Positions 1-64,000 of a stretch of DNA of 64,000 bases are shown here, piece after piece (positions within the stretch are counted from its first letter, which is position 1; every line of letters starts with the position of its first letter). Source of the DNA: an uncultured Siphonobacter sp. (GTDB lineage Bacteria > Bacteroidota > Bacteroidia > Cytophagales > Spirosomataceae). The translations under genes were made by a program, and so were the position numbers. The notes beneath the pieces were generated by a model. The model did no database searches, had not been told where the DNA came from, and saw only the letters and a program-made list of their open reading frames with translations. The stretch spans positions 62,001-126,000 of the forward strand of contig CAJYIW010000013.1 in the NCBI GenBank assembly GCA_913775095.1, written 5' to 3'.

Positions 1-1918
1 GCGTTCCCGAGAACACCCCTTCAATTTTCAGGAAACGATCTCCCGAAGCAATCAGCCCCTGAATGGTATTGATGACGGGTAAGCCCGCTCCGACGTTGGT
101 CTCATACAGAAACTTCACGCCTTTTTTCAGAGCCATGCGGTGACGGCGGGCGTACTCTTCGTACGAAGCCGCATTAGCCGTTTTATTGGGGGTAACGATA
201 GAAACCGATGCTTCCAGTAAGCCTTCGTAATAATCAACCACGGATTTATTGGCCGTACAATCTACGAAGATGCTATTGGGTAAGTTGAGTATTTTAATGC
301 GTTCGATAAAGCCCGAAAGATCCGCCTTTTCTCCGTCGTGATCCATGCGTTCATCCCAGTGTTCTTTGGAGATACCGCCTTCGTCAATCACCATAACCCG
401 GCTGTTGGTCACCCCAATCAGACGAATTTTCAGGTTGCGGTACTTCCGCATATAGCTTTCCTGCTGGGACAACTGATGGAGTAAGGTTTTACCAATCAGA
501 CCCGTACCCATCAGGAACATATTCAGCGTTTTTACCTGATCGGCAAAGAAGCTTTCGTGAATAACGTTCAGGGCTTTGGAAAGGTCTTTCCGCTCGATGA
601 CGACCGAGATATTCAGCTCCGAGCTTCCCTGAGCCGTAGCCACGATGTTAATCCCGTTCTTTCCTAACACGGAAAACAGCCGTCCCGAAACGCCCGTATG
701 CTGACGCATGCCCTCACCTACGACAGCGATTACAGAGAGATTTTCCTGAATATCAACCCCCTCGACATCACCAATCCGAAGTTCATTCGCGAACTCCGTT
801 TCCATAATTTCCCGCACTTTGGCCGAAAATTTAGGATCAATGGCGAAACAGATGGAGTGTTCGGAAGAAGCCTGTGAAATCAGGATTACCGAAATTTCGT
901 GGCGGGCCAGTACGGTAAATAACTTGGCCGACACCCCGGCTACGCCAATCATACCCGAACCCTGGAGGTTTACCAGAGCCAGGTTATCAATGGAACTGAT
1001 GCCCGTGATGATGTACTCGTGCGGCGGAGCCTGACGCGTAACAATCGTGCCCGGATGCGAAGGATCGAAGGTATTCAGAACCTTGATGGGAATGTTCGTC
1101 TTAAACGCGGGCGTGAGGCTCGGCGGGTAAATCACTTTGGCTCCAAAGTGCGTCAGCTCCATGGCTTCGGCATAACTCACGACGGGAATAGTAAAGGCGT
1201 TCCGAACCTTGCGGGGATCGGAAGTCATCATACCCGGTACGTCCGTCCAGATTTCAATAACGGAAGCATTCAGGGCCGAGCCGAAAATACTGCCGGTATA
1301 ATCCGAGCCGCCGCGACCTAACGTCGTGGTAATGCCGTCTTCGGTCGAACCGATGAAGCCGGTAATGAGCTGTAAGTTTTTATTTTTTGAGAAGTGGTGC
1401 TGAATCAGGTGGTTAGTTAACTCAAAATTCACCTCCGCCTGCTGAAAACTGGCGTTGGTTTTAATGAGTTTACGGGCGTCCAGAAAGTCGCAGTCCACGC
1501 CCTGATCTTTCAACACTTCCGTCACTAAGGTCGTTGACAGTCGTTCGCCGAAGCTTACCAATAAGTCAGATGTACGCGGTGAAATTTCCCGAATCAGGGT
1601 AATGCCCCGCAGCAGATCTTCCAGTTCATTGAACAAGCCCATGACATCCGCAATGACTCGGCTGCGGAAACGGGGGCCAATGAAATGATTGATCACTTCC
1701 AGGTGACGATCCGAAGCTTTCTTGAATACGTCGCGATATTCTTCATTGCGGGCCGCCCGGCTACCCATTTCGAGTAAATGGTTGGTGAAACCGCCCATGG
1801 CCGAAAAGACCACGGCAATTTTTTCGCCACGCTGAAGATTATCATGAATAATGCCCAAAACCGCCTCGATGGCTTTGATGCTTCCTACGGAGGTGCCGCC
1901 AAACTTTAGAACTTTCAT
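1..1918 (-). CDS. thrA: Bifunctional aspartokinase / homoserine dehydrogenase (3' end outside window)
   Basis: Catalyses the first and third steps from aspartate to threonine and methionine. The reading frame runs from ATG at 1918 off the left edge, so about 639 residues are visible of a family length near 820. The N-terminus reads MKVLKFGGTSVGS, the aspartokinase nucleotide-binding signature. The middle contains the regulatory ACT region (for example GISSIDNLALVNLQGSGM). After about residue 460 comes the homoserine dehydrogenase NAD-binding region (LMGTGLIGKTLL), and the visible end is the catalytic-domain motif GDRFLKIEGVFSGT. The kinase and dehydrogenase fusion is the usual ThrA form in Bacteroidota. 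A perfect -7 box (TATCTTTG on the minus strand, 1998-2005) lies about 80 bp upstream of the start. No attenuator-like leader peptide was seen. Confidence 0.95.
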   Translation of the reverse strand, partial: MKVLKFGGTSVGSIKAIEAVLGIIHDNLQRGEKIAVVFSAMGGFTNHLLEMGSRAARNEEYRDVFKKASDRHLEVINHFIGPRFRSRVIADVMGLFNELEDLLRGITLIREISPRTSDLLVSFGERLSTTLVTEVLKDQGVDCDFLDARKLIKTNASFQQAEVNFELTNHLIQHHFSKNKNLQLITGFIGSTEDGITTTLGRGGSDYTGSIFGSALNASVIEIWTDVPGMMTSDPRKVRNAFTIPVVSYAEAMELTHFGAKVIYPPSLTPAFKTNIPIKVLNTFDPSHPGTIVTRQAPPHEYIITGISSIDNLALVNLQGSGMIGVAGVSAKLFTVLARHEISVILISQASSEHSICFAIDPKFSAKVREIMETEFANELRIGDVEGVDIQENLSVIAVVGEGMRQHTGVSGRLFSVLGKNGINIVATAQGSSELNISVVIERKDLSKALNVIHESFFADQVKTLNMFLMGTGLIGKTLLHQLSQQESYMRKYRNLKIRLIGVTNSRVMVIDEGGISKEHWDERMDHDGEKADLSGFIERIKILNLPNSIFVDCTANKSVVDYYEGLLEASVSIVTPNKTANAASYEEYARRHRMALKKGVKFLYETNVGAGLPVINTIQGLIASGDRFLKIEGVFSGT

Positions 1919-1997
1919 ACGCTAATGAACGGCCTGATCGCCGTCCCGATAAAGTAAATGAGCCCTTGGGGAATAGGCTATTTAGACAATGGAGCCG

Positions 1998-2005
1998 CAA
2001 AGATA
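1998..2005 (-). promoter_or_regulatory. Candidate -7 box for thrA
   Basis: The minus strand reads TATCTTTG, a full match to the Bacteroidota -7 consensus TAnnTTTG, 79 bp upstream of the thrA ATG. No convincing TTTG -33 element is at the expected distance, so this is tentative. Confidence 0.35.
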
Positions 2006-2120
2006 GCCGAGACACTCATTATGAAGGTGAAGAATTAGAAATTCTGATGGAGAAAAGCCAATTACGCCCATCTATTCGCCCAGATAAACCTGAAACAGAG
2101 ATAGATTATTTGGCTAAAAA

Positions 2121-2154
2121 CAAAAAAATCCCGAAGTTTTCGAAGCTTCGGGAT
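2121..2154 (-). terminator. Rho-independent terminator of the YkgJ-tsaE-ABC operon
   Basis: Arms ATCCCGAAG (2128-2136) and CTTCGGGAT (2146-2154) form a 9-bp stem. On the minus strand the stem is followed by a run of seven U residues. It lies 11 bp past the stop codon of the ABC transporter gene. Confidence 0.85.
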
Positions 2155-2164
2155 TTTACCCGGT

Positions 2165-3928
2165 TCAGAGCGATTGTTCCATCTTTTCTCCCTGATGCCA
2201 CCAAAGTTCATTGAACTTCTGGCCATTTTTACGTAAGAATTCAAAAGAACCTTCTTCCAGAATCCGCCCTTTGTCCATGACGTAGACGTAATCGAAATCC
2301 CGCAAGAGGTGCAGGCGGTGCAAAGAAGAAATAATGGCTTTATCCGAGAACGCCTTAAACATACTGTTGTAAATCAGGGCTTCCGTTTTGGGATCGACAC
2401 TGGAAGTAGGTTCATCTAATAACACCACCTGACTTTCCTGAGCGGCCAGAATACCGCGAGCCAGAGCCAGCCGCTGTTTTTGTCCGCCCGAGAGGTTCAC
2501 CCCTTTTTCCTGAATACTGGATTCCAGCCCCTCTGGTAACTGCTCCACTACGGTCTGGAAGTGAGCAATTTCACAGACTTCCCGAATCGTTTTTTCATCG
2601 AAGGGTAAGCCCAGCGTAATGTTGTAGGCAATGGTATTTTCGAAAATTTCAGGTTCCTGCGGGAATAGCGTTACCGTATCATAGAGCGTCCCCATGCTTT
2701 GGGCTTCCCGACCATCGACCTTTAACTGAGCTCCTTCTTTGGGTTCGTACAGTCCTCTCAGCAAGGCCAGTAAGGTGCTTTTCCCACTTCCACTTTCGCC
2801 AATCAGAGCAATACGCTGCCCCCGCTGAATCCGTAGATGCAGGCCGTGTAAACCCGTTACCTGTTCCGTCTGGTGAGAAAAACTAATGTCATGCAGTGTA
2901 ATTTCCTGCCAGTCTTCCGGCACTTTGGTAGCGGCTTCCGGGCGGTGATGATCCGCATAGGCTTCCGATATTTCATTGGCGGCCTGCAGGTCGGTGTTAT
3001 GCCGAATGATGTCCGTATACTGCCAGGCAATGTCCTGAAAAACGCTGGTAAACTGATTGACGTATCCGAGTAGCGTTACCAGCCCCCCCACGGCAAAAGC
3101 CCCCGTAGGACTGTAATTCTGATAGACATACCCCAGCGTAATAACGGCGTAAATCAAGCCGATCATCATTTCAGCCGTAAACCACTTCCATTCATTAATA
3201 ACCGCCGTGCGGCGAAACGGCTGAAACATGGCCGAGACCTTCGCCATCAAACCCGTTTCCATGCTTTTCTCCAGCCGTAATGTAATGACCGTAATGATGT
3301 TGGAAAGGCTGTCAAACAGCGTGGCCGAAACGGTATGCTCATGTTCGTTCACCTCATCTAATGATTTAATGAAAGGTTTGTCAAACATGAAAATGACCCG
3401 CAGGGTAATCGCCCCAATGATCACTCCAATGGTTCCAAATACGGGCGAGAAGTAGAGCATCGCTCCCAGGGAAAACACGAATTTGGCCAGGGCGTGCAGA
3501 TACACGAAGCCATTCTGAAAAAACTCCCGGAGGGCTTCAAAGGCTTTTCGGATCCGGTTAATGGTTGCCCCGGAGTGGTGATCCTTGTGCCATTTCACGG
3601 GCAGATGCAGAGCCTGATGATACCGTTCCTGCAAAAAATTCCGGCTCAGGTTAAACGCTAATTCACGTTCCATCACCCGGGCCGGACCGTGACAGGCCCA
3701 GAACAGAAACCGGATCAGTAAATAGCCCAGAGCGTACCAGATGGCGTAACGCAGAGCATGCATTCCGTCCTGCTGAAGCTGGTTTACCAGCCAGCCCAGC
3801 ATCAGCGGCAGGGCGGCTTCAATCAGGTTGGAAAGAATAAAAAGTGCATACACGAGCAGATACCTTCGACGTTCCTGCCGGGCGTACTGCCAGGCGGTGC
3901 GTAGCAGGGAAATATAAGGATTATTCAT
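2165..3928 (-). CDS. ABC transporter, fused permease and ATPase (exporter type)
   Basis: A 587-aa half-transporter of the exporter class. The N-terminal half has about six membrane segments (roughly residues 20-320). The C-terminal ATPase has Walker A GESGSGKST (about 377-385), signature LSGGQ (about 479-483) and Walker B VVLLDEP (about 501-507), followed by the switch His of SSLHR. It probably works as a homodimer in the inner membrane. The substrate cannot be told from sequence. It is the last gene of a three-gene minus-strand operon, 37 bp after tsaE, with a clear terminator beyond it. Confidence 0.9.
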   Translation of the reverse strand: MNNPYISLLRTAWQYARQERRRYLLVYALFILSNLIEAALPLMLGWLVNQLQQDGMHALRYAIWYALGYLLIRFLFWACHGPARVMERELAFNLSRNFLQERYHQALHLPVKWHKDHHSGATINRIRKAFEALREFFQNGFVYLHALAKFVFSLGAMLYFSPVFGTIGVIIGAITLRVIFMFDKPFIKSLDEVNEHEHTVSATLFDSLSNIITVITLRLEKSMETGLMAKVSAMFQPFRRTAVINEWKWFTAEMMIGLIYAVITLGYVYQNYSPTGAFAVGGLVTLLGYVNQFTSVFQDIAWQYTDIIRHNTDLQAANEISEAYADHHRPEAATKVPEDWQEITLHDISFSHQTEQVTGLHGLHLRIQRGQRIALIGESGSGKSTLLALLRGLYEPKEGAQLKVDGREAQSMGTLYDTVTLFPQEPEIFENTIAYNITLGLPFDEKTIREVCEIAHFQTVVEQLPEGLESSIQEKGVNLSGGQKQRLALARGILAAQESQVVLLDEPTSSVDPKTEALIYNSMFKAFSDKAIISSLHRLHLLRDFDYVYVMDKGRILEEGSFEFLRKNGQKFNELWWHQGEKMEQSL

Positions 3929-3965
3929 GGTTTTGGGGTGGATGGGAAAATCGGCCTGCGGAATT

Positions 3966-4397
3966 TCAGGATACTTTCGTCACTGCAATACTCCGCGACT
4001 CATCAGCATTACTTTCGATCCGTACCGAAAGGTACGCTTCCGGCCAGAGGTGAGGTATTTGGGAAGGCCATTCCACCAAGCAAAAGTTCCCGGAGTAGAA
4101 GTATTCTTCCACGCCGATGTCGTACGCTTCTGCTTCCGATTTAATCCGGTAAAAATCAAAGTGATAAATGGTATCATTCCGATCTGTGGAATATTCGTTT
4201 ACTAACGCAAACGTTGGACTTTGTACGGTTTGCAGCACCCCCAGCTCCCGGCATAAGGCCTTGATAAAGGTGGTTTTCCCCGCTCCCATTTCCCCTTCGA
4301 ATAACCATACCTTCAACTCCTGCCCGTACGCCAGTACCTGCTGAGCGGTTTTGGATAAGTCCGCCAGTGACGCACAATGAAAAGTTTTTTCCTGCAT
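3966..4397 (-). CDS. tsaE: tRNA threonylcarbamoyladenosine biosynthesis ATPase TsaE
   Basis: A 143-aa P-loop protein of the YjeE/TsaE family with Walker A GEMGAGKTT (residues 35-43) and the family segment SPTFALVNEY. It serves with TsaB, TsaC and TsaD in forming t6A37 on ANN-decoding tRNAs. The length is typical. Its partner tsaD lies about 8 kb away on the other strand (12678), and no tsaB is visible. It sits 18 bp downstream of the YkgJ-like gene and 37 bp upstream of the ABC exporter, so co-transcription is likely. Confidence 0.93.
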   Translation of the reverse strand: MQEKTFHCASLADLSKTAQQVLAYGQELKVWLFEGEMGAGKTTFIKALCRELGVLQTVQSPTFALVNEYSTDRNDTIYHFDFYRIKSEAEAYDIGVEEYFYSGNFCLVEWPSQIPHLWPEAYLSVRIESNADESRSIAVTKVS

Positions 4398-4415
4398 AAT
4401 ACGATCGGTAAGCCC

Positions 4416-4877
4416 CTAAGCGGGTATTACCTTTTGAAGACGTTCAACAATTTCAGCTACGGCCGGACATACCTGCGTATTCGCCAGCGTCAGATCCAGA
4501 ATCTGGTGCATTCGCCGCCGATCGGTGTGCGGATATTCCCGGCAGGCTTTGGGCCGCACTTCATAGATGGAACAATAATTGTCATATCCCAGGAAGGTAC
4601 AGGGCGAAGTGTTGAGGACATAATGCCGGTCTTCGTCCATGTGCAGGTATTTGGCAATCAAATCCACCGGACGCAGCCGCAGGTGTCTGGCAATTCGCTC
4701 GATATCAGCATCCGTAAAGATGGGACTGGTGGTTTTGCAGCAATTGGCACAAGTCAGACAATCCATATCGTCAAAAACTTCTTCGTGCAATTGCTCAAAA
4801 GCTTCGTCTAATTTTTTAGGTTTACGGGCTTTAAGCCGGTTTAGATACCGTTTATGCTCCGCGTAACGCTCGTTCAT
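4416..4877 (-). CDS. YkgJ-family cysteine-cluster protein
   Basis: A 153-aa protein of the YkgJ (zinc- or iron-chelating, CxxCxxCC) family. The cluster CLTCANCC occurs near residues 40-47, followed by CTFL and YCSIYEVRPKACREYP, the usual second set of cysteines. The biochemical role is not established for the family; metal binding is inferred. It is the first gene of the operon with tsaE. A perfect -7 box (TAATTTTG on the minus strand, 4882-4889) ends only 4 nt before the ATG, which predicts a leaderless or nearly leaderless transcript. Confidence 0.85.
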   Translation of the reverse strand: MNERYAEHKRYLNRLKARKPKKLDEAFEQLHEEVFDDMDCLTCANCCKTTSPIFTDADIERIARHLRLRPVDLIAKYLHMDEDRHYVLNTSPCTFLGYDNYCSIYEVRPKACREYPHTDRRRMHQILDLTLANTQVCPAVAEIVERLQKVIPA

Positions 4878-4881
4878 TTTA

Positions 4882-4889
4882 CAAAATTA
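4882..4889 (-). promoter_or_regulatory. -7 promoter box, leaderless start of the YkgJ operon
   Basis: TAATTTTG on the minus strand matches TAnnTTTG exactly and ends 4 nt before the ATG of the YkgJ gene. No clear -33 TTTG is seen. Confidence 0.5.
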
Positions 4890-5060
4890 ATCTAATTAGT
4901 TTTCCGTTTGCAGTTTTCTGTTTTCAGTTTGATTTTCACTACGAAGGCTCGAAGACGTAAAGGTTCACCCCGATGGATTAATGCTGAATTTTACGCTGAA
5001 TAGTACCACGGCGGTTAACCCAATTGAAAACAGCAACCGAAAACTGTCAACTCTATAGCT

Positions 5061-6104
5061 ATGATACGTACCGCTCTGGCGGGTTTTGGAGATTCTGCTC
5101 ATTACCTCCACGCCCCTTTTATTCTTGCTAACGATTCTTTCGAGCTTACGCACGTCTTTGAACGTTCCAAAAACCGGGCGGCCGAAGCGTTTCCGTTTGT
5201 AACGACCGTTCGCAGTTTTGAAGCCTTACTCGAAGAACCTTCGATTGATCTGATCATCATCAATACTCCCAATGAAACGCACGCGGACTACACCCGCAAG
5301 GCCCTGGAGGCGGGTAAACACGTCGTCGTTGAAAAGCCCTTCACCCCTACGGTAGAAGAAGCCGAAGAGTTAACGCAACTGGCCCACGAAAAAAACCTGG
5401 TTTTGAGCATTTACCACAACCGCCGCTGGGACAGTGATTTCCGCACGGTTCAGGAGGTGCTGACGTCGGGTGAACTGGGTGAGATTTTAAGTTACGAAGC
5501 TCACTACGACCGTTATAAACCGATTCTGAACGTGAAAGGCTGGAAAGAAAAACCTTCGCCCGGCAGCGGTACTCTGTATGACCTGGGTTCGCACATTCTG
5601 GATCAGGCTCTGCATCTGTTCGGTATTCCCAACAAAGTCTGGGCCGACATCTGGACGCAGCGGGAAGGTTCCAGCATCCATGATGCGTTTGATATTCATC
5701 TGACCTACGATAAACTTCGGGTTCGGCTGCGTTCCAGTCTGTTAGTACTCGAGCCGGCTCCGCGTTATACGATTAATGGAACGCTGGGAAGTTTTTTAAA
5801 ACCGGGTATTGATATTCAGGAAGATCAGCTGAAGGCCGGAGAAATCATGCCGGGCCATCCTAATTTCGGCGTGGAACCTGAATCGCTCTGGGGCACGATT
5901 CATACCCAACTAGATGACACGTCGATTAAACGGAAAGTGGAAAGTCAGCCTGGAAACTGGGGGCTTTTTTATGAGAACGTAGCAGACGCCATTCTCAACG
6001 GAGCCGAGCTGGCCGTGAAGCCCGAACACGTCGTTAACCAGCTGAAAGTGATTGAAGCAGCCTTTCTGAGTACTCAAACCGGCAACTCGGTTGCCCTGCG
6101 ATAA
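5061..6104 (+). CDS. Gfo/Idh/MocA-family NAD(P)-dependent oxidoreductase
   Basis: A 347-aa cytoplasmic dehydrogenase. The N-terminal Rossmann start is MIRTALAGFGDSA, and the conserved EKPFTPTVEEAEEL carries the EKP motif near residues 93-95. The C-terminal half is the substrate-binding alpha/beta domain, including GTLYDLGSHILDQAL with a likely catalytic His. Family members oxidise or reduce sugars, inositols or related compounds; the substrate here is unknown. It is a single-gene unit with its own terminator at 6113-6150. Confidence 0.9.
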   Translation: MIRTALAGFGDSAHYLHAPFILANDSFELTHVFERSKNRAAEAFPFVTTVRSFEALLEEPSIDLIIINTPNETHADYTRKALEAGKHVVVEKPFTPTVEEAEELTQLAHEKNLVLSIYHNRRWDSDFRTVQEVLTSGELGEILSYEAHYDRYKPILNVKGWKEKPSPGSGTLYDLGSHILDQALHLFGIPNKVWADIWTQREGSSIHDAFDIHLTYDKLRVRLRSSLLVLEPAPRYTINGTLGSFLKPGIDIQEDQLKAGEIMPGHPNFGVEPESLWGTIHTQLDDTSIKRKVESQPGNWGLFYENVADAILNGAELAVKPEHVVNQLKVIEAAFLSTQTGNSVALR

Positions 6105-6112
6105 AGCAAGCC

Positions 6113-6150
6113 AGATCGGAAAGTTTTTGACGGACTTTCCGATCTTTTTT
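6113..6150 (+). terminator. Terminator of the Gfo/Idh/MocA gene
   Basis: Arms AGATCGGAAAGT (6113-6124) and ACTTTCCGATCT (6134-6145) form a perfect 12-bp stem followed by TTTTT. Confidence 0.9.
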
Positions 6151-6210
6151 GTGATTTTAAGCACCATTTCTCCCTGAGAATAGTTATAGTTGTATCTTGA
6201 AATGGAGGCT

Positions 6211-7434
6211 ATGGAAACAGTTCAATCTGAAAATATTTCAATTCGTACCCATTCATTATCCAATCTATGGAGTACGGCTGAACGCGGTGGATACCCCGCC
6301 GCCTTATGGCGATTACCACGGGCTAACGAAAAACAGTTAATCATTGACCTGTCGAGCGAAGACCGCCGGACCAAGGTTGATCTGGAAGAATTACCGGCTG
6401 GTTTTGCCATCAGTCCGTTCCTCAATCCTGAAGGTGATCAGACCCGTTTTTTAAGGGCTGATTTGTATTTTTCTTTTGATTCGGAAGAGCATTTAATAGC
6501 CGAAAAAACCTCTCCTTCGGCTGATTTCTGGCGAATTCAGGCTTTCGAAGACGATGCTTTCGAAGAAGTAGATGCCCCTGATTATAACCTTTCTCCGATT
6601 CCACTGGATCTGGAGTCCTTGAGTGAGCGGGAGAAGTTTGAAGAATCGGTGCGGCAGGCCGTTACGGAGATAAAACTGGGTGCTTTTCAGAAGGTTGTTC
6701 TTTCCCGAAGAAAATGGGTAAAATTACCCGCTCAGTTCGATCATGTAGCTGCTTTCCACCGGCTTTGCGAGGCGTATCCCCACGCTTTTATTTCCCTGGT
6801 GTCCTTACCCGAATCGGCTTGCGTCTGGCTGGGTGCTACGCCCGAAATTCTGGTCAGTCAGGATCAGCAGGGCATCTTCAGAACCATGTCACTGGCAGGA
6901 ACGCAATCCGCCCTGGATCAGAATAACCATCCCATTCCGCTCGACCAGGCCCGCTGGTCGCATAAAGAAATTGAAGAACAGGCTCTGGTGAGTCGTTATA
7001 TTATTGAATGCTTTAAGAAAATCCGCTTGCGGGAATACGCTGAAAGCGGCCCTCAAACCGTAAAAGCAGGGAACCTTCTGCACTTACGCACGGATTATAA
7101 GATTGATACCAAAGCCGTTAATTTCCCGCAGCTGAGTACGGTTATGCTGGACTTACTGCACCCTACCTCAGCCGTGTGCGGAACGCCCAAACCCTCCGCT
7201 TTACGATTCATTGAGCACTACGAGGCCTACGACCGGACCTATTACAGCGGTTTTCTGGGACCAGTGAATGTAAATAATGAATCCCATTTATTTGTCAATC
7301 TTCGTACGATGAAGATCGAGGGTGATCAGGCTATTCTTTACGCCGGAGCGGGTATTACCGAAAGCTCCATTCCCGAACAGGAATGGAACGAAACCGAACT
7401 GAAGTGCCAGACGCTGTTATCGGCGTTGTTATAG
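6211..7434 (+). CDS. menF: Isochorismate synthase (MenF/EntC-type chorismate-binding enzyme)
   Basis: A protein of about 407 aa of the chorismate-binding family. It converts chorismate to isochorismate, most likely for menaquinone, the main quinone of Bacteroidota. The C-terminal chorismate-binding domain shows FQKVVLSRRK, WLGATPE, LHPTSAVCGTPK, YYSGFLGPV and the terminal YAGAGIT. An in-frame ATG at 6202 is an alternative start (three residues longer); a TTG at 6190 is less likely. No other men gene is adjacent. Anthranilate synthase component I is excluded by the overall motif set, and salicylate synthase is less likely. Confidence 0.87.
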   Translation: METVQSENISIRTHSLSNLWSTAERGGYPAALWRLPRANEKQLIIDLSSEDRRTKVDLEELPAGFAISPFLNPEGDQTRFLRADLYFSFDSEEHLIAEKTSPSADFWRIQAFEDDAFEEVDAPDYNLSPIPLDLESLSEREKFEESVRQAVTEIKLGAFQKVVLSRRKWVKLPAQFDHVAAFHRLCEAYPHAFISLVSLPESACVWLGATPEILVSQDQQGIFRTMSLAGTQSALDQNNHPIPLDQARWSHKEIEEQALVSRYIIECFKKIRLREYAESGPQTVKAGNLLHLRTDYKIDTKAVNFPQLSTVMLDLLHPTSAVCGTPKPSALRFIEHYEAYDRTYYSGFLGPVNVNNESHLFVNLRTMKIEGDQAILYAGAGITESSIPEQEWNETELKCQTLLSALL

Positions 7435-7463
7435 TTGTCTGTTTTTAGTTATAAGAATTTACG

Positions 7464-7496
7464 AACCCCGGGTTTTATTATCCGGGGTTTTCTTTT
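7464..7496 (+). terminator. Terminator of menF
   Basis: Arms AACCCCGG (7464-7471) and CCGGGGTT (7482-7489) are followed by TTCTTTT, 30 bp beyond the menF stop codon. Confidence 0.8.
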
Positions 7497-7507
7497 GGGA
7501 TTATTTC

Positions 7508-7555
7508 AGGATTATAAATCCTCGACAGATTGCTTTCGGATTACAAATCCGAAAG
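7508..7555. repeat. Composite palindromic element, family B copy 1
   Basis: Two adjacent palindromes. The first has arms AGGATT and AATCCT around ATA (7508-7522). The second has arms CTTTCGGATT and AATCCGAAAG around ACA (7533-7555). The same pair recurs in the opposite orientation at 41372-41418. The rest of the gap between menF and the end of tamB (7435-7724) holds one copy of the family C element (7599-7624) and no convincing gene. Confidence 0.75.
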
Positions 7556-7598
7556 AGCGGTCATTTTGTTACCTTTTCATGGTTTTCATTTTCCAGCT

Positions 7599-7624
7599 GA
7601 GACGCCATGAATGGACGTCTCTAC
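7599..7624 (-). repeat. Dispersed family C element (GTAGAGACGTC type), copy 1
   Basis: The reverse complement begins GTAGAGACGTC and ends GCGTCTC around an ATTCAT core. It is a variant of the elements at 28189, 37799 and 41278. Confidence 0.55.
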
Positions 7625-7724
7625 CTAAAAAGAAATTTTATACTCCTCTGGATTTGGGTTGCCCATTCCCTTCAACTCTCTCCGGGGTTAGCTCAATGAC
7701 TGACAACAGCAAACTGAAAACCAC

Positions 7725-10700
7725 TTACTCTTTGAATTGCAGGACATTGGAAGAGTTAATGAAGACCGGAAGTAAGTTATTCCCCGTCGAGCTGGTCGAT
7801 TTAACGGGCGTTGGTAAAGGTTTTTGAACTACTTTTTTCCGGGGAAAGAAATAATTGAAGCTTTTGGTATATAACACACTTCCTCCCACCGTCGGCGTGT
7901 TCTGGTTAATTGTGCTTTGCAGGAAGGTGTTCTGCGGAAAACGACTGAAGGCCTTCAAACGCCAGCGGGCATCGGGGGTTACGGTCCACTCCGCCGCCCA
8001 GTCACCGATCAGGTTTGCGTTTTGCGTACTATAGACGGAAGAAAATCCTCCGTCCCGACTAATGGTCAATCCATTACCGAAATTATAGGAAACTCTGGCC
8101 CGTAGCTGATCGGCCAGGCTGGAATTCGAACCAATGATATTGACCGTGTTAATATCCACTTCTACTCCATTGGCTACTTTCGAGAGAATATCGCTCAGCA
8201 CGCTTGTTCCGGTTTCAGCCAGTAAGTTTAACAGCGTTCCCTGCGAGAAAGAGGCCTGAGAATTCTGAGGTAATAAACGGCCCGAGAACAGTACACTACT
8301 GACCTGATTGTTTAACTCCTGCTCATCATTAGCAATCCGGGCTTCAAAAGCCTGCACTGAACCCGAAAACTGAGGCTCCAGGGGATACTCTTTTACCTTC
8401 AACCCAAACGCTACATTAGGCTTCATCAGCCGGTCTTTCAGGCTGATCGTTACCTCCACCGGATACGCCCGGCGGGCCTGAGCCGAGGAGGTTTGCTCAT
8501 TCGTCAGGTTCATGATGGGAGTCAGCGAGGTCAGTTTGGTGTACGAAGCTTTTACATCGACAAAGGCTTCGTACGGATCTCCGAACCAGCTGATGCGGCT
8601 GTTGGGCTGGATGGCAAATTCTTTCGACACCAGAGCCTCGTACTTATAAAAGTATTTTCCCTTCTCCAGTTCGTAACTTCCCCGCATGGAAAAATCCCCT
8701 TTGGTATCCACTTCCAAAGCCAGGTTACTGTTGCCATAGGCTTCCAGACGGTCGCCCGTGCGACGATCCAGTACCAGAATACACTTGGCATCGGGAGTGA
8801 TATTGAAGTTAAAATCCATCCGAATACCCGTGCGGACCCGGCGTTTCAGACTAAAATCTTCCTCTTTTTTCTTGGGTATGGCCAGATTGACAAACTGGAT
8901 ATAATCCGTATTGCTTACTTCGCTGGCGTTGTCAATCGGAATGGTGATCTCGGTGCCAGGGCGGGTAGTTGCGTTGGCCTTCACCACCAGATTATCCAGC
9001 GAGCCGACACTTTCCACACTCACATCACCGGTTACGTAGGCTTTGCCGAAGAATAATTTATTTTCCTTGATTGTCGTATTCAGGACTTTGAAATTCCGCA
9101 GGTTCGCTTTCAGATCCAGGGCGTAGTTTCCATTTCCACCCGAGTAAAGACCTATCCGAACATTTCCGGGATTACCTTCTTCATCCGTTACCGCCATTTT
9201 CGCTAATGCTTCACTTCCCCGGAACCGAATGGTATCCGCGAAATTCAATCGAACGCCCAGGTAATCGAACCGTAGCTGACCTTTTTTTACGTCTGCTAAT
9301 CCCCGAATTTGCGGCGATTTAGGGGTTCCTTTAATGGTTAACTTTCCACTCGCCTGCCCTTTAATTTCGGAGAATAAGCCCTCCACGAAAGGTTCAAAAA
9401 TCTGTAAATCCGTCCGATTCAGATTTGCGGCTAAATCCAGAGCATTTTCTCCCTGATCAGGCGTGTAAGTGCCTTTGATGTTCAGAATCGGGTTATTCAT
9501 CCGATCTACATTCACGTTCACATTCACTCGCTGATTGGCCTTATCCCACTGCGAAGACGCATCCACATTGCCAATCAAAAAACCTTTGTAGACCAGCTCG
9601 TCAATGTTGATCTTACCGTCCAGATTAATATTTTCGTACGCATCCCGCATCCGGACATCCCCATTCAGGGTTCCTCTGACCTTTACCTGTAAAATCGGTT
9701 CGAGCGTTTGCAGATTAAAGTCGCGGGCGTTGAGCAATAGGGTTTCCTGGGGATTTTCAGATATCCTGCCGTTCAGAGCGATGGACTGTTCGGTATTCTG
9801 GAAAGTCAGATCCTTTACATCGACCGTCGAGCCCGTTAACCGGATCATATTCCCGGTATTCAGGTTCCATTCCTGATCCAGAATCCTGATTCGGGAACGA
9901 CGGAAATGCAAATCCGTACCTTCAGACCGGAAGTAAATATCGCCGTTCAGACTCAGCCGGTTGGTACTTTCCTTCTGTTGCAGACGACTGGTAAAAGCAA
10001 TATGATCTTTATCCCAGGAAGCTTCCACCTGAAGATTTTCGGTGGGAGCGGCGGAATAAATCTGCTGACTCTCCGAGGTAATGACGGCTGAGGCCAGCAC
10101 ATCATTCTGATTGGCAAATTTCGACGTGTTGATGTCTACTTCGGAGTGGAAGAATTTATATCCCCCCATCAAAAGCGTGTCGGCTTTCGCGTTCAGCGTG
10201 AAAACCGAGGTATTGCCCATCGTGAAATTACCCTCCACTTTACTATTGGGCGACAGGTAACCATCCGGATACAGAAAGGCCATCAGTGGCCGGGAATCTT
10301 TAAACTCGACGGAATAATTCAGGTTATAAGGGTCTGGAATGGGCCGGGTAGCCTTTTTCTGGTAATAACTCTGCCGGGTCGAATCCAGCTCAGTGAAGTA
10401 GATTTTGTATTCTTCCACCAGATTTGGTAAATCCTTTAAAGCCTGCGAAAGCTTAAACGATCCCTCCACACTGGCATTGAGAATATCGGTTTGCAGGGAG
10501 ATATACCTATGATCTACGGGTTTCGGCATGAACAAGTATAAGGTGTCAATCAGCAGGTTGCGGTCGCCATCCTTCAGGTCCCGAGTCAGGTAAGTGTTTT
10601 TCAGACGAGCGACTCCGTACATTTCATCCAGATCCAACCCCGTCCAGACGACGTGCACTTCCGACTGCAAACGCATATTTTCTTCGGAAATCCCCAGCGG

Positions 10701-12536
10701 ATGTAACATGGCCCTGCGGATGGTGCCGTCAATGTCGAAGTAATTGCGTTGCTGGCGAATATCAGCCTTACCCGTCAGATCGAACACCAGATTGGTATCC
10801 TGCATGGCAATCCGGCCCTCAAACTGCCCCAACTGTAGATTCCCATCGACGCGAATATTGCGGTAATCGTAGCCCTGAAAGCCGAATTTCCGAACGTCGG
10901 TATTTAGCTTCACAATGGCCGTTTCCTTATCAAAACCTTTCCCTTCGATCTGCCCTTTGAGATCAATATCCTGAAGCATTTTCGGATCTTTGATCATATC
11001 TCCCAGAGCGAAATTAACCAGCTCGATATCCCCTTTATACGTAGAATTTTCGATTGGTTCGGCAATTTTCATGCTCAGATTGGGTTTAACAACGCCATAT
11101 CTGGTTTTCAGATTTCCATTCGCCCGGAAATCATTGTAGCGACCCGCGAACAGACCGCTGTATTCGAGCGTACCAAAATCATCCAGTGTTTCGGCGGCGG
11201 TTTTACCCGTGTACTGAGCCAGATCCTGAGCATTGGTAGAAAACTGCGTCAGGTTGAAATCCATATCCGTGGTTTCGAAATCGGGCAGGCCTTTAAACGC
11301 AAATACCCCCGCCGCATGGCTCTGCTTGCCATACTTCAGGTCTTTCGCCCAGAATTTGAAGTTGTGAACAATGCCATCAAAATGCCCCGTTGCCTCCCAG
11401 CGATCGTTAAATTCATACAAGGGTCGGGAGAATCGGGCCAGGTCGTTCGCATAGACCACGCTGCGATCCAGGTCAGCGATGATACGGACTTTCTCGTTAA
11501 AATCCCCTAAATCCCGACTTCGTTTGTAACGAAATTCAATGTGTTTGCGAAGCGTTGAACGGTTCACCTGCACCAGCAGATTTTCAAACCGCATCTGTTC
11601 TGATGAAAAGAAAAACTTCGTGTCGAACTTGTGAATCCGCATCTGAGCTACCCGGTCAATGCCCCGCAGGTTGGTAATATCAGCCGCGATGGTATCCGCA
11701 AAAACCAGGAAATTTTTAACGTCTCCGCTCAGGTCATGAATGACAAAATGATTGTAGTCGAAAGTACCTTTTCGCTTTAAGGGCTTGGCTCTGGGGTCGT
11801 CGTAATGAAACTCTCCCGCTTCTACGATCCCCGTTCCAATGGTAAAGGGGATAATCTTTGGAGGGCCTTTACGGGGCGTTTTGGGAGCCGTCAGCCGGTC
11901 AATCGCGGCAATAAACCCATCAATATTTAAATCTCCGTTGGGTTGTACGACCAGCCGAACGTCAGGATTAACCAGTTTGACCTGATCGAGGTGAATATTC
12001 GTACTGGCGGAATCAATCAGGTTAAAGAGCGAAAGATTCACTTCCAGCCGGTTCACGTCAATCATCGGCTGACGCAACGTATCGGGAATGGAAACTTTGT
12101 CCAGAATCAGATAATCCGGAAACTGGTAATTGACGCGACCAATGGTAATGGGATACTGCGTTTCCTGGTAAAACCAGTCGGTTACGTAACGGGTAATCCG
12201 CGTCTGCACTTTTGGAATCCGCAGAAAGGCCATCAGGCTCACACCGAGTCCTACCGTTACTAAAAAGAAGAACGTAACGTTTCGGATCAGGATCGGAATC
12301 TCTCTCTGGGCCAAACGGGATACTTTCTCCCGCACCGATGGCACAAAGATGACCAGTAACAGGCTGATAAGAGCGGCGGGTAAGCCTATCCCCAAAAGTC
12401 CGGTTCTGATTTCAGCAATCTGGCCGGGAGTAAGCGTGATCCATGAAAAATAATGACCTATGCTCAGCCCAATCACTGCCACTACGAGGAGTGTCAGCAG
12501 AAACCGGGATATAAAACGCAGCAAATAAGTCATCAT
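7725..12536 (-). CDS. tamB: Translocation and assembly module protein TamB (DUF490)
   Basis: A 1603-aa envelope protein. A hydrophobic N-terminal region (residues about 1-105) anchors it in the inner membrane; a very long stretch of repetitive beta-rich sequence follows. The C-terminal 350 residues form the conserved TamB domain (for example GSYELEKGKYFYKYEALVS), ending in a segment typical of proteins that touch the outer-membrane Omp85 partner. TamB-like (AsmA-superfamily) proteins are implicated in phospholipid transport or outer-membrane protein assembly. The length suits the Bacteroidota form. A TamA partner is not in the window. It is divergent from tsaD. Confidence 0.9.
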   Translation of the reverse strand: MMTYLLRFISRFLLTLLVVAVIGLSIGHYFSWITLTPGQIAEIRTGLLGIGLPAALISLLLVIFVPSVREKVSRLAQREIPILIRNVTFFFLVTVGLGVSLMAFLRIPKVQTRITRYVTDWFYQETQYPITIGRVNYQFPDYLILDKVSIPDTLRQPMIDVNRLEVNLSLFNLIDSASTNIHLDQVKLVNPDVRLVVQPNGDLNIDGFIAAIDRLTAPKTPRKGPPKIIPFTIGTGIVEAGEFHYDDPRAKPLKRKGTFDYNHFVIHDLSGDVKNFLVFADTIAADITNLRGIDRVAQMRIHKFDTKFFFSSEQMRFENLLVQVNRSTLRKHIEFRYKRSRDLGDFNEKVRIIADLDRSVVYANDLARFSRPLYEFNDRWEATGHFDGIVHNFKFWAKDLKYGKQSHAAGVFAFKGLPDFETTDMDFNLTQFSTNAQDLAQYTGKTAAETLDDFGTLEYSGLFAGRYNDFRANGNLKTRYGVVKPNLSMKIAEPIENSTYKGDIELVNFALGDMIKDPKMLQDIDLKGQIEGKGFDKETAIVKLNTDVRKFGFQGYDYRNIRVDGNLQLGQFEGRIAMQDTNLVFDLTGKADIRQQRNYFDIDGTIRRAMLHPLGISEENMRLQSEVHVVWTGLDLDEMYGVARLKNTYLTRDLKDGDRNLLIDTLYLFMPKPVDHRYISLQTDILNASVEGSFKLSQALKDLPNLVEEYKIYFTELDSTRQSYYQKKATRPIPDPYNLNYSVEFKDSRPLMAFLYPDGYLSPNSKVEGNFTMGNTSVFTLNAKADTLLMGGYKFFHSEVDINTSKFANQNDVLASAVITSESQQIYSAAPTENLQVEASWDKDHIAFTSRLQQKESTNRLSLNGDIYFRSEGTDLHFRRSRIRILDQEWNLNTGNMIRLTGSTVDVKDLTFQNTEQSIALNGRISENPQETLLLNARDFNLQTLEPILQVKVRGTLNGDVRMRDAYENINLDGKINIDELVYKGFLIGNVDASSQWDKANQRVNVNVNVDRMNNPILNIKGTYTPDQGENALDLAANLNRTDLQIFEPFVEGLFSEIKGQASGKLTIKGTPKSPQIRGLADVKKGQLRFDYLGVRLNFADTIRFRGSEALAKMAVTDEEGNPGNVRIGLYSGGNGNYALDLKANLRNFKVLNTTIKENKLFFGKAYVTGDVSVESVGSLDNLVVKANATTRPGTEITIPIDNASEVSNTDYIQFVNLAIPKKKEEDFSLKRRVRTGIRMDFNFNITPDAKCILVLDRRTGDRLEAYGNSNLALEVDTKGDFSMRGSYELEKGKYFYKYEALVSKEFAIQPNSRISWFGDPYEAFVDVKASYTKLTSLTPIMNLTNEQTSSAQARRAYPVEVTISLKDRLMKPNVAFGLKVKEYPLEPQFSGSVQAFEARIANDEQELNNQVSSVLFSGRLLPQNSQASFSQGTLLNLLAETGTSVLSDILSKVANGVEVDINTVNIIGSNSSLADQLRARVSYNFGNGLTISRDGGFSSVYSTQNANLIGDWAAEWTVTPDARWRLKAFSRFPQNTFLQSTINQNTPTVGGSVLYTKSFNYFFPRKKVVQKPLPTPVKSTSSTGNNLLPVFINSSNVLQFKE

Positions 12537-12607
12537 GGAAAAGAAAGACCGTCAATGAAACGACAGTAAACCTGCAATCAAAAACTGTTTTTAGAACGTT
12601 TCACACG

Positions 12608-12615
12608 TACTTTTG
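12608..12615 (+). promoter_or_regulatory. Candidate -7 box of tsaD
   Basis: TACTTTTG matches TAnnTTTG exactly, 62 bp upstream of the tsaD ATG in the tamB-tsaD divergent region. The -33 region (TGTTTTTAG, about 12586) is only a loose match. Confidence 0.4.
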
Positions 12616-12677
12616 TTGATAGTTCAGTAGTTAAAATTAATAAAATCAGGCCGAAACCCTCGGCTGATCCCCCGATT

Positions 12678-13676
12678 ATGGTATTACTTGCCATCGAATC
12701 TTCCTGTGATGAAAGCTCCGCTGCGGTATTAGTGGACGGGCAGATTCGTTCCAATATTGTAGCCACTCAGCTCATTCATCAGCAATACGGCGGCGTGGTG
12801 CCCGAATTAGCCTCCAGAGCCCACCAGCAACACATCGTTTCGGTAGTTCAGGAAGCCCTTATCCAGGCCAAAGTTACAAAAAAGGACCTGAACGTAATTG
12901 CCTTTACCCGTGGTCCGGGCTTATTAGGAGCTTTACTGGTGGGAACTTCCTTTGCCAAATCGCTGGCCCTGGGTTTGAATATCCCGCTGGTGGACGTTCA
13001 CCACATGCAGGCTCACGTATTGGCTCACTTCCTGCAAACGCCACATCCGGCTCTTCCATTTCTGTGTTTAACAGTTTCCGGAGGACATACGCAAATTGTA
13101 CTCGTCCGGGATTACCTCGACATGGAAGTCATTGGCGAAACTCAGGACGATGCCGTGGGTGAAGCCTTTGACAAAACCGCTAAATTATTGAACCTGCCCT
13201 ATCCCGGCGGTCCTTTAATCGATAAATACGCGAAAGAAGGCAACCCCGAGCGGTTTCCTTTCCCGGTGGTGGACACGCCGAGACTCACCTATTCTTTCTC
13301 GGGCATCAAAACGGCTATTTTATACTTTTTAAAGAAAGAAACAGCTCAGAACCCGAACTTCATTGAAGAAAACCTGGCGGATATTTGTGCTTCGGTGCAG
13401 GCTGCTCTGGTTCGGACTTTACTGACCAAACTCAAACGGGCCGCCCGAGAAACGGGCATTCGGGAGATTGCCATCGCTGGCGGGGTTTCTGCTAATTCCG
13501 GTTTACGGAAAGAACTTCAGGAAACGGGCGAGAAACTCGGCTGGAACGTGTATGTCCCTGATTTCGAATATTGCACCGATAATGCCGCGATGATCGGCAT
13601 GGCGGGTTATTACAAGGCCGTTCGCGGGGAATTCTGCCCGCAGACGGTTTCGCCTTTGCCCCGAATGGACTGGTAA
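12678..13676 (+). CDS. tsaD: tRNA N6-adenosine threonylcarbamoyltransferase TsaD
   Basis: A 332-aa Kae1/TsaD protein that transfers the threonylcarbamoyl group to A37 of tRNA. The start MVLLAIESSCDESSAAVL and the metal-binding HHMQAH (residues 108-113) are diagnostic. The ASKHA-fold motifs SGGHTQ and GGVSANSGLR are present, and the C-terminus has CTDNAAMIG. The length is standard. It works with TsaE (3966-4397), which is in a separate operon here. It is convergent with the YffB-like gene, separated by a 22-bp perfect hairpin. Confidence 0.97.
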   Translation: MVLLAIESSCDESSAAVLVDGQIRSNIVATQLIHQQYGGVVPELASRAHQQHIVSVVQEALIQAKVTKKDLNVIAFTRGPGLLGALLVGTSFAKSLALGLNIPLVDVHHMQAHVLAHFLQTPHPALPFLCLTVSGGHTQIVLVRDYLDMEVIGETQDDAVGEAFDKTAKLLNLPYPGGPLIDKYAKEGNPERFPFPVVDTPRLTYSFSGIKTAILYFLKKETAQNPNFIEENLADICASVQAALVRTLLTKLKRAARETGIREIAIAGGVSANSGLRKELQETGEKLGWNVYVPDFEYCTDNAAMIGMAGYYKAVRGEFCPQTVSPLPRMDW

Positions 13677-13689
13677 TTGCCTATAGGCT

Positions 13690-13737
13690 AATCGGGCCAG
13701 GGGGATTATTATTTCTAATAATCCCCCTGGCCCGATT
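13690..13737. terminator. 22-bp perfect hairpin between convergent genes
   Basis: The arms at 13690-13711 and 13716-13737 are exact reverse complements, 22 bp with a 4-nt TTTC loop. The arm starts AATCGGGCCAGG. It lies between the convergent stop codons of tsaD and the YffB-like gene, so a bidirectional transcription stop is plausible, but neither side carries a T-run of the usual kind. Confidence 0.6.
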
Positions 13738-13751
13738 CCCTGATAAACCTA

Positions 13752-14090
13752 TCACTGAAACGTCTTTTCGTACTCGTCGGGCCTGAAGCCCAAAGCCACA
13801 ATTTTTCCCTCTGACTCAATCAAAGGGCGACGAATCACGGACGGTTTCTCCATCATTAAGGCCACGGCAGCAGCTTCGTCCGTTGGTTTTTCTTCCAGTT
13901 TTTTCCAGGTGGTCCCCGCTTTATTGACCAGTTCCTCCCACGATTTCTGGGTTAACCAGTTCTGAATGGTTTCCTGACTGATACCCTGTTTTTTATAATC
14001 GTGAAATTGATACGTAATGCCCCGATCGGCTAACCAGACGCGGGCTTTCTTTACAGTATCACAATTGGAAATGGCGTATAAGGTGTACAT
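13752..14090 (-). CDS. YffB/ArsC/Spx-family thioredoxin-fold protein
   Basis: A 112-aa protein starting MYTLYAISNCDTVKKA, which closely follows the E. coli YffB pattern, with the single active-site-like Cys10. It also has GTTWKKL, and RRPLIESEGKIVALGF near the C-terminus, both typical of the ArsC/Spx superfamily. The ATG at 14090 is chosen over a longer frame from 14168 because family homology starts there and the upstream residues are low complexity. The function of YffB is unknown (possibly glutathione-dependent). It is not a true Spx because the CxxC is missing. Confidence 0.85.
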   Translation of the reverse strand: MYTLYAISNCDTVKKARVWLADRGITYQFHDYKKQGISQETIQNWLTQKSWEELVNKAGTTWKKLEEKPTDEAAAVALMMEKPSVIRRPLIESEGKIVALGFRPDEYEKTFQ

Positions 14091-14170
14091 GAGTATAGTA
14101 TTCTGATAAGTGGAGCTGTTCTCAAGCGTTTTCAAGCCCGAAAACTGCCAACCAGCGTCGGATTTCATAA

Positions 14171-14206
14171 AAAAAGAGCGGCATTCCTGAGGAGTACCGC
14201 TCTTTT
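14171..14206 (-). terminator. Terminator of the hisB - microprotein transcript
   Basis: Stem of AAAGAGCGG (14173-14181) with CCGCTCTTT (14197-14205). On the minus strand it is followed by seven or more U. It lies about 17 bp past the stop of the 37-aa ORF. Confidence 0.85.
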
Positions 14207-14222
14207 CATTTTGACTTCTGTT

Positions 14223-14336
14223 CTATTTCTTAGGCTCCCGTTTTTCCAGGAATGATCCGATGTAAAACGCAGAAACCATCAGCAATACGAAGAATGCCAG
14301 AGGAACATAAGTGGGAAGCGGAATATTCAGTAACAT
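14223..14336 (-). CDS. 37-aa single-pass membrane microprotein downstream of hisB
   Basis: The frame from ATG at 14336 to TAG at 14223 encodes 37 residues. The start is MLLNIPLPTYVPLAF, followed by a hydrophobic helix of about 18 residues and the charged tail EKREPKK. It has one predicted membrane segment and no recognised domain. It begins 81 bp after hisB on the same strand and is followed by a strong terminator, so it is probably the last gene of that transcript. The hydrophobic helix plus basic tail and the tight terminator argue for a real gene; I do not recognise the family. Confidence 0.6.
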   Translation of the reverse strand: MLLNIPLPTYVPLAFFVLLMVSAFYIGSFLEKREPKK

Positions 14337-14417
14337 ATCTGTATAATGATCAGTGTTCAGAATTCGATGCGTACAAAAGTAAGCCACAAAGCTTAAACTC
14401 GAAAACCATTTTTTAAA

Positions 14418-15551
14418 TTACAACACGCCTTTCGTACTGGGCAGGTTATTGAGTTCTTTCACTTCCCGACGAACGGCCATTTTAATGGCTTTGGCCCAGG
14501 CTTTGAAGATGGCCTCAATTTTATGATGCTCATTGTCCCCTTCTACCTTAATATTCAGGTTAGTGAGTGAAGTATCGGTAAAAGACTTGAAGAAATGGTG
14601 GAATAATTCCGTAGGCATATCGCCGATTTTCTCCCGGCGGAAGTCCGCCTCCCAAATCAGCCAGGGACGACCGGAGAAATCAATGGCTACCTGAGCCAGA
14701 GCCTCGTCCATGGGTAATAAGAAGCCATAACGGGCAATGCCGCGTTTGTCCCCCAGGGCTTTGCGGAAGGCTTCGCCGAGAGCCAGAGCGGTATCTTCAA
14801 TGGTATGGTGTTCGTCAATGTGGAGATCACCGTTTACCTTAATCGTCAGGTCCAGGCCGCCGTGTTTGGCTAACTGATCCAGCATGTGATCAAAGAACCC
14901 AAGTCCGGTTTCAATCTTGGCTTTCCCCGTTCCGTCGAGATTGAGCTCGACGAAAATCTGGGTTTCTTTGGTATCCCGCTGTACCTGACCGATCCGGTCG
15001 TCGAGTCTTACTTTCCGGTAAATTTCATCCCAGTCCGGGGTTACCAGAGCCACTACGGCTTCCAGCTCTGGCGTTAATAAGCTTTTTTCGGATTCCTTAT
15101 ACGCCGGTTCTACCAGAATCGCTTTCGCGTTCAGGTTCAATGCCAGCCGAACATCCGTCAGGCGATCACCAATCACGTAACTATTCGCCAGGTCATAACT
15201 GCCGTCCAGGTATTGGGTCAGTAAGCCCGTTCCGGGTTTGCGGGTTGGCAAATTTTGCTCAGGGAACGAACGGTCTACGTGAATGGCAGCGAACGTCACC
15301 CCTTCATTTTCCAGCGTTTTCAGCATTTTATTCTGAGCGGGCCAGAAGGTATCTTCCGGAAACGAATCCGTGCCGAGGCCGTCCTGATTGGTAACCATAA
15401 CGAGTTCGTAGTCCGTTTCTTCGGCAATCTTCCGCAGAGCCGAAATGGCTTTGGGCAGAAATTCCAGTTTTTCGAGGGAATCAATCTGAAAATCGGTTTG
15501 CGGCTCTACGATAATGGTCCCGTCCCGATCTATAAATAAGGCTTTTTTCAT
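14418..15551 (-). CDS. hisB: Bifunctional histidinol-phosphatase / imidazoleglycerol-phosphate dehydratase HisB
   Basis: A 377-aa fusion enzyme for two late steps of histidine synthesis. The N-terminal HAD phosphatase shows DRDGT (residues 8-12) and [11 protein letters not shown]. The C-terminal dehydratase domain has [31 protein letters not shown] and [17 protein letters not shown] with the manganese-binding histidines. It stands apart from other his genes here. The likely promoter is in the 15552-15640 region; a near-consensus -7 (CAAATTTG on the minus strand) occurs about 20 bp before the ATG. Confidence 0.96.
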
Positions 15552-15721
15552 GTAAACGATTTTGCTGCAAATTTGAATAAGAATCAGCGACTTTGAGCAG
15601 TTTCACAGCCATTTGATGAACAGATTCTGGGAAAAATCATAATCAATGATACATTTCTTTGATTATACTGGATTTTTCCACCACATCATACAATTTAGTT
15701 GCAGAAGCGAACTCTTTACCC

Positions 15722-15728
15722 GTATTTT
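15722..15728 (+). promoter_or_regulatory. Candidate promoter of the DEAD-box helicase leader
   Basis: TATTTTG approximates the -7 consensus TAnnTTTG with one T missing. TTG of TAGTTGCAG lies 21 nt upstream as a possible -33. A start near 15735 would give a 5' leader of about 270 nt. Confidence 0.35.
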
Positions 15729-15734
15729 GCATTT

Positions 15735-16005
15735 GTATTTATAGCAGTGGAATATACACATAGTTCTACTGACTAAAAAGGCCTCCCGTCTGCCTTGCTC
15801 TGATTAGGTTCGCGTGCCGAACCCTCCTTTGTAGCTCACACTTTGGTCATCAGAAGCCCGACGGATGTGTAGGCATCGTTGTGGTTTATTTTACATCATT
15901 TTAAAACCGATTGTACCACAAACTTCCTGTTTGTGACGTCTTTGGTTACAGGTAGCCGCCTGTGGATGACCGGAGCACAAGGAACTCTTGTGGTATTACT
16001 AATTC
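15735..16005 (+). ncRNA. Long structured 5' leader of the DEAD-box helicase gene (candidate cis-regulatory RNA)
   Basis: No coding frame is convincing in this stretch. A nested structure is visible: GCCT (15781-15784) with AGGC (15871-15874); CCGTC (15786-15790) with GACGG (15860-15864); TCTGAT (15799-15804) with ATCAGA (15849-15854); and GGTTCG with CGAACC around CGTGC (15807-15823). Downstream, ACCACAA (15915-15921) can pair with TTGTGGT at 15879-15885 or at 15988-15994. Part of it also forms the hairpin CACAAAC / GTTTGTG (15917-15935). Hairpins ACAGG / CCTGT (15948-15963) and CACAAG / CTTGTG (15976-15992) lie just before the start codon. The mutually exclusive pairings suggest a switch. 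The strand is inferred from proximity to the helicase ATG. The other 5' part of this gap (15552-15734) holds only the hisB promoter region. Confidence 0.5.
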
Positions 16006-17745
16006 ATGGAGAATCAAATTTTATTTGCTGACCTGGGTCTTTCTGACGAGGTTAAGCAAGCCGTCGCGGAAATGGGTTTCGTGGCACCTTCGCCTATCCA
16101 GGCAGAATCTATTCCTCACTTACTTGAAGGTCGTGACGTTATTGGCCAGGCTCAAACGGGTACTGGTAAAACTGCCGCCTTTGGTATTCCCTTAATTGAC
16201 ATTATTGACCCCAATGAAAAAGTGATTCAGTCGCTTATTCTTTGCCCCACCCGCGAATTAGCGGTACAGGTATCAGAAGAGCTTCGCCGACTTGCTAAAT
16301 TCAAAAAGGGTGTATGGATTACTGCCATTTATGGTGGTGATAGCTATGAACGCCAGAACCGTGACCTGCGTAAAGGCTGCCAGATTGTGGTAGGAACGCC
16401 AGGACGGGTAATGGATCACATTGACCGTGGAACTCTGCGTCTGGATAATATTCGTTACATCGTATTAGATGAAGCGGATGAAATGCTGGACATGGGCTTC
16501 CGGGAAGATATTGAAACGGTATTGGCTGACTGTCCCGAAGATCGTCAAACGGTGTTCTTCTCGGCTACGATGCCTAAGCCTATCATGGATTTAACGAAAC
16601 GTTACCAGAAGAATCCTCAGCTGGTAAAAGTGACGAAGAACGAAGTAACAAACGTTAACATTGAACAAAGCTGGTACGCCGTTCGTCCGGATGCGAAGTT
16701 TGAAGCCATGTGCCGTCTGATTGATTTCCACCAAATCAAATTGATGCTGGTGTTTAGTAATCAGAAAGCACGGGTAGACGAAATCGTTGAGCAATTCCAG
16801 ATGCGGGGTTATGCCGCTGAAGGTCTGCACGGGGATATGCGTCAGGCTGCTCGTACTCAGGTTATGGGTAAGTTCCGGGCCGGTACAACGCAAATTCTGG
16901 TAGCAACGGACGTGGCCGCTCGTGGTATTGACGTAGACAGCGTGGAAGCCGTATTCAACTACGATGTTCCCATGGATTCTGAATACTATGTACACCGGAT
17001 TGGTCGTACGGGCCGGGCTGGTAAATCTGGAAAAGCCTTCACTTTGGCTTCAGGTTCAGAAAAATACCGTATCCGCGATATTCAGAACTATACGAAAGTA
17101 GAAATCACTCGTGGTAAATTACCCACGTTTGAAGATGTATTTGCGATCAAGAAAACCCGTTTCATCGAACGCGTACAGCAGACGATTGAAGAAGGTACTT
17201 CTGAGTTTTACGCTGACGTATTAAGCACCCTGGAAGAAGCGGGACACGAGCCAGCAGCTATCGTATCTGCTTTAGCCCAGATGAACTTAGGTGGCGTAAA
17301 AACGACCGAAGATAACCTGGAAGAACAACCTCGTAATAATAAATTCGAAGGTCGTGATTCCCGCGGTGGTGATCGCAACGGTCGCTTCGGCGAGCGTCGC
17401 AGCAACGATCGTTTCGGTGATCGTCGTGGCAACACGGCTGAACGTAACGGTAACACGCGTGAGCGGGTAGACCGTGAAGGAAAACCTTTCCGTCGGGGTG
17501 CAGATGCCGGTATGGTTCGTCTGTTCATCAACATCGGGAAGAACTTCAAAATCACGCCTAGTCACATCGTTGGAGCCATCACTGGCGAAACCGGTCTGCC
17601 TGGTAAAGTGATTGGTCAAATTGATTTATTTGACAGCTATTCATTCGTAGACGTACCGAAAGAACACCACCAAACGGTTCTGAGTGCTCTGGATGGCAAC
17701 ACCATCAAAGGCAAACGCGTCAACGTTGAAGTAGCGAAAGGGTAA
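16006..17745 (+). CDS. DEAD-box ATP-dependent RNA helicase with DbpA-type RNA-binding domain
   Basis: A 579-aa helicase of the DeaD/CsdA group. Motifs in order: Q motif PSPIQ (residues 28-32), Walker A AQTGTGKT (49-56), PTRELA, TPGRVMD, DEAD (155-158), SAT (186-188), ATDVAARGIDV and HRIGRTGRAG. A low-complexity Arg/Gly/Asp-rich linker (about 440-495) precedes a C-terminal DbpA-like RNA-binding domain (about 505-579). These enzymes remodel rRNA and mRNA, often in the cold. Codon use looks highly biased (CGT, GGT), as for an abundant protein. The long structured leader suggests autoregulation, as is known for some cold-induced helicase mRNAs. Confidence 0.95.
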   Translation: MENQILFADLGLSDEVKQAVAEMGFVAPSPIQAESIPHLLEGRDVIGQAQTGTGKTAAFGIPLIDIIDPNEKVIQSLILCPTRELAVQVSEELRRLAKFKKGVWITAIYGGDSYERQNRDLRKGCQIVVGTPGRVMDHIDRGTLRLDNIRYIVLDEADEMLDMGFREDIETVLADCPEDRQTVFFSATMPKPIMDLTKRYQKNPQLVKVTKNEVTNVNIEQSWYAVRPDAKFEAMCRLIDFHQIKLMLVFSNQKARVDEIVEQFQMRGYAAEGLHGDMRQAARTQVMGKFRAGTTQILVATDVAARGIDVDSVEAVFNYDVPMDSEYYVHRIGRTGRAGKSGKAFTLASGSEKYRIRDIQNYTKVEITRGKLPTFEDVFAIKKTRFIERVQQTIEEGTSEFYADVLSTLEEAGHEPAAIVSALAQMNLGGVKTTEDNLEEQPRNNKFEGRDSRGGDRNGRFGERRSNDRFGDRRGNTAERNGNTRERVDREGKPFRRGADAGMVRLFINIGKNFKITPSHIVGAITGETGLPGKVIGQIDLFDSYSFVDVPKEHHQTVLSALDGNTIKGKRVNVEVAKG

Positions 17746-17811
17746 TAGCATTTAGAGTTTTCTGTTTGGGGTTCTGAGTTTTTTTATCCTTTACATTAAA
17801 CCTGCCTATAT

Positions 17812-17858
17812 AAAAAGCGAGTCTGGGTATCTATCTGATACTCAGACTCGCTTTTTTA
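17812..17858 (+). terminator. Terminator of the helicase gene
   Basis: 20-bp arms (17812-17831 and 17837-17856) with a single G-U position and a 5-nt loop. The stem contains GCGAGTCTG / CAGACTCGC and ends in TTTTTT. The flanks (17746-17800 and 17860-17915) are built of CTAAACTC/GAGTTT words that also pair with each other. Confidence 0.9.
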
Positions 17859-18013
17859 GTTTAAGCTCTCCATTAACTCCAAACTCTAAACCCTTAACTC
17901 CAAACTCAAATACCCGGCCTGTTAAAGAAAGTTAAGGCTTTAAACGTGGGTTATGGTTTTTTTTCATAGTCTCGAATTTGAAAACAAATCATTCGTACTC
18001 TAATAAAAACGCC

Positions 18014-18424
18014 ATGAAAACCTCCTTGTTAAACAAAGCCTTCTTTTTCGCTGCTACCCTCGTGATTGGTTCTGTGGCCGTTGCTCAGGCTCAGTCTTAC
18101 GGTCGTTACGACGATCGCTATGATCGCCGGGACCGTTACGATGACCGACGGGTTGAAAGCCGGGGTCGTTTCAATCCTGAATTCCGTCAGCAACAGCAAA
18201 ACCGTAGAATTGAACAGGGCATCCGTTCGGGTCAGTTGAATCGCCGCGAAGTACGTAATCTGAAACGTTTGCAGCAAGATGCTGATCGTGCCATCTGGTC
18301 AGCTCGTGCCAACGGTTACTCATCGCCCCGCGAACGTCTGATCATTAGTGATCTCCAGGATCGGATTGACCGAGCCATTACCTGGGAAAGACGCGACGGA
18401 CAACGGGGTTACGGTCTCTGGTAA
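18014..18424 (+). CDS. Small secreted Arg/Asp/Gln-rich protein of unknown function
   Basis: A 136-aa protein. Residues 1-24 (MKTSLLNKAFFFAATLVIG...) form a signal peptide with a likely cut after AQA. The next 30 residues are RYDDRYDRRDR-like repeats. The C-terminal 80 residues carry a compact predicted helical region (RRIEQGIRSGQLNRREVRNL). Similar short basic exported proteins are common in Cytophagales but have no assigned role. The ATG at 18014 was chosen over a TTG at 17978 because it opens the signal peptide. It is followed by its own terminator. Confidence 0.75.
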   Translation: MKTSLLNKAFFFAATLVIGSVAVAQAQSYGRYDDRYDRRDRYDDRRVESRGRFNPEFRQQQQNRRIEQGIRSGQLNRREVRNLKRLQQDADRAIWSARANGYSSPRERLIISDLQDRIDRAITWERRDGQRGYGLW

Positions 18425-18499
18425 TAAAAAGCTTTCATTTTCCCCTTACATAATAGAGTAACCGATTGAGTTTTGAGTAATTGGTTTGACAGGTGACCC

Positions 18500-18536
18500 A
18501 AGTGGTCGGCAATCTTTTTGCCGATCACTTTTTTTA
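18500..18536 (+). terminator. Terminator of the secreted Arg-rich protein gene
   Basis: Stem AAGTGGTCGGCAA (18500-18512) with TTGCCGATCACTT (18518-18530), including a G-U pair, then TTTTT. Confidence 0.85.
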
Positions 18537-18655
18537 TATCCCTGCCCCCTCAGCCAAACATTAGGTACACTCACTCGTTATTTATTTGATTGATTATCCA
18601 GGGCTTATTCGTAGAGGAAAGACCCGTCTATTTTTCAACCTTATCATACATTCCC

Positions 18656-19264
18656 ATGATCGCTTCAAAAAACCTACGTCGTTTCTTTACTATCGGAGCA
18701 TTGCTAATGCTGCTTATTCCCGCCGCTAAAGCTCAGGTAGCTTTTAGCCTACACGGAACACTGGCAGCTCCTACTCTGGATGATGCCAATACCCGGGGCG
18801 GAGCCGGAGCTAACCTGAAATTTTTCCTTGGTAAGCAGTTTGCCATTGGAGCCGCCGCCAAGTACATCAGTCTTTCATACGAAGCCAACGATAACCTGGA
18901 CCTACAGGCGATCGGCTCATTGATTCCCTTGACCGTTACTGCTGACTACTACCTTACTTCCGGTTTCCTCCGCCCCTATATTGGTGGGGAAGCGGGAGCC
19001 TATATTCAGCGTTTTGACTTACGTCAGGGCAATAACGACCTGTACTCCTCTAAAAGTACCCGCTTTGGAGCAGCCCCAAAAGTTGGGTTGGCCATCGCCA
19101 TCGGGAATCTGGGTATCTTTGCGGAAGGTAATTACCACTTCATTTTCTCGAACAAAGACGGAAGTGCAAACATCGGTTCAAGCCGCAATGTAAACTTCAA
19201 GAATCCCCAGAACCTCTGGTCGGTAAATGCCGGAATTACCTTCGGTTTTCCTAACTCCAATTAA
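18656..19264 (+). CDS. Outer-membrane beta-barrel protein, tandem paralogue 1 of 3
   Basis: A 202-aa protein with a signal peptide (MIASKNLRRFFTIGALLM..., cut near AKA-Q) followed by alternating hydrophobic strands. It has the shared family motifs FSLHGT, GAAAKYI, SLSY, LRPYIGGEAGAYI and FGAAPKVG and the terminal aromatic-rich strand VNAGITFGFP. The overall look is an eight-stranded OmpA/OmpX-like barrel (porin-family, outer-membrane beta-barrel). The start at 18656 is set by the signal peptide. Paralogues follow at 19470 and 20252; this copy is clearly closer to the third than to the second. Its role is unknown. Confidence 0.8.
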   Translation: MIASKNLRRFFTIGALLMLLIPAAKAQVAFSLHGTLAAPTLDDANTRGGAGANLKFFLGKQFAIGAAAKYISLSYEANDNLDLQAIGSLIPLTVTADYYLTSGFLRPYIGGEAGAYIQRFDLRQGNNDLYSSKSTRFGAAPKVGLAIAIGNLGIFAEGNYHFIFSNKDGSANIGSSRNVNFKNPQNLWSVNAGITFGFPNSN

Positions 19265-19330
19265 TCTACGTTCCCTGGCTTGAAAAGGAAGTTACTCCTC
19301 ATTCTATAGACAAAAGCCCTCTTTTTATTG

Positions 19331-19370
19331 AAAAAGTACTAATTATATGGATATAATTAGTACTTTTTTT
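19331..19370 (+). terminator. Terminator between beta-barrel paralogues 1 and 2
   Basis: A perfect 17-bp stem (19331-19347 with 19352-19368; arm AAAAAGTACTAATTATA), loop TGGA, ending in TTTTTTT. Confidence 0.85.
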
Positions 19371-19469
19371 ATTTTACCTTGGTGTATATTTCCATTCTAA
19401 ACGGACGTTAGTGACCGATACAGCATAAGGTATTCCCGATGCTTTTTCATTCATCAGTTCTCGTATTAT

Positions 19470-20078
19470 ATGAAATTTACACCTTTGATTACGCGTTTAC
19501 TGGGGTTTGCCCCCTTGCTTTTTGTTACCTTCATGGCTCAGGGTCAGATGTCCTACAGCGTTCATGCAACAGGAGCGATTGCCAATTATCCCTATGCTTC
19601 TTTTAAGCCGGGCGGAGGTGTGAGTGCCCGCTTATTTATCAGTCCTTCGTTTGCCGTTGGGATGGCCGCTAAATATACTTCGCTGGAATACAGGCACAAA
19701 CAGTCCTCTTCTTCGATTATTACAAATACGGGTGCTCTCATTCCTGTCACAGCTACGGCAGAAGTGTACTTAAGTAAAGGCTTCGTTCGACCTTACCTTG
19801 TTCTGGAAGCAGGAGCCTATGTGCATGTTCTGAAAACGAACGTAGAAGCGAATGGGCGTTACCAACGCACTTATTTGAAGCCAGGAATGGCTCCCAAATT
19901 GGGTATATCCTTCAAAATCAATAAATTATCCTTATTTACAGAAGGCTCTTATTCCTTTTTAATAGGAAGCACCAATGGTAGTGTGACCGATCAGACCGTC
20001 AGATTTAAATGGCCTACACCTAATCAATACTGGCTTTTCAATGCCGGAGTTGCCGTGGGAATCCCTCATTCAAAATAA
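19470..20078 (+). CDS. Outer-membrane beta-barrel protein, tandem paralogue 2 of 3
   Basis: A 202-aa exported protein (signal peptide MKFTPLITRLLGFAPLLF..., cut near AQG-Q). It has the same barrel plan as its neighbours: YSVHATG, GMAAKYTSLEY, FVRPYLVLEAGAYV, PKLGISF and the terminal FNAGVAVGIP. It is the most divergent copy, with a lysine/threonine-rich middle loop. There are no Cys and no lipobox. It is separated from copies 1 and 3 by their own terminators, so the three genes are probably separate transcripts. Confidence 0.8.
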   Translation: MKFTPLITRLLGFAPLLFVTFMAQGQMSYSVHATGAIANYPYASFKPGGGVSARLFISPSFAVGMAAKYTSLEYRHKQSSSSIITNTGALIPVTATAEVYLSKGFVRPYLVLEAGAYVHVLKTNVEANGRYQRTYLKPGMAPKLGISFKINKLSLFTEGSYSFLIGSTNGSVTDQTVRFKWPTPNQYWLFNAGVAVGIPHSK

Positions 20079-20175
20079 TCTTTGGCATAAATTACTCAAT
20101 CCTGATCCCCTAAAGAGGTAAATACTTATAACAAAACTCCCATTTTGTAGATATTATTACACAACAATTAAACGT

Positions 20176-20212
20176 ATGCCAAGCCATATAGAAGGCTTGG
20201 CATCTTTTTTTA
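20176..20212 (+). terminator. Terminator between beta-barrel paralogues 2 and 3
   Basis: Stem ATGCCAAGCC (20176-20185) with GGCTTGGCAT (20194-20203), followed by CTTTTTTT. Confidence 0.9.
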
Positions 20213-20251
20213 TATTACTTAAGTACAATTATTATAACTAGACAACTATCC

Positions 20252-20863
20252 ATGAAAACAATTCGATTTTACGCTAGTATGGCTTTGGTAGCCCTGTTAG
20301 CTACCTTCAGCACAAAATCATTCGCACAGGTTGGCTTTACGCTTCACGGAACGGCTGCCGCTCCTAATCTGGATGGTGCTCAGGTAAAACCCGGTGTTGG
20401 AGCAGGTCTGAAAGTATTCCTGGGTCCTAACGTAGCCGTAGGTGCTGCTGCAAAATACATCGCCTTATCGTACGACTATAACCAGTCTGTAGGGCAAAAC
20501 GTAGAAAACAAAGGTTCATTGGTCCCCATCACAGGCACACTGGACATCTTCCTGACTAGCGGTGTCGTACGTCCTTATATCGGAGCTGAAGCTGGTGCTT
20601 ACATTCGTAATACCAAAGCAACGATCTTGGGAACTGAATACAAAAACTCACGTACCAACTTTGGTGCCGCTCCTAAACTTGGGGTAGCCTTTGCTCTGGG
20701 TGGTGTTGGACTTTTCGCTGAAGGTGCTTATAACTTCATCTTCGGTAACAAAAACGGTAGTGCAAACATTGGTTCCGGTAGTAACATTAACTGGGAAAAC
20801 CCAAGCAAGCTTTGGGCGGTTAACGTGGGTGTAACCTTTGGTTTCCCTCGCACGAACCCCTAG
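20252..20863 (+). CDS. Outer-membrane beta-barrel protein, tandem paralogue 3 of 3
   Basis: A 203-aa exported barrel (signal peptide MKTIRFYASMALVALLATF..., cut near SFA-Q). Motifs shared with copy 1: FTLHGT, GAAAKYIALSY, VVRPYIGAEAGAYI, FGAAPKLGVAF, GNKNGSANIGS and the terminal VNVGVTFGFP. Codon use is the most strongly biased of the three (CGT, GGT, GCT), which suggests high expression. It ends 10 bp before the convergent methyltransferase gene, with no visible terminator between. Confidence 0.82.
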   Translation: MKTIRFYASMALVALLATFSTKSFAQVGFTLHGTAAAPNLDGAQVKPGVGAGLKVFLGPNVAVGAAAKYIALSYDYNQSVGQNVENKGSLVPITGTLDIFLTSGVVRPYIGAEAGAYIRNTKATILGTEYKNSRTNFGAAPKLGVAFALGGVGLFAEGAYNFIFGNKNGSANIGSGSNINWENPSKLWAVNVGVTFGFPRTNP

Positions 20864-20872
20864 AGATAGGAT

Positions 20873-21643
20873 TTAAAATCGAAGAATGAAATGTTGCTTA
20901 GGTTGTTTATTGCCAAAGAACACCAGACCTACATAGAATAAATCGATGGTGAGCTTTACGCTCGGATGAGCCTGGATTTCGGTCCAGGCTTTTTCCATTT
21001 CTTTTGACCAGTGGATATCATCGAAAACAAAGACGCTCCCCTCATGGGCTTTTTCCAGGCATTGCAAAAAGTATCGAACCGTAGGCTCGTACCGATGATT
21101 GGCATCAAAAAAGACAAAGTCAATCGCTGAAACTTTGCTGATCTGAGATACGAGAGTTTCGTCCAGATTGCCAACCACCAGTTCTACCCCTGAGGCCTGA
21201 AGCTCCTGAAGATTCCTGCGGGCCACCTGAGCCGTTTGTGGACAGCCTTCAAAACTATAGATCTGAGCCTGAGGAGCAGCTTTTGCTTCGTAAAGCGTAG
21301 TAATTCCCAGCGAAGTACCCAGATCAAACACAACTCCAGGCTTGAAATGCCGAATCAACCGAAAGAGTAACTGAGAGAATTTAGGCGTTTTCTGAGCGTT
21401 TTTGGCAATGGTAGAGACCTTGCGGCGGGGAGAGTTACTGAGTCGGGAACCAGCCCCGTAATCCACGATTTCTATTTCCTGCATACTGCGTTTCATTCGC
21501 GAACGAATTTCTTCAATCTCCTGAAAGGCCGGTTCATCCGCGGCATTACGAATGACTTTCGTGTATAATTCAAACATAAACGGAGAATGAATCGAATGTT
21601 CGTTTGTGGCAGTAATCAGGTAACGGAGAAATGCAGGAATCAA
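20873..21643 (-). CDS. Class I SAM-dependent methyltransferase (O-methyltransferase-like)
   Basis: A 256-aa cytoplasmic protein. The SAM-binding region VVFDLGTSLGITTLYEA (near residues 109-125) is the classic motif I. EGCPQTAQVARRNL and DFVFFDANHRYEPTVRYF follow in the order expected for class I enzymes acting on small molecules (catechol O-methyltransferase-like), with VFVFDDIHWS as a further metal-site-like segment. An N-terminal region of about 100 residues (NEHSIHSPFMFELY) is typical of a Bacteroidota subfamily. The substrate is unknown. Confidence 0.82.
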   Translation of the reverse strand: MIPAFLRYLITATNEHSIHSPFMFELYTKVIRNAADEPAFQEIEEIRSRMKRSMQEIEIVDYGAGSRLSNSPRRKVSTIAKNAQKTPKFSQLLFRLIRHFKPGVVFDLGTSLGITTLYEAKAAPQAQIYSFEGCPQTAQVARRNLQELQASGVELVVGNLDETLVSQISKVSAIDFVFFDANHRYEPTVRYFLQCLEKAHEGSVFVFDDIHWSKEMEKAWTEIQAHPSVKLTIDLFYVGLVFFGNKQPKQHFILRF

Positions 21644-21715
21644 AATAACACCGCCCTTAAAGACCCGTTTTCACGGATCCCGTTCAGGCATTACAAATGA
21701 ATGATCGGATAAGAC

Positions 21716-22102
21716 TTAGTTGAGCTTGTAAGGAACAATCAGCAGAAATTCAGGAATCTGAACGGAAAACTCCCGTCCATCGTAGGTACGTTCCATCAGG
21801 TAACTTCCGGCCATTTTTCCCATGGTCGTTTGCAGATTACTTCCCGATACGTATTCATGCACTTCGCCGGGCTCCAGCACAGGCTGCTGCCCGATGACGC
21901 CTTCCCCCTCTACCTCCCGAATCGTGCCATTGGAATCATAAATGAACCAGTGCCGACGACGAAGACGAATGGTATGATCCGACTGATTTTCAATCCGGAC
22001 GCGGTATGTAAATACAAAATGCTGCAAGGAAGCATTCGAATGATCCGAGATAAACTCTGTAATCACACTAACTTTGACGCCTTCCGTAATAGCCGTTACC
22101 AT
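21716..22102 (-). CDS. apaG: ApaG/CorD protein
   Basis: A 128-aa single-domain protein with the fibronectin-III-like ApaG fold. The family segments are VFTYRVRIENQS, LRRRHWFIYDSNG, EVEGEGVIGQQPVLEPGE and MAGSYLMERTYDG. ApaG has been linked to Co2+/Mg2+ efflux and is found as a domain in some F-box proteins; its exact biochemistry is unsettled. The length is typical. It is divergent from ung and 72 bp upstream of the methyltransferase gene on the same strand. Confidence 0.93.
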   Translation of the reverse strand: MVTAITEGVKVSVITEFISDHSNASLQHFVFTYRVRIENQSDHTIRLRRRHWFIYDSNGTIREVEGEGVIGQQPVLEPGEVHEYVSGSNLQTTMGKMAGSYLMERTYDGREFSVQIPEFLLIVPYKLN

Positions 22103-22276
22103 AATCGTTTCGTAGTTTGACGAATGGATTCTTACTTACTAAACAATCGAAATTAACCATCAACCCAATACGGGGCAAATCCTGGAATTGATTTTTATGA
22201 ATTCTTAATAAATTTCTACGGAAAAAGTCCTGCCCGGGTCGCGGCGGGCTCCCTGCTATTCTTAATTATTGACCCT

Positions 22277-22942
22277 ATGAACGTTCAAATCGCCGAATCC
22301 TGGAAACCCTATCTACAAGCAGAATTTGAAAAACCTTACTTTCAGACGCTCGTGGAATTTATCAAGCAGGAATACGCTACTAAACAGGTGTATCCCCCAG
22401 GCAAGCTGATTTTCAATGCTTTCAATCATTGCTCTTTTGATAAAACAAAGGTCGTCATTCTGGGGCAGGACCCTTACCACGGACCGAATCAGGCCAATGG
22501 GCTATCGTTTTCGGTGAATGAAGGCATTCGAACCCCGCCCTCGCTGGTAAATATCTTTAAGGAAATCAAAGACGATCTGGGGAAACCCATTCCAAAGTCG
22601 GGTAACCTGGAACGCTGGGCGGATCAGGGCGTATTACTCCTCAATGCGACCTTAACCGTTCGGGCCGGAGAAGCCGGTTCTCATCAGGGTAAAGGCTGGG
22701 AAACGTTTACGGATGCGGTGATACGTATCCTGTCGGAGAAGAAAGAAAATCTGGTGTTCTTGCTGTGGGGAGCGTATGCTCAAAAGAAAGGAGCCGTTAT
22801 TAACCCCGAAAATCACCTGATCTTAAAAGCCAAGCATCCTTCTCCCATGTCGGCCAACTACGGGGGCTGGTTTGGGAATAAACACTTCAGCAAAACGAAT
22901 GAGTATCTGCGAAGTAAGGGACTGCCGGAAATCGACTGGTAA
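22277..22942 (+). CDS. ung: Uracil-DNA glycosylase
   Basis: A 221-aa family-1 UDG that removes uracil from DNA to start base-excision repair. The catalytic loop GQDPYHG (residues 63-69) holds the general-base Asp. LLNATLTVRAGEAGSH is the family core, and HPSP (187-190) with the catalytic His forms the Leu/minor-groove loop region. The length and ends match the family. It is followed by a repeat-rich gap of 370 bp. Confidence 0.97.
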   Translation: MNVQIAESWKPYLQAEFEKPYFQTLVEFIKQEYATKQVYPPGKLIFNAFNHCSFDKTKVVILGQDPYHGPNQANGLSFSVNEGIRTPPSLVNIFKEIKDDLGKPIPKSGNLERWADQGVLLLNATLTVRAGEAGSHQGKGWETFTDAVIRILSEKKENLVFLLWGAYAQKKGAVINPENHLILKAKHPSPMSANYGGWFGNKHFSKTNEYLRSKGLPEIDW

Positions 22943-23312
22943 TATCAACAGGTTGAAGGCTGAACCTGGCATACGTATCAGTGCTTAATGCTGCCAGCCG
23001 AAAGCTGGCAGCGGTACTTACGTTGCTCTCAGCGTCGCCCTTACTATCATTTTACTAGAATATCTTTGGGGAAATCCGTTTTTAGTAATCATGCCGCTAC
23101 CAGCCTTTTCGCTGGTAGCAATACTCCCTGTTAACTCGACGCGAGCAAACGCATTGCTGCCAGCGAAAAAGCTGGCAGCGGTAATCTTACTACTGTTTTT
23201 GGCAATTAACTATACAGTAATCATTAACTGGATTAAACTCATACGGGCGGCAATACCACTAAAATAACTTTCAAATCATTCTCAAACTTTCAAACTCAAT
23301 CAAACGATAACG
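22943..23312. repeat. Repeat-filled gap with three REP-like palindromes (family A)
   Basis: Three copies of the REP-like hairpin: GCTGCCAGC / GCTGGCAGC at 22990-23012; a variant GCTACCAGC / GCTGGTAGC at 23096-23119 (loop CTTTTC); and 23156-23179 (loop GAAAAA). The last two face each other (TTTTC loop then GAAAAA loop) 36 bp apart, like a BIME. No gene is supported in this gap. Confidence 0.8.
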
Positions 23313-23684
23313 TCATTCAAACTTCTTCCGCATGAGCTCCATCTGATCGCACATTTTAATCATGAAATAGCGACGGGCCATGTCATGTTCTTCAATGAAA
23401 TGTTCGATTTGCTGTTTATCAAAAACGAGCAAGATGGATTCATCATTCACCTTCACGGAAGACTGATGAAATTCATTCAGTAAGGCTTCGTGCAAGCCTA
23501 AAAAGCAGCGGCATCCCTGCAAACGATGGCCCGTCTGTGCTTCCTCATCCAGAATATCCACCGATCCATCTTTGAGATAGAAAACGAACTCTGCGAGTTG
23601 TTGTTTCCGGTACAGGTATTCTCCTTTGTGAGCGTAAAGTTCAGTCCCACGGGCCAACAGTATTTTCTCCGTATCTAGTAGCAT
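23313..23684 (-). CDS. Small cyclic-nucleotide-binding-domain protein lacking a DNA-binding domain
   Basis: A 123-aa protein resembling the N-terminal beta-barrel sensor domain of Crp/Fnr regulators (RGTELYAHKGEYLYRKQQLAEFVFYLKDGSVDIL), ending in the dimerisation-helix-like MIKMCDQMELMRKKFE with no helix-turn-helix. It could be a stand-alone sensor or a decayed regulator. A TGAT-N4-ATCA box (23778-23789) lies about 94 bp upstream of its start, and a full Fnr-like regulator gene follows upstream on the same strand, so control by that regulator is plausible. Confidence 0.65.
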   Translation of the reverse strand: MLLDTEKILLARGTELYAHKGEYLYRKQQLAEFVFYLKDGSVDILDEEAQTGHRLQGCRCFLGLHEALLNEFHQSSVKVNDESILLVFDKQQIEHFIEEHDMARRYFMIKMCDQMELMRKKFE

Positions 23685-23777
23685 AGCTCTTCGTCTGGCT
23701 TTCCGAACCGACGTTTGTACGATTCGTGAAAAGCTTAATTATAAGGCGAAGTTGTTGAAAATCTGGCGGCTAAGAAA

Positions 23778-23789
23778 TGATATAAATCA
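23778..23789. promoter_or_regulatory. FNR-type box 1
   Basis: TGATATAAATCA is an inverted repeat TGAT-N4-ATCA, the core of the FNR consensus TTGAT-N4-ATCAA. It lies between the Fnr-like gene and the small sensor-domain gene. An identical 12-mer occurs at 24708-24719. Confidence 0.55.
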
Positions 23790-23850
23790 GTCAGAACATT
23801 GAGAATTTTCGAATATTATTAATCAAAAATCTCAATCATAATCGATTCTG

Positions 23851-24558
23851 TTAATCGTACAGTTGGCTGATTTTCAGTAAACGATCCGGCTTCACAATGG
23901 TAATGGTACTACCATGCGAAGTAACGATTCCATCTTCCTTGAATTCCGACAAAAAGCGAATGACGGTTTCCTTGGCGGTACCCACAATAGCCGCTAAATC
24001 TTCCCGGGAAATGGAAATACTGAAGGGTGCACTTTCGTCTTTCTTCTGATACGTCGAACGCAGCAGTAATAAGGCTTCCGCCAGTCTTTCCCGAACGGGT
24101 TTCATCGCTAAATGGATCATTCGTTCCTGCGAATCGCCCAGAGCTTTGGCTAACATTTTCATCAGATCATTCGCCACTTTTACGTTCGAATCAATCAGAT
24201 GATTGAAATCCGAAGCCGGCAGAAAACACGCCTGCGTATCGTCTAAAGCGACGGCTGAAGCCGTGTATTTCGCATTCTCAATCAGCGAACGATAACCCAG
24301 CGTATCCCCGGGTTTGGCCAGACGAATGATGTGTTCTTTACCATCCGAATTCAAACGGCTGATTTTTACTTTTCCATCGAATACACAGAACAAGCCAAAG
24401 GGTCGGTTTCCTTCGTGGAAGATGACCTGTCCCTTTTTATAGGTATGAAAGCACTTGTTTTCATTCATGCCTTCCAGCTCTTCATGCTGACAGTTTTTGA
24501 AGAGTGAAAATTCACGAAAAGCACAACGTTGGCATTCGGGAGCAGCTTGCGATTTCAT
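23851..24558 (-). CDS. Crp/Fnr-family transcriptional regulator with N-terminal cysteines (Fnr-like)
   Basis: A 235-aa regulator. The N-terminus has Cys9, Cys12, Cys23 and Cys36, and further Cys58 and Cys111, a pattern compatible with an oxygen-sensitive Fe-S cluster (inference). The cNMP-like barrel spans about 30-150 and includes GNRPFGLFCVFDGKVKI. The C-terminal helix-turn-helix ISREDLAAIVGTAKETVIRF occupies about 183-205. It is adjacent and divergent to ccoI and the cbb3 oxidase locus, and FNR-type boxes flank it on both sides. It is the likely microaerobic activator of this locus and may regulate itself. Confidence 0.87.
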   Translation of the reverse strand: MKSQAAPECQRCAFREFSLFKNCQHEELEGMNENKCFHTYKKGQVIFHEGNRPFGLFCVFDGKVKISRLNSDGKEHIIRLAKPGDTLGYRSLIENAKYTASAVALDDTQACFLPASDFNHLIDSNVKVANDLMKMLAKALGDSQERMIHLAMKPVRERLAEALLLLRSTYQKKDESAPFSISISREDLAAIVGTAKETVIRFLSEFKEDGIVTSHGSTITIVKPDRLLKISQLYD

Positions 24559-24870
24559 CAGATTCTAGTGGATCTCGAGCAACGGTTCAGGTTGGATTCC
24601 TGATTTGAAACAACGGGCCGTTACGCTCATTAACAATACGCCTTTGCGTTCAGACTATCCTTCCGGCTTGGCATTACAAAGGTGACAGAAGTTATCAATT
24701 CAAAAAATGATATAAATCACTTTCTAGACTTATTCCTTGTCATAGGCTCCCGGAGTAATTGGGCGGAGCTTTGAAGCCGAATTGGGAGCTTTATTAAAAG
24801 AACTACTCTGGCAGCCGAAAAATTTCTTTCCAGCGGGTAATTCTTGTGAAAGTCAGCTCCTTTCCCGACT
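24559..24870. promoter_or_regulatory. Divergent control region between the Fnr-like gene and ccoI, with FNR-type box 2 at 24708-24719
   Basis: The box TGATATAAATCA (24708-24719) is identical to the one at 23778-23789. It is 150 bp upstream of the Fnr-like gene start and 152 bp upstream of the ccoI start, so it could serve either or both. No other gene or repeat was seen in this 312-bp stretch. Confidence 0.55.
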
Positions 24871-27273
24871 ATGAACACCATTCAGGATTCCGTTCTTACC
24901 CCCACGCATTGTTACCACTGTGGCAATGAATGCTCTGAGAAGTCTTTCGAGCAGGACGATCATTCGTTCTGTTGCGAAGGTTGCCGGACGGTGTATGATC
25001 TGCTCGCTCAGAATAATCTCTGCCGGTATTATACGCTCGAAGATCAACGGGTAGGCATCTCCCCTTCGACGCATCGCTTCGAATTTCTTGATCACGTGGA
25101 AGTGAGTCAGTCTTTACTTGATTTTCAGAATCATAATCAGTCTAAAGTTACTTTTTATATACCCAGCATTCACTGTTCTTCTTGTTTATACCTGCTCGAA
25201 CACCTCAGTCGGCTCCATTCGGCGGTGCTGAGCAGCCGGGTGGATTTTTTAAAGAAGCAGGTTACCCTCTCGTTTACGAAAGAAATCAGCCTTCGCCAGT
25301 TAGCGGAGTTATTAACTTCCATCGGGTACGAGCCCCTGATTAGTCTTCAGGACGTAGTGAAAGAACAGCAGAATCCCGGCTATCGAAATCTGCTAAGCCG
25401 CGTCGGTGTGGCCGGTTTCTGTGCGGGGAATATCATGCTGTTCAGTTTCCCGGAATACCTGGGGCTGGAAGACGCTTCCTATAAAATTCTTTTCGGCTGG
25501 CTGAGTCTGATCCTGTCCATTCCGGTCGTGTTTTACTCGGGCTGGGAGTATTTTGAATCCGTTTACAAAAGTTTGCGGGCCGGACGACTGAATCTGGATT
25601 TTCCGATTCTGCTCGGCATTCTGGTGGCCTGGCTGCGGAGCGTTTATGAAGTTATTTTTCTCCACCAGAATGGATATTTCGATTCACTAACGGGATTAAC
25701 GTTTTTTTTACTGGCGGGCAAATGGTTTCAGCAGAAAACCTACAGTTTTCTATCCTTTGAACGCGATTACAAATCCTATTTCCCCCTGACGGCTACGCTG
25801 GCCGAGTCTGCGGGACCAAGTTTGGAAGTTATTCCCGTTCAGCAGTTGCAGAAAGGCCATCGCATTCGGATTCGTCACGGCGAGCTGATTCCCGCCGATG
25901 GATTATTGTACCGAGGCTCGGGACTCATTGACTACAGCTTTGTGACTGGAGAAGCCCTGCCCGAACCCCATCAGGCCGGTGATCTGGTGTACGCGGGTGG
26001 GCGGCAAATGGGTGATTCCATTGACATAGAAGTACTGAAAAACGTTTCACAAAGCACCTTAACCCAGCTCTGGAATCACGAGTCTTTCTCCAAAAATCAG
26101 ACTAGTGTACTGAAGTCCTTCGCTGATCAGGTCGGAAATTACTTCACCATCAGCGTGCTGATGCTGGCTTCCCTGACGGCCGGTTACTGGTACTTTCACG
26201 ATCCCTCGAAAATTCTTAATGCTTTCACGGCAGTACTGATTATTGCCTGCCCCTGTGCCCTGGCTCTTTCCTATCCCTTCGCTCTGGGGCACGGGTTACG
26301 AATGCTGGGACTCCGAAAATTATACCTGAAAAATGCCGAAGTAATCGAGCAAATGGCTCAGTGCGATACGATCGTTTTCGACAAAACCGGAACCTTAACC
26401 ACTACCGAAGAGCAACCCGTGCAGTTCATCGGACTAGCGTTAAGTCCCGAAGAGCGACGGATGGTGGCTTCGCTGGTTCAGCATTCCAATCACCCGCTGA
26501 GTATAAAAATTCAACATTTTCTCAACGAACCCTACCCGCTCGAAACGATCGAAAGTTTTGCCTCTCTTACGGGCAAAGGACTGGCCGGAACCATCCAGGG
26601 GCATTACATCAAACTAGGTTCTGCTTCCTGGACGGGAGCACCCGTAGCTCCGCAGGAAGGGAGTACAGTATTTGTCAGCGTGGATCAGGTGTGCAGGGGT
26701 TATTTTCTCCTACACTCGTCCTACCGCCAGGGACTTGATTCCATGCTGACACAACTTCGCTCCCGGTATCAGCTTTACGTCCTGTCCGGCGATTCTGATT
26801 CCGAACAAGCGGCTTTGCAGCAATGGTTTCCAGAAGAACACATGCATTTCCGCATGAAGCCCGAAGACAAACTGACGTTTATTGAACACCTGCAGAACCA
26901 AGGCAAACGAGTGCTGATGCTGGGCGATGGCCTGAACGATGCCGGAGCCCTGAAACAGGCTCACGTGGGCATCGCGTTGACGGACAATACGCTCCATTTC
27001 AGTCCTGCCAGCGACGGAATTCTGGAGGCCAGCCAGCTCAGAAACTTACCACGGATCCTCAAATTCAGTCGCATGGGCCTCCGGGTGATTCGCTTTAGTT
27101 TTCTCATTTCACTCCTCTATAATTTCATTGGCCTGAGTTACGGCCTGACGGGCCACCTCGCTCCCATTGTGGCCGCTATCCTGATGCCCGTCAGCTCGGC
27201 AACCATGGTTTTCATTGCTACCCTGGGCATGAACTGGGCCCGCCGCCGATACTTACCTCAACTTTCAGCCTAA
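24871..27273 (+). CDS. ccoI: Copper-transporting P-type ATPase for cbb3 oxidase assembly (CcoI/FixI)
   Basis: An 800-aa P1B-type ATPase. The N-terminus has a cysteine-rich metal-site region (Cys14, Cys17, Cys34, Cys35, Cys38; HCYHCGNEC and CCEGC) and a heavy-metal-associated domain with HCSSC (101-105). Later motifs are the TGE region (FVTGEALP), the transmembrane CPC (460-462), phosphorylation site DKTGT (504-508), SNHPLS and GDGLNDAGAL. The CxxC-rich start and position at the head of the cbb3 genes support CcoI, which supplies copper to the CuB centre. A general copper exporter is the alternative. Confidence 0.92.
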   Translation: MNTIQDSVLTPTHCYHCGNECSEKSFEQDDHSFCCEGCRTVYDLLAQNNLCRYYTLEDQRVGISPSTHRFEFLDHVEVSQSLLDFQNHNQSKVTFYIPSIHCSSCLYLLEHLSRLHSAVLSSRVDFLKKQVTLSFTKEISLRQLAELLTSIGYEPLISLQDVVKEQQNPGYRNLLSRVGVAGFCAGNIMLFSFPEYLGLEDASYKILFGWLSLILSIPVVFYSGWEYFESVYKSLRAGRLNLDFPILLGILVAWLRSVYEVIFLHQNGYFDSLTGLTFFLLAGKWFQQKTYSFLSFERDYKSYFPLTATLAESAGPSLEVIPVQQLQKGHRIRIRHGELIPADGLLYRGSGLIDYSFVTGEALPEPHQAGDLVYAGGRQMGDSIDIEVLKNVSQSTLTQLWNHESFSKNQTSVLKSFADQVGNYFTISVLMLASLTAGYWYFHDPSKILNAFTAVLIIACPCALALSYPFALGHGLRMLGLRKLYLKNAEVIEQMAQCDTIVFDKTGTLTTTEEQPVQFIGLALSPEERRMVASLVQHSNHPLSIKIQHFLNEPYPLETIESFASLTGKGLAGTIQGHYIKLGSASWTGAPVAPQEGSTVFVSVDQVCRGYFLLHSSYRQGLDSMLTQLRSRYQLYVLSGDSDSEQAALQQWFPEEHMHFRMKPEDKLTFIEHLQNQGKRVLMLGDGLNDAGALKQAHVGIALTDNTLHFSPASDGILEASQLRNLPRILKFSRMGLRVIRFSFLISLLYNFIGLSYGLTGHLAPIVAAILMPVSSATMVFIATLGMNWARRRYLPQLSA

Positions 27274-27305
27274 CCCTTAATACCGCGATTTCTAACTCTT
27301 TTTTT

Positions 27306-28052
27306 ATGTACATCCTTTTGTTTTTCCTTGCTCACTGGTATCTCTCCCTTTTCTCACAAACGTTTTTTCTGCACCGCTACGCGGCACACCAGATGTTTAC
27401 CATGTCGAAGGGCTGGGAGCGGTTTTTCTACTTTTTCACCTGGGTTACCCAAGGCTCCAGCTTTCTGAGTCCCTATGCCTATGGCGTGATGCACCGCCTG
27501 CACCATGCCTTTGCCGATACAGAAAATGATCCGCACTCGCCCAGTTTTTCCGATAATGCCTTTGACATGATGTGGAAAACCAAAACGATCTATAACCGCA
27601 TTCTGCATCACAAGGAAAACGTAGATCCCAAGTATTTCAAAAACGTACCTTACTGGGGTTTTATGGAAAAAATTGGCGATAACTGGATTTCCCGCGTGGG
27701 CTGGGGTACGGCCTATACTGTGTTTTATATCTACTTCGCCACCAGTCCCTGGCAGTATCTGTTGCTCCCCATTCATTACCTGATGGGGCCCGTTCATGGC
27801 GTGATTATCAACTGGTTTGCTCACAAATACGGCTATACCAATTTCAAGGTCAATGACACCGCAAAGAATCTGTTACCCTTCGATTTTCTGATGATGGGGG
27901 AATCATATCATAACAATCACCATAAACTCGGCGGTCGGGCTAACTTCGGGGTTCGGTGGTTTGAGTTCGATCCTACCTTTCCGGTTATTTTGCTACTGAA
28001 CGCCGTGGGTGTGCTGAAGCTGAAGAAAAACAATGATCTGAATTATATGTAA
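27306..28052 (+). CDS. Fatty-acid desaturase (acyl-CoA desaturase type)
   Basis: A 248-aa membrane di-iron enzyme. The three histidine boxes are HRYAAH (23-28), HRLHH (63-67) and HNNHH (202-206), arranged as in stearoyl-CoA desaturases. There are about four membrane segments. It introduces a double bond into an acyl chain using O2. It starts 32 bp after ccoI on the same strand and sits inside the oxidase locus, so it may be co-regulated with oxygen supply. The exact acyl substrate is unknown. Confidence 0.9.
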   Translation: MYILLFFLAHWYLSLFSQTFFLHRYAAHQMFTMSKGWERFFYFFTWVTQGSSFLSPYAYGVMHRLHHAFADTENDPHSPSFSDNAFDMMWKTKTIYNRILHHKENVDPKYFKNVPYWGFMEKIGDNWISRVGWGTAYTVFYIYFATSPWQYLLLPIHYLMGPVHGVIINWFAHKYGYTNFKVNDTAKNLLPFDFLMMGESYHNNHHKLGGRANFGVRWFEFDPTFPVILLLNAVGVLKLKKNNDLNYM

Positions 28053-28368
28053 GTAACCTGCCGCTGCCAGCTTTTTCGCTGGCAGCCCGTGGTATAGACT
28101 GATGCTGCCAGCGGAAAAGCTGGCAGCGGCTATAGGTTTGCCTGGTCGCTCGGCTCTATCTGATTGATTGAGAATGGTTTCCTCAAACGTAGAGAGGTCG
28201 ATTGATCCCGTCTTAGCCGGGGAATGAAAATCATTGGAAGGTCATAAAACCCATCCCGCAGTCGCTCGGCTGGAGCCGAGCGACTGCGGGGGTCATCAAA
28301 AGGTTATAAAACTGCCTTTTACCCAGACGACATCAATGGATGCCTCTACCAAGACAGCACTTAGCCTT
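28053..28368. repeat. Repeat-dense gap: REP-like pair, family C element and a 36-bp palindrome
   Basis: A head-to-head pair of family A palindromes (28063-28086, loop TTTTTC; 28104-28127, loop GGAAAA). A family C element starts GTAGAGAGGTC (28189-28213). A palindrome has 17-bp perfect arms (28255-28271 and 28274-28290) around GG; the arm begins CCCGCAGTCGC. A fragment TCGCTCGGCT of the last palindrome also occurs at 28146. No gene is supported on either strand. Confidence 0.8.
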
Positions 28369-28593
28369 TTATTTGCGACAAGGCTGGTAATCTTCGTACA
28401 AACGATCATCGAAGGTATGGCTACCGGGAGTCCCGTCTTTCAAAATGCGATACACCATCCAGCCTACCACGACCGGAGCCAGGATCCAGAGGGTAACGAT
28501 GAGGGGTAGGGAAAACCAGCCCATGCTCGCTCCGATGGTATACACGAGTAAATAAAGCGTAGCAAAAAAGACTGGCAAGCGAACGTTTTTCAT
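28369..28593 (-). CDS. Small two-helix membrane protein
   Basis: A 74-aa protein with two hydrophobic helices (about residues 9-24 and 30-49) and a polar C-terminal tail (DGTPGSHTFDDRLYEDYQPC). No recognised domain. It lies in the oxidase locus but on the opposite strand, 135 bp from the divergent truncated-haemoglobin gene, so the two may share a control region. Composition and clear membrane topology support a real gene. Confidence 0.6.
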   Translation of the reverse strand: MKNVRLPVFFATLYLLVYTIGASMGWFSLPLIVTLWILAPVVVGWMVYRILKDGTPGSHTFDDRLYEDYQPCRK

Positions 28594-28694
28594 GGCTGGA
28601 TTGATTGAATGGTTAATTCAGAATCCTTATACTTGAATTCTGTTGAGATGATTCGCCGTCCGCTTTTCGCGAGTGGCCCCATAACTAATTATTA

Positions 28695-28718
28695 GCTGCC
28701 AGCAGAAAAGCGGGCAGC
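28695..28718 (+). repeat. Single REP-like palindrome (family A)
   Basis: Arms GCTGCCAGC (28695-28703) and GCGGGCAGC (28710-28718) around AGAAAA, 10 bp before the truncated-haemoglobin ATG and thus in its 5' leader. Confidence 0.7.
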
Positions 28719-28728
28719 GAAAGACGAT

Positions 28729-29142
28729 ATGAATCCTTCCTCAAAAAAGATATACCTCGATAACCCGGAAGCCGTGCGGCATCTGGTGGATTCGTTCTAC
28801 GAAAAAGTGCAGCAGGACGAGTTGCTGGCTCCCATTTTCACCGACGTGGCTCAGGTAGACTGGGCCAAACACCTGCCGAAAATGTACGGCTTCTGGGAAA
28901 ATCTGCTGTTAGGCAACAACAGTTACCACGGTCACCCCTTCCGCCCTCATCTGATTGTGAACCAGAAACATACCTTAACCATTGAGCATTTCGAACGCTG
29001 GTTAACGCTCTTTACGGAAACCCTGGCGGAAAATTTTGAGGGTGAAGGAGCGGAAAATGCCCGGCAGCGAGCCACGCAGATTGCCCTGGTCTGGAACAGC
29101 AAGCTCGAATACATCAACAACGATTCCTATATGGAGAATTAA
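28729..29142 (+). CDS. Group III truncated haemoglobin
   Basis: A 137-aa haem protein with the group III pattern: VRHLVDSFYEKV, LLAPIFTD, HLPKMYGFWENLL, and HGHPFRPH around the proximal His, then ERWLTLFTETL. Members bind O2 or NO; the role is thought to be O2 or NO handling at low oxygen. It lies between the desaturase and ccoS and is followed by its own terminator. A -7-like TATACTTG at 28628-28635, with a TTG 20 nt upstream, is a weak promoter candidate. Confidence 0.92.
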   Translation: MNPSSKKIYLDNPEAVRHLVDSFYEKVQQDELLAPIFTDVAQVDWAKHLPKMYGFWENLLLGNNSYHGHPFRPHLIVNQKHTLTIEHFERWLTLFTETLAENFEGEGAENARQRATQIALVWNSKLEYINNDSYMEN

Positions 29143-29170
29143 ACTCCATTTCTTTTGGGCTTACCCTTCG

Positions 29171-29196
29171 AAAATCACCCTCCGGGGTGATTTTTG
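29171..29196 (+). terminator. Terminator of the truncated-haemoglobin gene
   Basis: Stem AAAATCACCC (29171-29180) with GGGTGATTTT (29185-29194), loop TCCG, ending in T-rich sequence. Confidence 0.85.
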
Positions 29197-29250
29197 TCAT
29201 TTTTAAGAGTGCTCTCCCTCCCGACCTTTGAAACTGAAAATCAAAGGTTT

Positions 29251-29394
29251 ATGAAAATCATTTTTCTTCTTATCGGCATTAGTCTTCTGCTGGCTTTAGG
29301 CTTTTTGGCTGCCTTTTTCTGGGCCATGAAATCCGGGCAGAATGATGATTTGTACACCCCCAGTCTCCGAGCCTTACTCGACGACGAAGCCTGA
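29251..29394 (+). CDS. ccoS: cbb3 oxidase maturation protein CcoS
   Basis: A 47-aa single-pass membrane protein (MKIIFLLIGISLLLALGFL...) with the CcoS signature FFWAMKSGQNDDLYTPSLRAL. CcoS is needed for cofactor insertion into cbb3 oxidase. The start at ATG 29251 is chosen because the family begins with the hydrophobic helix; the longer frame to 29194 overlaps the terminator. It ends 26 bp before ccoNO. Confidence 0.92.
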   Translation: MKIIFLLIGISLLLALGFLAAFFWAMKSGQNDDLYTPSLRALLDDEA

Positions 29395-29420
29395 GTTCAC
29401 ATTAACCATTCCTGTATCCC

Positions 29421-31583
29421 ATGATTTCCTATTCTTCTACTGAAATCGCCCCGCCCAAGCTCGAACGCTTCGCGTACGACAATAAGGTCGTAAAAGCCTT
29501 TTCCATTGCTACCATCATCTGGGGATTAATCGGTATGCTGGTTGGTGTGATTGCCGCCACGCAGCTGTTTCAGCCCGCCATGAACATGGATAACCAGTAC
29601 ACCACGTTCGGTCGCATCCGGCCTTTGCACACCAATGCTGTGATTTTTGCCTTCGTGGGTAACGCCATTTTCATGGGCGTGTATTACTCCCTGCAACGGC
29701 TTCTGAAAGCCCGGATGTTTTCGGATCCCTTAAGCTGGATTCACTTCTGGGGCTGGCAGCTCATCATCGTTTCTGCCGTGGCTACCTTACCCCTGGGCAT
29801 TACCTCTTCCAAAGAATACGCCGAGTTGGAATGGCCCATCGATATTGCCATTACGCTCGTCTGGGTAGTTTTTGGCATTAACATGTTCGGAACGATCATC
29901 AAACGCCGCGAACGTCACCTGTACGTAGGAATCTGGTTTTATATCGCCACGTTCATTACCGTAGCCGTTCTGCACGTGGTAAACTCCTTCTCCATTCCGG
30001 TTACCTTCCTGAAAAGTTATTCCATGTACGCGGGCGTTCAGGACGCTCTGGTGCAGTGGTGGTATGGGCACAACGCCGTAGCGTTCTTCCTGACCACACC
30101 TTACCTGGGCCTGATGTATTATTACCTGCCCAAAATGGCTAATCGGCCCGTGTACAGTTATAAACTTTCGATTCTGCACTTCTGGTCGCTGATCTTTATT
30201 TACATCTGGGCTGGTCCTCACCACCTGCTCTATACGAGTTTGCCCGACTGGGCTCAGTCGCTGGGAACGGCCTTCTCGATTATGCTGATTGCACCCTCCT
30301 GGGGCGGGATGATTAACGGTCTGTTAACCCTTCGCGGAGCCTGGGATAAAGTGCGGGAAGACGCCAAGCTGAAGTTCATGGTCGTGGGAGTTACGGCTTA
30401 CGGAATGGCCACGTTTGAAGGACCTCTGCTTTCGCTGAAAAACGTAAACGCCATCGGTCACTTTACCGACTGGATTGTGGCTCACGTACACGTCGGGGCT
30501 CTGGGCTGGAATGGCTTCCTGACCTTTGCCATTCTGTATTATCTGATTCCTAAAATGTGGAAGACCGAGCTTTACTCGAAACGGATGATGAACATCCACT
30601 TCTGGTTAGGTACGCTCGGTATCCTGTTCTACGCCGTCCCGATGTACATCTCCGGGTTCACGCAGGGCATGATGTGGAAAGAATTCACGCCCGAAGGAAC
30701 GCTCAGGTATCCCGCTTTCCTGGAAACGACTTTGCAGTTATTACCCATGCACATGATGCGGGCCTTAGGCGGAGCGATTTATCTGCTCGGAGCGATTCTG
30801 ATGGCCTATAACCTCTTCAAAACCATGGCCAAAGGCAGCTTCGTGGCCAACGAATCCGCCGAAGCCCCGGCACTGGAGAAAGAATATGTTCCAGCGGGGG
30901 AAGATACTTACTGGCACCGCGTCTTCGAGCGTCGGCCCATGCAAATGCTGGCGGGCTCATTCATCGTCATTCTCATCGGAACGGTGCTGGAGCTGATCCC
31001 TACGTTTACCGTCGAATCCAATGTACAAACCATTGCGTCCGTTCAACCTTATACTCCCCTGGAACTTCAGGGACGCGATTTATACATCCGCGAAGGCTGT
31101 AACAACTGCCACAGCCAGATGGTGCGGCCCTTCCGTTCCGAAACTGAACGTTACGGCGAATATTCCAAAGCGGGTGAGTTCGTCTATGATCACCCGTTCC
31201 TCTGGGGTTCCAAACGTACCGGCCCGGATTTACACCGCGAAGGAGCCAAGTATCCCGACTCCTGGCACTACCACCACATGAACGATCCGACGAGTATGTC
31301 GCCGGGATCCATTATGCCCGCCTATCCCTGGTTATTGACTCAAACTCTGGATAACTCCACGCTGGAAGCCAAGCTGAAAGCCATGCAGTCCCTCGGCGTT
31401 CCTTACGACGACTACGCCATTTCGCAGGCTTCTGCGGATGCCGGACAACAGGCCGAAGCCATTTCGGAGCGACTGAAACAGGAAGGAATTAAAGTAAAAT
31501 CCGATAAGGAAATCGTCGCCCTGATTGCCTATCTGCAACGTCTGGGAACGGACATCAAGAAGGATGAAGCGGCTTTGAAATAA
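29421..31583 (+). CDS. ccoNO: cbb3-type cytochrome c oxidase, fused subunits I and II (CcoN-CcoO)
   Basis: A 720-aa fusion. Residues 1 to about 475 form the haem-copper oxidase catalytic subunit, with 12 or so membrane segments and conserved His in GRIRPLHTNAV, QWWYGHNAV and HHLLYTSLPDW. After a linker comes the CcoO mono-haem cytochrome c region with a membrane anchor and CNNCH near residue 560, then RTGPDLHREG and MPAYPWL. It reduces O2 to water in the inner membrane with high O2 affinity. The N-O fusion is typical of Bacteroidota. Confidence 0.97.
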   Translation: MISYSSTEIAPPKLERFAYDNKVVKAFSIATIIWGLIGMLVGVIAATQLFQPAMNMDNQYTTFGRIRPLHTNAVIFAFVGNAIFMGVYYSLQRLLKARMFSDPLSWIHFWGWQLIIVSAVATLPLGITSSKEYAELEWPIDIAITLVWVVFGINMFGTIIKRRERHLYVGIWFYIATFITVAVLHVVNSFSIPVTFLKSYSMYAGVQDALVQWWYGHNAVAFFLTTPYLGLMYYYLPKMANRPVYSYKLSILHFWSLIFIYIWAGPHHLLYTSLPDWAQSLGTAFSIMLIAPSWGGMINGLLTLRGAWDKVREDAKLKFMVVGVTAYGMATFEGPLLSLKNVNAIGHFTDWIVAHVHVGALGWNGFLTFAILYYLIPKMWKTELYSKRMMNIHFWLGTLGILFYAVPMYISGFTQGMMWKEFTPEGTLRYPAFLETTLQLLPMHMMRALGGAIYLLGAILMAYNLFKTMAKGSFVANESAEAPALEKEYVPAGEDTYWHRVFERRPMQMLAGSFIVILIGTVLELIPTFTVESNVQTIASVQPYTPLELQGRDLYIREGCNNCHSQMVRPFRSETERYGEYSKAGEFVYDHPFLWGSKRTGPDLHREGAKYPDSWHYHHMNDPTSMSPGSIMPAYPWLLTQTLDNSTLEAKLKAMQSLGVPYDDYAISQASADAGQQAEAISERLKQEGIKVKSDKEIVALIAYLQRLGTDIKKDEAALK

Positions 31584-31642
31584 GTTGATGGTTGTTGGTT
31601 ACTGGTTGTTCGTACCTATGCCATTAACCAACAACTACCAAC
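31584..31642. repeat. Inverted repeat in the ccoNO-ccoQ gap
   Basis: Arms of 18 bp (31584-31601 and 31625-31642) with two mismatches, built of GTTG/GGTT words (core GTTGTTGGTTA / TAACCAACAAC). It starts directly after the ccoNO stop codon. Confidence 0.7.
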
Positions 31643-31663
31643 TAAAAACAAACAACTAAAATT

Positions 31664-31819
31664 ATGTTTCGCAACCTCATTACCCAGCTTCAGGGAGCCG
31701 ATTTCTTCATGATTTCGTCACTCGTCATCTTCGTTGCCTTTTTCGTTACGGTAGGTCTTTTCATTTTCCTAACCGACCAGAAACACCTGCAGGACATGAG
31801 TAAAATGCCTTTGGAATAA
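31664..31819 (+). CDS. ccoQ: CcoQ-like small cbb3 oxidase subunit
   Basis: A 51-aa protein, MFRNLITQLQGADFF..., with one membrane helix (about residues 16-37) and a polar tail (TDQKHLQDMSKMPLE). Its position between ccoNO and ccoP and its size fit CcoQ (FixQ), which stabilises the complex. It is below the usual length cut-off and would be easily missed. Confidence 0.85.
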   Translation: MFRNLITQLQGADFFMISSLVIFVAFFVTVGLFIFLTDQKHLQDMSKMPLE

Positions 31820-31823
31820 ATGA

Positions 31824-31881
31824 GTTGCTGGTTGTTCGTTGATGGTTATTCGTTCTCCGCTATCAACTAACAACCAGCAAC
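31824..31881. repeat. Inverted repeat in the ccoQ-ccoP gap
   Basis: Arms of 20 bp (31824-31843 and 31862-31881) with one mismatch; core GTTGCTGGTTGTT / AACAACCAGCAAC. It is built of the same words as the repeat at 31584-31642. Confidence 0.75.
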
Positions 31882-31898
31882 GAACAACTACTAATAAC

Positions 31899-32687
31899 AT
31901 GAATCTTGAAATAAAAACGGGCGAAGAGTTACTGTTGATGGTCCTGCTCATTGGCCTGATCTTCGGAGCAATAGCCTTGCTGGTTTCGACTCTTCACCTG
32001 TACCTGACGGTCAACAGTACCTTACCTGCCAAGAAGGAAGCTAAAGTAGATATCTATGAAGGCAGCAGCTTCTGGAATCGAATCTTCCGGGTGCCGCCTT
32101 CTTCTACCAACGAACAGTTACTCATGGCCCATGCTCCCGATGGCATTCAGGAACTGGACAACCCCACGCCGGGCTGGTTTATGGGTCTCTTTTACCTCTC
32201 TATTGTCTGTGCGATTGGCTATATGATTATCTACCACGTCATCGGCGACGGCGCTGTGATGCATCAGGAATACACTGCCGAAATGGCCGCTGCCGACCAG
32301 GCTCACGAAGCATATCTGAAGAAATTTGCCAATGCGGTGAACGAATCGAATGTAACGGTGCTGAAAGATGCCAAGTCCATCGAAGCAGGGAAGAAACTCT
32401 TTGACCAGAACTGCACGGCCTGTCACGGAGCGGCCGCCGAAGGGAAAGTCGGCCCGAACCTAACCGATGCCTACTGGCTGCACGGTGGAACGATCAAAGC
32501 AGTCTTCAAAACCATTACCGACGGCGTACCCGACAAGGGCATGATTTCCTGGAAGAAACAGCTTAATCCCGTTCAGATTCAGCAGGTTTCCAGTTACATT
32601 TTTTCACTCCAGGGCAGTAAACCCGCCGGAGCCAAGGAACCTCAGGGCGAGGAAGTGAAGCCCGAAGAGGTTGCCCAAAATCAGTAA
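31899..32687 (+). CDS. ccoP: cbb3 oxidase subunit III (CcoP), single haem c
   Basis: A 262-aa protein. An N-terminal FixP_N region has two membrane helices and the conserved IQELDNPTPGWFMGLFYLSI. The C-terminal cytochrome c domain has one CTACH near residue 172, KVGPNLTDAYWLHGG, and the Met ligand in GMISWKKQ. Proteobacterial CcoP has two haems; one is usual in Bacteroidota. The start at ATG 31899 excludes an in-frame extension through the upstream inverted repeat. It ends 3 bp before ccoG. Confidence 0.95.
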   Translation: MNLEIKTGEELLLMVLLIGLIFGAIALLVSTLHLYLTVNSTLPAKKEAKVDIYEGSSFWNRIFRVPPSSTNEQLLMAHAPDGIQELDNPTPGWFMGLFYLSIVCAIGYMIIYHVIGDGAVMHQEYTAEMAAADQAHEAYLKKFANAVNESNVTVLKDAKSIEAGKKLFDQNCTACHGAAAEGKVGPNLTDAYWLHGGTIKAVFKTITDGVPDKGMISWKKQLNPVQIQQVSSYIFSLQGSKPAGAKEPQGEEVKPEEVAQNQ

Positions 32688-32690
32688 GCC

Positions 32691-34070
32691 ATGAATGCCG
32701 CAGATGATATACTAGAGGATCTGGCCATCACCTCGGGTAAACGTCAGTACCCGCGTTTACCCGAAGGCGGGCAACTCTACCGCTGGCGAGGGATCGTAGC
32801 CGGAGTTTTACTACTCACCCTCTTCGGCTTACCCTGGCTGGAATTTGAAGGGCACCCGCTGTTTTTATTCAATGTTCTCGAACGGGAATTTGTCTTCTTC
32901 GGGGTACCCTTCTGGCCCCAGGATTTTCATTTGGTTGCTATTGGTTTATTAACCTTCATTCTGTTCATCGTTGTTTTTACCGTAGCCTTTGGAAGAATCT
33001 GGTGCGGCTGGGCCTGTCCGCAGACGGTTTTCATGGAAATGATTTTCCGGAAAATTGAAAACTGGATCGAAGGCGATTACAAAGCCCAGAAACGACTGAA
33101 AGCCGCTCCCTGGACGGCTGAGAAAATCAGAAAGAAGGTCCTCAAACACGGGCTGTTCCTGCTGATTGCGTTTGCCATTTCCAATACCTTTCTGGCGTAC
33201 ATCATTGGTAAAGATGAATTATTACGTACCCAGCTGGATCATCCCGCTAACCACCTCGGCGGACTGGCTTCGATTCTGATTTTTACTTTACTTTTTTACC
33301 TGGTTTTCGCCAGAATCCGGGAAATGGTATGCGTGGTGATTTGTCCTTACGGACGCTTGCAGGGCGTCTTACTCGACAAAAAATCCATAGTCGTAGCCTA
33401 CGATTACGTCCGGGGCGAGCCTCGGGGGAAACTCAGAAAACAGGATGCGACTCCCAAAGGCGATTGCGTGGACTGCTCGCTCTGCGTTCAGGTATGCCCC
33501 ACGGGCATCGACATTCGGAAAGGTACGCAGCTCGAATGCATCAACTGTACGGCCTGCATCGATGCCTGCGACGGGGTGATGAACAAAATTCAGAAGCCCA
33601 TCGGACTCATTCGCTATGCCTCGCAGGAAGGTATCGAGCAACAGAAAAAATTCCGTTTTGATGGCCGGTTGAAGGCTTATACGATAGTTTTAGTTCTGCT
33701 GGTCGGCGTACTCAGTTACTTATTGATTACCCGAAAAGAAGTCGAAACGACGGTATTACGAGCCTCCGGATTAACCTTTCAGAAACAGGACAACCATCGT
33801 ATTTCCAATCTCTACACGGTAGAAGTCATTAATAAAACCTTTCGCCCCATCCGGCTGAATTTCAAAGTTAACAACCCTGATTTCCAGCTGCAATACGTGG
33901 GTAAAGCTCTTCAAACGGTAAAGCCCGGCGAATTAACCAAGGGTTCTTTTTTCCTGATCACTCCGGCAAAAAAGATTACTGAAAACAAAACTCCCGTAAC
34001 CATTGAAGTAAGAGCCAACGATCAACTCATCGATCAGGTAAAAACCAATTTCATGGGACCCTTAGAGTAG
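32691..34070 (+). CDS. ccoG: Cytochrome c oxidase accessory protein CcoG (FixG)
   Basis: A 459-aa membrane ferredoxin-like protein. It has about five membrane segments, the CGWACPQTVF cysteine motif in the N-terminal half, and two 4Fe-4S clusters (CVDCSLCVQVCP from about residue 259; CINCTACIDACD from about 283). The C-terminal 120 residues form the immunoglobulin-like IG domain typical of FixG. It takes part in copper reduction and cbb3 assembly. It starts 3 bp after ccoP. Confidence 0.96.
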   Translation: MNAADDILEDLAITSGKRQYPRLPEGGQLYRWRGIVAGVLLLTLFGLPWLEFEGHPLFLFNVLEREFVFFGVPFWPQDFHLVAIGLLTFILFIVVFTVAFGRIWCGWACPQTVFMEMIFRKIENWIEGDYKAQKRLKAAPWTAEKIRKKVLKHGLFLLIAFAISNTFLAYIIGKDELLRTQLDHPANHLGGLASILIFTLLFYLVFARIREMVCVVICPYGRLQGVLLDKKSIVVAYDYVRGEPRGKLRKQDATPKGDCVDCSLCVQVCPTGIDIRKGTQLECINCTACIDACDGVMNKIQKPIGLIRYASQEGIEQQKKFRFDGRLKAYTIVLVLLVGVLSYLLITRKEVETTVLRASGLTFQKQDNHRISNLYTVEVINKTFRPIRLNFKVNNPDFQLQYVGKALQTVKPGELTKGSFFLITPAKKITENKTPVTIEVRANDQLIDQVKTNFMGPLE

Positions 34071-34074
34071 TGAG

Positions 34075-34154
34075 TTTTGCGTTTAGGGTTTAGAGTTATT
34101 GGCTCGAAAAACCCCTGAACTCAGAACCTTAAACTCAAAACCCTAAACGCAAAA
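34075..34154. repeat. Inverted repeat in the ccoG-ccoH gap
   Basis: Perfect 17-bp arms (34075-34091 and 34138-34154; TTTTGCGTTTAGGGTTT and complement) with a 46-nt loop made of more GAACTC/TTAAAC words. The right arm ends 2 nt before the ccoH ATG, so the start codon could be occluded when it folds. Confidence 0.75.
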
Positions 34155-34156
34155 AG

Positions 34157-34582
34157 ATGAACTGGGGAAAATCAATTGTACTTGCCTTTGTTGCCTTTGG
34201 CAGTTTTATCGGATTTCTGGTGTATCGCATGGCCAGTACCAAAGTAGATCTGGTGCGAAAGGATTATTACCAGACGGAAATGGCCTATCAGCAACAAATC
34301 GACCGGATTCAGAATAATCAATCCGTTCAGAATCCCTTTAAAATTAACTATCAGCCTTCCGAAAAAGCCGTTCATTTTTCCCTCCCGGAAGCGTTAACGC
34401 AGGGTCAGATTCAGTTTTTCCGACCCTCGGACGCCCAGTTGGATTTTAATGTAACCGTTCGGCCCAACCGCAAGGAACAGACGGTTTCCACGCAGCACCT
34501 GAAAACCGGCCACTGGCGAATCAAAATCACCTGGACCGATGGGCGGCAGGAGTATTATACGGAAGAGGAAATTAGGTTGTAG
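34157..34582 (+). CDS. ccoH: FixH/CcoH-family cbb3 assembly protein
   Basis: A 141-aa protein with an N-terminal membrane anchor (MNWGKSIVLAFVAFGSF...) and the family signature LVRKDYYQTEMAYQQQIDR. The periplasmic part is a small beta-rich domain that ends GRQEYYTEEEIRL. FixH helps assemble cbb3 oxidase, probably in copper delivery. The final gene of the tight cco block is followed by a repeat-filled 744-bp gap. Confidence 0.92.
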   Translation: MNWGKSIVLAFVAFGSFIGFLVYRMASTKVDLVRKDYYQTEMAYQQQIDRIQNNQSVQNPFKINYQPSEKAVHFSLPEALTQGQIQFFRPSDAQLDFNVTVRPNRKEQTVSTQHLKTGHWRIKITWTDGRQEYYTEEEIRL

Positions 34583-35134
34583 GTGCTTATTTAATCCCTC
34601 ATGAGGTTAAATAGCGTTGAATATAATCCGGGGTTCGTCCAGACCGCATCCTCCGCTATGGGTGGTGTCCTCACCAAACACTTTTTTAGTTCTGGCTGGT
34701 GAAGACACCAGCCAGGGTGGCAGGGGGGATGCAACACCGCTATTATCCCGGGTTAACATCCGGGGCTATCCAAATTCAACCCCGCTGGGGTTATTCCTCC
34801 ACCGTGGTTGGTGTCCTCACCAAACACTTTTTTAGCACTGGCTGGTGAAGACACCAGCCACGGTGGCAGGGGATGCAACCCCCGTTATTATCCCGGGGTA
34901 ACACCCGGGGTTATTCAGATTGAACCCCGCTGAGGTTATTCCTCCACCGTGGGTGGTGTCCTCACCAAACACTTTTTTAGTTCTGGCTGGTGAAGACACC
35001 AGCCACGGTGGCAGGGGGGGGATGCAACACCGCTATTATCCCGGGTTAACACCCGGGGCTATTCAGATTAAACCCCGCTGGGGTTCTTACATTCAGTTCC
35101 AAAGGGATCCCCTACCTTTACGGGTTTTCTCTTC
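34583..35134. repeat. Three tandem copies of a palindrome-rich unit of about 146 bp
   Basis: The unit recurs with a period of 146 then 145 bp (anchor GTGTCC at 34665, 34811 and 34956). Each unit holds a large hairpin; in copies 2 and 3 the arms are 24 bp (34799-34822 / 34843-34866; 34944-34967 / 34988-35011) with two imperfect pairs each, around a loop containing TTTTTTAG. The unit also has CCCGGGTTAACACCCGGGG-like and CCCCGCTGGGG palindromes. Copy 1 (from about 34610) is the most diverged. Open frames across this stretch are repetitive and not genes. Confidence 0.85.
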
Positions 35135-35309
35135 TGACAACTGACAACTGACAACTGACAACTGACAACTGACAACTGACAACTGACAACTGACAACTGA
35201 CAACTGACAACTGACAACTGACAACTGACAACTGACAACTGACAACTCACAACTGACAACTCACAACTGACAACTGACAACTCACAACTGACAACTGACA
35301 ACTCACAAC
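35135..35309. repeat. 25 tandem copies of the heptamer TGACAAC
   Basis: Exactly 25 units of 7 bp without a phase break. Units 17, 19, 22 and 25 are TCACAAC; all others are TGACAAC. The tract ends 17 bp before the ATG of the next gene. Seven-bp repeats in a leader can change length by slippage, so this is a candidate phase- or level-variable promoter spacer. Confidence 0.95.
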
Positions 35310-35326
35310 CCAAAACCCAAAACCAC

Positions 35327-35998
35327 ATGCTAATCGCCTTCGTCACCGGACTTACTGCCAGCCTGCACTGCGTGGGCATGTGTGGTCCGCTTACACTGGC
35401 TCTTCCTGTGGGTGGGCTTTCGGAGAAACAGGTATGGTTAGCCCGGCTGAGTTACCACCTGTCCCGTTGCCTGAGTTACGGATTATTGGGAATGCTGGTT
35501 GGGTTACTGGGCGAACGGGTTTCCCTTTTTGGCTGGCAACAGCAGATTTCAGTACTGTCTGGCGTATTAATGATTGCCTTCCTAGTGGGAAACCGCTGGC
35601 TGGCTTTTCGCCCAATTATACGGTTGCAAAAGCTATTTGGGAAAGTATTACTTCGGAAAACCTGGTGGTCTTACCCCACCGCCGGATTCCTCAACGGCTG
35701 GTTACCCTGCGGACTGATTTACGTGGCTTTGGCGGGGGCATTAACGGCCCATTCGCCCTTAGAAGGGATGATGTTTATGGGCGTTTACGGTCTCGGGACC
35801 TTACCTGCCCTACTGGCCGTTAGCTGGATCTGGCGATGGATCAGCCTTCCCATTCGACAACGGCTGAACCGCTGGTTACCCATAGTTACCTTAGCTATTG
35901 CTTTCCTGTTCATCTGGCGGGGATTGGGGCTCAACCTTCCTTACAGTCCGAAGGTTAATTTATCTGCTTCTCAGACCGCTCCGGTTTGTCATGAATAA
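35327..35998 (+). CDS. TauE/SafE (DsbD/CcdA-like) membrane protein, probable cbb3 copper-handling partner
   Basis: A 223-aa protein with about six membrane helices. The N-terminal ASLHCVGMCGP motif and the repeated-half SGGxxxG-like PLEGMMFMGVYGLGTLPAL are those of the CcoH-adjacent sulfite-exporter/urease-accessory-like family found at the end of cco operons; the Cys pair (Cys17, Cys20 region) is a likely copper site. A link to cbb3 biogenesis is inferred from position and family. The leader contains the heptamer tract, and a terminator follows at 36104-36144. Confidence 0.82.
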   Translation: MLIAFVTGLTASLHCVGMCGPLTLALPVGGLSEKQVWLARLSYHLSRCLSYGLLGMLVGLLGERVSLFGWQQQISVLSGVLMIAFLVGNRWLAFRPIIRLQKLFGKVLLRKTWWSYPTAGFLNGWLPCGLIYVALAGALTAHSPLEGMMFMGVYGLGTLPALLAVSWIWRWISLPIRQRLNRWLPIVTLAIAFLFIWRGLGLNLPYSPKVNLSASQTAPVCHE

Positions 35999-36103
35999 AT
36001 AAGTATACATCAGCCCTATTGGCCTCCGGAAGTTATGAATCAGACTTATACTAATGGGAGCCAGGAAGGGTAACTTTAGGAATGGTTTCGGTGATGGCCT
36101 AAT

Positions 36104-36144
36104 AAAAGCAGAAGCTACGAGTTTGTTTCGTAGCTTTTACTTTT
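36104..36144. terminator. Terminator after the TauE/SafE-like gene
   Basis: 17-bp arms (36104-36120 and 36128-36144) with one mismatch and one G-U; core AAGCTACGA / TCGTAGCTT, then TTTACTTTT. It is usable from both directions, since the next gene converges. Confidence 0.75.
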
Positions 36145-36184
36145 ATTAAGAGCAAATCTGTACCTTATATTCCCAGAATAAAGA

Positions 36185-37270
36185 TCAAAATATCTGAATT
36201 TTCCATTCGCTTTTATTCACCTCTTTTTCCGCCTTTGTGATAACATATACTCGACTACCTCTGGAATTAATAAATACGAACAAAGGCTCTACACTCCTCA
36301 TTACAGTCTTACCCGTATTATCTACTGCTGCATATTTTTCTAATTCCAATTTGCCGGTAATATCCAAATTAGTCGCATTATTAATGTACACAAAGGGCAT
36401 CGTAGATGAATCATATCTCTCTCCCTTAACAATATAATATAGTGTATTAGTAACCTGAGAATGATCTAAACTAAGGATACTTCTGTAATTATAATAGCCA
36501 TTAAATAAGGTATCATCAGAAACGGTTCCGTTATAAACCATATCCTGACTTTTTATTTCAGAAGCCTTTAGAACCGTCCTGCCTTTTACGAATATTCGAT
36601 TTCCATCTTCTGAAAACCATAAGTCACCACTAATAGGATAATCCCCATGATAAGGCGAATCGTACATACGATTTGCTGCTCCTTCACGAAGATCAAATTT
36701 TTCTATATCTGAAGGAGAAAGGCCATTATTAGTAACATATAAGTACTTTCCGGAAGGGTGTAATTTACCTTTAGAACCCGCATAAATGGAGTATCCCGTA
36801 CTTAATATTTCTTCTCCCGTAGATAAGTTAAGGCAATGAATATTTGACCATTGATCTCTTTTAGGCAATACATAGGCCCATCCATTTGAACCTAAAACTA
36901 CGTCAAAGGCTTCGCAGGTTACATCATATACTTTCGTGACGGATAACTTAGTTAGGTCCACGTGTGAGACACGGGCATCGTGGCCAACAATGGCAGTTTT
37001 CCCATCCAGAGCGATGGAAACGCTCATCGGAGCAAACCCTAACCCGACTATCTCAAGCTTGTTAGTCAGTGTATTATATACATTTAACTGATGAGGATTG
37101 GTTGATACATAAATCAACAAATCATTCTTTTTAGAATATTCTGCATCTATTAAATTGGATTTTAGAGTAATTTTTCCTTCAGCAATAGCCAGTTCTTCTT
37201 CTTTTTTTCTACAGCTAAAGGCAAGCAGCACCAATAAGATACAGGCGAGTAATTGTATTTTTTTATTCAT
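36185..37270 (-). CDS. Predicted lipoprotein with beta-propeller-like repeats
   Basis: A 361-aa protein. The lipobox ends at Cys20 (LAFSC), so it is a predicted lipoprotein. The body has repeated four-strand-like segments (for example LLIYVSTNPHQLNVYN, GKYLYVTNNGLSPSDIEKFD, DGNRIFVKG) reminiscent of a seven-bladed WD/YVTN-like propeller. No precise family assigned. The gene is clearly richer in A+T than its neighbours, especially in third positions, which suggests recent acquisition. A perfect -7 box TATATTTG (minus strand, 37294-37301) is upstream. Confidence 0.65.
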   Translation of the reverse strand: MNKKIQLLACILLVLLAFSCRKKEEELAIAEGKITLKSNLIDAEYSKKNDLLIYVSTNPHQLNVYNTLTNKLEIVGLGFAPMSVSIALDGKTAIVGHDARVSHVDLTKLSVTKVYDVTCEAFDVVLGSNGWAYVLPKRDQWSNIHCLNLSTGEEILSTGYSIYAGSKGKLHPSGKYLYVTNNGLSPSDIEKFDLREGAANRMYDSPYHGDYPISGDLWFSEDGNRIFVKGRTVLKASEIKSQDMVYNGTVSDDTLFNGYYNYRSILSLDHSQVTNTLYYIVKGERYDSSTMPFVYINNATNLDITGKLELEKYAAVDNTGKTVMRSVEPLFVFINSRGSRVYVITKAEKEVNKSEWKIQIF

Positions 37271-37293
37271 TGGACGGTGAGATAATTAACGGG

Positions 37294-37301
37294 CAAATAT
37301 A
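37294..37301 (-). promoter_or_regulatory. Candidate -7 box of the propeller-like lipoprotein gene
   Basis: TATATTTG on the minus strand matches TAnnTTTG, 23 bp before the ATG. No TTTG at the -33 position was found. Confidence 0.4.
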
Positions 37302-37345
37302 AACTGATTCTTACTTAAATTATACCGCTACTTATCTCTGCCTAC

Positions 37346-37729
37346 TTATAATTTCACCTGAAACGAAACCTCGCCCATCCCATCCTTTTCATACGAAGCG
37401 ATCGGATGATACTTTTCTTCAAAGTCCTTTTCTTGTGGATTCAACTCTTTGGGTACAGAACTGCCTGTTTTAAAAAAATACACTTTCGTAGTACCGTACT
37501 TGGTATGCGGCATGAAATCGCCGTATTTTTTCATTTCTCCCCATAGCGTATCTTCTACGGTCACGGCATAAATCCGGGTAATGGGTCCGGTGTTGTTTTC
37601 ATTCCGATACAGGGCTACTTCCTGAAAATTACCTTTCAAATCCTGAATACCGGGCTGAGAAGTGGCATTATACACCATGTAAGCCATTAGTAATAAAATA
37701 GCTCCTATAAGCAGATATTTAATTTTCAT
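37346..37729 (-). CDS. Hypothetical membrane-anchored protein
   Basis: A 127-aa protein with one N-terminal membrane helix (MKIKYLLIGAILLLMAYMV...) and a soluble domain of about 100 residues (EDTLWGEMKKYGDFMPHTKYGTTKV). The second half looks like a short mixed alpha/beta domain. I do not recognise the family. It lies downstream of rqcH on the same strand, separated by a 126-bp gap full of GTTTTCAG-type words and a family C element (37799-37823). Possibly a periplasmic-facing protein. Confidence 0.6.
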   Translation of the reverse strand: MKIKYLLIGAILLLMAYMVYNATSQPGIQDLKGNFQEVALYRNENNTGPITRIYAVTVEDTLWGEMKKYGDFMPHTKYGTTKVYFFKTGSSVPKELNPQEKDFEEKYHPIASYEKDGMGEVSFQVKL

Positions 37730-37798
37730 TGTCTTCGTTTTCAGTGGTTAGTTTTCTGTTTTCAGTGGGTAACAGCAGTAATGCTACTATTAACCAAC

Positions 37799-37823
37799 AG
37801 ACGCGATCAATCGACGTCTCTAC
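37799..37823 (-). repeat. Dispersed family C element, copy 3
   Basis: Reverse complement of GTAGAGACGTC followed by GATTGATCGCGTCT. It differs by one base from the 41278 element. Confidence 0.7.
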
Positions 37824-37855
37824 TTTTTTCTAACAACGAACAACCATCAACTAAT

Positions 37856-39421
37856 CTAAGCTTTGGGCTCTACCATCACCACTTCCTCTTTCTCCACAAT
37901 GACCTGACCTTCCTGTAAATCCCGGGTTTTGCGGACGAACTTTTTCGGGGTAACAATCACGGGGCAAAGGCTGTCATTGCGACGTTTGGAATAATAAGCC
38001 GCCAGCTGAGCCGCCCGTTCAATCACCGGATTAGGAAACCGTTTTCCGGCCTGATGCCGAATGATGACGTGCGAACCCGTCACGTCGCGGGCGTGTAACC
38101 AGAGGTCTTCTTTACGGGTGTATCGCTGCGTGAGCAGGTCGTTGTTTTTGGCATTTCTACCCACAAAAATCTCAAAGCCCTGATATTCGTAGCGTTTAAA
38201 CAAAGTGGCCGCCGAGACGTCCGGCTTTTCCATTTTGTCCAGGCCACTGGTTTTCAGGTATTTCCGCAACTCCTTGAGCGTTTCCAGCGACTCTACTTTT
38301 TCGATCTGGGCATCGTATTCCGCCATTTCGCCTTCCCGCACTTCCAGAGCTTCCATGAGGTGCTCCACCTCAATTTTCTCATTCTTGGATTTCCGGTAAT
38401 ACGACTCGGCATTTTTCTGGGGCGAGAGATCCGGCTTTAAACGAATCGTAACGGGCTGATCGCGGTAAAAGTCATGCAGCTCAACGGTTTCAGATCGCTC
38501 GGGAATCTGATGCAGATTGGCCATCAGAATGTGCCCGATCTCCTCATGCTTGATGGCTTTTTCCATATCATCAAGTTTCTCGTAGACCGAATCAACGTAT
38601 AACTGGGTTTTCTGCTTGCGTTTTTGCAGCAATCGTACAATCTGGCCCTTTTCCCGATCAAAAACGTTAATTCTCGAATAGGCGTAATAAAAGCCATTTG
38701 CCGCTTCAATCGGGTTGGTAAAGGTCTTTTCAGCGTCCTCGGGAATGAGCGTCAGCACGGGCTGGTATTCCACCGTCTTGATGTAATACTGCGGATTTTC
38801 CACGTAGCTCCTCACCTGCTCCACCAAAGCCCATTTTTCGTCAAGGGATAGGGAGCGATAGTGATGCCGATCCAGCCAGGACGTTACATCTTTGCCAAAG
38901 GTGGGGAATAACTTCCGCCAGTCGCCATTCGCCCGGTCAAAAGCTTCCCGACTCTGATCCAGAGGCCGGTCCAGCATCTGGATATCCAGGTTTTCGTCGG
39001 AAACGAGTTTATTATGGAAGAGGTCCAGGACTTGCGTACCCTGAATTAAAACCAGATTGGAACGATTCCCGAAGAGTTTGAAAACCAGGTGGTACTCATC
39101 GGCAAATTCAATCGAGAAGGCCCGTTCGTTGAGAAACTGTCGAACCCCAAGCACGGGCTTATCCAGCAACTCCGAGAAGAGATCCACCGTATTTCGACCC
39201 GCTCTTCTGAAATCATCGGGAAAGCTCAGGGCTACAAAATCGGGGCGAATGGTGGCCCGGATGTAAAAATCGCGTTTCTTCCGCCACTGCTTTTCCTCGG
39301 GACAAAACCCGATGACTAACTCGTCTTTTTCCTGAGAAAAACACTCCGCCAGAACCAGCCCTTTCAACTGCGTTTCCAGCTCGGCGGACAATCGTCGGAG
39401 GAAGTAATAATTGCTTTGCAT
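37856..39421 (-). CDS. rqcH: NFACT-family RqcH/Rqc2-like ribosome quality-control protein
   Basis: A 521-aa protein. The NFACT-N domain begins MQSNYYFLRRLSAELETQLKG. A central coiled-coil region with Glu/Lys-rich helices lies at about 240-400, then the NFACT-R domain (YTRKEDLWLHARDVTGSHVIIRH). RqcH recruits Ala-tRNA to stalled 50S subunits to add Ala tails; fibronectin-binding in pathogens is a secondary activity. Start at 39421 chosen because the family begins there; an upstream in-frame ATG is also present. A perfect -7 box TACTTTTG (minus strand, 39426-39433) ends 4 nt before this ATG. Confidence 0.92.
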   Translation of the reverse strand: MQSNYYFLRRLSAELETQLKGLVLAECFSQEKDELVIGFCPEEKQWRKKRDFYIRATIRPDFVALSFPDDFRRAGRNTVDLFSELLDKPVLGVRQFLNERAFSIEFADEYHLVFKLFGNRSNLVLIQGTQVLDLFHNKLVSDENLDIQMLDRPLDQSREAFDRANGDWRKLFPTFGKDVTSWLDRHHYRSLSLDEKWALVEQVRSYVENPQYYIKTVEYQPVLTLIPEDAEKTFTNPIEAANGFYYAYSRINVFDREKGQIVRLLQKRKQKTQLYVDSVYEKLDDMEKAIKHEEIGHILMANLHQIPERSETVELHDFYRDQPVTIRLKPDLSPQKNAESYYRKSKNEKIEVEHLMEALEVREGEMAEYDAQIEKVESLETLKELRKYLKTSGLDKMEKPDVSAATLFKRYEYQGFEIFVGRNAKNNDLLTQRYTRKEDLWLHARDVTGSHVIIRHQAGKRFPNPVIERAAQLAAYYSKRRNDSLCPVIVTPKKFVRKTRDLQEGQVIVEKEEVVMVEPKA

Positions 39422-39425
39422 GGTA

Positions 39426-39433
39426 CAAAAGTA
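39426..39433 (-). promoter_or_regulatory. -7 promoter box, leaderless start of rqcH
   Basis: TACTTTTG on the minus strand matches TAnnTTTG and ends 4 nt before the rqcH ATG. The upstream TTTC at about -33 is a poor match. Confidence 0.5.
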
Positions 39434-39498
39434 CAAACGGCTCGTTCGTATCCCGGAAAGGTTTGGGAAAGCTTTGTCAAATGCCTTTTTTTGTGTCT

Positions 39499-40137
39499 AT
39501 GCTACACGTGAAAAATTACCGGAAAGCGTATCATGGCCATACCGTTCTGGACGTACCGGAATTCCAGCTCCAACCCGGCATTCACTGGATTCGCGGCGTA
39601 AACGGCTCCGGTAAAAGTACCTTTTTTCGTTCAGTAGCGGGCATGATGCCCTTTGAAGGCGAAATCTGGCTGGAGCATACCTGGGAAGTCACCCGGAATC
39701 CCGTTGAATTCCGATTGCGGGTCAATTACGCCGAAGCCGAGCCGCTTTATCCCGAGTATTTATCGGCTTTCGATCTGATTTCGTTCGTGGCGAAAGCCAA
39801 AAAAGCTCCTTCGGGACAAGTGGAGGACCTGATCGAAACGCTGGACATTGCCTCTTTCTGGAAACAGCCCGTGGGGACCTATTCGTCCGGAATGCTCAAA
39901 AAAACGTCTTTAATTCTGGGTTTTCTGGGTACTCCCACGCTCATCATGCTGGATGAACCCTTAATTACCATTGACGACCGGGCGGTGGCCAACGTTTGTC
40001 AGCTTATTGATCGGTACCATCAGAATGGCGTTCAGTTTTTACTTTCCTCTCATCAGGATTTCCGGTTAACTGATCTCAAAATGGATTCTTCTTACATCAT
40101 CCGTAACCAAACGCTGGAGGAAATTCACCCCGGCTAA
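39499..40137 (+). CDS. ABC transporter ATP-binding protein
   Basis: A 212-aa ATPase of the small export type. Walker A GVNGSGKST (about residues 33-41), signature SSGMLKK, Walker B LIMLDEP and the switch His in LSSHQD. The ATG at 39499 is preferred over 39463 because the family begins with MLHVKNYRK. It is 15 bp upstream of its predicted permease, which shares no obvious family name. The two probably form an exporter of unknown substrate. Confidence 0.88.
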   Translation: MLHVKNYRKAYHGHTVLDVPEFQLQPGIHWIRGVNGSGKSTFFRSVAGMMPFEGEIWLEHTWEVTRNPVEFRLRVNYAEAEPLYPEYLSAFDLISFVAKAKKAPSGQVEDLIETLDIASFWKQPVGTYSSGMLKKTSLILGFLGTPTLIMLDEPLITIDDRAVANVCQLIDRYHQNGVQFLLSSHQDFRLTDLKMDSSYIIRNQTLEEIHPG

Positions 40138-40152
40138 AGCCTCATTCCCTGC

Positions 40153-41235
40153 TTGAAAAAGGTCCTCTATCGTACGCTGGTAACTGAGTTTTACCGACAA
40201 AACACGGGTTTCTTTCTGGTTATTCTCATGCTGGGCTTCGGGATTATTCGCTCGGACGATCACGTAGCCGTATTTCAGTACGCCATGAGTTCGCCTTCGA
40301 TTTTGCTGTATTACTTTGCCCTCTGGTCGTTATACGTGTTCAAAACGATTGCTTTCGTTCGGCACCAGTTTCACCATCCGGCGTATCGGTTTCTGCACCA
40401 CTTTCGATTAATCCCCCTGACTCAGCGGATCCTTAGTTGGGTAACCATCAGCGTGAGTCTGGTCATGCCGATTCTGGCCTATGCGTTCTGGATGAGTTTC
40501 TACGCGGTTCGCAGTCAGCAATGGGTCGCCATCTCCGGCCTCATTCTATTTTTCGCCGGGATGATTGGACTAAGCCTCTTACTGTTTGAGCGGATCATCC
40601 GGCAACAGGATACCGAAGTCAAAGTCCGGACCTTTGCCCGGGACTGGCCGTTGCCTTATCCTCTGTTTTTCATCCAGTTTTTATTACGAAAAAATACGGT
40701 TCTGGTTCTTATCACCAAGCTGTTTTCAGTAGCTGTTCTTCTGGGGGTTTGCCTGTTATACCCTACCGACGATTACGACGAACGCCTGTTGAGCATTGGC
40801 CTGTTGCTGGGCAGTCTGATTCACCTCGGACTTACTACAGAACATTACACGTTCGAGCACGAATATTTGCTCTTTGTCCGCAATTTGCCTTTGTCTTTTC
40901 TCAGACGTTTTGCGGCTCACGCCCTGCAAATGCTGTTGATTTTCATCCCGGAAATCACATTTCTGTTCCGCTATTTACCCGATACGGTGTCTTATCTGTT
41001 TGTGGGAAAAGCCCTTGTGTTTATCAGTGGTATCCAGATAGCGGCTTTGCACCGGGTATACCAGCACGACAAAAGTCTGGAGAAACTAAGTGCGTATGGG
41101 TTATGGGGCTTTATTATAGGTTTATTGCTGATCATGTTTCGTATTGATCCAGCAATTCTGGGCGGACTTTTATGGGCCTATGCCGCGTGGGTTAATGCGT
41201 ATAAGTATTACAAGTCAGAATTCCAGTTCGATTAG
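40153..41235 (+). CDS. Membrane permease partner of the upstream ABC ATPase
   Basis: A 360-aa protein with about nine to ten hydrophobic segments and no soluble domain. The start is TTG at 40153 (MKKVLYRTLVTEFYRQ); no ATG is near the expected N-terminus, and the 15-bp spacing to the ATPase gene favours this start. It has no family motif I recognise. A pair with the ATPase gene is the natural reading, of the ABC-2 type. The second half contains a Tyr-rich tail. Confidence 0.7.
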   Translation: MKKVLYRTLVTEFYRQNTGFFLVILMLGFGIIRSDDHVAVFQYAMSSPSILLYYFALWSLYVFKTIAFVRHQFHHPAYRFLHHFRLIPLTQRILSWVTISVSLVMPILAYAFWMSFYAVRSQQWVAISGLILFFAGMIGLSLLLFERIIRQQDTEVKVRTFARDWPLPYPLFFIQFLLRKNTVLVLITKLFSVAVLLGVCLLYPTDDYDERLLSIGLLLGSLIHLGLTTEHYTFEHEYLLFVRNLPLSFLRRFAAHALQMLLIFIPEITFLFRYLPDTVSYLFVGKALVFISGIQIAALHRVYQHDKSLEKLSAYGLWGFIIGLLLIMFRIDPAILGGLLWAYAAWVNAYKYYKSEFQFD

Positions 41236-41557
41236 TTTTGAGAAGATTAAGATGAGTCCAATCATTCGGCCTTTTTCGTAGAGACGTCGATTGATCACGT
41301 CTGAGAAGGCGGGTTTCAGTTACCTTTCAATAACTCCTACGCTTTTTCGGATTTGTAACTACGCCCACGCTCTTTCGGATTTGTAATCCGAAAGCCACCT
41401 GTAAAGGATTTATAATCCGTAAAGTAACCGCATCAGAGAAGGATGTAGATACAAAACAATGAATGTTCAAACGAGAACCCCCGATGGAGTGGTCATTCCC
41501 TCTTCCAGCCACACGCCTGACTTTATTGATTTTTACTTTCAAACCCCAAACCTTCCC
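41236..41557. repeat. Gap with family C and family B palindromic elements
   Basis: Family C element starting GTAGAGACGTC (41278-41302). Family B composite in the orientation opposite to 7508-7555: arms CTTTCGGATT / AATCCGAAAG (41372-41394, loop TGT) then GGATTTATAATCC (41406-41418); a half copy starts at 41342. No gene is supported; the ATG at 41459 is in frame with the next gene but lies upstream of its signal peptide. Confidence 0.75.
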
Positions 41558-42661
41558 ATGAAATACCTTTTCTTTCTTCTCCTGATCAGTTCTTCCCTTC
41601 TTCAGGCCCAAACCCGGTTTCGCGAGGATACCGGACTCTCAATTGGGATTTTAAAAACGGGTACAGCCAATGCCATTACGGATATAGCGGGCTTGAAAGT
41701 AGGACAGGTTACGCTCAGCCAGGGAACGGATATTCGTACGGGAGTGACGGCTATCGTTCCGACGGAAGGGAACCTCTTTCAGCAAAAAATTCCGGCAGCG
41801 TTTTTCGTAGCCAATGGATTCGGTAAAATGGCGGGAATCAGTCAGGTTAACGAGCTGGGTAATCTGGAAACGCCTGTGATTTTAACCAATACCCTCTCGG
41901 TAACGGCGGGCATGCAGGGGCTGATTCAGTATACGCTGGCTCAGCCGGGCAACGAGAACGTTCGCTCGGTAAATGCCCTGGTGGGCGAAACCAATGATAG
42001 TTACCTCAATGCTATTACGGGCTTTCACGTAAAGCCTGAACACGTGCAGGAAGCCATTCAACAGGCAAAAACGGGGCCCGTTACTGAAGGAAACGTCGGT
42101 GCCGGAACGGGAACTATCTGTTTTGGCTGGAAAGGCGGCATCGGCACGAGTTCCCGCGTGCTTCCTGAAAAATCGGGTGGGTACACCGTGGGCGTACTGG
42201 TACAAACGAATTTTGGTGGTGTGCTGGAAATCAAGGGTAAACCCATTGGAAAAGCCCTGGGCAAATACTTTCTGAGCGATCAGCTAAACGACCCCGCCGA
42301 TGGTTCCTGCATGATTATCGTAGCCACGGATGCTCCCCTGACCCACCGCAATCTGGAACGGCTGGCCAAGCGGGCCTGGTCGTCTCTGGCAAAAGTGGGG
42401 GGTATTGCCAGTAATGGTTCGGGTGAATACGTGCTGGCCTTTTCAACAAACGAGAAGGTTCGGATTCCTCATGAAAGCAAAGGACTTACGCAGATCACCG
42501 AAGAAGTAACAAATGACGCTATGTCGGCTTTGTTTTTAGCGGCGATTGAAGCGACGGAGGAATCCATTCTGAATTCACTATGGGCAGCCCGTACGACCCA
42601 AGGAAAGAATGGAACCATTGAAGAGTTACCAAGAGAGAAGGTAAAGGCTTTGTTAAAGTAA
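41558..42661 (+). CDS. DmpA-type (P1 family, S58) N-terminal-nucleophile aminopeptidase
   Basis: A 367-aa precursor with a signal peptide (MKYLFFLLLISSSLLQA). The mature region opens RFREDTGLSIGILKTG, close to DmpA. The self-cleavage site is predicted at Gly249-Ser250 in PADGSCMIIVATDAPL, which would free Ser250 as the beta-chain nucleophile; YTVGVLVQTNFGG precedes it. Members cut N-terminal D- or beta-amino acids or small peptides. The start at 41558 is set by the signal peptide. The substrate is unknown. Confidence 0.88.
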   Translation: MKYLFFLLLISSSLLQAQTRFREDTGLSIGILKTGTANAITDIAGLKVGQVTLSQGTDIRTGVTAIVPTEGNLFQQKIPAAFFVANGFGKMAGISQVNELGNLETPVILTNTLSVTAGMQGLIQYTLAQPGNENVRSVNALVGETNDSYLNAITGFHVKPEHVQEAIQQAKTGPVTEGNVGAGTGTICFGWKGGIGTSSRVLPEKSGGYTVGVLVQTNFGGVLEIKGKPIGKALGKYFLSDQLNDPADGSCMIIVATDAPLTHRNLERLAKRAWSSLAKVGGIASNGSGEYVLAFSTNEKVRIPHESKGLTQITEEVTNDAMSALFLAAIEATEESILNSLWAARTTQGKNGTIEELPREKVKALLK

Positions 42662-42763
42662 AGGGCTGGCACACCTCAAAAGCATTTACAGCCAATTTCT
42701 TCAACTTTCGGAAGTTATGGTTACTAACCACTGTCAGAAAGTCCCATTATAATGGATTTATTA

Positions 42764-42796
42764 AACTTCCCGAAAGTTTTAAACTTTCGGGAAGTT
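42764..42796. repeat. Long palindrome, family D copy 1
   Basis: Arms AACTTCCCGAAAGTTT (42764-42779) and AAACTTTCGGGAAGTT (42781-42796) with a single base between, a near-perfect palindrome of 33 bp. Related copy at 62845-62876 and a half copy at 42702. It lies between convergent genes. Confidence 0.8.
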
Positions 42797-42856
42797 AGAT
42801 TCTGCCAGCTGTTACCAGCAAAAAAGTAATCATGCCTGAATTGGTATCCGCAGAGG

Positions 42857-44587
42857 TTATAACTTATTCAGAAAGTTACTCTTAATCGTCTCCACCACTT
42901 CGCTGACATCGCCGCGGAGCGTATCTTTCATCATGTACATACCAAAGCCCCAGGCTTGTTCGAAGGTAACTTTGGGCGGCATGGAAAGCTCCGTTGGATT
43001 CACAACGACGTCCAGTAAGACCGGGCCAGCATGCCGGAATGTTTCGTCAATGGCTTCGGGTAAATCATCCGGGTTTTCAACGCGAATCCCCCGAATGCCC
43101 ATGGCTTCAGCCATGCGGGCAAAGTTGGGATTTTTCATATCCGTCCCGAAGGGTGGCAAGCCCGCCACTTTCATTTCCATTGCCACAAATCCCAGGGAAT
43201 AATTATTGAAAATGACCAGTTTAACGGGAAGTTTATATTGTAAAATGGTCAGTAAATCCCCCATTAACATCGCAAAACCGCCATCGCCGGAAAGCGAGAT
43301 CACCTGCCGATTTGGGAAAGCCAGCTGTGCTCCAATCGCCTGCGGCATCGCACTGGCCATGGAACCATGCGTAAACGAACCTAACAATCGTCGCTGAGCC
43401 GTCATTTTCAGGTAACGGGCCGCCCAGACGGTGGGCGTTCCGACGTCAGCCGTAAAAATGGCATCCTGACTGGCTTTTTCACTGAGAACGGCCATCAAGT
43501 ATTCCGGGTGAATGACACCGTCGTTTTCCGTTCCCCGGGCGTGCGAATCGAATTCTTCGCGATTCTTTTGGTAATCTTCCAACGCCCGATCCAGGTGTCT
43601 GCGATTCGTTTTTTCGATTAATAAAGGTAACAAAGCCTGAATGGTCGGAGCGACACTGCCCACTACGCCTAAGGTAAGGCTGGAACGACGACCCAGGTGT
43701 TCGGGACGGGTATCTACCTGAATGAGTCTGGCTTTATCCGGGTACCAGTCTTTGTACGGAAAATCGGTTCCCAGCATAAGTAATACTTCACCAGCCGCGA
43801 CGGCTTTCGCCCCGGAACGGAACCCGATCAGGCCCGTTAAACCGACTTCGTAAGGGTTATCATATTCCAGATATTCCTTGCCCCGTAAGGCATAGACCAG
43901 GGGAGCTTTTACCTGCTCACAGAGTTGCAGAATTTCGGCGTGAGCCCCCGCACAGCCGCTGCCGCCGAGAATGGTAACGGTCTCAGCTTCATTAATCAGC
44001 TGAGCCATCTGCTGTAACTCCTGATCCGAAGGCCGGATGACGGGCTGGGGAAGAAAAACCGGATGGTCGAGATGGGATTCTTCTACTTTCTCCGAGGACA
44101 CATCTCCCGAAAGGGTAATGACGGCGACGCCCTGCTTTCCGATGGCGTTCTGCATGGCAATCTGCAAAACCCGGGGCATTTGCTTCGCCGAAGATATGGT
44201 TTCACAGTAATGACTGCATTGCTGAAATAGATACTCGGGCTTGGTTTCCTGAAAATAGCCCGTACCGATTTCCATACTGGGAATCTGGGCGGCAATGGCC
44301 AGCACCGGAGCCATGCTGCGGTGACAGTCATACAGCCCGTTGATGAGGTGAAGGTTACCGGGGCCACAACTTCCGGCACATACTGCCAGCTGTCCCGTAG
44401 CCTGAGCTTCGGCTCCGGCAGCGAAGGCAGCCGCCTCCTCGTGTCGATAATGAATCCATTCTATTTTTCCCGAACGACGTATTTCATCGACCAGTCCATT
44501 GAGCGAATCTCCCACGATTCCGTGAATGCGTTTGACTCCGGCATTCACTAACATATCGACCATAACGGCCGCAATTGTCTTAGCCAT
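42857..44587 (-). CDS. poxB: Thiamine-diphosphate-dependent pyruvate oxidase/dehydrogenase (quinone), PoxB-type
   Basis: A 576-aa enzyme. The N-terminal half tracks E. coli PoxB closely (RIHGIVGDSLNGL, RHEEAAAFAAGAEAQ, CAGSCGPGNLHLINGLYDCHRS, GYFQETKPE). The TPP-binding GDGGFAMLMGDLLT...NN segment lies near 440-470. It oxidises pyruvate to acetate and CO2 and passes electrons to quinone, FAD-dependent. The start at 44587 is set by the family N-terminus; a longer frame to 44626 is unlikely. The PoxB type is more usual in proteobacteria; transfer is possible. Confidence 0.93.
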   Translation of the reverse strand: MAKTIAAVMVDMLVNAGVKRIHGIVGDSLNGLVDEIRRSGKIEWIHYRHEEAAAFAAGAEAQATGQLAVCAGSCGPGNLHLINGLYDCHRSMAPVLAIAAQIPSMEIGTGYFQETKPEYLFQQCSHYCETISSAKQMPRVLQIAMQNAIGKQGVAVITLSGDVSSEKVEESHLDHPVFLPQPVIRPSDQELQQMAQLINEAETVTILGGSGCAGAHAEILQLCEQVKAPLVYALRGKEYLEYDNPYEVGLTGLIGFRSGAKAVAAGEVLLMLGTDFPYKDWYPDKARLIQVDTRPEHLGRRSSLTLGVVGSVAPTIQALLPLLIEKTNRRHLDRALEDYQKNREEFDSHARGTENDGVIHPEYLMAVLSEKASQDAIFTADVGTPTVWAARYLKMTAQRRLLGSFTHGSMASAMPQAIGAQLAFPNRQVISLSGDGGFAMLMGDLLTILQYKLPVKLVIFNNYSLGFVAMEMKVAGLPPFGTDMKNPNFARMAEAMGIRGIRVENPDDLPEAIDETFRHAGPVLLDVVVNPTELSMPPKVTFEQAWGFGMYMMKDTLRGDVSEVVETIKSNFLNKL

Positions 44588-44631
44588 ACGTGTATAGATA
44601 GGTTTTGCACAGGTTAGCAGAGCCACAAAAG

Positions 44632-44665
44632 CCTTGCCAGCCCGGAGAGCTTCATGCCGGCAAGG
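44632..44665. other. Imperfect hairpin upstream of poxB
   Basis: Arms CCTTGCCAGC (44632-44641) and GCCGGCAAGG (44656-44665) with one mismatch, in the poxB upstream region. It may be a decayed REP-like element or a control site. Confidence 0.4.
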
Positions 44666-44722
44666 ATACTTTTAATCGAATTATAATGCAGGATCAGCAG
44701 CTTTTCATGGTCTGGAATAAAA

Positions 44723-44753
44723 AAAGAGGTGCTTCGCAGGGAAGCACCTCTTT
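44723..44753 (-). terminator. Terminator of the siderophore-type receptor gene
   Basis: Stem AAAGAGGTGCTTC (44723-44735) with GAAGCACCTCTTT (44741-44753), followed on the minus strand by seven or more U. Confidence 0.9.
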
Positions 44754-44774
44754 CCGTTAGCACCGATGCGGCGA

Positions 44775-47135
44775 CTAGAAAGAATAGTTCAGCATCAGCA
44801 TGAATCGTCGGCCATTGCCACGGGTATAGTTCTCATTACTTCCGAAAAACTGAGCAATGTTGGTATAGTAACTCTTGTTGAGTAAGTTTTCAATACCCAG
44901 ACTCAGCCGCACGGCTTCACTTACTTTATACCCGACGTTTAAATTCCAGAGATCATAGGCCCGAATTCTTCCTTCGTAAATGGCATACGTACCATTGGCC
45001 CGGGGTGTAAACCGATTCCGGTCTCCCAATCGCCACCAGTTCAAATCAATACTTAGATTTTTAATGCCGGAATAACGGGCATACAATGTGGTCTTGTCCG
45101 GTGAAATGCGACTGGCATTGAGGTAGGTATCATATTCTCCGTTCGAATCTTTATCTACTTTTCCTTCCGTAATGGCATAGTTCCCGCCGATGGAGAAGGT
45201 ACGAACCGGCGTCCAGTCGAGCTGAACTTCATAACCCCAGACGCGTTCGGGGGCACGTTCGGTTGAGTAGACGCCTTCTCCCAAATCAACGAAATTAGCT
45301 CCCAGTTTAGAGGTGCTGACATACCCCGCCGCCGACACGGAAAGCGTTCCAATCTGGCTGCTGAATCCAGCTTCGTAGTTGTTGACGATGATAGGCTGGG
45401 TCTGGAGCTTTTCGATGGTATTTTCCTGAGCCGATCGTAAAATGCGTCCCAGGTCGTAAATCGAAAACGCCTGCGAATAACTCACGAAAGGGTTGAACCA
45501 CTTGTTCCTGGAGTACCGCAGTCCTGCATTGAAGACCAGAGCTTCATAGCCCAGGTTTCCACCCTTTACAAAAATGCTTCCCTGCCCGTTCGGACCCGTT
45601 GCCAGCGTATTGAAATCATTTATTTTGATGTTGATGTTTTCGGCCCGAACCCCCGCTTTCAGCGTCAGTCCTTCCAGGAGCAGAGCACTGAGCTGAGCGT
45701 AGGGAGCCAGGTTTCGCATGTTGATGTTAGGCACCCAGGTACGTCCGTCCACCAGCGACTGGGAGGTCTGGTCATTGAGCAAATCAAAACCATAGGTAAG
45801 ATCCCCGCGAATGCGACTGGCCAGTACAAAGCGACTGTTCAGATTCACCCGAAGCCCTTTCTTGGTGGAGGGAATCTGCGACTGGCCGGAGCCGAAAAAT
45901 GAAGCTGAGTTTGAATAAATCGTCAGGAAATCCTGGTAGTATAAACTGGCGTTGATACTGGTTCCTCCAATGATATTACGTCCGATGTACTGGAGATTGG
46001 CATTGTGATTGTAGCGGGTTCCTTCGTCTACGCCAACGCGTTTGCCGATGACCCCAATGGCAGGACTTACCCCGTACTTACCGGGCCTGAGCACATAATT
46101 GGAATGTTGGTTGGAACCGTAAAAATTATACATTCCTTCAATCCGATGCTTGCTGGAAATATCGTAACCTAGTTTAACAAAGGCGTTATAAATCCGGGTC
46201 TCACCCAGGCCATATTCCGGAGAGATAACCTGTCCTTCGGCATCCCGAAAGACACCCGTCTTCTCGTGCATGCCGCTAACGACATAATCCACCTTTCCGC
46301 TACGACCAAAGAATTGCTGCGAAAACCGGTATCCAAACGTGCTGTCCCCCCGGGTGTTCCCCGTCATGGCCAGTTGGGTATTACCGCCGGAGTGATTTTC
46401 CGGGCGAACTTTCCTGGTGATGTAATTAATCAGTCCTCCATCCGCTCCGTTGCCGTAAATGGACGTGGCTCCCTTGATTACCTCAATGCGTTCAATCACG
46501 GAAGGATCAATGCTGCGAATGTCACGGCCACCCGCCCGAAGGGGAGTCGATTGTGGAATACCGTCGATGAGTACCAGCACGTTACGGCCTCGTAAGGTTT
46601 GTCCACTATTGCCCGTCTGATTCGTGGAGGGAGCCAGACCAGGGACCGTATTGGAAAGAATAGCCGCTACGTTTGGACTGATGCCCGCCTGGGTTTCCAG
46701 CTCCTTTCCCGTAATGACGCTGACCGAAGAAGGCGTTTCTGCCAGCGTTTCTACCCGTCTGCCCGCCGAGACGATTACTTCTGAAAGTTGCTTGTCGACT
46801 TCCGTTACCTGCAGTGCTACTTCATTCGTTTCGCCCGCTACCAGTGTAACGGACTGTCTCAACGTCTCGTACCCCACCCCGCTGGCGATGAGCACATACG
46901 AACCCGCAGCGGCTTTCAGAAGGAACGTACCGGATTCATCCGCCGTAGTAGCGGCTCGAATGCGTCCCTGCTGTTCCAGCGAAATATTGATAAAAGCGGC
47001 CTGGCCTTTAGCCGTTTGAACCGTTCCCCGTAAGGAGGTTCGATCGGATTGTGCCCAGGCGGCGGTGAAGAAAAAGAAAGGAATAATAAAGAGATAGGGA
47101 AGTTTTGAAATGGGGGGCATGACTAAAGCGTTCAT
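44775..47135 (-). CDS. TonB-dependent outer-membrane receptor, siderophore type
   Basis: A 786-aa receptor. The signal peptide is followed by a CarboxypepD_reg-like beta-sandwich (TVQTAKGQAAFINISLEQQ). The plug domain starts near VIVSAGRRVETLAETPSSV and has VLVLIDGIPQSTP and RIEVIKGATSIYGNGADGGLINYI. The 22-strand barrel ends RFMLMLNYSF with a terminal Phe. The plug resembles ferric-siderophore receptors (FhuE/IutA-like). Start at ATG 47135 (an alternative ATG is at 47120). A strong consensus promoter lies right upstream, and a 222-nt structured element lies behind it. Confidence 0.9.
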   Translation of the reverse strand: MNALVMPPISKLPYLFIIPFFFFTAAWAQSDRTSLRGTVQTAKGQAAFINISLEQQGRIRAATTADESGTFLLKAAAGSYVLIASGVGYETLRQSVTLVAGETNEVALQVTEVDKQLSEVIVSAGRRVETLAETPSSVSVITGKELETQAGISPNVAAILSNTVPGLAPSTNQTGNSGQTLRGRNVLVLIDGIPQSTPLRAGGRDIRSIDPSVIERIEVIKGATSIYGNGADGGLINYITRKVRPENHSGGNTQLAMTGNTRGDSTFGYRFSQQFFGRSGKVDYVVSGMHEKTGVFRDAEGQVISPEYGLGETRIYNAFVKLGYDISSKHRIEGMYNFYGSNQHSNYVLRPGKYGVSPAIGVIGKRVGVDEGTRYNHNANLQYIGRNIIGGTSINASLYYQDFLTIYSNSASFFGSGQSQIPSTKKGLRVNLNSRFVLASRIRGDLTYGFDLLNDQTSQSLVDGRTWVPNINMRNLAPYAQLSALLLEGLTLKAGVRAENINIKINDFNTLATGPNGQGSIFVKGGNLGYEALVFNAGLRYSRNKWFNPFVSYSQAFSIYDLGRILRSAQENTIEKLQTQPIIVNNYEAGFSSQIGTLSVSAAGYVSTSKLGANFVDLGEGVYSTERAPERVWGYEVQLDWTPVRTFSIGGNYAITEGKVDKDSNGEYDTYLNASRISPDKTTLYARYSGIKNLSIDLNWWRLGDRNRFTPRANGTYAIYEGRIRAYDLWNLNVGYKVSEAVRLSLGIENLLNKSYYTNIAQFFGSNENYTRGNGRRFMLMLNYSF

Positions 47136-47144
47136 TGTACGCCC

Positions 47145-47175
47145 CAAATTTATTTGTATTTAGACTCATTTCAAA
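47145..47175 (-). promoter_or_regulatory. Consensus Bacteroidota promoter of the siderophore-type receptor
   Basis: On the minus strand TTTG (47172-47175), then exactly 19 nt, then TAAATTTG (47145-47152): full match to TTTG-N19-TAnnTTTG. It lies 9 nt upstream of the ATG at 47135, giving a very short leader. Confidence 0.75.
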
Positions 47176-47255
47176 TAGCAAAGGTATAGGTATAGTTAAT
47201 TTTTTTAAGAGTTGTGTTCTGAAGGTTATTCTTCCTTGAAGGGGCGTGGGATGAA

Positions 47256-47477
47256 GTCATAGGTCTTGTGCCCTTTCCCAAAGGCTTACTCAGCAAAACA
47301 ACAGGCAGATTCCCCACTCCCAAAAGGATGTTTGCCGGATGGCTCCTTCCAGCCGGTCTGTTTTACCTTCCAGTTCCCCGGCAAAGCCTACTGATGGGCC
47401 CACAAAGCTGTAACGACCTGGTGACAGTCCTAGCCGCGAGGGTTAATGCTCCCCTGGGCGGGGCGACCTTTTATGAC
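47256..47477 (-). ncRNA. Candidate 222-nt structured RNA element of unknown class
   Basis: The ends pair: on the minus strand GTCATAaaAGGTC (5' end, about 47465-47477) with GACCTATGAC (3' end, 47256-47265). Inside, GCCC-cg-CCC pairs with GGG-aaa-GGGC, TTACAGC with GCTgaGTAA, and TTTGCCGG (near 47380) with CCGGCAAA (near 47330) forms an inner arm. It fills the gap between miaA and the receptor gene; no coding frame is convincing. It resembles a cobalamin element in its 3' tail (GAGTAAGCC...AAGACCT) but lacks the conserved core. The strand is inferred. It ends upstream of the receptor's promoter. Confidence 0.45.
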
Positions 47478-47479
47478 GG

Positions 47480-48412
47480 TTAGGCCTTGTGATCTCCCGC
47501 TGACTGATTGTACGCCCTGATCTGATCCTTTACGTACGCCTTTACTCCCTCATAATCAGACGCATCGAACCACTGAAAATCGCCCTGATGGCGAAACCAG
47601 GTTAGTTGTCGTTTGGCGTAGCGGCGACTGTTCTGCTGAATTTTCTCAACCATTGTCGCGTATTCATACGTCCCGTCGAAGTAATCAAACACTTCCTGAT
47701 ACCCGACCGTTTTCAGGGCATAATGATCCCGGTAGTTGGTTACTGATTTAACTTCTTCCACTAACCCGGCTTCCATCATCAGCTGCACCCGGCGGTTAAT
47801 GCGGTCGTATAAAACTTCGCGATCCCGGGTCAGGCAAATTTTTATGATTTCAAAAGGCCGTTTTGCCTTTTGTCCGGTTCGAAAGCTGGAGTACGGTTTC
47901 CCCGTACTCAGACACACCTCCAGAGCCCGCACAATCCGCTGGGTATTATTCCGATCTACGTATTCGAAATAGGCCGGATCAAGCCTTCTCAATTCTTCGA
48001 CCAGGGGCGTTATTCCCTCCTTTGCAAAGCGTTGCATGAGTTCTTCCCGCACATTCAAATCCACTTCGGGCATTTCATCCATGCCATCCGTAACGGTTTT
48101 CAGGAATAAACCTGAGCCGCCCGTCAGAATCGCCACGTTTTTCCTGGAGAAAATACCTTCAAGCGTTTGCAGGCATTCCCGCTCAAAATCACCGACACTG
48201 AAGTAGTTCTGAATGGAATGGGAATCAATGAAATGGTGCCGGATCCCCTGCATTTCTTCCGGTGTAGGCTTGGCGGTTCCGATACTAAGCTCCCGGTAAA
48301 ACTGCCGCGAATCCGCTGACACAATTTCGGTGTTTAATTCCTGAGCCAGCTTTACACAAAGCTCCGTTTTTCCCACTGCCGTAGGCCCGGCGATTACTAC
48401 TAATACGTTCAT
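47480..48412 (-). CDS. miaA: tRNA dimethylallyltransferase
   Basis: A 310-aa enzyme that adds a dimethylallyl group to A37 of tRNAs reading UNN codons. P-loop GPTAVGKT (residues 9-16), then ADSRQFYRELSIGTAKPT, the catalytic Asp region, GGSGLFLKTVTDGMDEMP, and RRYAKRQLTWFRHQ. The length matches the family. It is 13 bp downstream of the alkA-like gene, so probably co-transcribed. Upstream of the receptor gene on the same strand. Confidence 0.96.
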   Translation of the reverse strand: MNVLVVIAGPTAVGKTELCVKLAQELNTEIVSADSRQFYRELSIGTAKPTPEEMQGIRHHFIDSHSIQNYFSVGDFERECLQTLEGIFSRKNVAILTGGSGLFLKTVTDGMDEMPEVDLNVREELMQRFAKEGITPLVEELRRLDPAYFEYVDRNNTQRIVRALEVCLSTGKPYSSFRTGQKAKRPFEIIKICLTRDREVLYDRINRRVQLMMEAGLVEEVKSVTNYRDHYALKTVGYQEVFDYFDGTYEYATMVEKIQQNSRRYAKRQLTWFRHQGDFQWFDASDYEGVKAYVKDQIRAYNQSAGDHKA

Positions 48413-48425
48413 TGATAACTAGTTC

Positions 48426-49031
48426 TTACTTTTTTGCCTGATGTTTCCAACGCCATAAAGCCCGGCTGGCCGTCGAGCGATAGGGTCGCCAGGGTTCGGC
48501 TATTTCAACCATCCGTTTGCGAAGATTCCGGTCTTTCTCCAAACCATACGCCAGCATCATGGCCTGCTGCACGCCCAGATCGTCCACCGGGAACACGTCG
48601 GGACGTTGAAGCGTGAAGATCAGAATCATTTCAACGGTCCAGCGCCCCACTCCTTTGATCTGACTCAGGTACTCAACGATGGCATCGTCGTCCATTTCGT
48701 CCCAGTTTCTGGTTTCCAGATTTTCGGTTAACCAGAATTCAGCGACATTCTTCATATACTGGGCTTTCCCTTTCGATAATCCGACGGCCCGTAACTCTTC
48801 AATCTCCAGAGCCAGGAGCTGCCTGGGATGTGGATATTCTCCGGGAAACAACTTCAGGAATCGATTGAAAATCACAACGGCTACCTGCGTGGAAAGTTGC
48901 TGGGATACAATTGAATTCAGCAAATCATAATACACATCCCCGGAGCTTTGCGGCTCGGACAAAGAAACAGAGGCGATAATATTAGCCATTTTCGCTTCGC
49001 TATGGGCCAGATGAATCAGTGCCTCCCGCAT
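48426..49031 (-). CDS. AlkA-like DNA-3-methyladenine glycosylase (HhH-GPD)
   Basis: A 201-aa base-excision repair enzyme. Helix-hairpin-helix IKGVGRWTVEMILIF (about 123-137) with the catalytic Asp in FPVDDLGVQQ (near 150). SIVSQQLSTQVA and GLSKGKAQYMKNVAE are family positions. It removes alkylated purines. Without the N-terminal domain of E. coli AlkA, it matches the shorter bacterial form. It is followed by miaA; a REP-like pair lies upstream. Confidence 0.9.
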   Translation of the reverse strand: MREALIHLAHSEAKMANIIASVSLSEPQSSGDVYYDLLNSIVSQQLSTQVAVVIFNRFLKLFPGEYPHPRQLLALEIEELRAVGLSKGKAQYMKNVAEFWLTENLETRNWDEMDDDAIVEYLSQIKGVGRWTVEMILIFTLQRPDVFPVDDLGVQQAMMLAYGLEKDRNLRKRMVEIAEPWRPYRSTASRALWRWKHQAKK

Positions 49032-49179
49032 TGGTTTCGTTTTCAGTTTTCAGTTTAGAGTTTTCAGTTTGGGGTTACCAGCTTCCGTTGCCCGCTTTTC
49101 TGCTGGCAGCATTGGTCTGCCATCACACTGTCTATGCTGCCAGCGAAAAAGCTGGCAGCGTATTACTTGTTTTCCTTCG
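49032..49179. repeat. Gap with REP-like pair (family A) and GTTTTCAG-word tract
   Basis: First comes a word tract of GTTTTCAGTTTTCAG type (49036-49075). Then a head-to-head REP pair: imperfect GTTGCCCGC / GCTGGCAGC (49087-49110, loop TTTTCT) and GCTGCCAGC / GCTGGCAGC (49136-49159, loop GAAAAA). Confidence 0.75.
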
Positions 49180-50871
49180 CTACAAGTCTTCTTCCACAAC
49201 CCTGTTTCTGCCCCGTATAGTTTCCAGAAGTAACCCGACTGTCACCACAGCCACGCAGCCAATTACATTAAGCCAGAGGAAAGCCGTCAGGTTTAAAAGC
49301 CAGCAAATGACTACGCCTGTTTCCGCCACCAGAGCCGCCCAGAATGTTGCTTTAGCTCCAATTTGTTTGAAGTAAAAGGCTACTACGAAAACCCCCAGAA
49401 CCGTTCCGTAAAACAGCGATCCCAGAATGTTAACGGCCTCCAGCAGACTACCCACCCGACTGGCGTACATGGCTACGGCAATACTCAACATCCCCCAAAC
49501 GGCCGTACTGATTTTAGAAACGTTTACGTAATGAGACTCCGAAGCCTGCGTTACCCACATCCGCCGATAAATATCCACTACAAAACTGGAAGTCAGCGAG
49601 TTTATAGCCGAAGCGATGGACCCCATCGAGGCAATAAAGATGATGGCGATCAGTAACCCAACGACGCCTTCCGGTAAATACTTCACGACAAACGTCAGGA
49701 AAATATAATTGGTATCATTGGCGTCCCCCCCCTTTTCCTTCACTAGTTGCTGGGTTTTCTCCCGGAGGCCGGTGCTTTGCTGATTTAAATCCAGCACCCG
49801 CCTTTGCAGGGTATTGATCCGGACTTCGTTCTTTTGCTCCAGAGCCTGTTGCAATTGGGTAACGGCCTGTTTTTTCTCCGTGAAAATCTGAGTATTTTTC
49901 CGCTGTAAGTCCTGGTAATCAGCCATATTTTCAATTTTACTTAAGGCTGTTTCATTAAAAACCAGAGGAGCCTGGTGAAACTGATAGAAGACAAAAACGA
50001 GAGCTCCCACCAGCAAAATCAGAAACTGCATGGGAATCTTGACTATCCCATTCATTAACAAACCCAGGCGACTTTGACTGATGCTTTCGCCGCCCAGGTA
50101 ACGCCCTACCTGCGACTGATCGGTACCGAAGTAACTTAGTTGCAGGAAAAAACCTCCGATCAGACCCGACCAGACATTATAGCGATCATTGAGGTCAAAC
50201 TCCCAGTTAATGGTTTGCAGCTTATTCATCTTTCCGGCTACTTCCAGCGTCTCCACAAGACCCATGTGTTCGGGTAACAACCGCACCACCAAGCAACCCG
50301 CCAGAAACATGCCCCCCAGCACGATAAACATCTGTTGCACGTGGGTATAACTGACGGCCTGACTTCCACCGATGACAGTATAAATCAATAAAATACCCCC
50401 CATGGCTATGTTCGTCCAGACAATATCCCAGCCGAAAATAGTCGAAAGAATAATACTTGGTGCGTAGATACTAATGCCCGTTGAAAGCCAGCGAGGCACC
50501 AGAAAAAGAATGGCCGTAAGCGTGCGGGTGCGAAGATCAAACCGGGTTTCGAGGTACTCGTAGGCGGTGTAAACGTTTAGCCGGTGAAAAATGGGAATGA
50601 AGGTCACGGAGATCACGACCATGGCGAGCGGCAGACCAAAGTAAAACTGCACAAACCGCATCCCGTCGGTGTAGGCCTGTCCCGGTCCTGAGAGAAAAGT
50701 AACCGCCGAGGCCTGCGTCGCCATGACGCTCAGGCACACCTGCCACCACGGCAGCGTATGCCCGCCCGTCAGGTAGGATTCGAGGTTCTGTTCCCGGCGA
50801 CTTCGATAAATTCCGTACCCCACGATAAAGGTTAGCGTAACGGCCAGGACGATCCAGTCGAGTAATGACAT
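49180..50871 (-). CDS. Sodium:solute symporter (SSS family)
   Basis: A 563-aa inner-membrane symporter with about 13 membrane segments. Family markers are GGHTLPWWQVCLSVMATQASAV near the N-terminus, VIGGSQAVSYTHVQQ and the sodium-site region ASMGSIASAINSLTSSFVVDIYRR. A hydrophilic coiled-coil-like insertion (about 300-360, rich in Gln and Glu) is unusual. Substrate (sugar, sialic acid, nucleoside or acid) cannot be set. It is preceded by a 42-aa membrane microprotein on the same strand, 55 bp away. Confidence 0.9.
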   Translation of the reverse strand: MSLLDWIVLAVTLTFIVGYGIYRSRREQNLESYLTGGHTLPWWQVCLSVMATQASAVTFLSGPGQAYTDGMRFVQFYFGLPLAMVVISVTFIPIFHRLNVYTAYEYLETRFDLRTRTLTAILFLVPRWLSTGISIYAPSIILSTIFGWDIVWTNIAMGGILLIYTVIGGSQAVSYTHVQQMFIVLGGMFLAGCLVVRLLPEHMGLVETLEVAGKMNKLQTINWEFDLNDRYNVWSGLIGGFFLQLSYFGTDQSQVGRYLGGESISQSRLGLLMNGIVKIPMQFLILLVGALVFVFYQFHQAPLVFNETALSKIENMADYQDLQRKNTQIFTEKKQAVTQLQQALEQKNEVRINTLQRRVLDLNQQSTGLREKTQQLVKEKGGDANDTNYIFLTFVVKYLPEGVVGLLIAIIFIASMGSIASAINSLTSSFVVDIYRRMWVTQASESHYVNVSKISTAVWGMLSIAVAMYASRVGSLLEAVNILGSLFYGTVLGVFVVAFYFKQIGAKATFWAALVAETGVVICWLLNLTAFLWLNVIGCVAVVTVGLLLETIRGRNRVVEEDL

Positions 50872-50926
50872 TCCAGATTTATTGACTTTTAGTGTGAGGA
50901 AGAGGGTGCAAAAGAACGGCTCGCGG

Positions 50927-51055
50927 CTACGAAAAAGCTTCCGTAAACCACCAGAACAGGAGGATCATCAAAATCAGATTAGCGATCACTAATCCATACA
51001 ATTGTCGCCAGGAGCGGACAAAGGGGGGTAAGCCTTCCTTTTCTTCTTCCTTCAT
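50927..51055 (-). CDS. 42-aa single-pass microprotein upstream of the SSS symporter
   Basis: Frame from ATG 51055 to TAG 50927. A charged N-terminus (MKEEEKEGLPPFVRSWRQ) is followed by one membrane helix (GLVIANLILMILLFWWFTEAF). Its order, strand and 55-bp spacing to the symporter suggest a small accessory subunit; some SSS transporters have such partners (for example DUF4212 proteins), though this one is shorter. The unknown family is stated as such. Confidence 0.65.
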   Translation of the reverse strand: MKEEEKEGLPPFVRSWRQLYGLVIANLILMILLFWWFTEAFS

Positions 51056-51291
51056 GATTTATTAGATGCAATCTTCTTTGCAAGCTGTCCATTTTCGCTC
51101 AGTTGAGCAAGAAATCAATCGCATCTCCCAAAGAAAAACGTTCGAATCTGCACGAGGACTTTCCCTATAACCAGGGTCTGTTGTATCGCTCAAGCATTAA
51201 TAAAATTATTTTTTAATAAGATAATGATGATGATTACCTAGCAAATCCCATAATATTAGAGTGATTTACAATGAACCAGACTTAAACATCT

Positions 51292-54135
51292 ATGAAAACA
51301 CCATCTCTACGCTTACTTCTCTGGTGGCTATGCACCTTTCCTACCCTTGTTATGGCCCAGCAGATTCGTGGGAAAATATCGGATACCAAAGGAAATCCTA
51401 TTCCCGGTGCCTCCGTTCAGATTAATTCAATTAGCACCGGAACCAATGCTTCGGCGAACGGTGACTATCAGCTTAGTGTGAAGGCGGGTGCTTATCAGGT
51501 TACGGCCCGGGCGGTGGGCTATGAAACCCTCGTGAAGTCCGCTCAGCTTACGGGTAATCAAATTTTAGAACTTGACTTTACCCTCAGTGAGTCTTCGGTT
51601 AGCCTCAGTGACGTGGTGATTTTGGGGTCACGTTCTTCACAGGCCCGAACCAGCACCGACACCCCCGTTCCGGTGGACGTGATTGGGGCCAAGGAAATGA
51701 AGCTGGTAGCCCAGACGGATATTACGCAGATTATGAACTACGTAGCTCCGTCGTTTAGCTCCAACCGACAGACCGTTTCGGACGGTACCGACCACATTGA
51801 CCCGGCCTCGCTGCGGGGACTCGGTCCCGATCAGGTTCTGGTACTGGTGAACGGTAAACGCCGGCACACCACGGCACTGGTGAACATCAACGGAACCTTT
51901 GGCCGGGGAACGGTTGGGACGGATTTAAATGCCATTCCGGTATCATCCATCGAGCGAATTGAGGTCTTACGGGACGGAGCCGCGGCTCAGTACGGTTCGG
52001 ATGCCATTGCCGGAGTGATTAACCTGGTCCTGAAAAAAGAAACCCCCTGGAACGCCAATCTGATGTATGGACAAAGTCTGACCCATACCCTGGGAAAGAA
52101 TTATTCAGACGGCAAAACCCTTCAGTTTGATATTTCCAAAGGCTTCAGTCTGAATAACAAAGGCTTCGTAAACATCGCCGCTCAGTATCAGGACCGCGGA
52201 GCCACGAACCGGGGCGGTCTGGATACCCGACCCCTCTTATACTCCTCCGTCTGGCCTTCTTCGGCAACGACCGTCGAAGCACGGCAGGCTTTGAAAGCAG
52301 CGGACGACGCTAAAGCTCAGGCCGCCGGACTGGATCGGAACAACATGCGGGTGGGTAACGCGGCGGTGAAAAATTTCGGAATCATGGCCAACGCCGAATA
52401 TCAGCTCCGCTCAAACCTGACGCTCTACGGACAAGCGGGTTATACCAGTAAGGAAGGGAATGCCGCTGGCTTTTATCGTCTGCCTTCGCAAACCACCCAG
52501 ATTGACCTGACGATTTATCCGAACGGATTTCTTCCCCAAATCAATACTTCGGTATACGATCTTTCCGGGGGAGTGGGCCTGAAAGGAATGTGGAGTAAAT
52601 GGAACTGGGACCTAAGTAATACGTACGGAGAAAACAGTATCAAATTTGACATTTCAAACACCCTCAATGCCTCGCTTCCCGCAGGAACCAGTCCTACGGA
52701 ATTTTACGCGGGCAAGTTAAAGTACGGTCAGAATGTCGTGAACCTGGATGTAAGTAAGCGGCACGAATTTTCAGGGGCGTTCTCGGCTTTGAACACCGCT
52801 TTCGGTACGGAGTTCCGCACGAGTCGTTATGAAATTGCAGCGGGTGAAGAAAAGTCCTGGTCGTTTGGCATTCCTTCCGAAAACGTTGCCGGTCGTTTGG
52901 TTGGAACCTCTCCTACCGCGGCAGGGGCTCAGGTATTTCCGGGGTATAAGCCCGCCAACGCTCTGGTAAAAACCCGGACGAACGTGGGGGTTTACGCTGA
53001 TTTTGAAGGTGAATTCAAAGAGCGATTATTACTGGGAGCGGCCTTACGATACGAAAACTATTCGGACTTTGGCAGCAACCTTTCCTACAAAGCGACGGGT
53101 CGTTTAAATCTGGTGAAAGGACTTGCCTTACGCGGAGCGGTGTCTACGGGCTTCCGGGCTCCTTCCCTGCATCAGATTTATTTCAACAACGAATCTACGC
53201 AGTTTGTCAACAGCGTCGCCCGGCAGGTGCTGACGGTGAATAATGAAAGCCCCGTGGTCAGCCAGTTTGGCGTAGGACGGCTGAAACCCGAGATTTCCCA
53301 GAATTATAGTGTCGGTCTGACCGGGAAGTTCGGAAACTTCAGCATGACGATCGATGCCTATCAGATTGACATCAAGGACCGTATCGTTTTCTCCAGCCAG
53401 TTTGCCCGCGAATCCGGCACTACCGGAACGGTTAATACCATTCTGAATACCGTTGACCCCACTCAATCAATTAACTCCGTGCAGTTTTTCACCAATGCCA
53501 TTGATACCCGTACGAAAGGCCTTGATATTGTGTTGAGTGATCGTTTTAAAATCGGAGCCAATACACTGAGCCTGACGGTTTCGGGTAACTTTAATGAAAC
53601 CAAAGTAACCCGTATTCAGGGCTCTTCAGTCATTGAGGCCGATCCTTCGCTGAAAACTCGTCTGTTTAGCCGGGAAGAGCAATCCCGCTTCGAATCGTCC
53701 GTACCCAAAAGCAAGATCAACCTGAGTGCCAGTTATCAGGTCAAAGCCTGGAATTTCTTTCTGCGGACCGTACGTTTCGGCGAGGTAACGTATCGGAGTG
53801 CTACCATTCCTGGTACAACCGTGGCGGGTGTTCCTTACCCCGCTGATAATGATCAGACGTTCTCGGCGAAATGGGTAACGGATTTAACGGCCAGTTACGC
53901 GTTCAACAAACACGTAACCCTGACCGTGGGAGCGAATAACCTCTTCGATGTCTATCCTGACAAGGCGTACATCAATGCTCGCAACAATCAGTTCAATTAC
54001 GCCACAGACGCAACCCAGAGTTATACCACGGGGCTGGACAATACCTCTAACGGTCGATTCCTCTATAGCCGGGCCGTCTCGCAGTTTGGCTTCAATGGAC
54101 GCTTTGTCTTTGCGAAAGTGGGGGTTGCTTTCTAG
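51292..54135 (+). CDS. TonB-dependent receptor with CarboxypepD_reg-like domain
   Basis: A 947-aa receptor. Signal peptide (cut near VMA-Q), CarboxypepD_reg-like domain (IRGKISDTKGNPIPGASVQINS), plug (VPVDVIGAKEMKLV..., LRGLGPDQVLVLVNGKRRH, SIERIEVLRDGAAAQYGSDAIAGVINLVLKK) and a large barrel. The terminal strand ends VFAKVGVAF. The NGKRRH plug type is that of a widespread group with unclear substrates. No SusD partner adjacent. Divergent from the symporter-microprotein pair, so functional linkage with that transporter is possible. Confidence 0.9.
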   Translation: MKTPSLRLLLWWLCTFPTLVMAQQIRGKISDTKGNPIPGASVQINSISTGTNASANGDYQLSVKAGAYQVTARAVGYETLVKSAQLTGNQILELDFTLSESSVSLSDVVILGSRSSQARTSTDTPVPVDVIGAKEMKLVAQTDITQIMNYVAPSFSSNRQTVSDGTDHIDPASLRGLGPDQVLVLVNGKRRHTTALVNINGTFGRGTVGTDLNAIPVSSIERIEVLRDGAAAQYGSDAIAGVINLVLKKETPWNANLMYGQSLTHTLGKNYSDGKTLQFDISKGFSLNNKGFVNIAAQYQDRGATNRGGLDTRPLLYSSVWPSSATTVEARQALKAADDAKAQAAGLDRNNMRVGNAAVKNFGIMANAEYQLRSNLTLYGQAGYTSKEGNAAGFYRLPSQTTQIDLTIYPNGFLPQINTSVYDLSGGVGLKGMWSKWNWDLSNTYGENSIKFDISNTLNASLPAGTSPTEFYAGKLKYGQNVVNLDVSKRHEFSGAFSALNTAFGTEFRTSRYEIAAGEEKSWSFGIPSENVAGRLVGTSPTAAGAQVFPGYKPANALVKTRTNVGVYADFEGEFKERLLLGAALRYENYSDFGSNLSYKATGRLNLVKGLALRGAVSTGFRAPSLHQIYFNNESTQFVNSVARQVLTVNNESPVVSQFGVGRLKPEISQNYSVGLTGKFGNFSMTIDAYQIDIKDRIVFSSQFARESGTTGTVNTILNTVDPTQSINSVQFFTNAIDTRTKGLDIVLSDRFKIGANTLSLTVSGNFNETKVTRIQGSSVIEADPSLKTRLFSREEQSRFESSVPKSKINLSASYQVKAWNFFLRTVRFGEVTYRSATIPGTTVAGVPYPADNDQTFSAKWVTDLTASYAFNKHVTLTVGANNLFDVYPDKAYINARNNQFNYATDATQSYTTGLDNTSNGRFLYSRAVSQFGFNGRFVFAKVGVAF

Positions 54136-54163
54136 GAACCGTCCCTTTTAAAATACAGGATCT

Positions 54164-54222
54164 CATTCAAACAAAAAGCGGAGCGTGAGTTTAATACTCA
54201 CGCTCCGCTTTTTGTTTGAATG
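54164..54222. terminator. 27-bp perfect bidirectional terminator
   Basis: Arms at 54164-54190 and 54196-54222 are exact reverse complements (27 bp), loop TTAAT, with core GCGGAGCGTGAGT and flanking A and T runs on both sides. It serves the convergent receptor (plus) and DUF4397 (minus) genes. Confidence 0.9.
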
Positions 54223-54229
54223 ACTACTA

Positions 54230-54991
54230 CTAAATATCCAGCGGCAATGATATCGTCGGTGGCGTTTTGGTATCCCCGGCAATACCTCTCAGGACGATGG
54301 TATAAAAACGGCCTGCGTAAGGTTGAATCCGATCTGCGGAAGCGGACGTTAAGGTAACCGTGCCGTTTTTAGCCGTAATGGTCTGAGCCGCCGAGTTAAA
54401 GGCAACGGGGTCAATGGCGATGAAGTTACTGATGCTTTTGTAGGCAGAAACGGTGGTAAGCACCTTGCCATTGATCGAAACTTCATATCCACCAGCGGGG
54501 CTGTTAACTACCAGATTGGCCACCCGAACATACGCCTTTCCGGCATCCGCTACCGTTCGGTTATCTTCTACACTGATTACTTCATAAGCCGATGCATTGC
54601 CCGCGGCAAAAACTGAATAATACTTCCCTTCCTCCAGCGTCAGATTAGCTCCCAACAGGGCCGTTTCCTGAGCCGCGGTGGTTTTGGCCGCATTGATTTT
54701 CAGTGTGGCCGTTCCGGGTTCCACCGTCGCATAATTCCGAACCGGAAACGCGGAGAAATACGTAACCGCCGCTGGTAGCGGATCGGGTGTACTGGGAACG
54801 GTATTTACTCCCGAAAAAGCCTTTTCATTAAGGTACAGAGCCAGCCCGGGAGCATCCGGAGCGGCGTGGTAAAACCGCAGACGGGCTCCGGTAGCCGGCT
54901 TCACACTTTCCAGCGAATCGCTTTCGTTTCCACAGGCGGCCACGGCCATAGCCAGCAGTGCAGTGAATAATGATTTGAATATGGATTTCAT
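54230..54991 (-). CDS. DUF4397-domain lipoprotein
   Basis: A 253-aa predicted lipoprotein (Cys20 after VAA). Two DUF4397-like repeats follow: ARLRFYHAAPDAPGLALYLNEKAF from about residue 36 and YVRVANLVVNSPAGGYEVSINGKVL from about 153. The fold is probably tandem immunoglobulin-like beta sandwiches. It is the third gene of the SusC-SusD locus on the minus strand, as surface lipoproteins of such loci usually are. Ligand unknown. Confidence 0.85.
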   Translation of the reverse strand: MKSIFKSLFTALLAMAVAACGNESDSLESVKPATGARLRFYHAAPDAPGLALYLNEKAFSGVNTVPSTPDPLPAAVTYFSAFPVRNYATVEPGTATLKINAAKTTAAQETALLGANLTLEEGKYYSVFAAGNASAYEVISVEDNRTVADAGKAYVRVANLVVNSPAGGYEVSINGKVLTTVSAYKSISNFIAIDPVAFNSAAQTITAKNGTVTLTSASADRIQPYAGRFYTIVLRGIAGDTKTPPTISLPLDI

Positions 54992-55055
54992 TGAAATGAT
55001 CGGTTCAAATGTCCGTTCGAAGCCCTCTTGGCAGAACTCCTAACATCCAGCATGA

Positions 55056-56579
55056 TTAAGGATTAACAAACCAGGTTTCATACGTGTGGTAGTCCAGGTT
55101 ATTCCCGCCGTATTTGTCCAGAGACGCCCGGTTCCATACGTACTCGGAGTTATATCGGGGACGAACCCGGTAAGCCAGCTTCCCGTTGTTATCCGGGAAC
55201 AGACGCTCGGGCGAAGGGGGTGTGAAGCCCGGATAGACTTCTGAACTATACTTGTACCGACGCATGTCCACCCAGGTTTCAATGACGCCATGTCCGTATA
55301 AAGCCAGGTATTTCTGCATCATGATGTCACTCAGCTTCAGGCTTGCGGCGGCTTTGGGTACGGCATTGCTGGCCAGATACGTCTCGCGGTTGGCCGCCGT
55401 TACCCCGGCAAAGTCCATGGCTGCCGCTACGGCTTTTTTGTAGGCATCGTAAGCAACGGCTTTGTCTCCTTTTTTAAAGGCCGCTTCTGCCTTCATGAAC
55501 TCTACTTCACTGTACGTCATCAAAGGAAAACCAGCCAGATCCGTAAAAATGTATTTACCGGGTGTACTGGTCGTGACCTGATTCGATACGACGCCCCATA
55601 AGGTGGGAATCCGGGCTTCGTTCCCATTGATGTTATTCGGATCTCCGTAGGTTACCGTTACCCCCCGGTATTTTCCATCGGGGGAAGGAGAAGCCAGAAT
55701 GTTCAGGCGGGGATCCGCCGCTCCCAGTAAGCTCCCATCCAGCATTTTTATCAACCAGTCGGTCTGGCGGTAACTACCAAAATTACTCCGGGTAGGTCCC
55801 ATGAAACTCAGCGTTGCCGTATTGCCTGACGCGTACGGAACCACAAAGTTATCGGCATTGGAAGCCAGCGATTTGTCGCAATACTCAATGACCTTATCGG
55901 CATTGAAGGTGCTTTTATTGCTCTGGTGCAACATATTGCGGGCCAGAACCGCATACGTAAACTTAACCCATTTGCTCTTATCGCCTTTATAGGCCTGATC
56001 GGCTCCATTCCGGTTAAATATAGCCGCTCCCTGAACCCCATCCGTACGGTTGAACGTCTCCAGAGCCTCATTAGCCAGCTTGGCGGTATGTTCGTAGACA
56101 TCCGGTTGCGTATCGTAATCAAACACGAAGCGGTTCGGTTCGAACGCCTGCTTGAGAATGATTTCTCCGTGATAATCCGTCGTGGTTTGCCAGCTCCAGG
56201 CAAAGAGAGCTTTGGCCGCTCCTACAAATTCCCACTGCTGGTTCGCCGTGGCCTGATCAATCAGTAAGTTGACGTTAGGACCCAGATTCCAGTAATTTAC
56301 CCGCCAGATTAACCCGGCGTTATCAGAACCGGCCTGATATCCGTGACGATCCCACGTATCATTAGCGGCGGCATCGCCCCAGCTCTGAATGTATTTCCCA
56401 ATGAAACGGGAATCGAACTGTTCGCCCAGAACCGTTTGCTGGATCATGGGTGGTAACAGGGCACTGGGATCCGCCACCTGAGGGTTTGCCGGATCGACGT
56501 TAATGTCGAGGTATTTATTACAATTGCTTAAGCCCATGCTTAAGGCAATCAGTACGAGTGTTGATGTCAGTTTTCGCAT
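55056..56579 (-). CDS. SusD/RagB-family (SusD-like_2) nutrient-binding lipoprotein
   Basis: A 507-aa outer-membrane lipoprotein (Cys20 in GLSNC). Start of the mature region YLDINVDPANPQVADPSALLPP is typical of the SusD-like_2 (PF12771-type) group. Contains WRVNYWNLGPNVNLLIDQA, AKALFAWSWQTTTDYHGEI and the C-terminal YNSEYVWNRASLDKYGG. Works with the SusC-like channel encoded directly upstream (30 bp gap) to import a glycan- or peptide-type nutrient. The substrate is not predictable: no glycoside hydrolase is next to it. Confidence 0.92.
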   Translation of the reverse strand: MRKLTSTLVLIALSMGLSNCNKYLDINVDPANPQVADPSALLPPMIQQTVLGEQFDSRFIGKYIQSWGDAAANDTWDRHGYQAGSDNAGLIWRVNYWNLGPNVNLLIDQATANQQWEFVGAAKALFAWSWQTTTDYHGEIILKQAFEPNRFVFDYDTQPDVYEHTAKLANEALETFNRTDGVQGAAIFNRNGADQAYKGDKSKWVKFTYAVLARNMLHQSNKSTFNADKVIEYCDKSLASNADNFVVPYASGNTATLSFMGPTRSNFGSYRQTDWLIKMLDGSLLGAADPRLNILASPSPDGKYRGVTVTYGDPNNINGNEARIPTLWGVVSNQVTTSTPGKYIFTDLAGFPLMTYSEVEFMKAEAAFKKGDKAVAYDAYKKAVAAAMDFAGVTAANRETYLASNAVPKAAASLKLSDIMMQKYLALYGHGVIETWVDMRRYKYSSEVYPGFTPPSPERLFPDNNGKLAYRVRPRYNSEYVWNRASLDKYGGNNLDYHTYETWFVNP

Positions 56580-56609
56580 AATGTAAAAAATGCTTGTCAG
56601 GTTTCGAAA

Positions 56610-59600
56610 CTAGAAGCCCAGGGAAACGCCAAACGAAAGTCCACGGGGCATGGAAATCGTACCGAAGTCAAAGCCTCCGGCCCCTACTCCACCCGAAGCA
56701 GCCGAAGCTCCATTTACGTTCGGGTCGGCTCCGGTGTAGTTCGTCAGCAGAAACAGATCGGTTCCGTTCACGAAGACGCTGGCCGAGCGAACCAGTTTGC
56801 TGCGGGTAAGCCACCCGGAAGGTACCTGATACCGAAGGGTCACATCCCGCAACCGAACCCAGTTGATATCTTTCTCTACGAATTCCGATTCAGGAATGGA
56901 GGAAAAATAATCGGCGGAACGGGATACCGGATTGATCTGGATGGTGTTCACCGTTGGGTTTTCCGAATCTTCTTTTCCATCCCGCAGAACGCCTTTAAAT
57001 ACAACCGGATTTTCACGATCCAGCGTTTTCAGACTCAGCCCATTTCTCCACAGGTACATTTCAGTGCCGTTAAACACGTCTCCGCCTTTGCGAATGTCCA
57101 GCAGGAACGAAAGCGTCAGATTTTTATAGGTAAACGAGTTCAGGAAACCCAGCGTAAAGTCCGGATTCCGGTCCCCAATGGGCAGGAAGTTCGCATTCGT
57201 CAATGGTAACCCAGTGGCCGGATTAATCAGGACTTCACCTTTGTTGTTACGCTGATACGAGTATCCACCAATGGCCGTTGCCGAGCCCATACCCCGCTGG
57301 TAATAATTCCAGTTCAGGCCCCGATAGGCCGCTACCGACGAAGGGAAAAACGTTTCCAGGTTGTTGACAAATGCACTCGCCCGGGCATTTCCATAAGGCC
57401 AGGCGTCGGAGTTATAATATTCTGGCACATCGGCAGGCAGACTCGATACGCTGGTATTGAGTCGCGTAAAGTTCAGCGTCACATTCCAGCGAAAATCCTG
57501 GTTCTTGATTGGAGTGCCATTCAACTGCACTTCCAGACCCCGGTTTTGGAAGGTTCCACCGTTGATGAGGCCGAAAATAAATCCGGTACCGTAGCTCAGT
57601 CGCTGATGAACAATCTGCTGGGAAAGGGTTTTCTGGTAATAAGCCACGTCAATTCCCAATCGATCATTAAAGAACTTCAGTTCGGTCCCCAGCTCAAAGC
57701 TCTTTCCTCGTTCGGCTCTCAGGTTAGGGTTACCGCCGTAAAAATCATAACCGAAACCTCCACCGTTGGTAGTTTGAAGCACAAGCTTGGGCAGTACGTA
57801 ATACGGTGGTGGGGGGTTACCCGTCTGTCCATAGGCCAAACGCACTTTACCGGCATTGAGAATGCCCGTGTTACCCTTCAAACCTGGCATATCCGTGAAG
57901 ACGTAGGACAAGCTGGCCGAGGGATAAAAGAAGCTCCGGTTCGCAATCGGTAAAGTAGAAGCCCAGTCATTCCGGCCCGTCAGAGTCAGGTATAACCACT
58001 CGTCGTAATTCATGGTTAAGCTGGCAAAGGCACTCACCGTCCGCTGTTGCAAGCGACGGAATTTATTACGCTGAGTCGTGGGATCGGTATTGTTAACAGA
58101 ATTAAATTCAGGAAGGTACAGCTTCTGTCCGTACGTCACACTGGTGCTGTAATCGCGGTCGTCAATGGCGGTGCCCAGAATCAGGTTGGTGCCGAACTTA
58201 CCCACTTTCTTTTGAATGGTCGCCAGAAAGTTTCCGTTCAGGAGGCGACTGGTTTCGACCAGATCTTCAATGGATCCCTGCGATGCAAATCCTCCCGGTG
58301 TACCCGCACCATTCCCGGACTGCCAGGACTCGGGATGCAGGAAAAGGTTACTGCGAGTGGTATAAATATCGCCTCCGATACGACCCGTGAAGGATAACCA
58401 GTCCGTAGCCTTGTAATCGGCCTGCAGGTTAATCCGGCTCTGATTGGTTAGATCCTGAAAGTTGTTTTTGTTAACTGTAAAGTAGGGATTGTCCGCTTCG
58501 CCCAGGTTGATCGCTCCCAGAATGGTCCGGCGGGATCCGTCGGAGTTGAGGTACATACTGGCGTTATCATTCGTAGGCCAAGTGAGTAAGCCAATGACGA
58601 AGCCGCTGTTATTACGTAAAGCTTTTTTCGTATTGACATTAATATAGGTAAACGACGGCTGTAAACTCAGCTTAGGCGTTAACTGAATGCGGGATGCCAG
58701 TTTGATGTTGAAGTTTTTCATTCCCGTATTCGGAACAACCCCATCGCTGCCAATGAACTGACTCGACAAATTGTAAGTAGCCGTCTCTGAACCGCCCGAA
58801 ACTGAAACGTTATGCGTTTGGGTCAGGCCCGTCTGGAAGAAGTCACGGGCGTTATCAAAAAACGTAGTTCCTTCGGCATACTTAGGACCAAAATAGGAGA
58901 CGGCATTGGGGTCGGAGAAGCCCTGCGTTCCGCGGCCGTATACTTTCTGAACCTCCGGAAAACGATTCACATTCAGAAAGCGAAAGTTATTGCTGTAATT
59001 TACCTGACCGCGACCCTTTACGCCTCGTTTGGTCGTGATGACGATGGCTCCTGCGGCGGCATCAATCCCGTAAAGAGCCGCTGCCTCGGGGCCTTTCAGT
59101 ACCGTAATTGACTCAATATCATTGAAGTTGATGTTCGCCGCTTTGTTCATGTAATCCACATCCCGGTTTGCCCGGTCTGAATACAGCACCCCGCCCGAAG
59201 TGGTCCGGTTATCAATGGGCAGACCATCGACGACGAATAGGGGCTGGTTGTTACCGCCAATCGAAGTAGCCCCGCGAAGCTGAATGCTCGTGGAAGAACC
59301 CGGCATACCCGACGTAGTCGTTACGTTCAGACCCGCCACCCGGCCCTGCAACGAAACCAGGTAATTATCCCGCTGGGCATTAACCAGTTCCGTTCCCTTG
59401 ATCTCCCCGACGGAATAGCCCAGGGCCCGTTTTTCCTGTTTGATTCCCAGGGCCGTCACCACGACCTCGTTGAGCTGGGCATCTGTGCTGGTCATAATGA
59501 CGTCCAGTGTGGTCTGACTGGCCAGCGTGATCTCCTGCGTTTTCATCCCTACCATCGTAAAAACGAGCGTTTGTCCCTGACTTGCCGTGATGCGATACAC

Positions 59601-59789
59601 CCCGTCGGCATTTCCGGAAACGCCTTTAGTAGTGCCTTTCACCTGCACAGAAACGCCGGGTAAAGGCGAACCTGATTCATCACTTACCCTGCCGCTTACG
59701 GTACGTTCCTGAGCCCAGGCCGTTGAGCCTACCCCCAGAACGCTTACGAGCAAGAGTAACCGAAAAGTCTGTAAAAGTGTGTGTAGCAT
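56610..59789 (-). CDS. SusC/RagA-family TonB-linked outer-membrane channel
   Basis: A 1059-aa protein. Signal peptide from ATG 59789 (MLHTLLQTFRLLLL...), CarboxypepD_reg-like domain (VSGRVSDESGSPLPGVSVQVKG), TonB box-like region, plug (LNEVVVTALGIKQEKRALGYSV, RGATSIGGNNQPLFVVDGLP, ITVLKGPEAAALYG) and a barrel ending RGLSFGVSLGF. It is the energy-coupled channel of the SusCD pair. The longer in-frame upstream region is AT-rich and not part of the protein. Regulated, presumably, by the divergent DeoR-type protein. Confidence 0.93.
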   Translation of the reverse strand: MLHTLLQTFRLLLLVSVLGVGSTAWAQERTVSGRVSDESGSPLPGVSVQVKGTTKGVSGNADGVYRITASQGQTLVFTMVGMKTQEITLASQTTLDVIMTSTDAQLNEVVVTALGIKQEKRALGYSVGEIKGTELVNAQRDNYLVSLQGRVAGLNVTTTSGMPGSSTSIQLRGATSIGGNNQPLFVVDGLPIDNRTTSGGVLYSDRANRDVDYMNKAANINFNDIESITVLKGPEAAALYGIDAAAGAIVITTKRGVKGRGQVNYSNNFRFLNVNRFPEVQKVYGRGTQGFSDPNAVSYFGPKYAEGTTFFDNARDFFQTGLTQTHNVSVSGGSETATYNLSSQFIGSDGVVPNTGMKNFNIKLASRIQLTPKLSLQPSFTYINVNTKKALRNNSGFVIGLLTWPTNDNASMYLNSDGSRRTILGAINLGEADNPYFTVNKNNFQDLTNQSRINLQADYKATDWLSFTGRIGGDIYTTRSNLFLHPESWQSGNGAGTPGGFASQGSIEDLVETSRLLNGNFLATIQKKVGKFGTNLILGTAIDDRDYSTSVTYGQKLYLPEFNSVNNTDPTTQRNKFRRLQQRTVSAFASLTMNYDEWLYLTLTGRNDWASTLPIANRSFFYPSASLSYVFTDMPGLKGNTGILNAGKVRLAYGQTGNPPPPYYVLPKLVLQTTNGGGFGYDFYGGNPNLRAERGKSFELGTELKFFNDRLGIDVAYYQKTLSQQIVHQRLSYGTGFIFGLINGGTFQNRGLEVQLNGTPIKNQDFRWNVTLNFTRLNTSVSSLPADVPEYYNSDAWPYGNARASAFVNNLETFFPSSVAAYRGLNWNYYQRGMGSATAIGGYSYQRNNKGEVLINPATGLPLTNANFLPIGDRNPDFTLGFLNSFTYKNLTLSFLLDIRKGGDVFNGTEMYLWRNGLSLKTLDRENPVVFKGVLRDGKEDSENPTVNTIQINPVSRSADYFSSIPESEFVEKDINWVRLRDVTLRYQVPSGWLTRSKLVRSASVFVNGTDLFLLTNYTGADPNVNGASAASGGVGAGGFDFGTISMPRGLSFGVSLGF

Positions 59790-60095
59790 AAAGAAGCTGT
59801 TGATTGAAATAATAAGAAAAACGGATAAGTGCGTTTTTATGCACGAAAATAAACCAAACCTGATAAAAACATATAAGATGGCATTTAACTGCAAAAAAGA
59901 AAAATACTACTATAGATAGGCATTGTATCCATACATAATTAGCTATATATTCAATAATCAGCAATAATATTAAAAAATATATTTATTTATCTTCATTTTA
60001 TTTGGAAACATATTTGGAAACATTCCTTTCTATTTATGAAATTTATGGCAAATAACTGCATAAACCAGCATTAGCACTTTCTCAATCCTTCCTCT
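59790..60095. promoter_or_regulatory. AT-rich divergent control region with direct repeat at 60001-60023
   Basis: The 306-bp gap between susC and the DeoR-type gene. TTTGGAAACAT occurs twice in tandem (60001-60011 and 60013-60023), one base apart, 73 bp upstream of the DeoR-type ATG. It is a candidate operator for that regulator. On the minus strand the susC leader contains a small hairpin GTGC / GCAC (near 59848-59864). No gene is supported. Confidence 0.55.
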
Positions 60096-60863
60096 ATGTC
60101 TACTCTCAGTAATGCTATGCTGAAGGCCGAAAGGCATTCCTTCATTCTGCATCAGCTTAATATCTATAACCGGATTTTATCTTCTGATTTAAGCCAGAAA
60201 CTGAACGTTTCAGAAGACACCATCCGCCGAGATTTAAACGAACTCGCCGATAGCGGACAGCTGATTAAGGTTCACGGCGGAGCCCTCTCCCGCTCGTACG
60301 GGCACATGGCGACCCGAAGTGAAGTCTACGCCACGAACCAGAAAGACCTGATTGCCCAGAAGGCTCTGGGTCTCATCCGGGAAGGCATGTTTCTCCTCCT
60401 GGGCGGAGGTACTACGGTGCGGTCCCTGGTTCGCCTGATTCCACCCCACTTACGCCTGACGATCTTTACCATCAGCCCGGTAATCGCTCTGGAATTGATC
60501 GAAAATCCGAATCTTGAAGTGTATTTACTGGGCGGACGAGTCACGGCCGAAAATCAGATTTGTTCGGGCGGCGAGGTCATTCACCGACTCAGTGACATTC
60601 GGGTGGACTTATTAATTCTGGGAACGACCGGCATTGATGCCGTTCAGGGTCTTACGGAAAGTGACATGGAAGTAGTACAGGTGAAGAAAGCCATGATGAA
60701 ATCAGCAGATCAGGTAGCCATTCTCACTATTTCGGAAAAACTGGGAACGTCTCACCGTATGAAACTCTGCGATCTTAGCTCCATCCAGACCCTCATTACC
60801 GAGCTGGATCCTCAGGATGCGTCCTTACAGATGTACGCCAAAGTGGGCCTGACCTTACTTTAG
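60096..60863 (+). CDS. DeoR/GlpR-family transcriptional regulator
   Basis: A 255-aa sugar-responsive repressor type. N-terminal HTH (ILSSDLSQKLNVSEDTIRRD, about 28-47), with the family element HGGAL at 60-64. C-terminal DeoRC effector domain with LLGGGTTVRSLV and VYLLGGRVTAENQICSGG, and the DLLILGTTGID motif. It is divergent from the SusCD locus, which it may control in response to a sugar phosphate. An alternative start at Met8 is possible. The aroB gene follows after 56 bp but probably has its own promoter. Confidence 0.9.
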   Translation: MSTLSNAMLKAERHSFILHQLNIYNRILSSDLSQKLNVSEDTIRRDLNELADSGQLIKVHGGALSRSYGHMATRSEVYATNQKDLIAQKALGLIREGMFLLLGGGTTVRSLVRLIPPHLRLTIFTISPVIALELIENPNLEVYLLGGRVTAENQICSGGEVIHRLSDIRVDLLILGTTGIDAVQGLTESDMEVVQVKKAMMKSADQVAILTISEKLGTSHRMKLCDLSSIQTLITELDPQDASLQMYAKVGLTLL

Positions 60864-60906
60864 CGAAGGACTTACCTTTAGTTCGTTACCCTATCGCCTA
60901 ATTCTC

Positions 60907-60914
60907 TATTTTTG
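60907..60914 (+). promoter_or_regulatory. -7 promoter box, leaderless start of aroB
   Basis: TATTTTTG is a full match to TAnnTTTG and ends 5 nt before the aroB ATG. The -33 position has no good TTTG. Confidence 0.55.
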
Positions 60915-60919
60915 CGGTT

Positions 60920-61948
60920 ATGGTAAAAATTGCTCCAATCACCGAAAGTCTGCCTGCTTTTCTGGCCGCTCATTCTTTTTCTCAGGTAGCCGTTGTGGTG
61001 GATGAACACACCAAAGCTCACTCCTATCCACTGATCCAGTCGCTGCTTCCGGCTCATACGCTCATTGAAATCAAATCCGGGGAGAGTGAAAAAACGCTGG
61101 ACACGGCTAGCCTGATCTGGGAACAGCTAACCGAGGCTGCTTTTGACCGGCACGGACTGGTCATTAACCTCGGTGGTGGGGTTATCGGAGATATGGGCGG
61201 TTTTTGTGCCGCTACGTATAAACGCGGGCTGAATTTCATTCAAATTCCCACGACGCTTCTTTCGCAGGTTGATGCCAGCGTGGGCGGTAAACTAGGCATT
61301 GATTTTCACGGACTGAAAAACCACATCGGCGTTTTCCGGATTCCCGACGCGGTTCTGATTGACGCTACTTTTTTACAGACCTTGCCCTGGCGGGAACTTC
61401 GTTCGGGCTACGCCGAAGTGATCAAGCACTGTCTGATTGCCGATGCTCAGCAGTGGGAAGTCATTCGCCAGAAAGACTGGCGAGAACAAGACTGGACGGA
61501 GCTGATCACGCATTCCGTAGCCATTAAAGAAAACGTTACCACGCAGGATCCAACGGAGAAAGGGCTTCGCAAAATCCTGAATTTCGGCCATACGCTCGGT
61601 CATGCCATCGAAACGTATTTTCTGGAAGATCCCGCCAAACGTTTACTGCACGGCGAAGCCATCGCGGCCGGAATGATCACGGAAGCTTACCTGAGCTACC
61701 AACGCGAGTGGTTAACCACTGAGGAGTTTGAAACCATCACGAGTTACCTGCTGGCTACTTACGGGAAAGCGGAAATTCCGGCCGAAACCTATCCTTCGAT
61801 TATTGAACTGACCGCTCAGGACAAGAAAAACCGTGGAAAAGAAATTCGGTTTTCCCTCCTGAACGGTCTGGGCTCCTGCCGTTTTGATATCCCCGTTTCC
61901 AGCGAAGAGATGCATCAGGCCCTGGCGTTTTACAGTGGCCTTTCCTAA
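60920..61948 (+). CDS. aroB: 3-dehydroquinate synthase
   Basis: A 342-aa shikimate-pathway enzyme. NAD-binding GGGVIGDMGGF (85-95), PTTLLSQVDASVGGKLGIDF, and metal-ligand segments HGEAIAAGM and NFGHTLGHAIE. It converts DAHP to 3-dehydroquinate. The length fits the family. A leaderless transcript is predicted; a terminator follows at 61962-61990. Confidence 0.96.
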   Translation: MVKIAPITESLPAFLAAHSFSQVAVVVDEHTKAHSYPLIQSLLPAHTLIEIKSGESEKTLDTASLIWEQLTEAAFDRHGLVINLGGGVIGDMGGFCAATYKRGLNFIQIPTTLLSQVDASVGGKLGIDFHGLKNHIGVFRIPDAVLIDATFLQTLPWRELRSGYAEVIKHCLIADAQQWEVIRQKDWREQDWTELITHSVAIKENVTTQDPTEKGLRKILNFGHTLGHAIETYFLEDPAKRLLHGEAIAAGMITEAYLSYQREWLTTEEFETITSYLLATYGKAEIPAETYPSIIELTAQDKKNRGKEIRFSLLNGLGSCRFDIPVSSEEMHQALAFYSGLS

Positions 61949-61961
61949 TACAATTCATCAT

Positions 61962-61990
61962 ACGAGCCTTGAAGTAAGGCTCGTTTTTTG
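61962..61990 (+). terminator. Terminator of aroB
   Basis: Stem ACGAGCCTT (61962-61970) with AAGGCTCGT (61976-61984), loop GAAGT, then TTTTTT. Confidence 0.9.
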
Positions 61991-62002
61991 TCTGCTCACC
62001 CC

Positions 62003-62566
62003 ATGAACGTTATTTCCTTCCTTCAACAAACGATTCATCTTGGCCCGGAAACAGAAGCCGACCTGGCCCGCATCATTGTACGGGAACAGTTTCCTAAGAA
62101 TCATATTCTGGTTCGTCCCGGCCAGTACTACCGCCGATTAATGTTCGTGGAAGAAGGCCTCATTCGGGAGCATTACCTGAGCATGTCTGGCAAGGATACC
62201 ACCTATCGGTTCCATACGGAAGGCAATTTTGTCACGGCTGACGAAAGTTTCATCGACAATCAGCCGAGTCAGTATACCTTCGAGACGCTCGAAGATTCCG
62301 TGATTTGTTCCATTTCGCACGCGGATTTCGAGACCCTTCTTCGCCAGCACCCGGAATTCGAGCAATTGCATATTCTGGTCATGCACCAACTCATTCGGGA
62401 AATGAAGGAGCGGATCACTGCTCTGCAGTTCCAGACTGCCACCGAACGCTACGAATCATTACTCCAAAGTCAGCCTTCCATTTTTCAGCGGGTTAGTCTG
62501 GGCCATATTGCTTCATTTCTGGGAATTTCTCAGGAGACGCTGAGCCGCATTCGAAGTAAGCGTTAA
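62003..62566 (+). CDS. Crp/Fnr-family transcriptional regulator (cAMP-binding-domain type)
   Basis: A 187-aa protein. The cNMP-like sensor barrel spans about 5-115 (ILVRPGQYYRRLMFVEEGLIREHYL), and the C-terminal part has the helix-turn-helix RVSLGHIASFLGISQETLSRIRS. The Bacteroidota subgroup with the short C-terminus is common. The start at ATG 62003 is preferred; the TTG at 61988 would overlap the terminator of aroB. No cysteine cluster. A palindrome TTTGAC-N4-GTCAAA at 62935-62950, upstream of the next gene, is a candidate target. Confidence 0.88.
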   Translation: MNVISFLQQTIHLGPETEADLARIIVREQFPKNHILVRPGQYYRRLMFVEEGLIREHYLSMSGKDTTYRFHTEGNFVTADESFIDNQPSQYTFETLEDSVICSISHADFETLLRQHPEFEQLHILVMHQLIREMKERITALQFQTATERYESLLQSQPSIFQRVSLGHIASFLGISQETLSRIRSKR

Positions 62567-63003
62567 GGATCTCTGGCTTTCTCAAAGTTACTTTTTACTA
62601 ATCCGCTGATACCATTCGCTGCCAGCTTTTCCGCTGGCAGCATTTCTTTACGACAACCTGTCTCAAGTTTGGGTAGTCAGCCTTTTTGGGGGAGATGGTG
62701 TGATGCCAGCAGAAAAGCTGGCATCGGTAGATATGCTGACTTTTTCTCCCGCCCTGCCTGGTGTCTGGCCGGGAGAAGAAAAGAACTCTCCCCATGGCGG
62801 GTGCCTTCACTAACCACGGCGGAGTTATTGGAATTTGCCTCTTTAACTTCCCGAAAGTTTGAATTTTCGGGAAGTTGCTTTGCTGGTAACCAAACTCCAT
62901 CCCTCCTGCCTATTTGCCATGCTCCCCTTTGCTTTTTGACTTTTGTCAAAGACTTTGGCCTTACGTTTTAGGACCTTTGTGTCACCAATCCAGAGTAAAA
63001 GCC
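62567..63003. repeat. Repeat-rich gap: REP-like pair, hairpin, family D palindrome
   Basis: REP-like elements face each other at 62618-62641 (loop TTTTCC) and 62702-62725 (GATGCCAGC / GCTGGCATC, loop AGAAAA). A hairpin TTCTCCCG / CGGGAGAA lies at 62744-62777. Family D palindrome AACTTCCCGAAA / TTTCGGGAAGTT is at 62845-62876. No gene is supported upstream of 63004. Confidence 0.75.
62935..62950. promoter_or_regulatory. Perfect Crp/Fnr-type palindrome TTTGAC-N4-GTCAAA
   Basis: Arms TTTGAC (62935-62940) and GTCAAA (62945-62950) around TTTT, 53 bp before the start of the following gene. The shape matches binding sites of Crp/Fnr regulators with a TTGAC-N4-GTCAA core. The neighbouring Crp/Fnr gene (62003-62566) is the obvious candidate binder. 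Confidence 0.5.
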
Positions 63004-63429
63004 ATGAATGATTTATCTGAACTAATGAATGAGTCTGATCAAACGAAGCCTTCGCTGGTATTTATTACGGGCGAAGCTTCGCTTGACCAGGTAACGGACC
63101 GGGTCGTTCCTTTGATTGACCAGAACTATTCAATCCGTGTATTTTATGTATCCAGTGATCTTTCTTCCCATTTTTCCACGGCCGCAATAAGCCGATTGGA
63201 AAAAGAATTTCCCCATCAATTAAAAACGTATCATATTTCTGTTAACTCCCGGATGTATGATCCTGTCGTTGCTTTAGAAATGATCGAATCCTTTCTTAAT
63301 CATTACGATAAAGAGCAGCTTCGATTCTTTTTATCCAACCAGGAAGAATGGAGTGACTGCATTCATCAGCAATTGATTTTTTTAGGCGTAACTACCCATC
63401 AAATTAACCTTCTGGAAATTGCCAGTTAA
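63004..63429 (+). CDS. Small NAD-binding-domain-like protein (ferredoxin reductase-like), 141 aa
   Basis: A 141-aa protein of one alpha/beta domain. KPSLVFITGEASLDQVTDRVVPL resembles the start of the NAD-binding domain of ferredoxin-NADP reductase-like enzymes; the later RFFLSNQEEWSDCIHQQLIFLGV has the FLS-x...LxxLGV pattern seen there. The FAD domain is absent, so this is a domain alone or a divergent protein. The start is ATG 63004, set by the coding potential and the upstream palindrome. It is 7 bp upstream of the RND adaptor gene, so co-transcribed. Confidence 0.55.
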   Translation: MNDLSELMNESDQTKPSLVFITGEASLDQVTDRVVPLIDQNYSIRVFYVSSDLSSHFSTAAISRLEKEFPHQLKTYHISVNSRMYDPVVALEMIESFLNHYDKEQLRFFLSNQEEWSDCIHQQLIFLGVTTHQINLLEIAS

Positions 63430-63436
63430 TCAAATT

Positions 63437-64000
63437 ATGAAAACGAAATATTATCCTGCCCTTCTTATGGGACTGGTACTAGCCAGTTGCCAGTCCAAAC
63501 CGTCCACGGAAAACGTGGTCACTACTGAATCTGCGGTGCCGGTTATTACGCAGGCCGCCGCTCTTTCCTCTTCTGAAAGTCAGATGTCCATTAGTGGTAA
63601 CGTAGAAGGAAACCGGACGGTAAAACTGGGCTTTCTGGTAGCGGGTAAAGTCAACTACATTGCGGCGGCGGAAGGCCAGATGGTATCCGCAGGAAAGGTA
63701 CTGGCCAGCCTCGACCCCACCAGTTATAAACTCGGCGTTGATGCCGCCAATGCCAGCGTCAGCCAGACGCAGGATGAATACAATCGCCTCAAACTCATGC
63801 ATGATCGCAACAGTCTGAGCGATGCCGACTTCTCTAAAATCAGCAATGGCCTCAAACAGGCACAGGCTCAGGCAGGACTCCAAAAGAAGAATTTATCGGA
63901 TACGAAACTTTACACCCCTTTCTCCGGCGTATTACTCAAAAAGAATACCGAAATCGGTGAAATTGTGGGTTCAGGCATGCCGCTGTTTATCGTTTCGGAT
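63437..64000 (+). CDS. RND/HlyD-family periplasmic adaptor lipoprotein (5' part)
   Basis: The visible 188 residues start with a lipoprotein signal (Cys18 in VLASC). Then a biotinyl-lipoyl-like segment (VKLGFLVAGKVNYIAAAEGQMVSAGKVLASLDP), a coiled-coil hairpin (QTQDEYNRLKLMHDR...), and the second half-motif (LYTPFSGVLLKKNTEIGEIV). It would bridge an RND pump and an outer-membrane channel for drug or metal export. The gene runs off the right edge. It is likely in an operon with the 141-aa gene. Confidence 0.88.
   Translation, partial: MKTKYYPALLMGLVLASCQSKPSTENVVTTESAVPVITQAAALSSSESQMSISGNVEGNRTVKLGFLVAGKVNYIAAAEGQMVSAGKVLASLDPTSYKLGVDAANASVSQTQDEYNRLKLMHDRNSLSDADFSKISNGLKQAQAQAGLQKKNLSDTKLYTPFSGVLLKKNTEIGEIVGSGMPLFIVSD

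Follow-up and report, generated by a model that had tools for sequence, protein, structure and literature searches.

Related systems

The mRNAs for cold-shock proteins of the cspA type in Escherichia coli carry a long 5' leader with alternative folds in front of a gene of the RNA-chaperone class, and the 5' UTR of rne serves as the feedback leader of RNase E. In a window of 64,000 nucleotides (the whole stretch of DNA that was analysed, from an uncultured Siphonobacter sp.), the region upstream of a DEAD-box RNA helicase gene resembles the cspA-type leaders in its length, its alternative folds and the RNA-chaperone class of its gene, but no sequence or Rfam similarity to them was found and the fold predicted for the window is independent of temperature. 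It shares with the rne 5' UTR the principle of a structured leader that would let an RNA-processing enzyme regulate the mRNA it is made from, whereas the gene and the structure are different and the window leader has no Rfam match. The crhR gene of Synechocystis likewise encodes a DEAD-box helicase, and its regulation, which responds to temperature and to CrhR itself, includes post-transcriptional steps (PMC3485376). Autoregulation is known for crhR, while for the window leader we only infer it; moreover, the abstract of that paper names no conserved leader structure, and the two organisms belong to different phyla. The 104 structured-RNA candidate motifs in PMC2864571, several of them from Bacteroidetes, are covarying cis-regulatory RNA candidates as is the one presented here, but the text of that paper contains none of the terms 'helicase', 'Spirosoma' or 'Cytophaga'. 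Our literature search, which covered papers outside subscription, returned no mention of a helicase-leader element, and the terms searched for did not occur in PMC8040213.

The best explanation overall, to which we assign a probability of roughly 0.5, is a folding cis-regulatory leader with a choice between two states and feedback by the helicase; positions 15740-16005 would then be the 5' untranslated leader of the predicted helicase mRNA.

The helicase gene and its promoter

The gene at 16006-17745 on the forward strand encodes a DEAD-box RNA helicase of the DeaD/CshA type with a C-terminal DbpA RNA-binding domain (Pfam DEAD, Helicase_C, DbpA and DeaD_dimer), and we count this domain in favour of the best explanation. 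The best NCBIfam matches of the protein, to the CshA, DbpA and DeaD families, are all under their cut-offs. An ortholog is found in 147 of the 150 family genomes at E<=1e-120, and the divergent neighbour of the gene in the window is hisB.

The motif TAnnTTTG is the -7 box of Bacteroidota. A predicted promoter at 15699-15730 on the forward strand consists of TTG (15699-15701), a 21-nt spacer and TATTTTGC (15723-15730), a near match that is one base off this consensus, and TTG...TTTTGC is retained in the related loci L004 and L006. Other genera have the full TAnnTTTG box 17-29 nt upstream of the outer helix P1, which lies further downstream of the box in the window owing to an additional hairpin, P0. 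A transcription start near 15980, which the original prediction had named as contrary to a structured leader, appears disfavoured, since in other genera a promoter-like box precedes the element at a fixed distance.

Elsewhere in the window, a strong hairpin at 13684-13742 (GGGCCAGGGGGATTATTA...TAATAATCCCCCTGGCCC), which has chance microRNA matches in Rfam, lies between the convergent genes 12678-13676 on the forward and 13752-14168 on the reverse strand and is probably their shared terminator. Three adjacent open reading frames within 18590-20863 (starting at 18590, 19470 and 20252) encode small outer-membrane-type proteins that are similar by eye, and these are apparently tandem paralogs.

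Stems of the window leader

The stems and repeated words from which the original prediction had proposed a switch-like leader are all present in the window, on the forward strand. The 5' cluster begins with P0 at 15745-15771 (CAGTGGAA/TTCTACTG), which is present in the minimum free energy (MFE) structure and retained as a hairpin in each relative (GGCAG/CTGC in L004, CGGCA/TGCCG in L006). It continues with P1, in which GCCT (15781-15784) pairs with AGGC (15871-15874) and CCGTC (15786-15790) with GACGG (15860-15864), and which corresponds by position to the P1 of the family. P2, formed by TCTGAT (15799-15804) and ATCAGA (15849-15854), is the counterpart of CUCUG/CAGAG in the family, a helix that covaries there, and the apical hairpin P3, GGTTCG (15807-15812) with CGAACC (15818-15823), shows a compensatory change from U-A to C-G in L006 (GGTCCG/CGGACC). 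The 5' strand of P1 is also contained in a local hairpin AAGGC/GCCTT at 15778-15796 that resembles the hairpin Ha of other genera, and its 3' strand (GACGG) stands in the stem of Hb, a bulged hairpin of 14 bp at 15854-15887 that is followed by the terminator-like UUUAUUUU at 15885-15892. Moreover, CUUUGGUCAUC (15841-15851) forms a long-range helix, LR, with GAUGACCGGAG (15965-15975) in the MFE structure, which overlaps the 3' strand of P2. In the second cluster, TTGTGGT occurs at 15879 and 15988, ACCACAA at 15915 and GTTTGTG at 15929; the hairpin CACAAAC/GTTTGTG, whose 5' part is able to form a transient pairing with TTGTGGT at 15879-15885, occupies 15915-15935. A start-proximal hairpin, CACAAG (15976-15981) with CTTGTG (15987-15992), ends 13 nt before the ATG at 16006, where a distance of 14 nt had been given before.

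The region 15735-16005 folds with an MFE of -83.6 kcal/mol compared with a mean of -67.8 in shuffled sequences (z -3.2; 2 of 200 shuffles as good). Hb alone reaches -13.4 kcal/mol (z -3.47; 0 of 200), while the segment of 89 nt that holds P1, P2 and P3 does not fold better than shuffles when taken alone (z +0.61; 149 of 200 as good). For the ensemble of the full-length leader, a probability of 0.00 is predicted for P1 and P2, which are replaced by Hb and by LR, the latter absent from the original prediction.

A conserved element in Spirosomataceae

A DNA similarity search with the leader matched only 6 of 39 genomes, all of one genus, and a search based on structure was therefore needed. Upstream of helicase orthologs in other genera of the family, where the original prediction had suggested looking, a shared layout was found, consisting of the box TAnnTTTG, P1 (approximately ACAUCCGU/ACGGAUGU), P2 (CUCUG/CAGAG) nested within it, a variable apex and the closing strands. 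A covariance model built from 7 leaders of other genera (R1) recovered the held-out leaders L017, L022, L023, L008 and L016 at E<1e-4. Among 291 genomes of the order, 41 had a match at E<=1, and 11 of the 30 fetched loci precede the helicase gene, namely the ten best-scoring ones and L050. R1 also matched 60 of 100 further fetched upstream regions in the sense direction at E<0.05; many antisense echoes score as well because P1 and P2 are nearly palindromic pairs. The second model (R2), built from the alignment A7 described below, gave matches in 79 of the 150 family genomes at E<=0.5, and the 54 best of its matches (E<=2.2e-4) each precede the helicase gene by 30-657 nt, while none of the six that come next (numbers 55-60) is placed in this way. 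A descriptor of box, P1 and P2 reached a score of at least 15 in 114 of 135 family leaders compared with 3.7% of shuffles. Matches of R2 outside the family (best E 9.4e-5 in the order and 1.6e-4 in the phylum) were taken as noise, since the helicase gene is present at just one of the 17 loci that were checked (L247-L263), namely L247, which belongs to the family.

The original prediction recognised no known RNA class in the leader, and a search of Rfam 15, in which nothing matched the leader at E values of up to 5, agreed with it. Eleven related leader loci searched up to E 3 gave no family at its gathering score, and their weak matches mark no shared family. The element is thus uncatalogued, matching no catalogued RNA family, and is a new cis-regulatory RNA candidate. 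Sequence comparison shows it as a nested P1-P2 structure around a variable apical domain, placed at the 5' end of the putative transcript and attached to one gene. On the evidence from the family, we consider it very probable that this is a conserved cis-regulatory RNA of the helicase gene.

The apex has no constant core and ranges in length from about 30 to 175 nt; nearly all conserved positions belong to P1 and P2. This bears on the idea that P1-P2 and the apex form a riboswitch binding a small metabolite. Alternative folds with a common strand and a single dedicated cis position would suit such a riboswitch, but the lack of a constant apical core, the control of a helicase instead of a metabolic or transport gene and the lack of an Rfam match make it very unlikely.

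Several leaders depart from the common layout. In genus g140 (L083, L093, L111 and L113), the apex is expanded to 107-175 nt, with repeats of the AAAGTT and AACTCT type in L093, which suggests that the apex is under little constraint. Six leaders found by the descriptor (L129, L131, L134 and L140-L142), Runella-type leaders among them, retain CUCUG...CAGAG with the outer helix ACUGCA/UGCAGU instead of P1 and carry a hairpin ACGAAC/GUUCGU; R2 did not match the three of them that were tested (L129, L134 and L140). Leaders of the Dyadobacter type (L037-L039, L041, L043, L045, L046, L125 and L127) share a conserved stretch resembling TTGTGGTGGGCTTTGCGCAATCCC downstream of P1. Species nevertheless differ in the frame that is read from the AUG in front of it, which points to a constraint at the RNA level, and an upstream reading frame from the AUG of CGGAUG was rejected, given that frames and lengths, compared by eye in the Dyadobacter type, differ even where nucleotides are conserved.

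Covariation of P1 and P2

Covariation was assessed in an alignment (A7) of 29 hand-picked leaders with the apex trimmed and the genus of the window excluded. It uses 29 of 31 seeds, L020 and L086 being omitted for an ambiguous P2; the MAFFT alignments A1-A3 were dropped with P1 or P2 misplaced, and A5, in which sense and antisense matches were mixed, was left unused. In P1 and P2 together, 90.5% of cells are paired compared with 30-49% in slid versions, a percentage that is biased because the rows were chosen partly by P1 complementarity, which affects double changes less. Cells with double changes numbered 17 compared with 5.3 in shuffles (0 of 500 as high), and the covariation score was 0.196 compared with 0.118 (0 of 500). 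Six pairs had changed on both sides compared with 3.4 (16 of 500 shuffles), the control slid by -2 giving 7, and 17 further pair types were present compared with 14.2 (27 of 500), the same control giving 18. The original prediction would have been refuted by a lack of compensatory changes in relatives; such changes were found in P1 and P2 and, as set out below, in Hb.

G-U pairs are tolerated in both helices of A7, which favours RNA over DNA. The inverted repeats could otherwise belong to an operator acting at the level of DNA, for which the position just downstream of the predicted promoter would be suitable, but nested repeats with arms about 30 to 175 nt apart and G-U tolerance fit RNA helices, and we regard an operator as most improbable.

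Relation of the window leader to the family

The genus of the window is divergent. With filters off, R1 gave the window leader 5.0 bits at E 0.3, ranking second in 411 bases, which is not significant; R2 found nothing over it in a default search and, with filters off, matched 15847-15868 alone (E 0.4-0.7). Of the five matches that R2 had in the genome from which the window comes, the best had E 2.6 and none lies at the leader. The sister leader L067 and Runella-type leaders are likewise unmatched by R1 and R2, and the descriptor fails in all six loci of the window genus (L001-L006). P1 is invariant within the genus except for AGGC to TGGC in L006 and shows no covariation there.

The place of the window leader in the family is based on gene, order of parts, promoter, sister and conservation. 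It lies directly upstream of the orthologous helicase gene, after a promoter-like box, and it can be aligned with L067 of the sister genus, the two having TCTGAT...GGTCATCAG, TTTGGTCATCAG and AGCCC in common. Among three lineages of the genus, core columns 42-156 are identical at 114/115, 104/115 and 104/115 positions (90-99%), and third codon positions of the helicase in the same species are 55-61% identical. The 34 columns from the start-proximal hairpin to the ATG are identical at 30-33 positions, and P0 at only 12-21 of 37-41. We therefore judge the window leader a likely, although diverged, member of the family element.

Alternative folds

When the growing transcript of the window was folded at equilibrium, P2 and P3 formed first, with P1 partial (0.30-0.54 with the RNA end at 15868, then 0), followed by Hb, by a transient pairing of 15879 with 15915 and by the final fold with Hb (0.91), LR (1.00), CACAAAC/GTTTGTG and the start-proximal hairpin, which has a probability of 0.89-1.00 in RNA ending at 16005. 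The original prediction had the two TTGTGGT words compete for ACCACAA. The words are there and their pairings are mutually exclusive, but the pairing with 15879 appears in the predictions solely when the transcript ends near 15921 (0.89-0.94), that with 15988 has a probability of 0.00 at all 36 combinations of length and temperature, and the genus has no compensatory change, the sole change from ACCACAA to ACCGCAA being neutral through G-U pairing. The final partner of the ACCACAA segment is ACAAAC/GTTTGT in the 15917:15929 region (0.98-1.00), and the pairs of CACAAAC/GTTTGTG are retained in L004-L006 with one G-U change. It is the 5' cluster, not this second cluster, that is conserved across the family. 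LR exceeds shuffles in the window (p 0.008) and in L004 and L006 (p 0.016 each), with p 0.25 in L067; L006 retains it with two changes from U-A to U-G, and none of 33 leaders of other genera has a helix of this type at p<=0.05. LR is a feature at genus level.

DEAD-box helicases of the DeaD/CshA kind are often cold-induced. A cold thermosensor like that of the cspA mRNA, in which the leader itself switches with temperature and the helicase protein has no role, would be in line with the existence of alternative folds and with the cold induction of CrhR (PMC3485376). For the window, the same final fold is predicted at 10, 25 and 37 C, in an equilibrium calculation that does not extend to kinetic effects, and the number of leaders that lose P1 by +110 nt barely differs between 37 C (16 of 34) and 15 C (18 of 34), which leaves a thermosensor rather unlikely. 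Of the proposed switch-like leader, the structure, the strong conservation and the mutually exclusive pairings hold in the window, but no temperature effect is predicted there.

In the Flectobacillus/Aquirufa-type clade (A8, 11 rows), Hb has 22 cells with double changes compared with 8.9 in shuffles and a score of 0.442 compared with 0.156 (0 of 500 in both), changes that reflect mainly two sequence types; neither the number of pairs changed on both sides (6 vs 5.5) nor that of additional pair types (7 vs 8.0) stands out from the shuffles. Ha, a 5' hairpin with the loop AUCC and at least 4 pairs, occurs in 22 of 53 distinct leaders compared with a shuffled mean of 7.2 and maximum of 14, a count made on 104 of 141 loci, with 37 skipped that have no AUCC frame, the window genus among them. 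At least 3 bases of the P1 3' strand pair downstream in 28 of 30 genus labels in the MFE structure of a short segment, one g2 locus (L077) being treated as a separate genus in this count and the next. With a matched control, the complementarity of this strand to downstream sequence does not exceed chance, p<=0.1 being reached by 3 of 30 leaders (Fisher p 0.32). P1 forms first in all 34 leaders folded as growing transcripts, partly by construction, and it persists in 18 of them at 37 C.

These last results would suit an element that binds a protein (the DbpA-type domain of the helicase, an RNase or another protein) or governs mRNA stability or processing, with no switching and with Hb and the other alternatives incidental, and the conserved CUCUG/CAGAG sequence within a helix hints at recognition. 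The covariation of Hb in the Flectobacillus/Aquirufa-type clade and its stability in the window, far above shuffles, speak against such a static element, which we hold to be fairly improbable. DbpA binds a 23S rRNA hairpin, and UGUUCG, considered as a mimic of it, is found within Hb in certain leaders such as L008 and is absent from the window.

For the two-state leader, we could show in part that Hb offers the 3' strand of P1 a potential alternative partner, with the RNA predicted to hold P1-P2 or Hb and not both. The modelled folds support bistability in some clades, not in general. That the leader works by exchange between two folds is in our judgement an evenly balanced proposition on these predictions, and a switch common to the whole family, in which strands with the AUCC/GGAU core stand in separate hairpins or in a long P1 duplex and the exchange needs helicase activity and sets helicase expression, seems unlikely.

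Proposed mechanism and significance

We hypothesize that, as transcription proceeds, P1-P2 is the first to form, with Hb and LR following later, and that the choice of fold would set helicase expression. This could occur through termination where a U-rich tract follows Hb, as in the genus of the window and in genus g134; the succession of Hb and UUUAUUUU in the window is compatible with attenuation, and a terminator scan did not list it. In the Flectobacillus/Aquirufa-type clade, Hb has no U tract, and where it sits just before the ATG, as in the Aquirufa type, access to the start codon could be controlled instead. The likeliest input would be the RNA-remodelling capacity of the cell, i.e., feedback of the helicase on its own leader, with cold as a possible physiological trigger, but that the helicase itself is the input is a tentative and somewhat doubtful suggestion.

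Few cis-regulatory RNAs are known from this phylum, and the element is an uncatalogued candidate for which 135 natural variants have been aligned. Should the leader prove to respond to helicase activity, DEAD-box function could be measured inside cells with a compact system, and a route would open to understanding how bacteria set the levels of their RNA chaperones.
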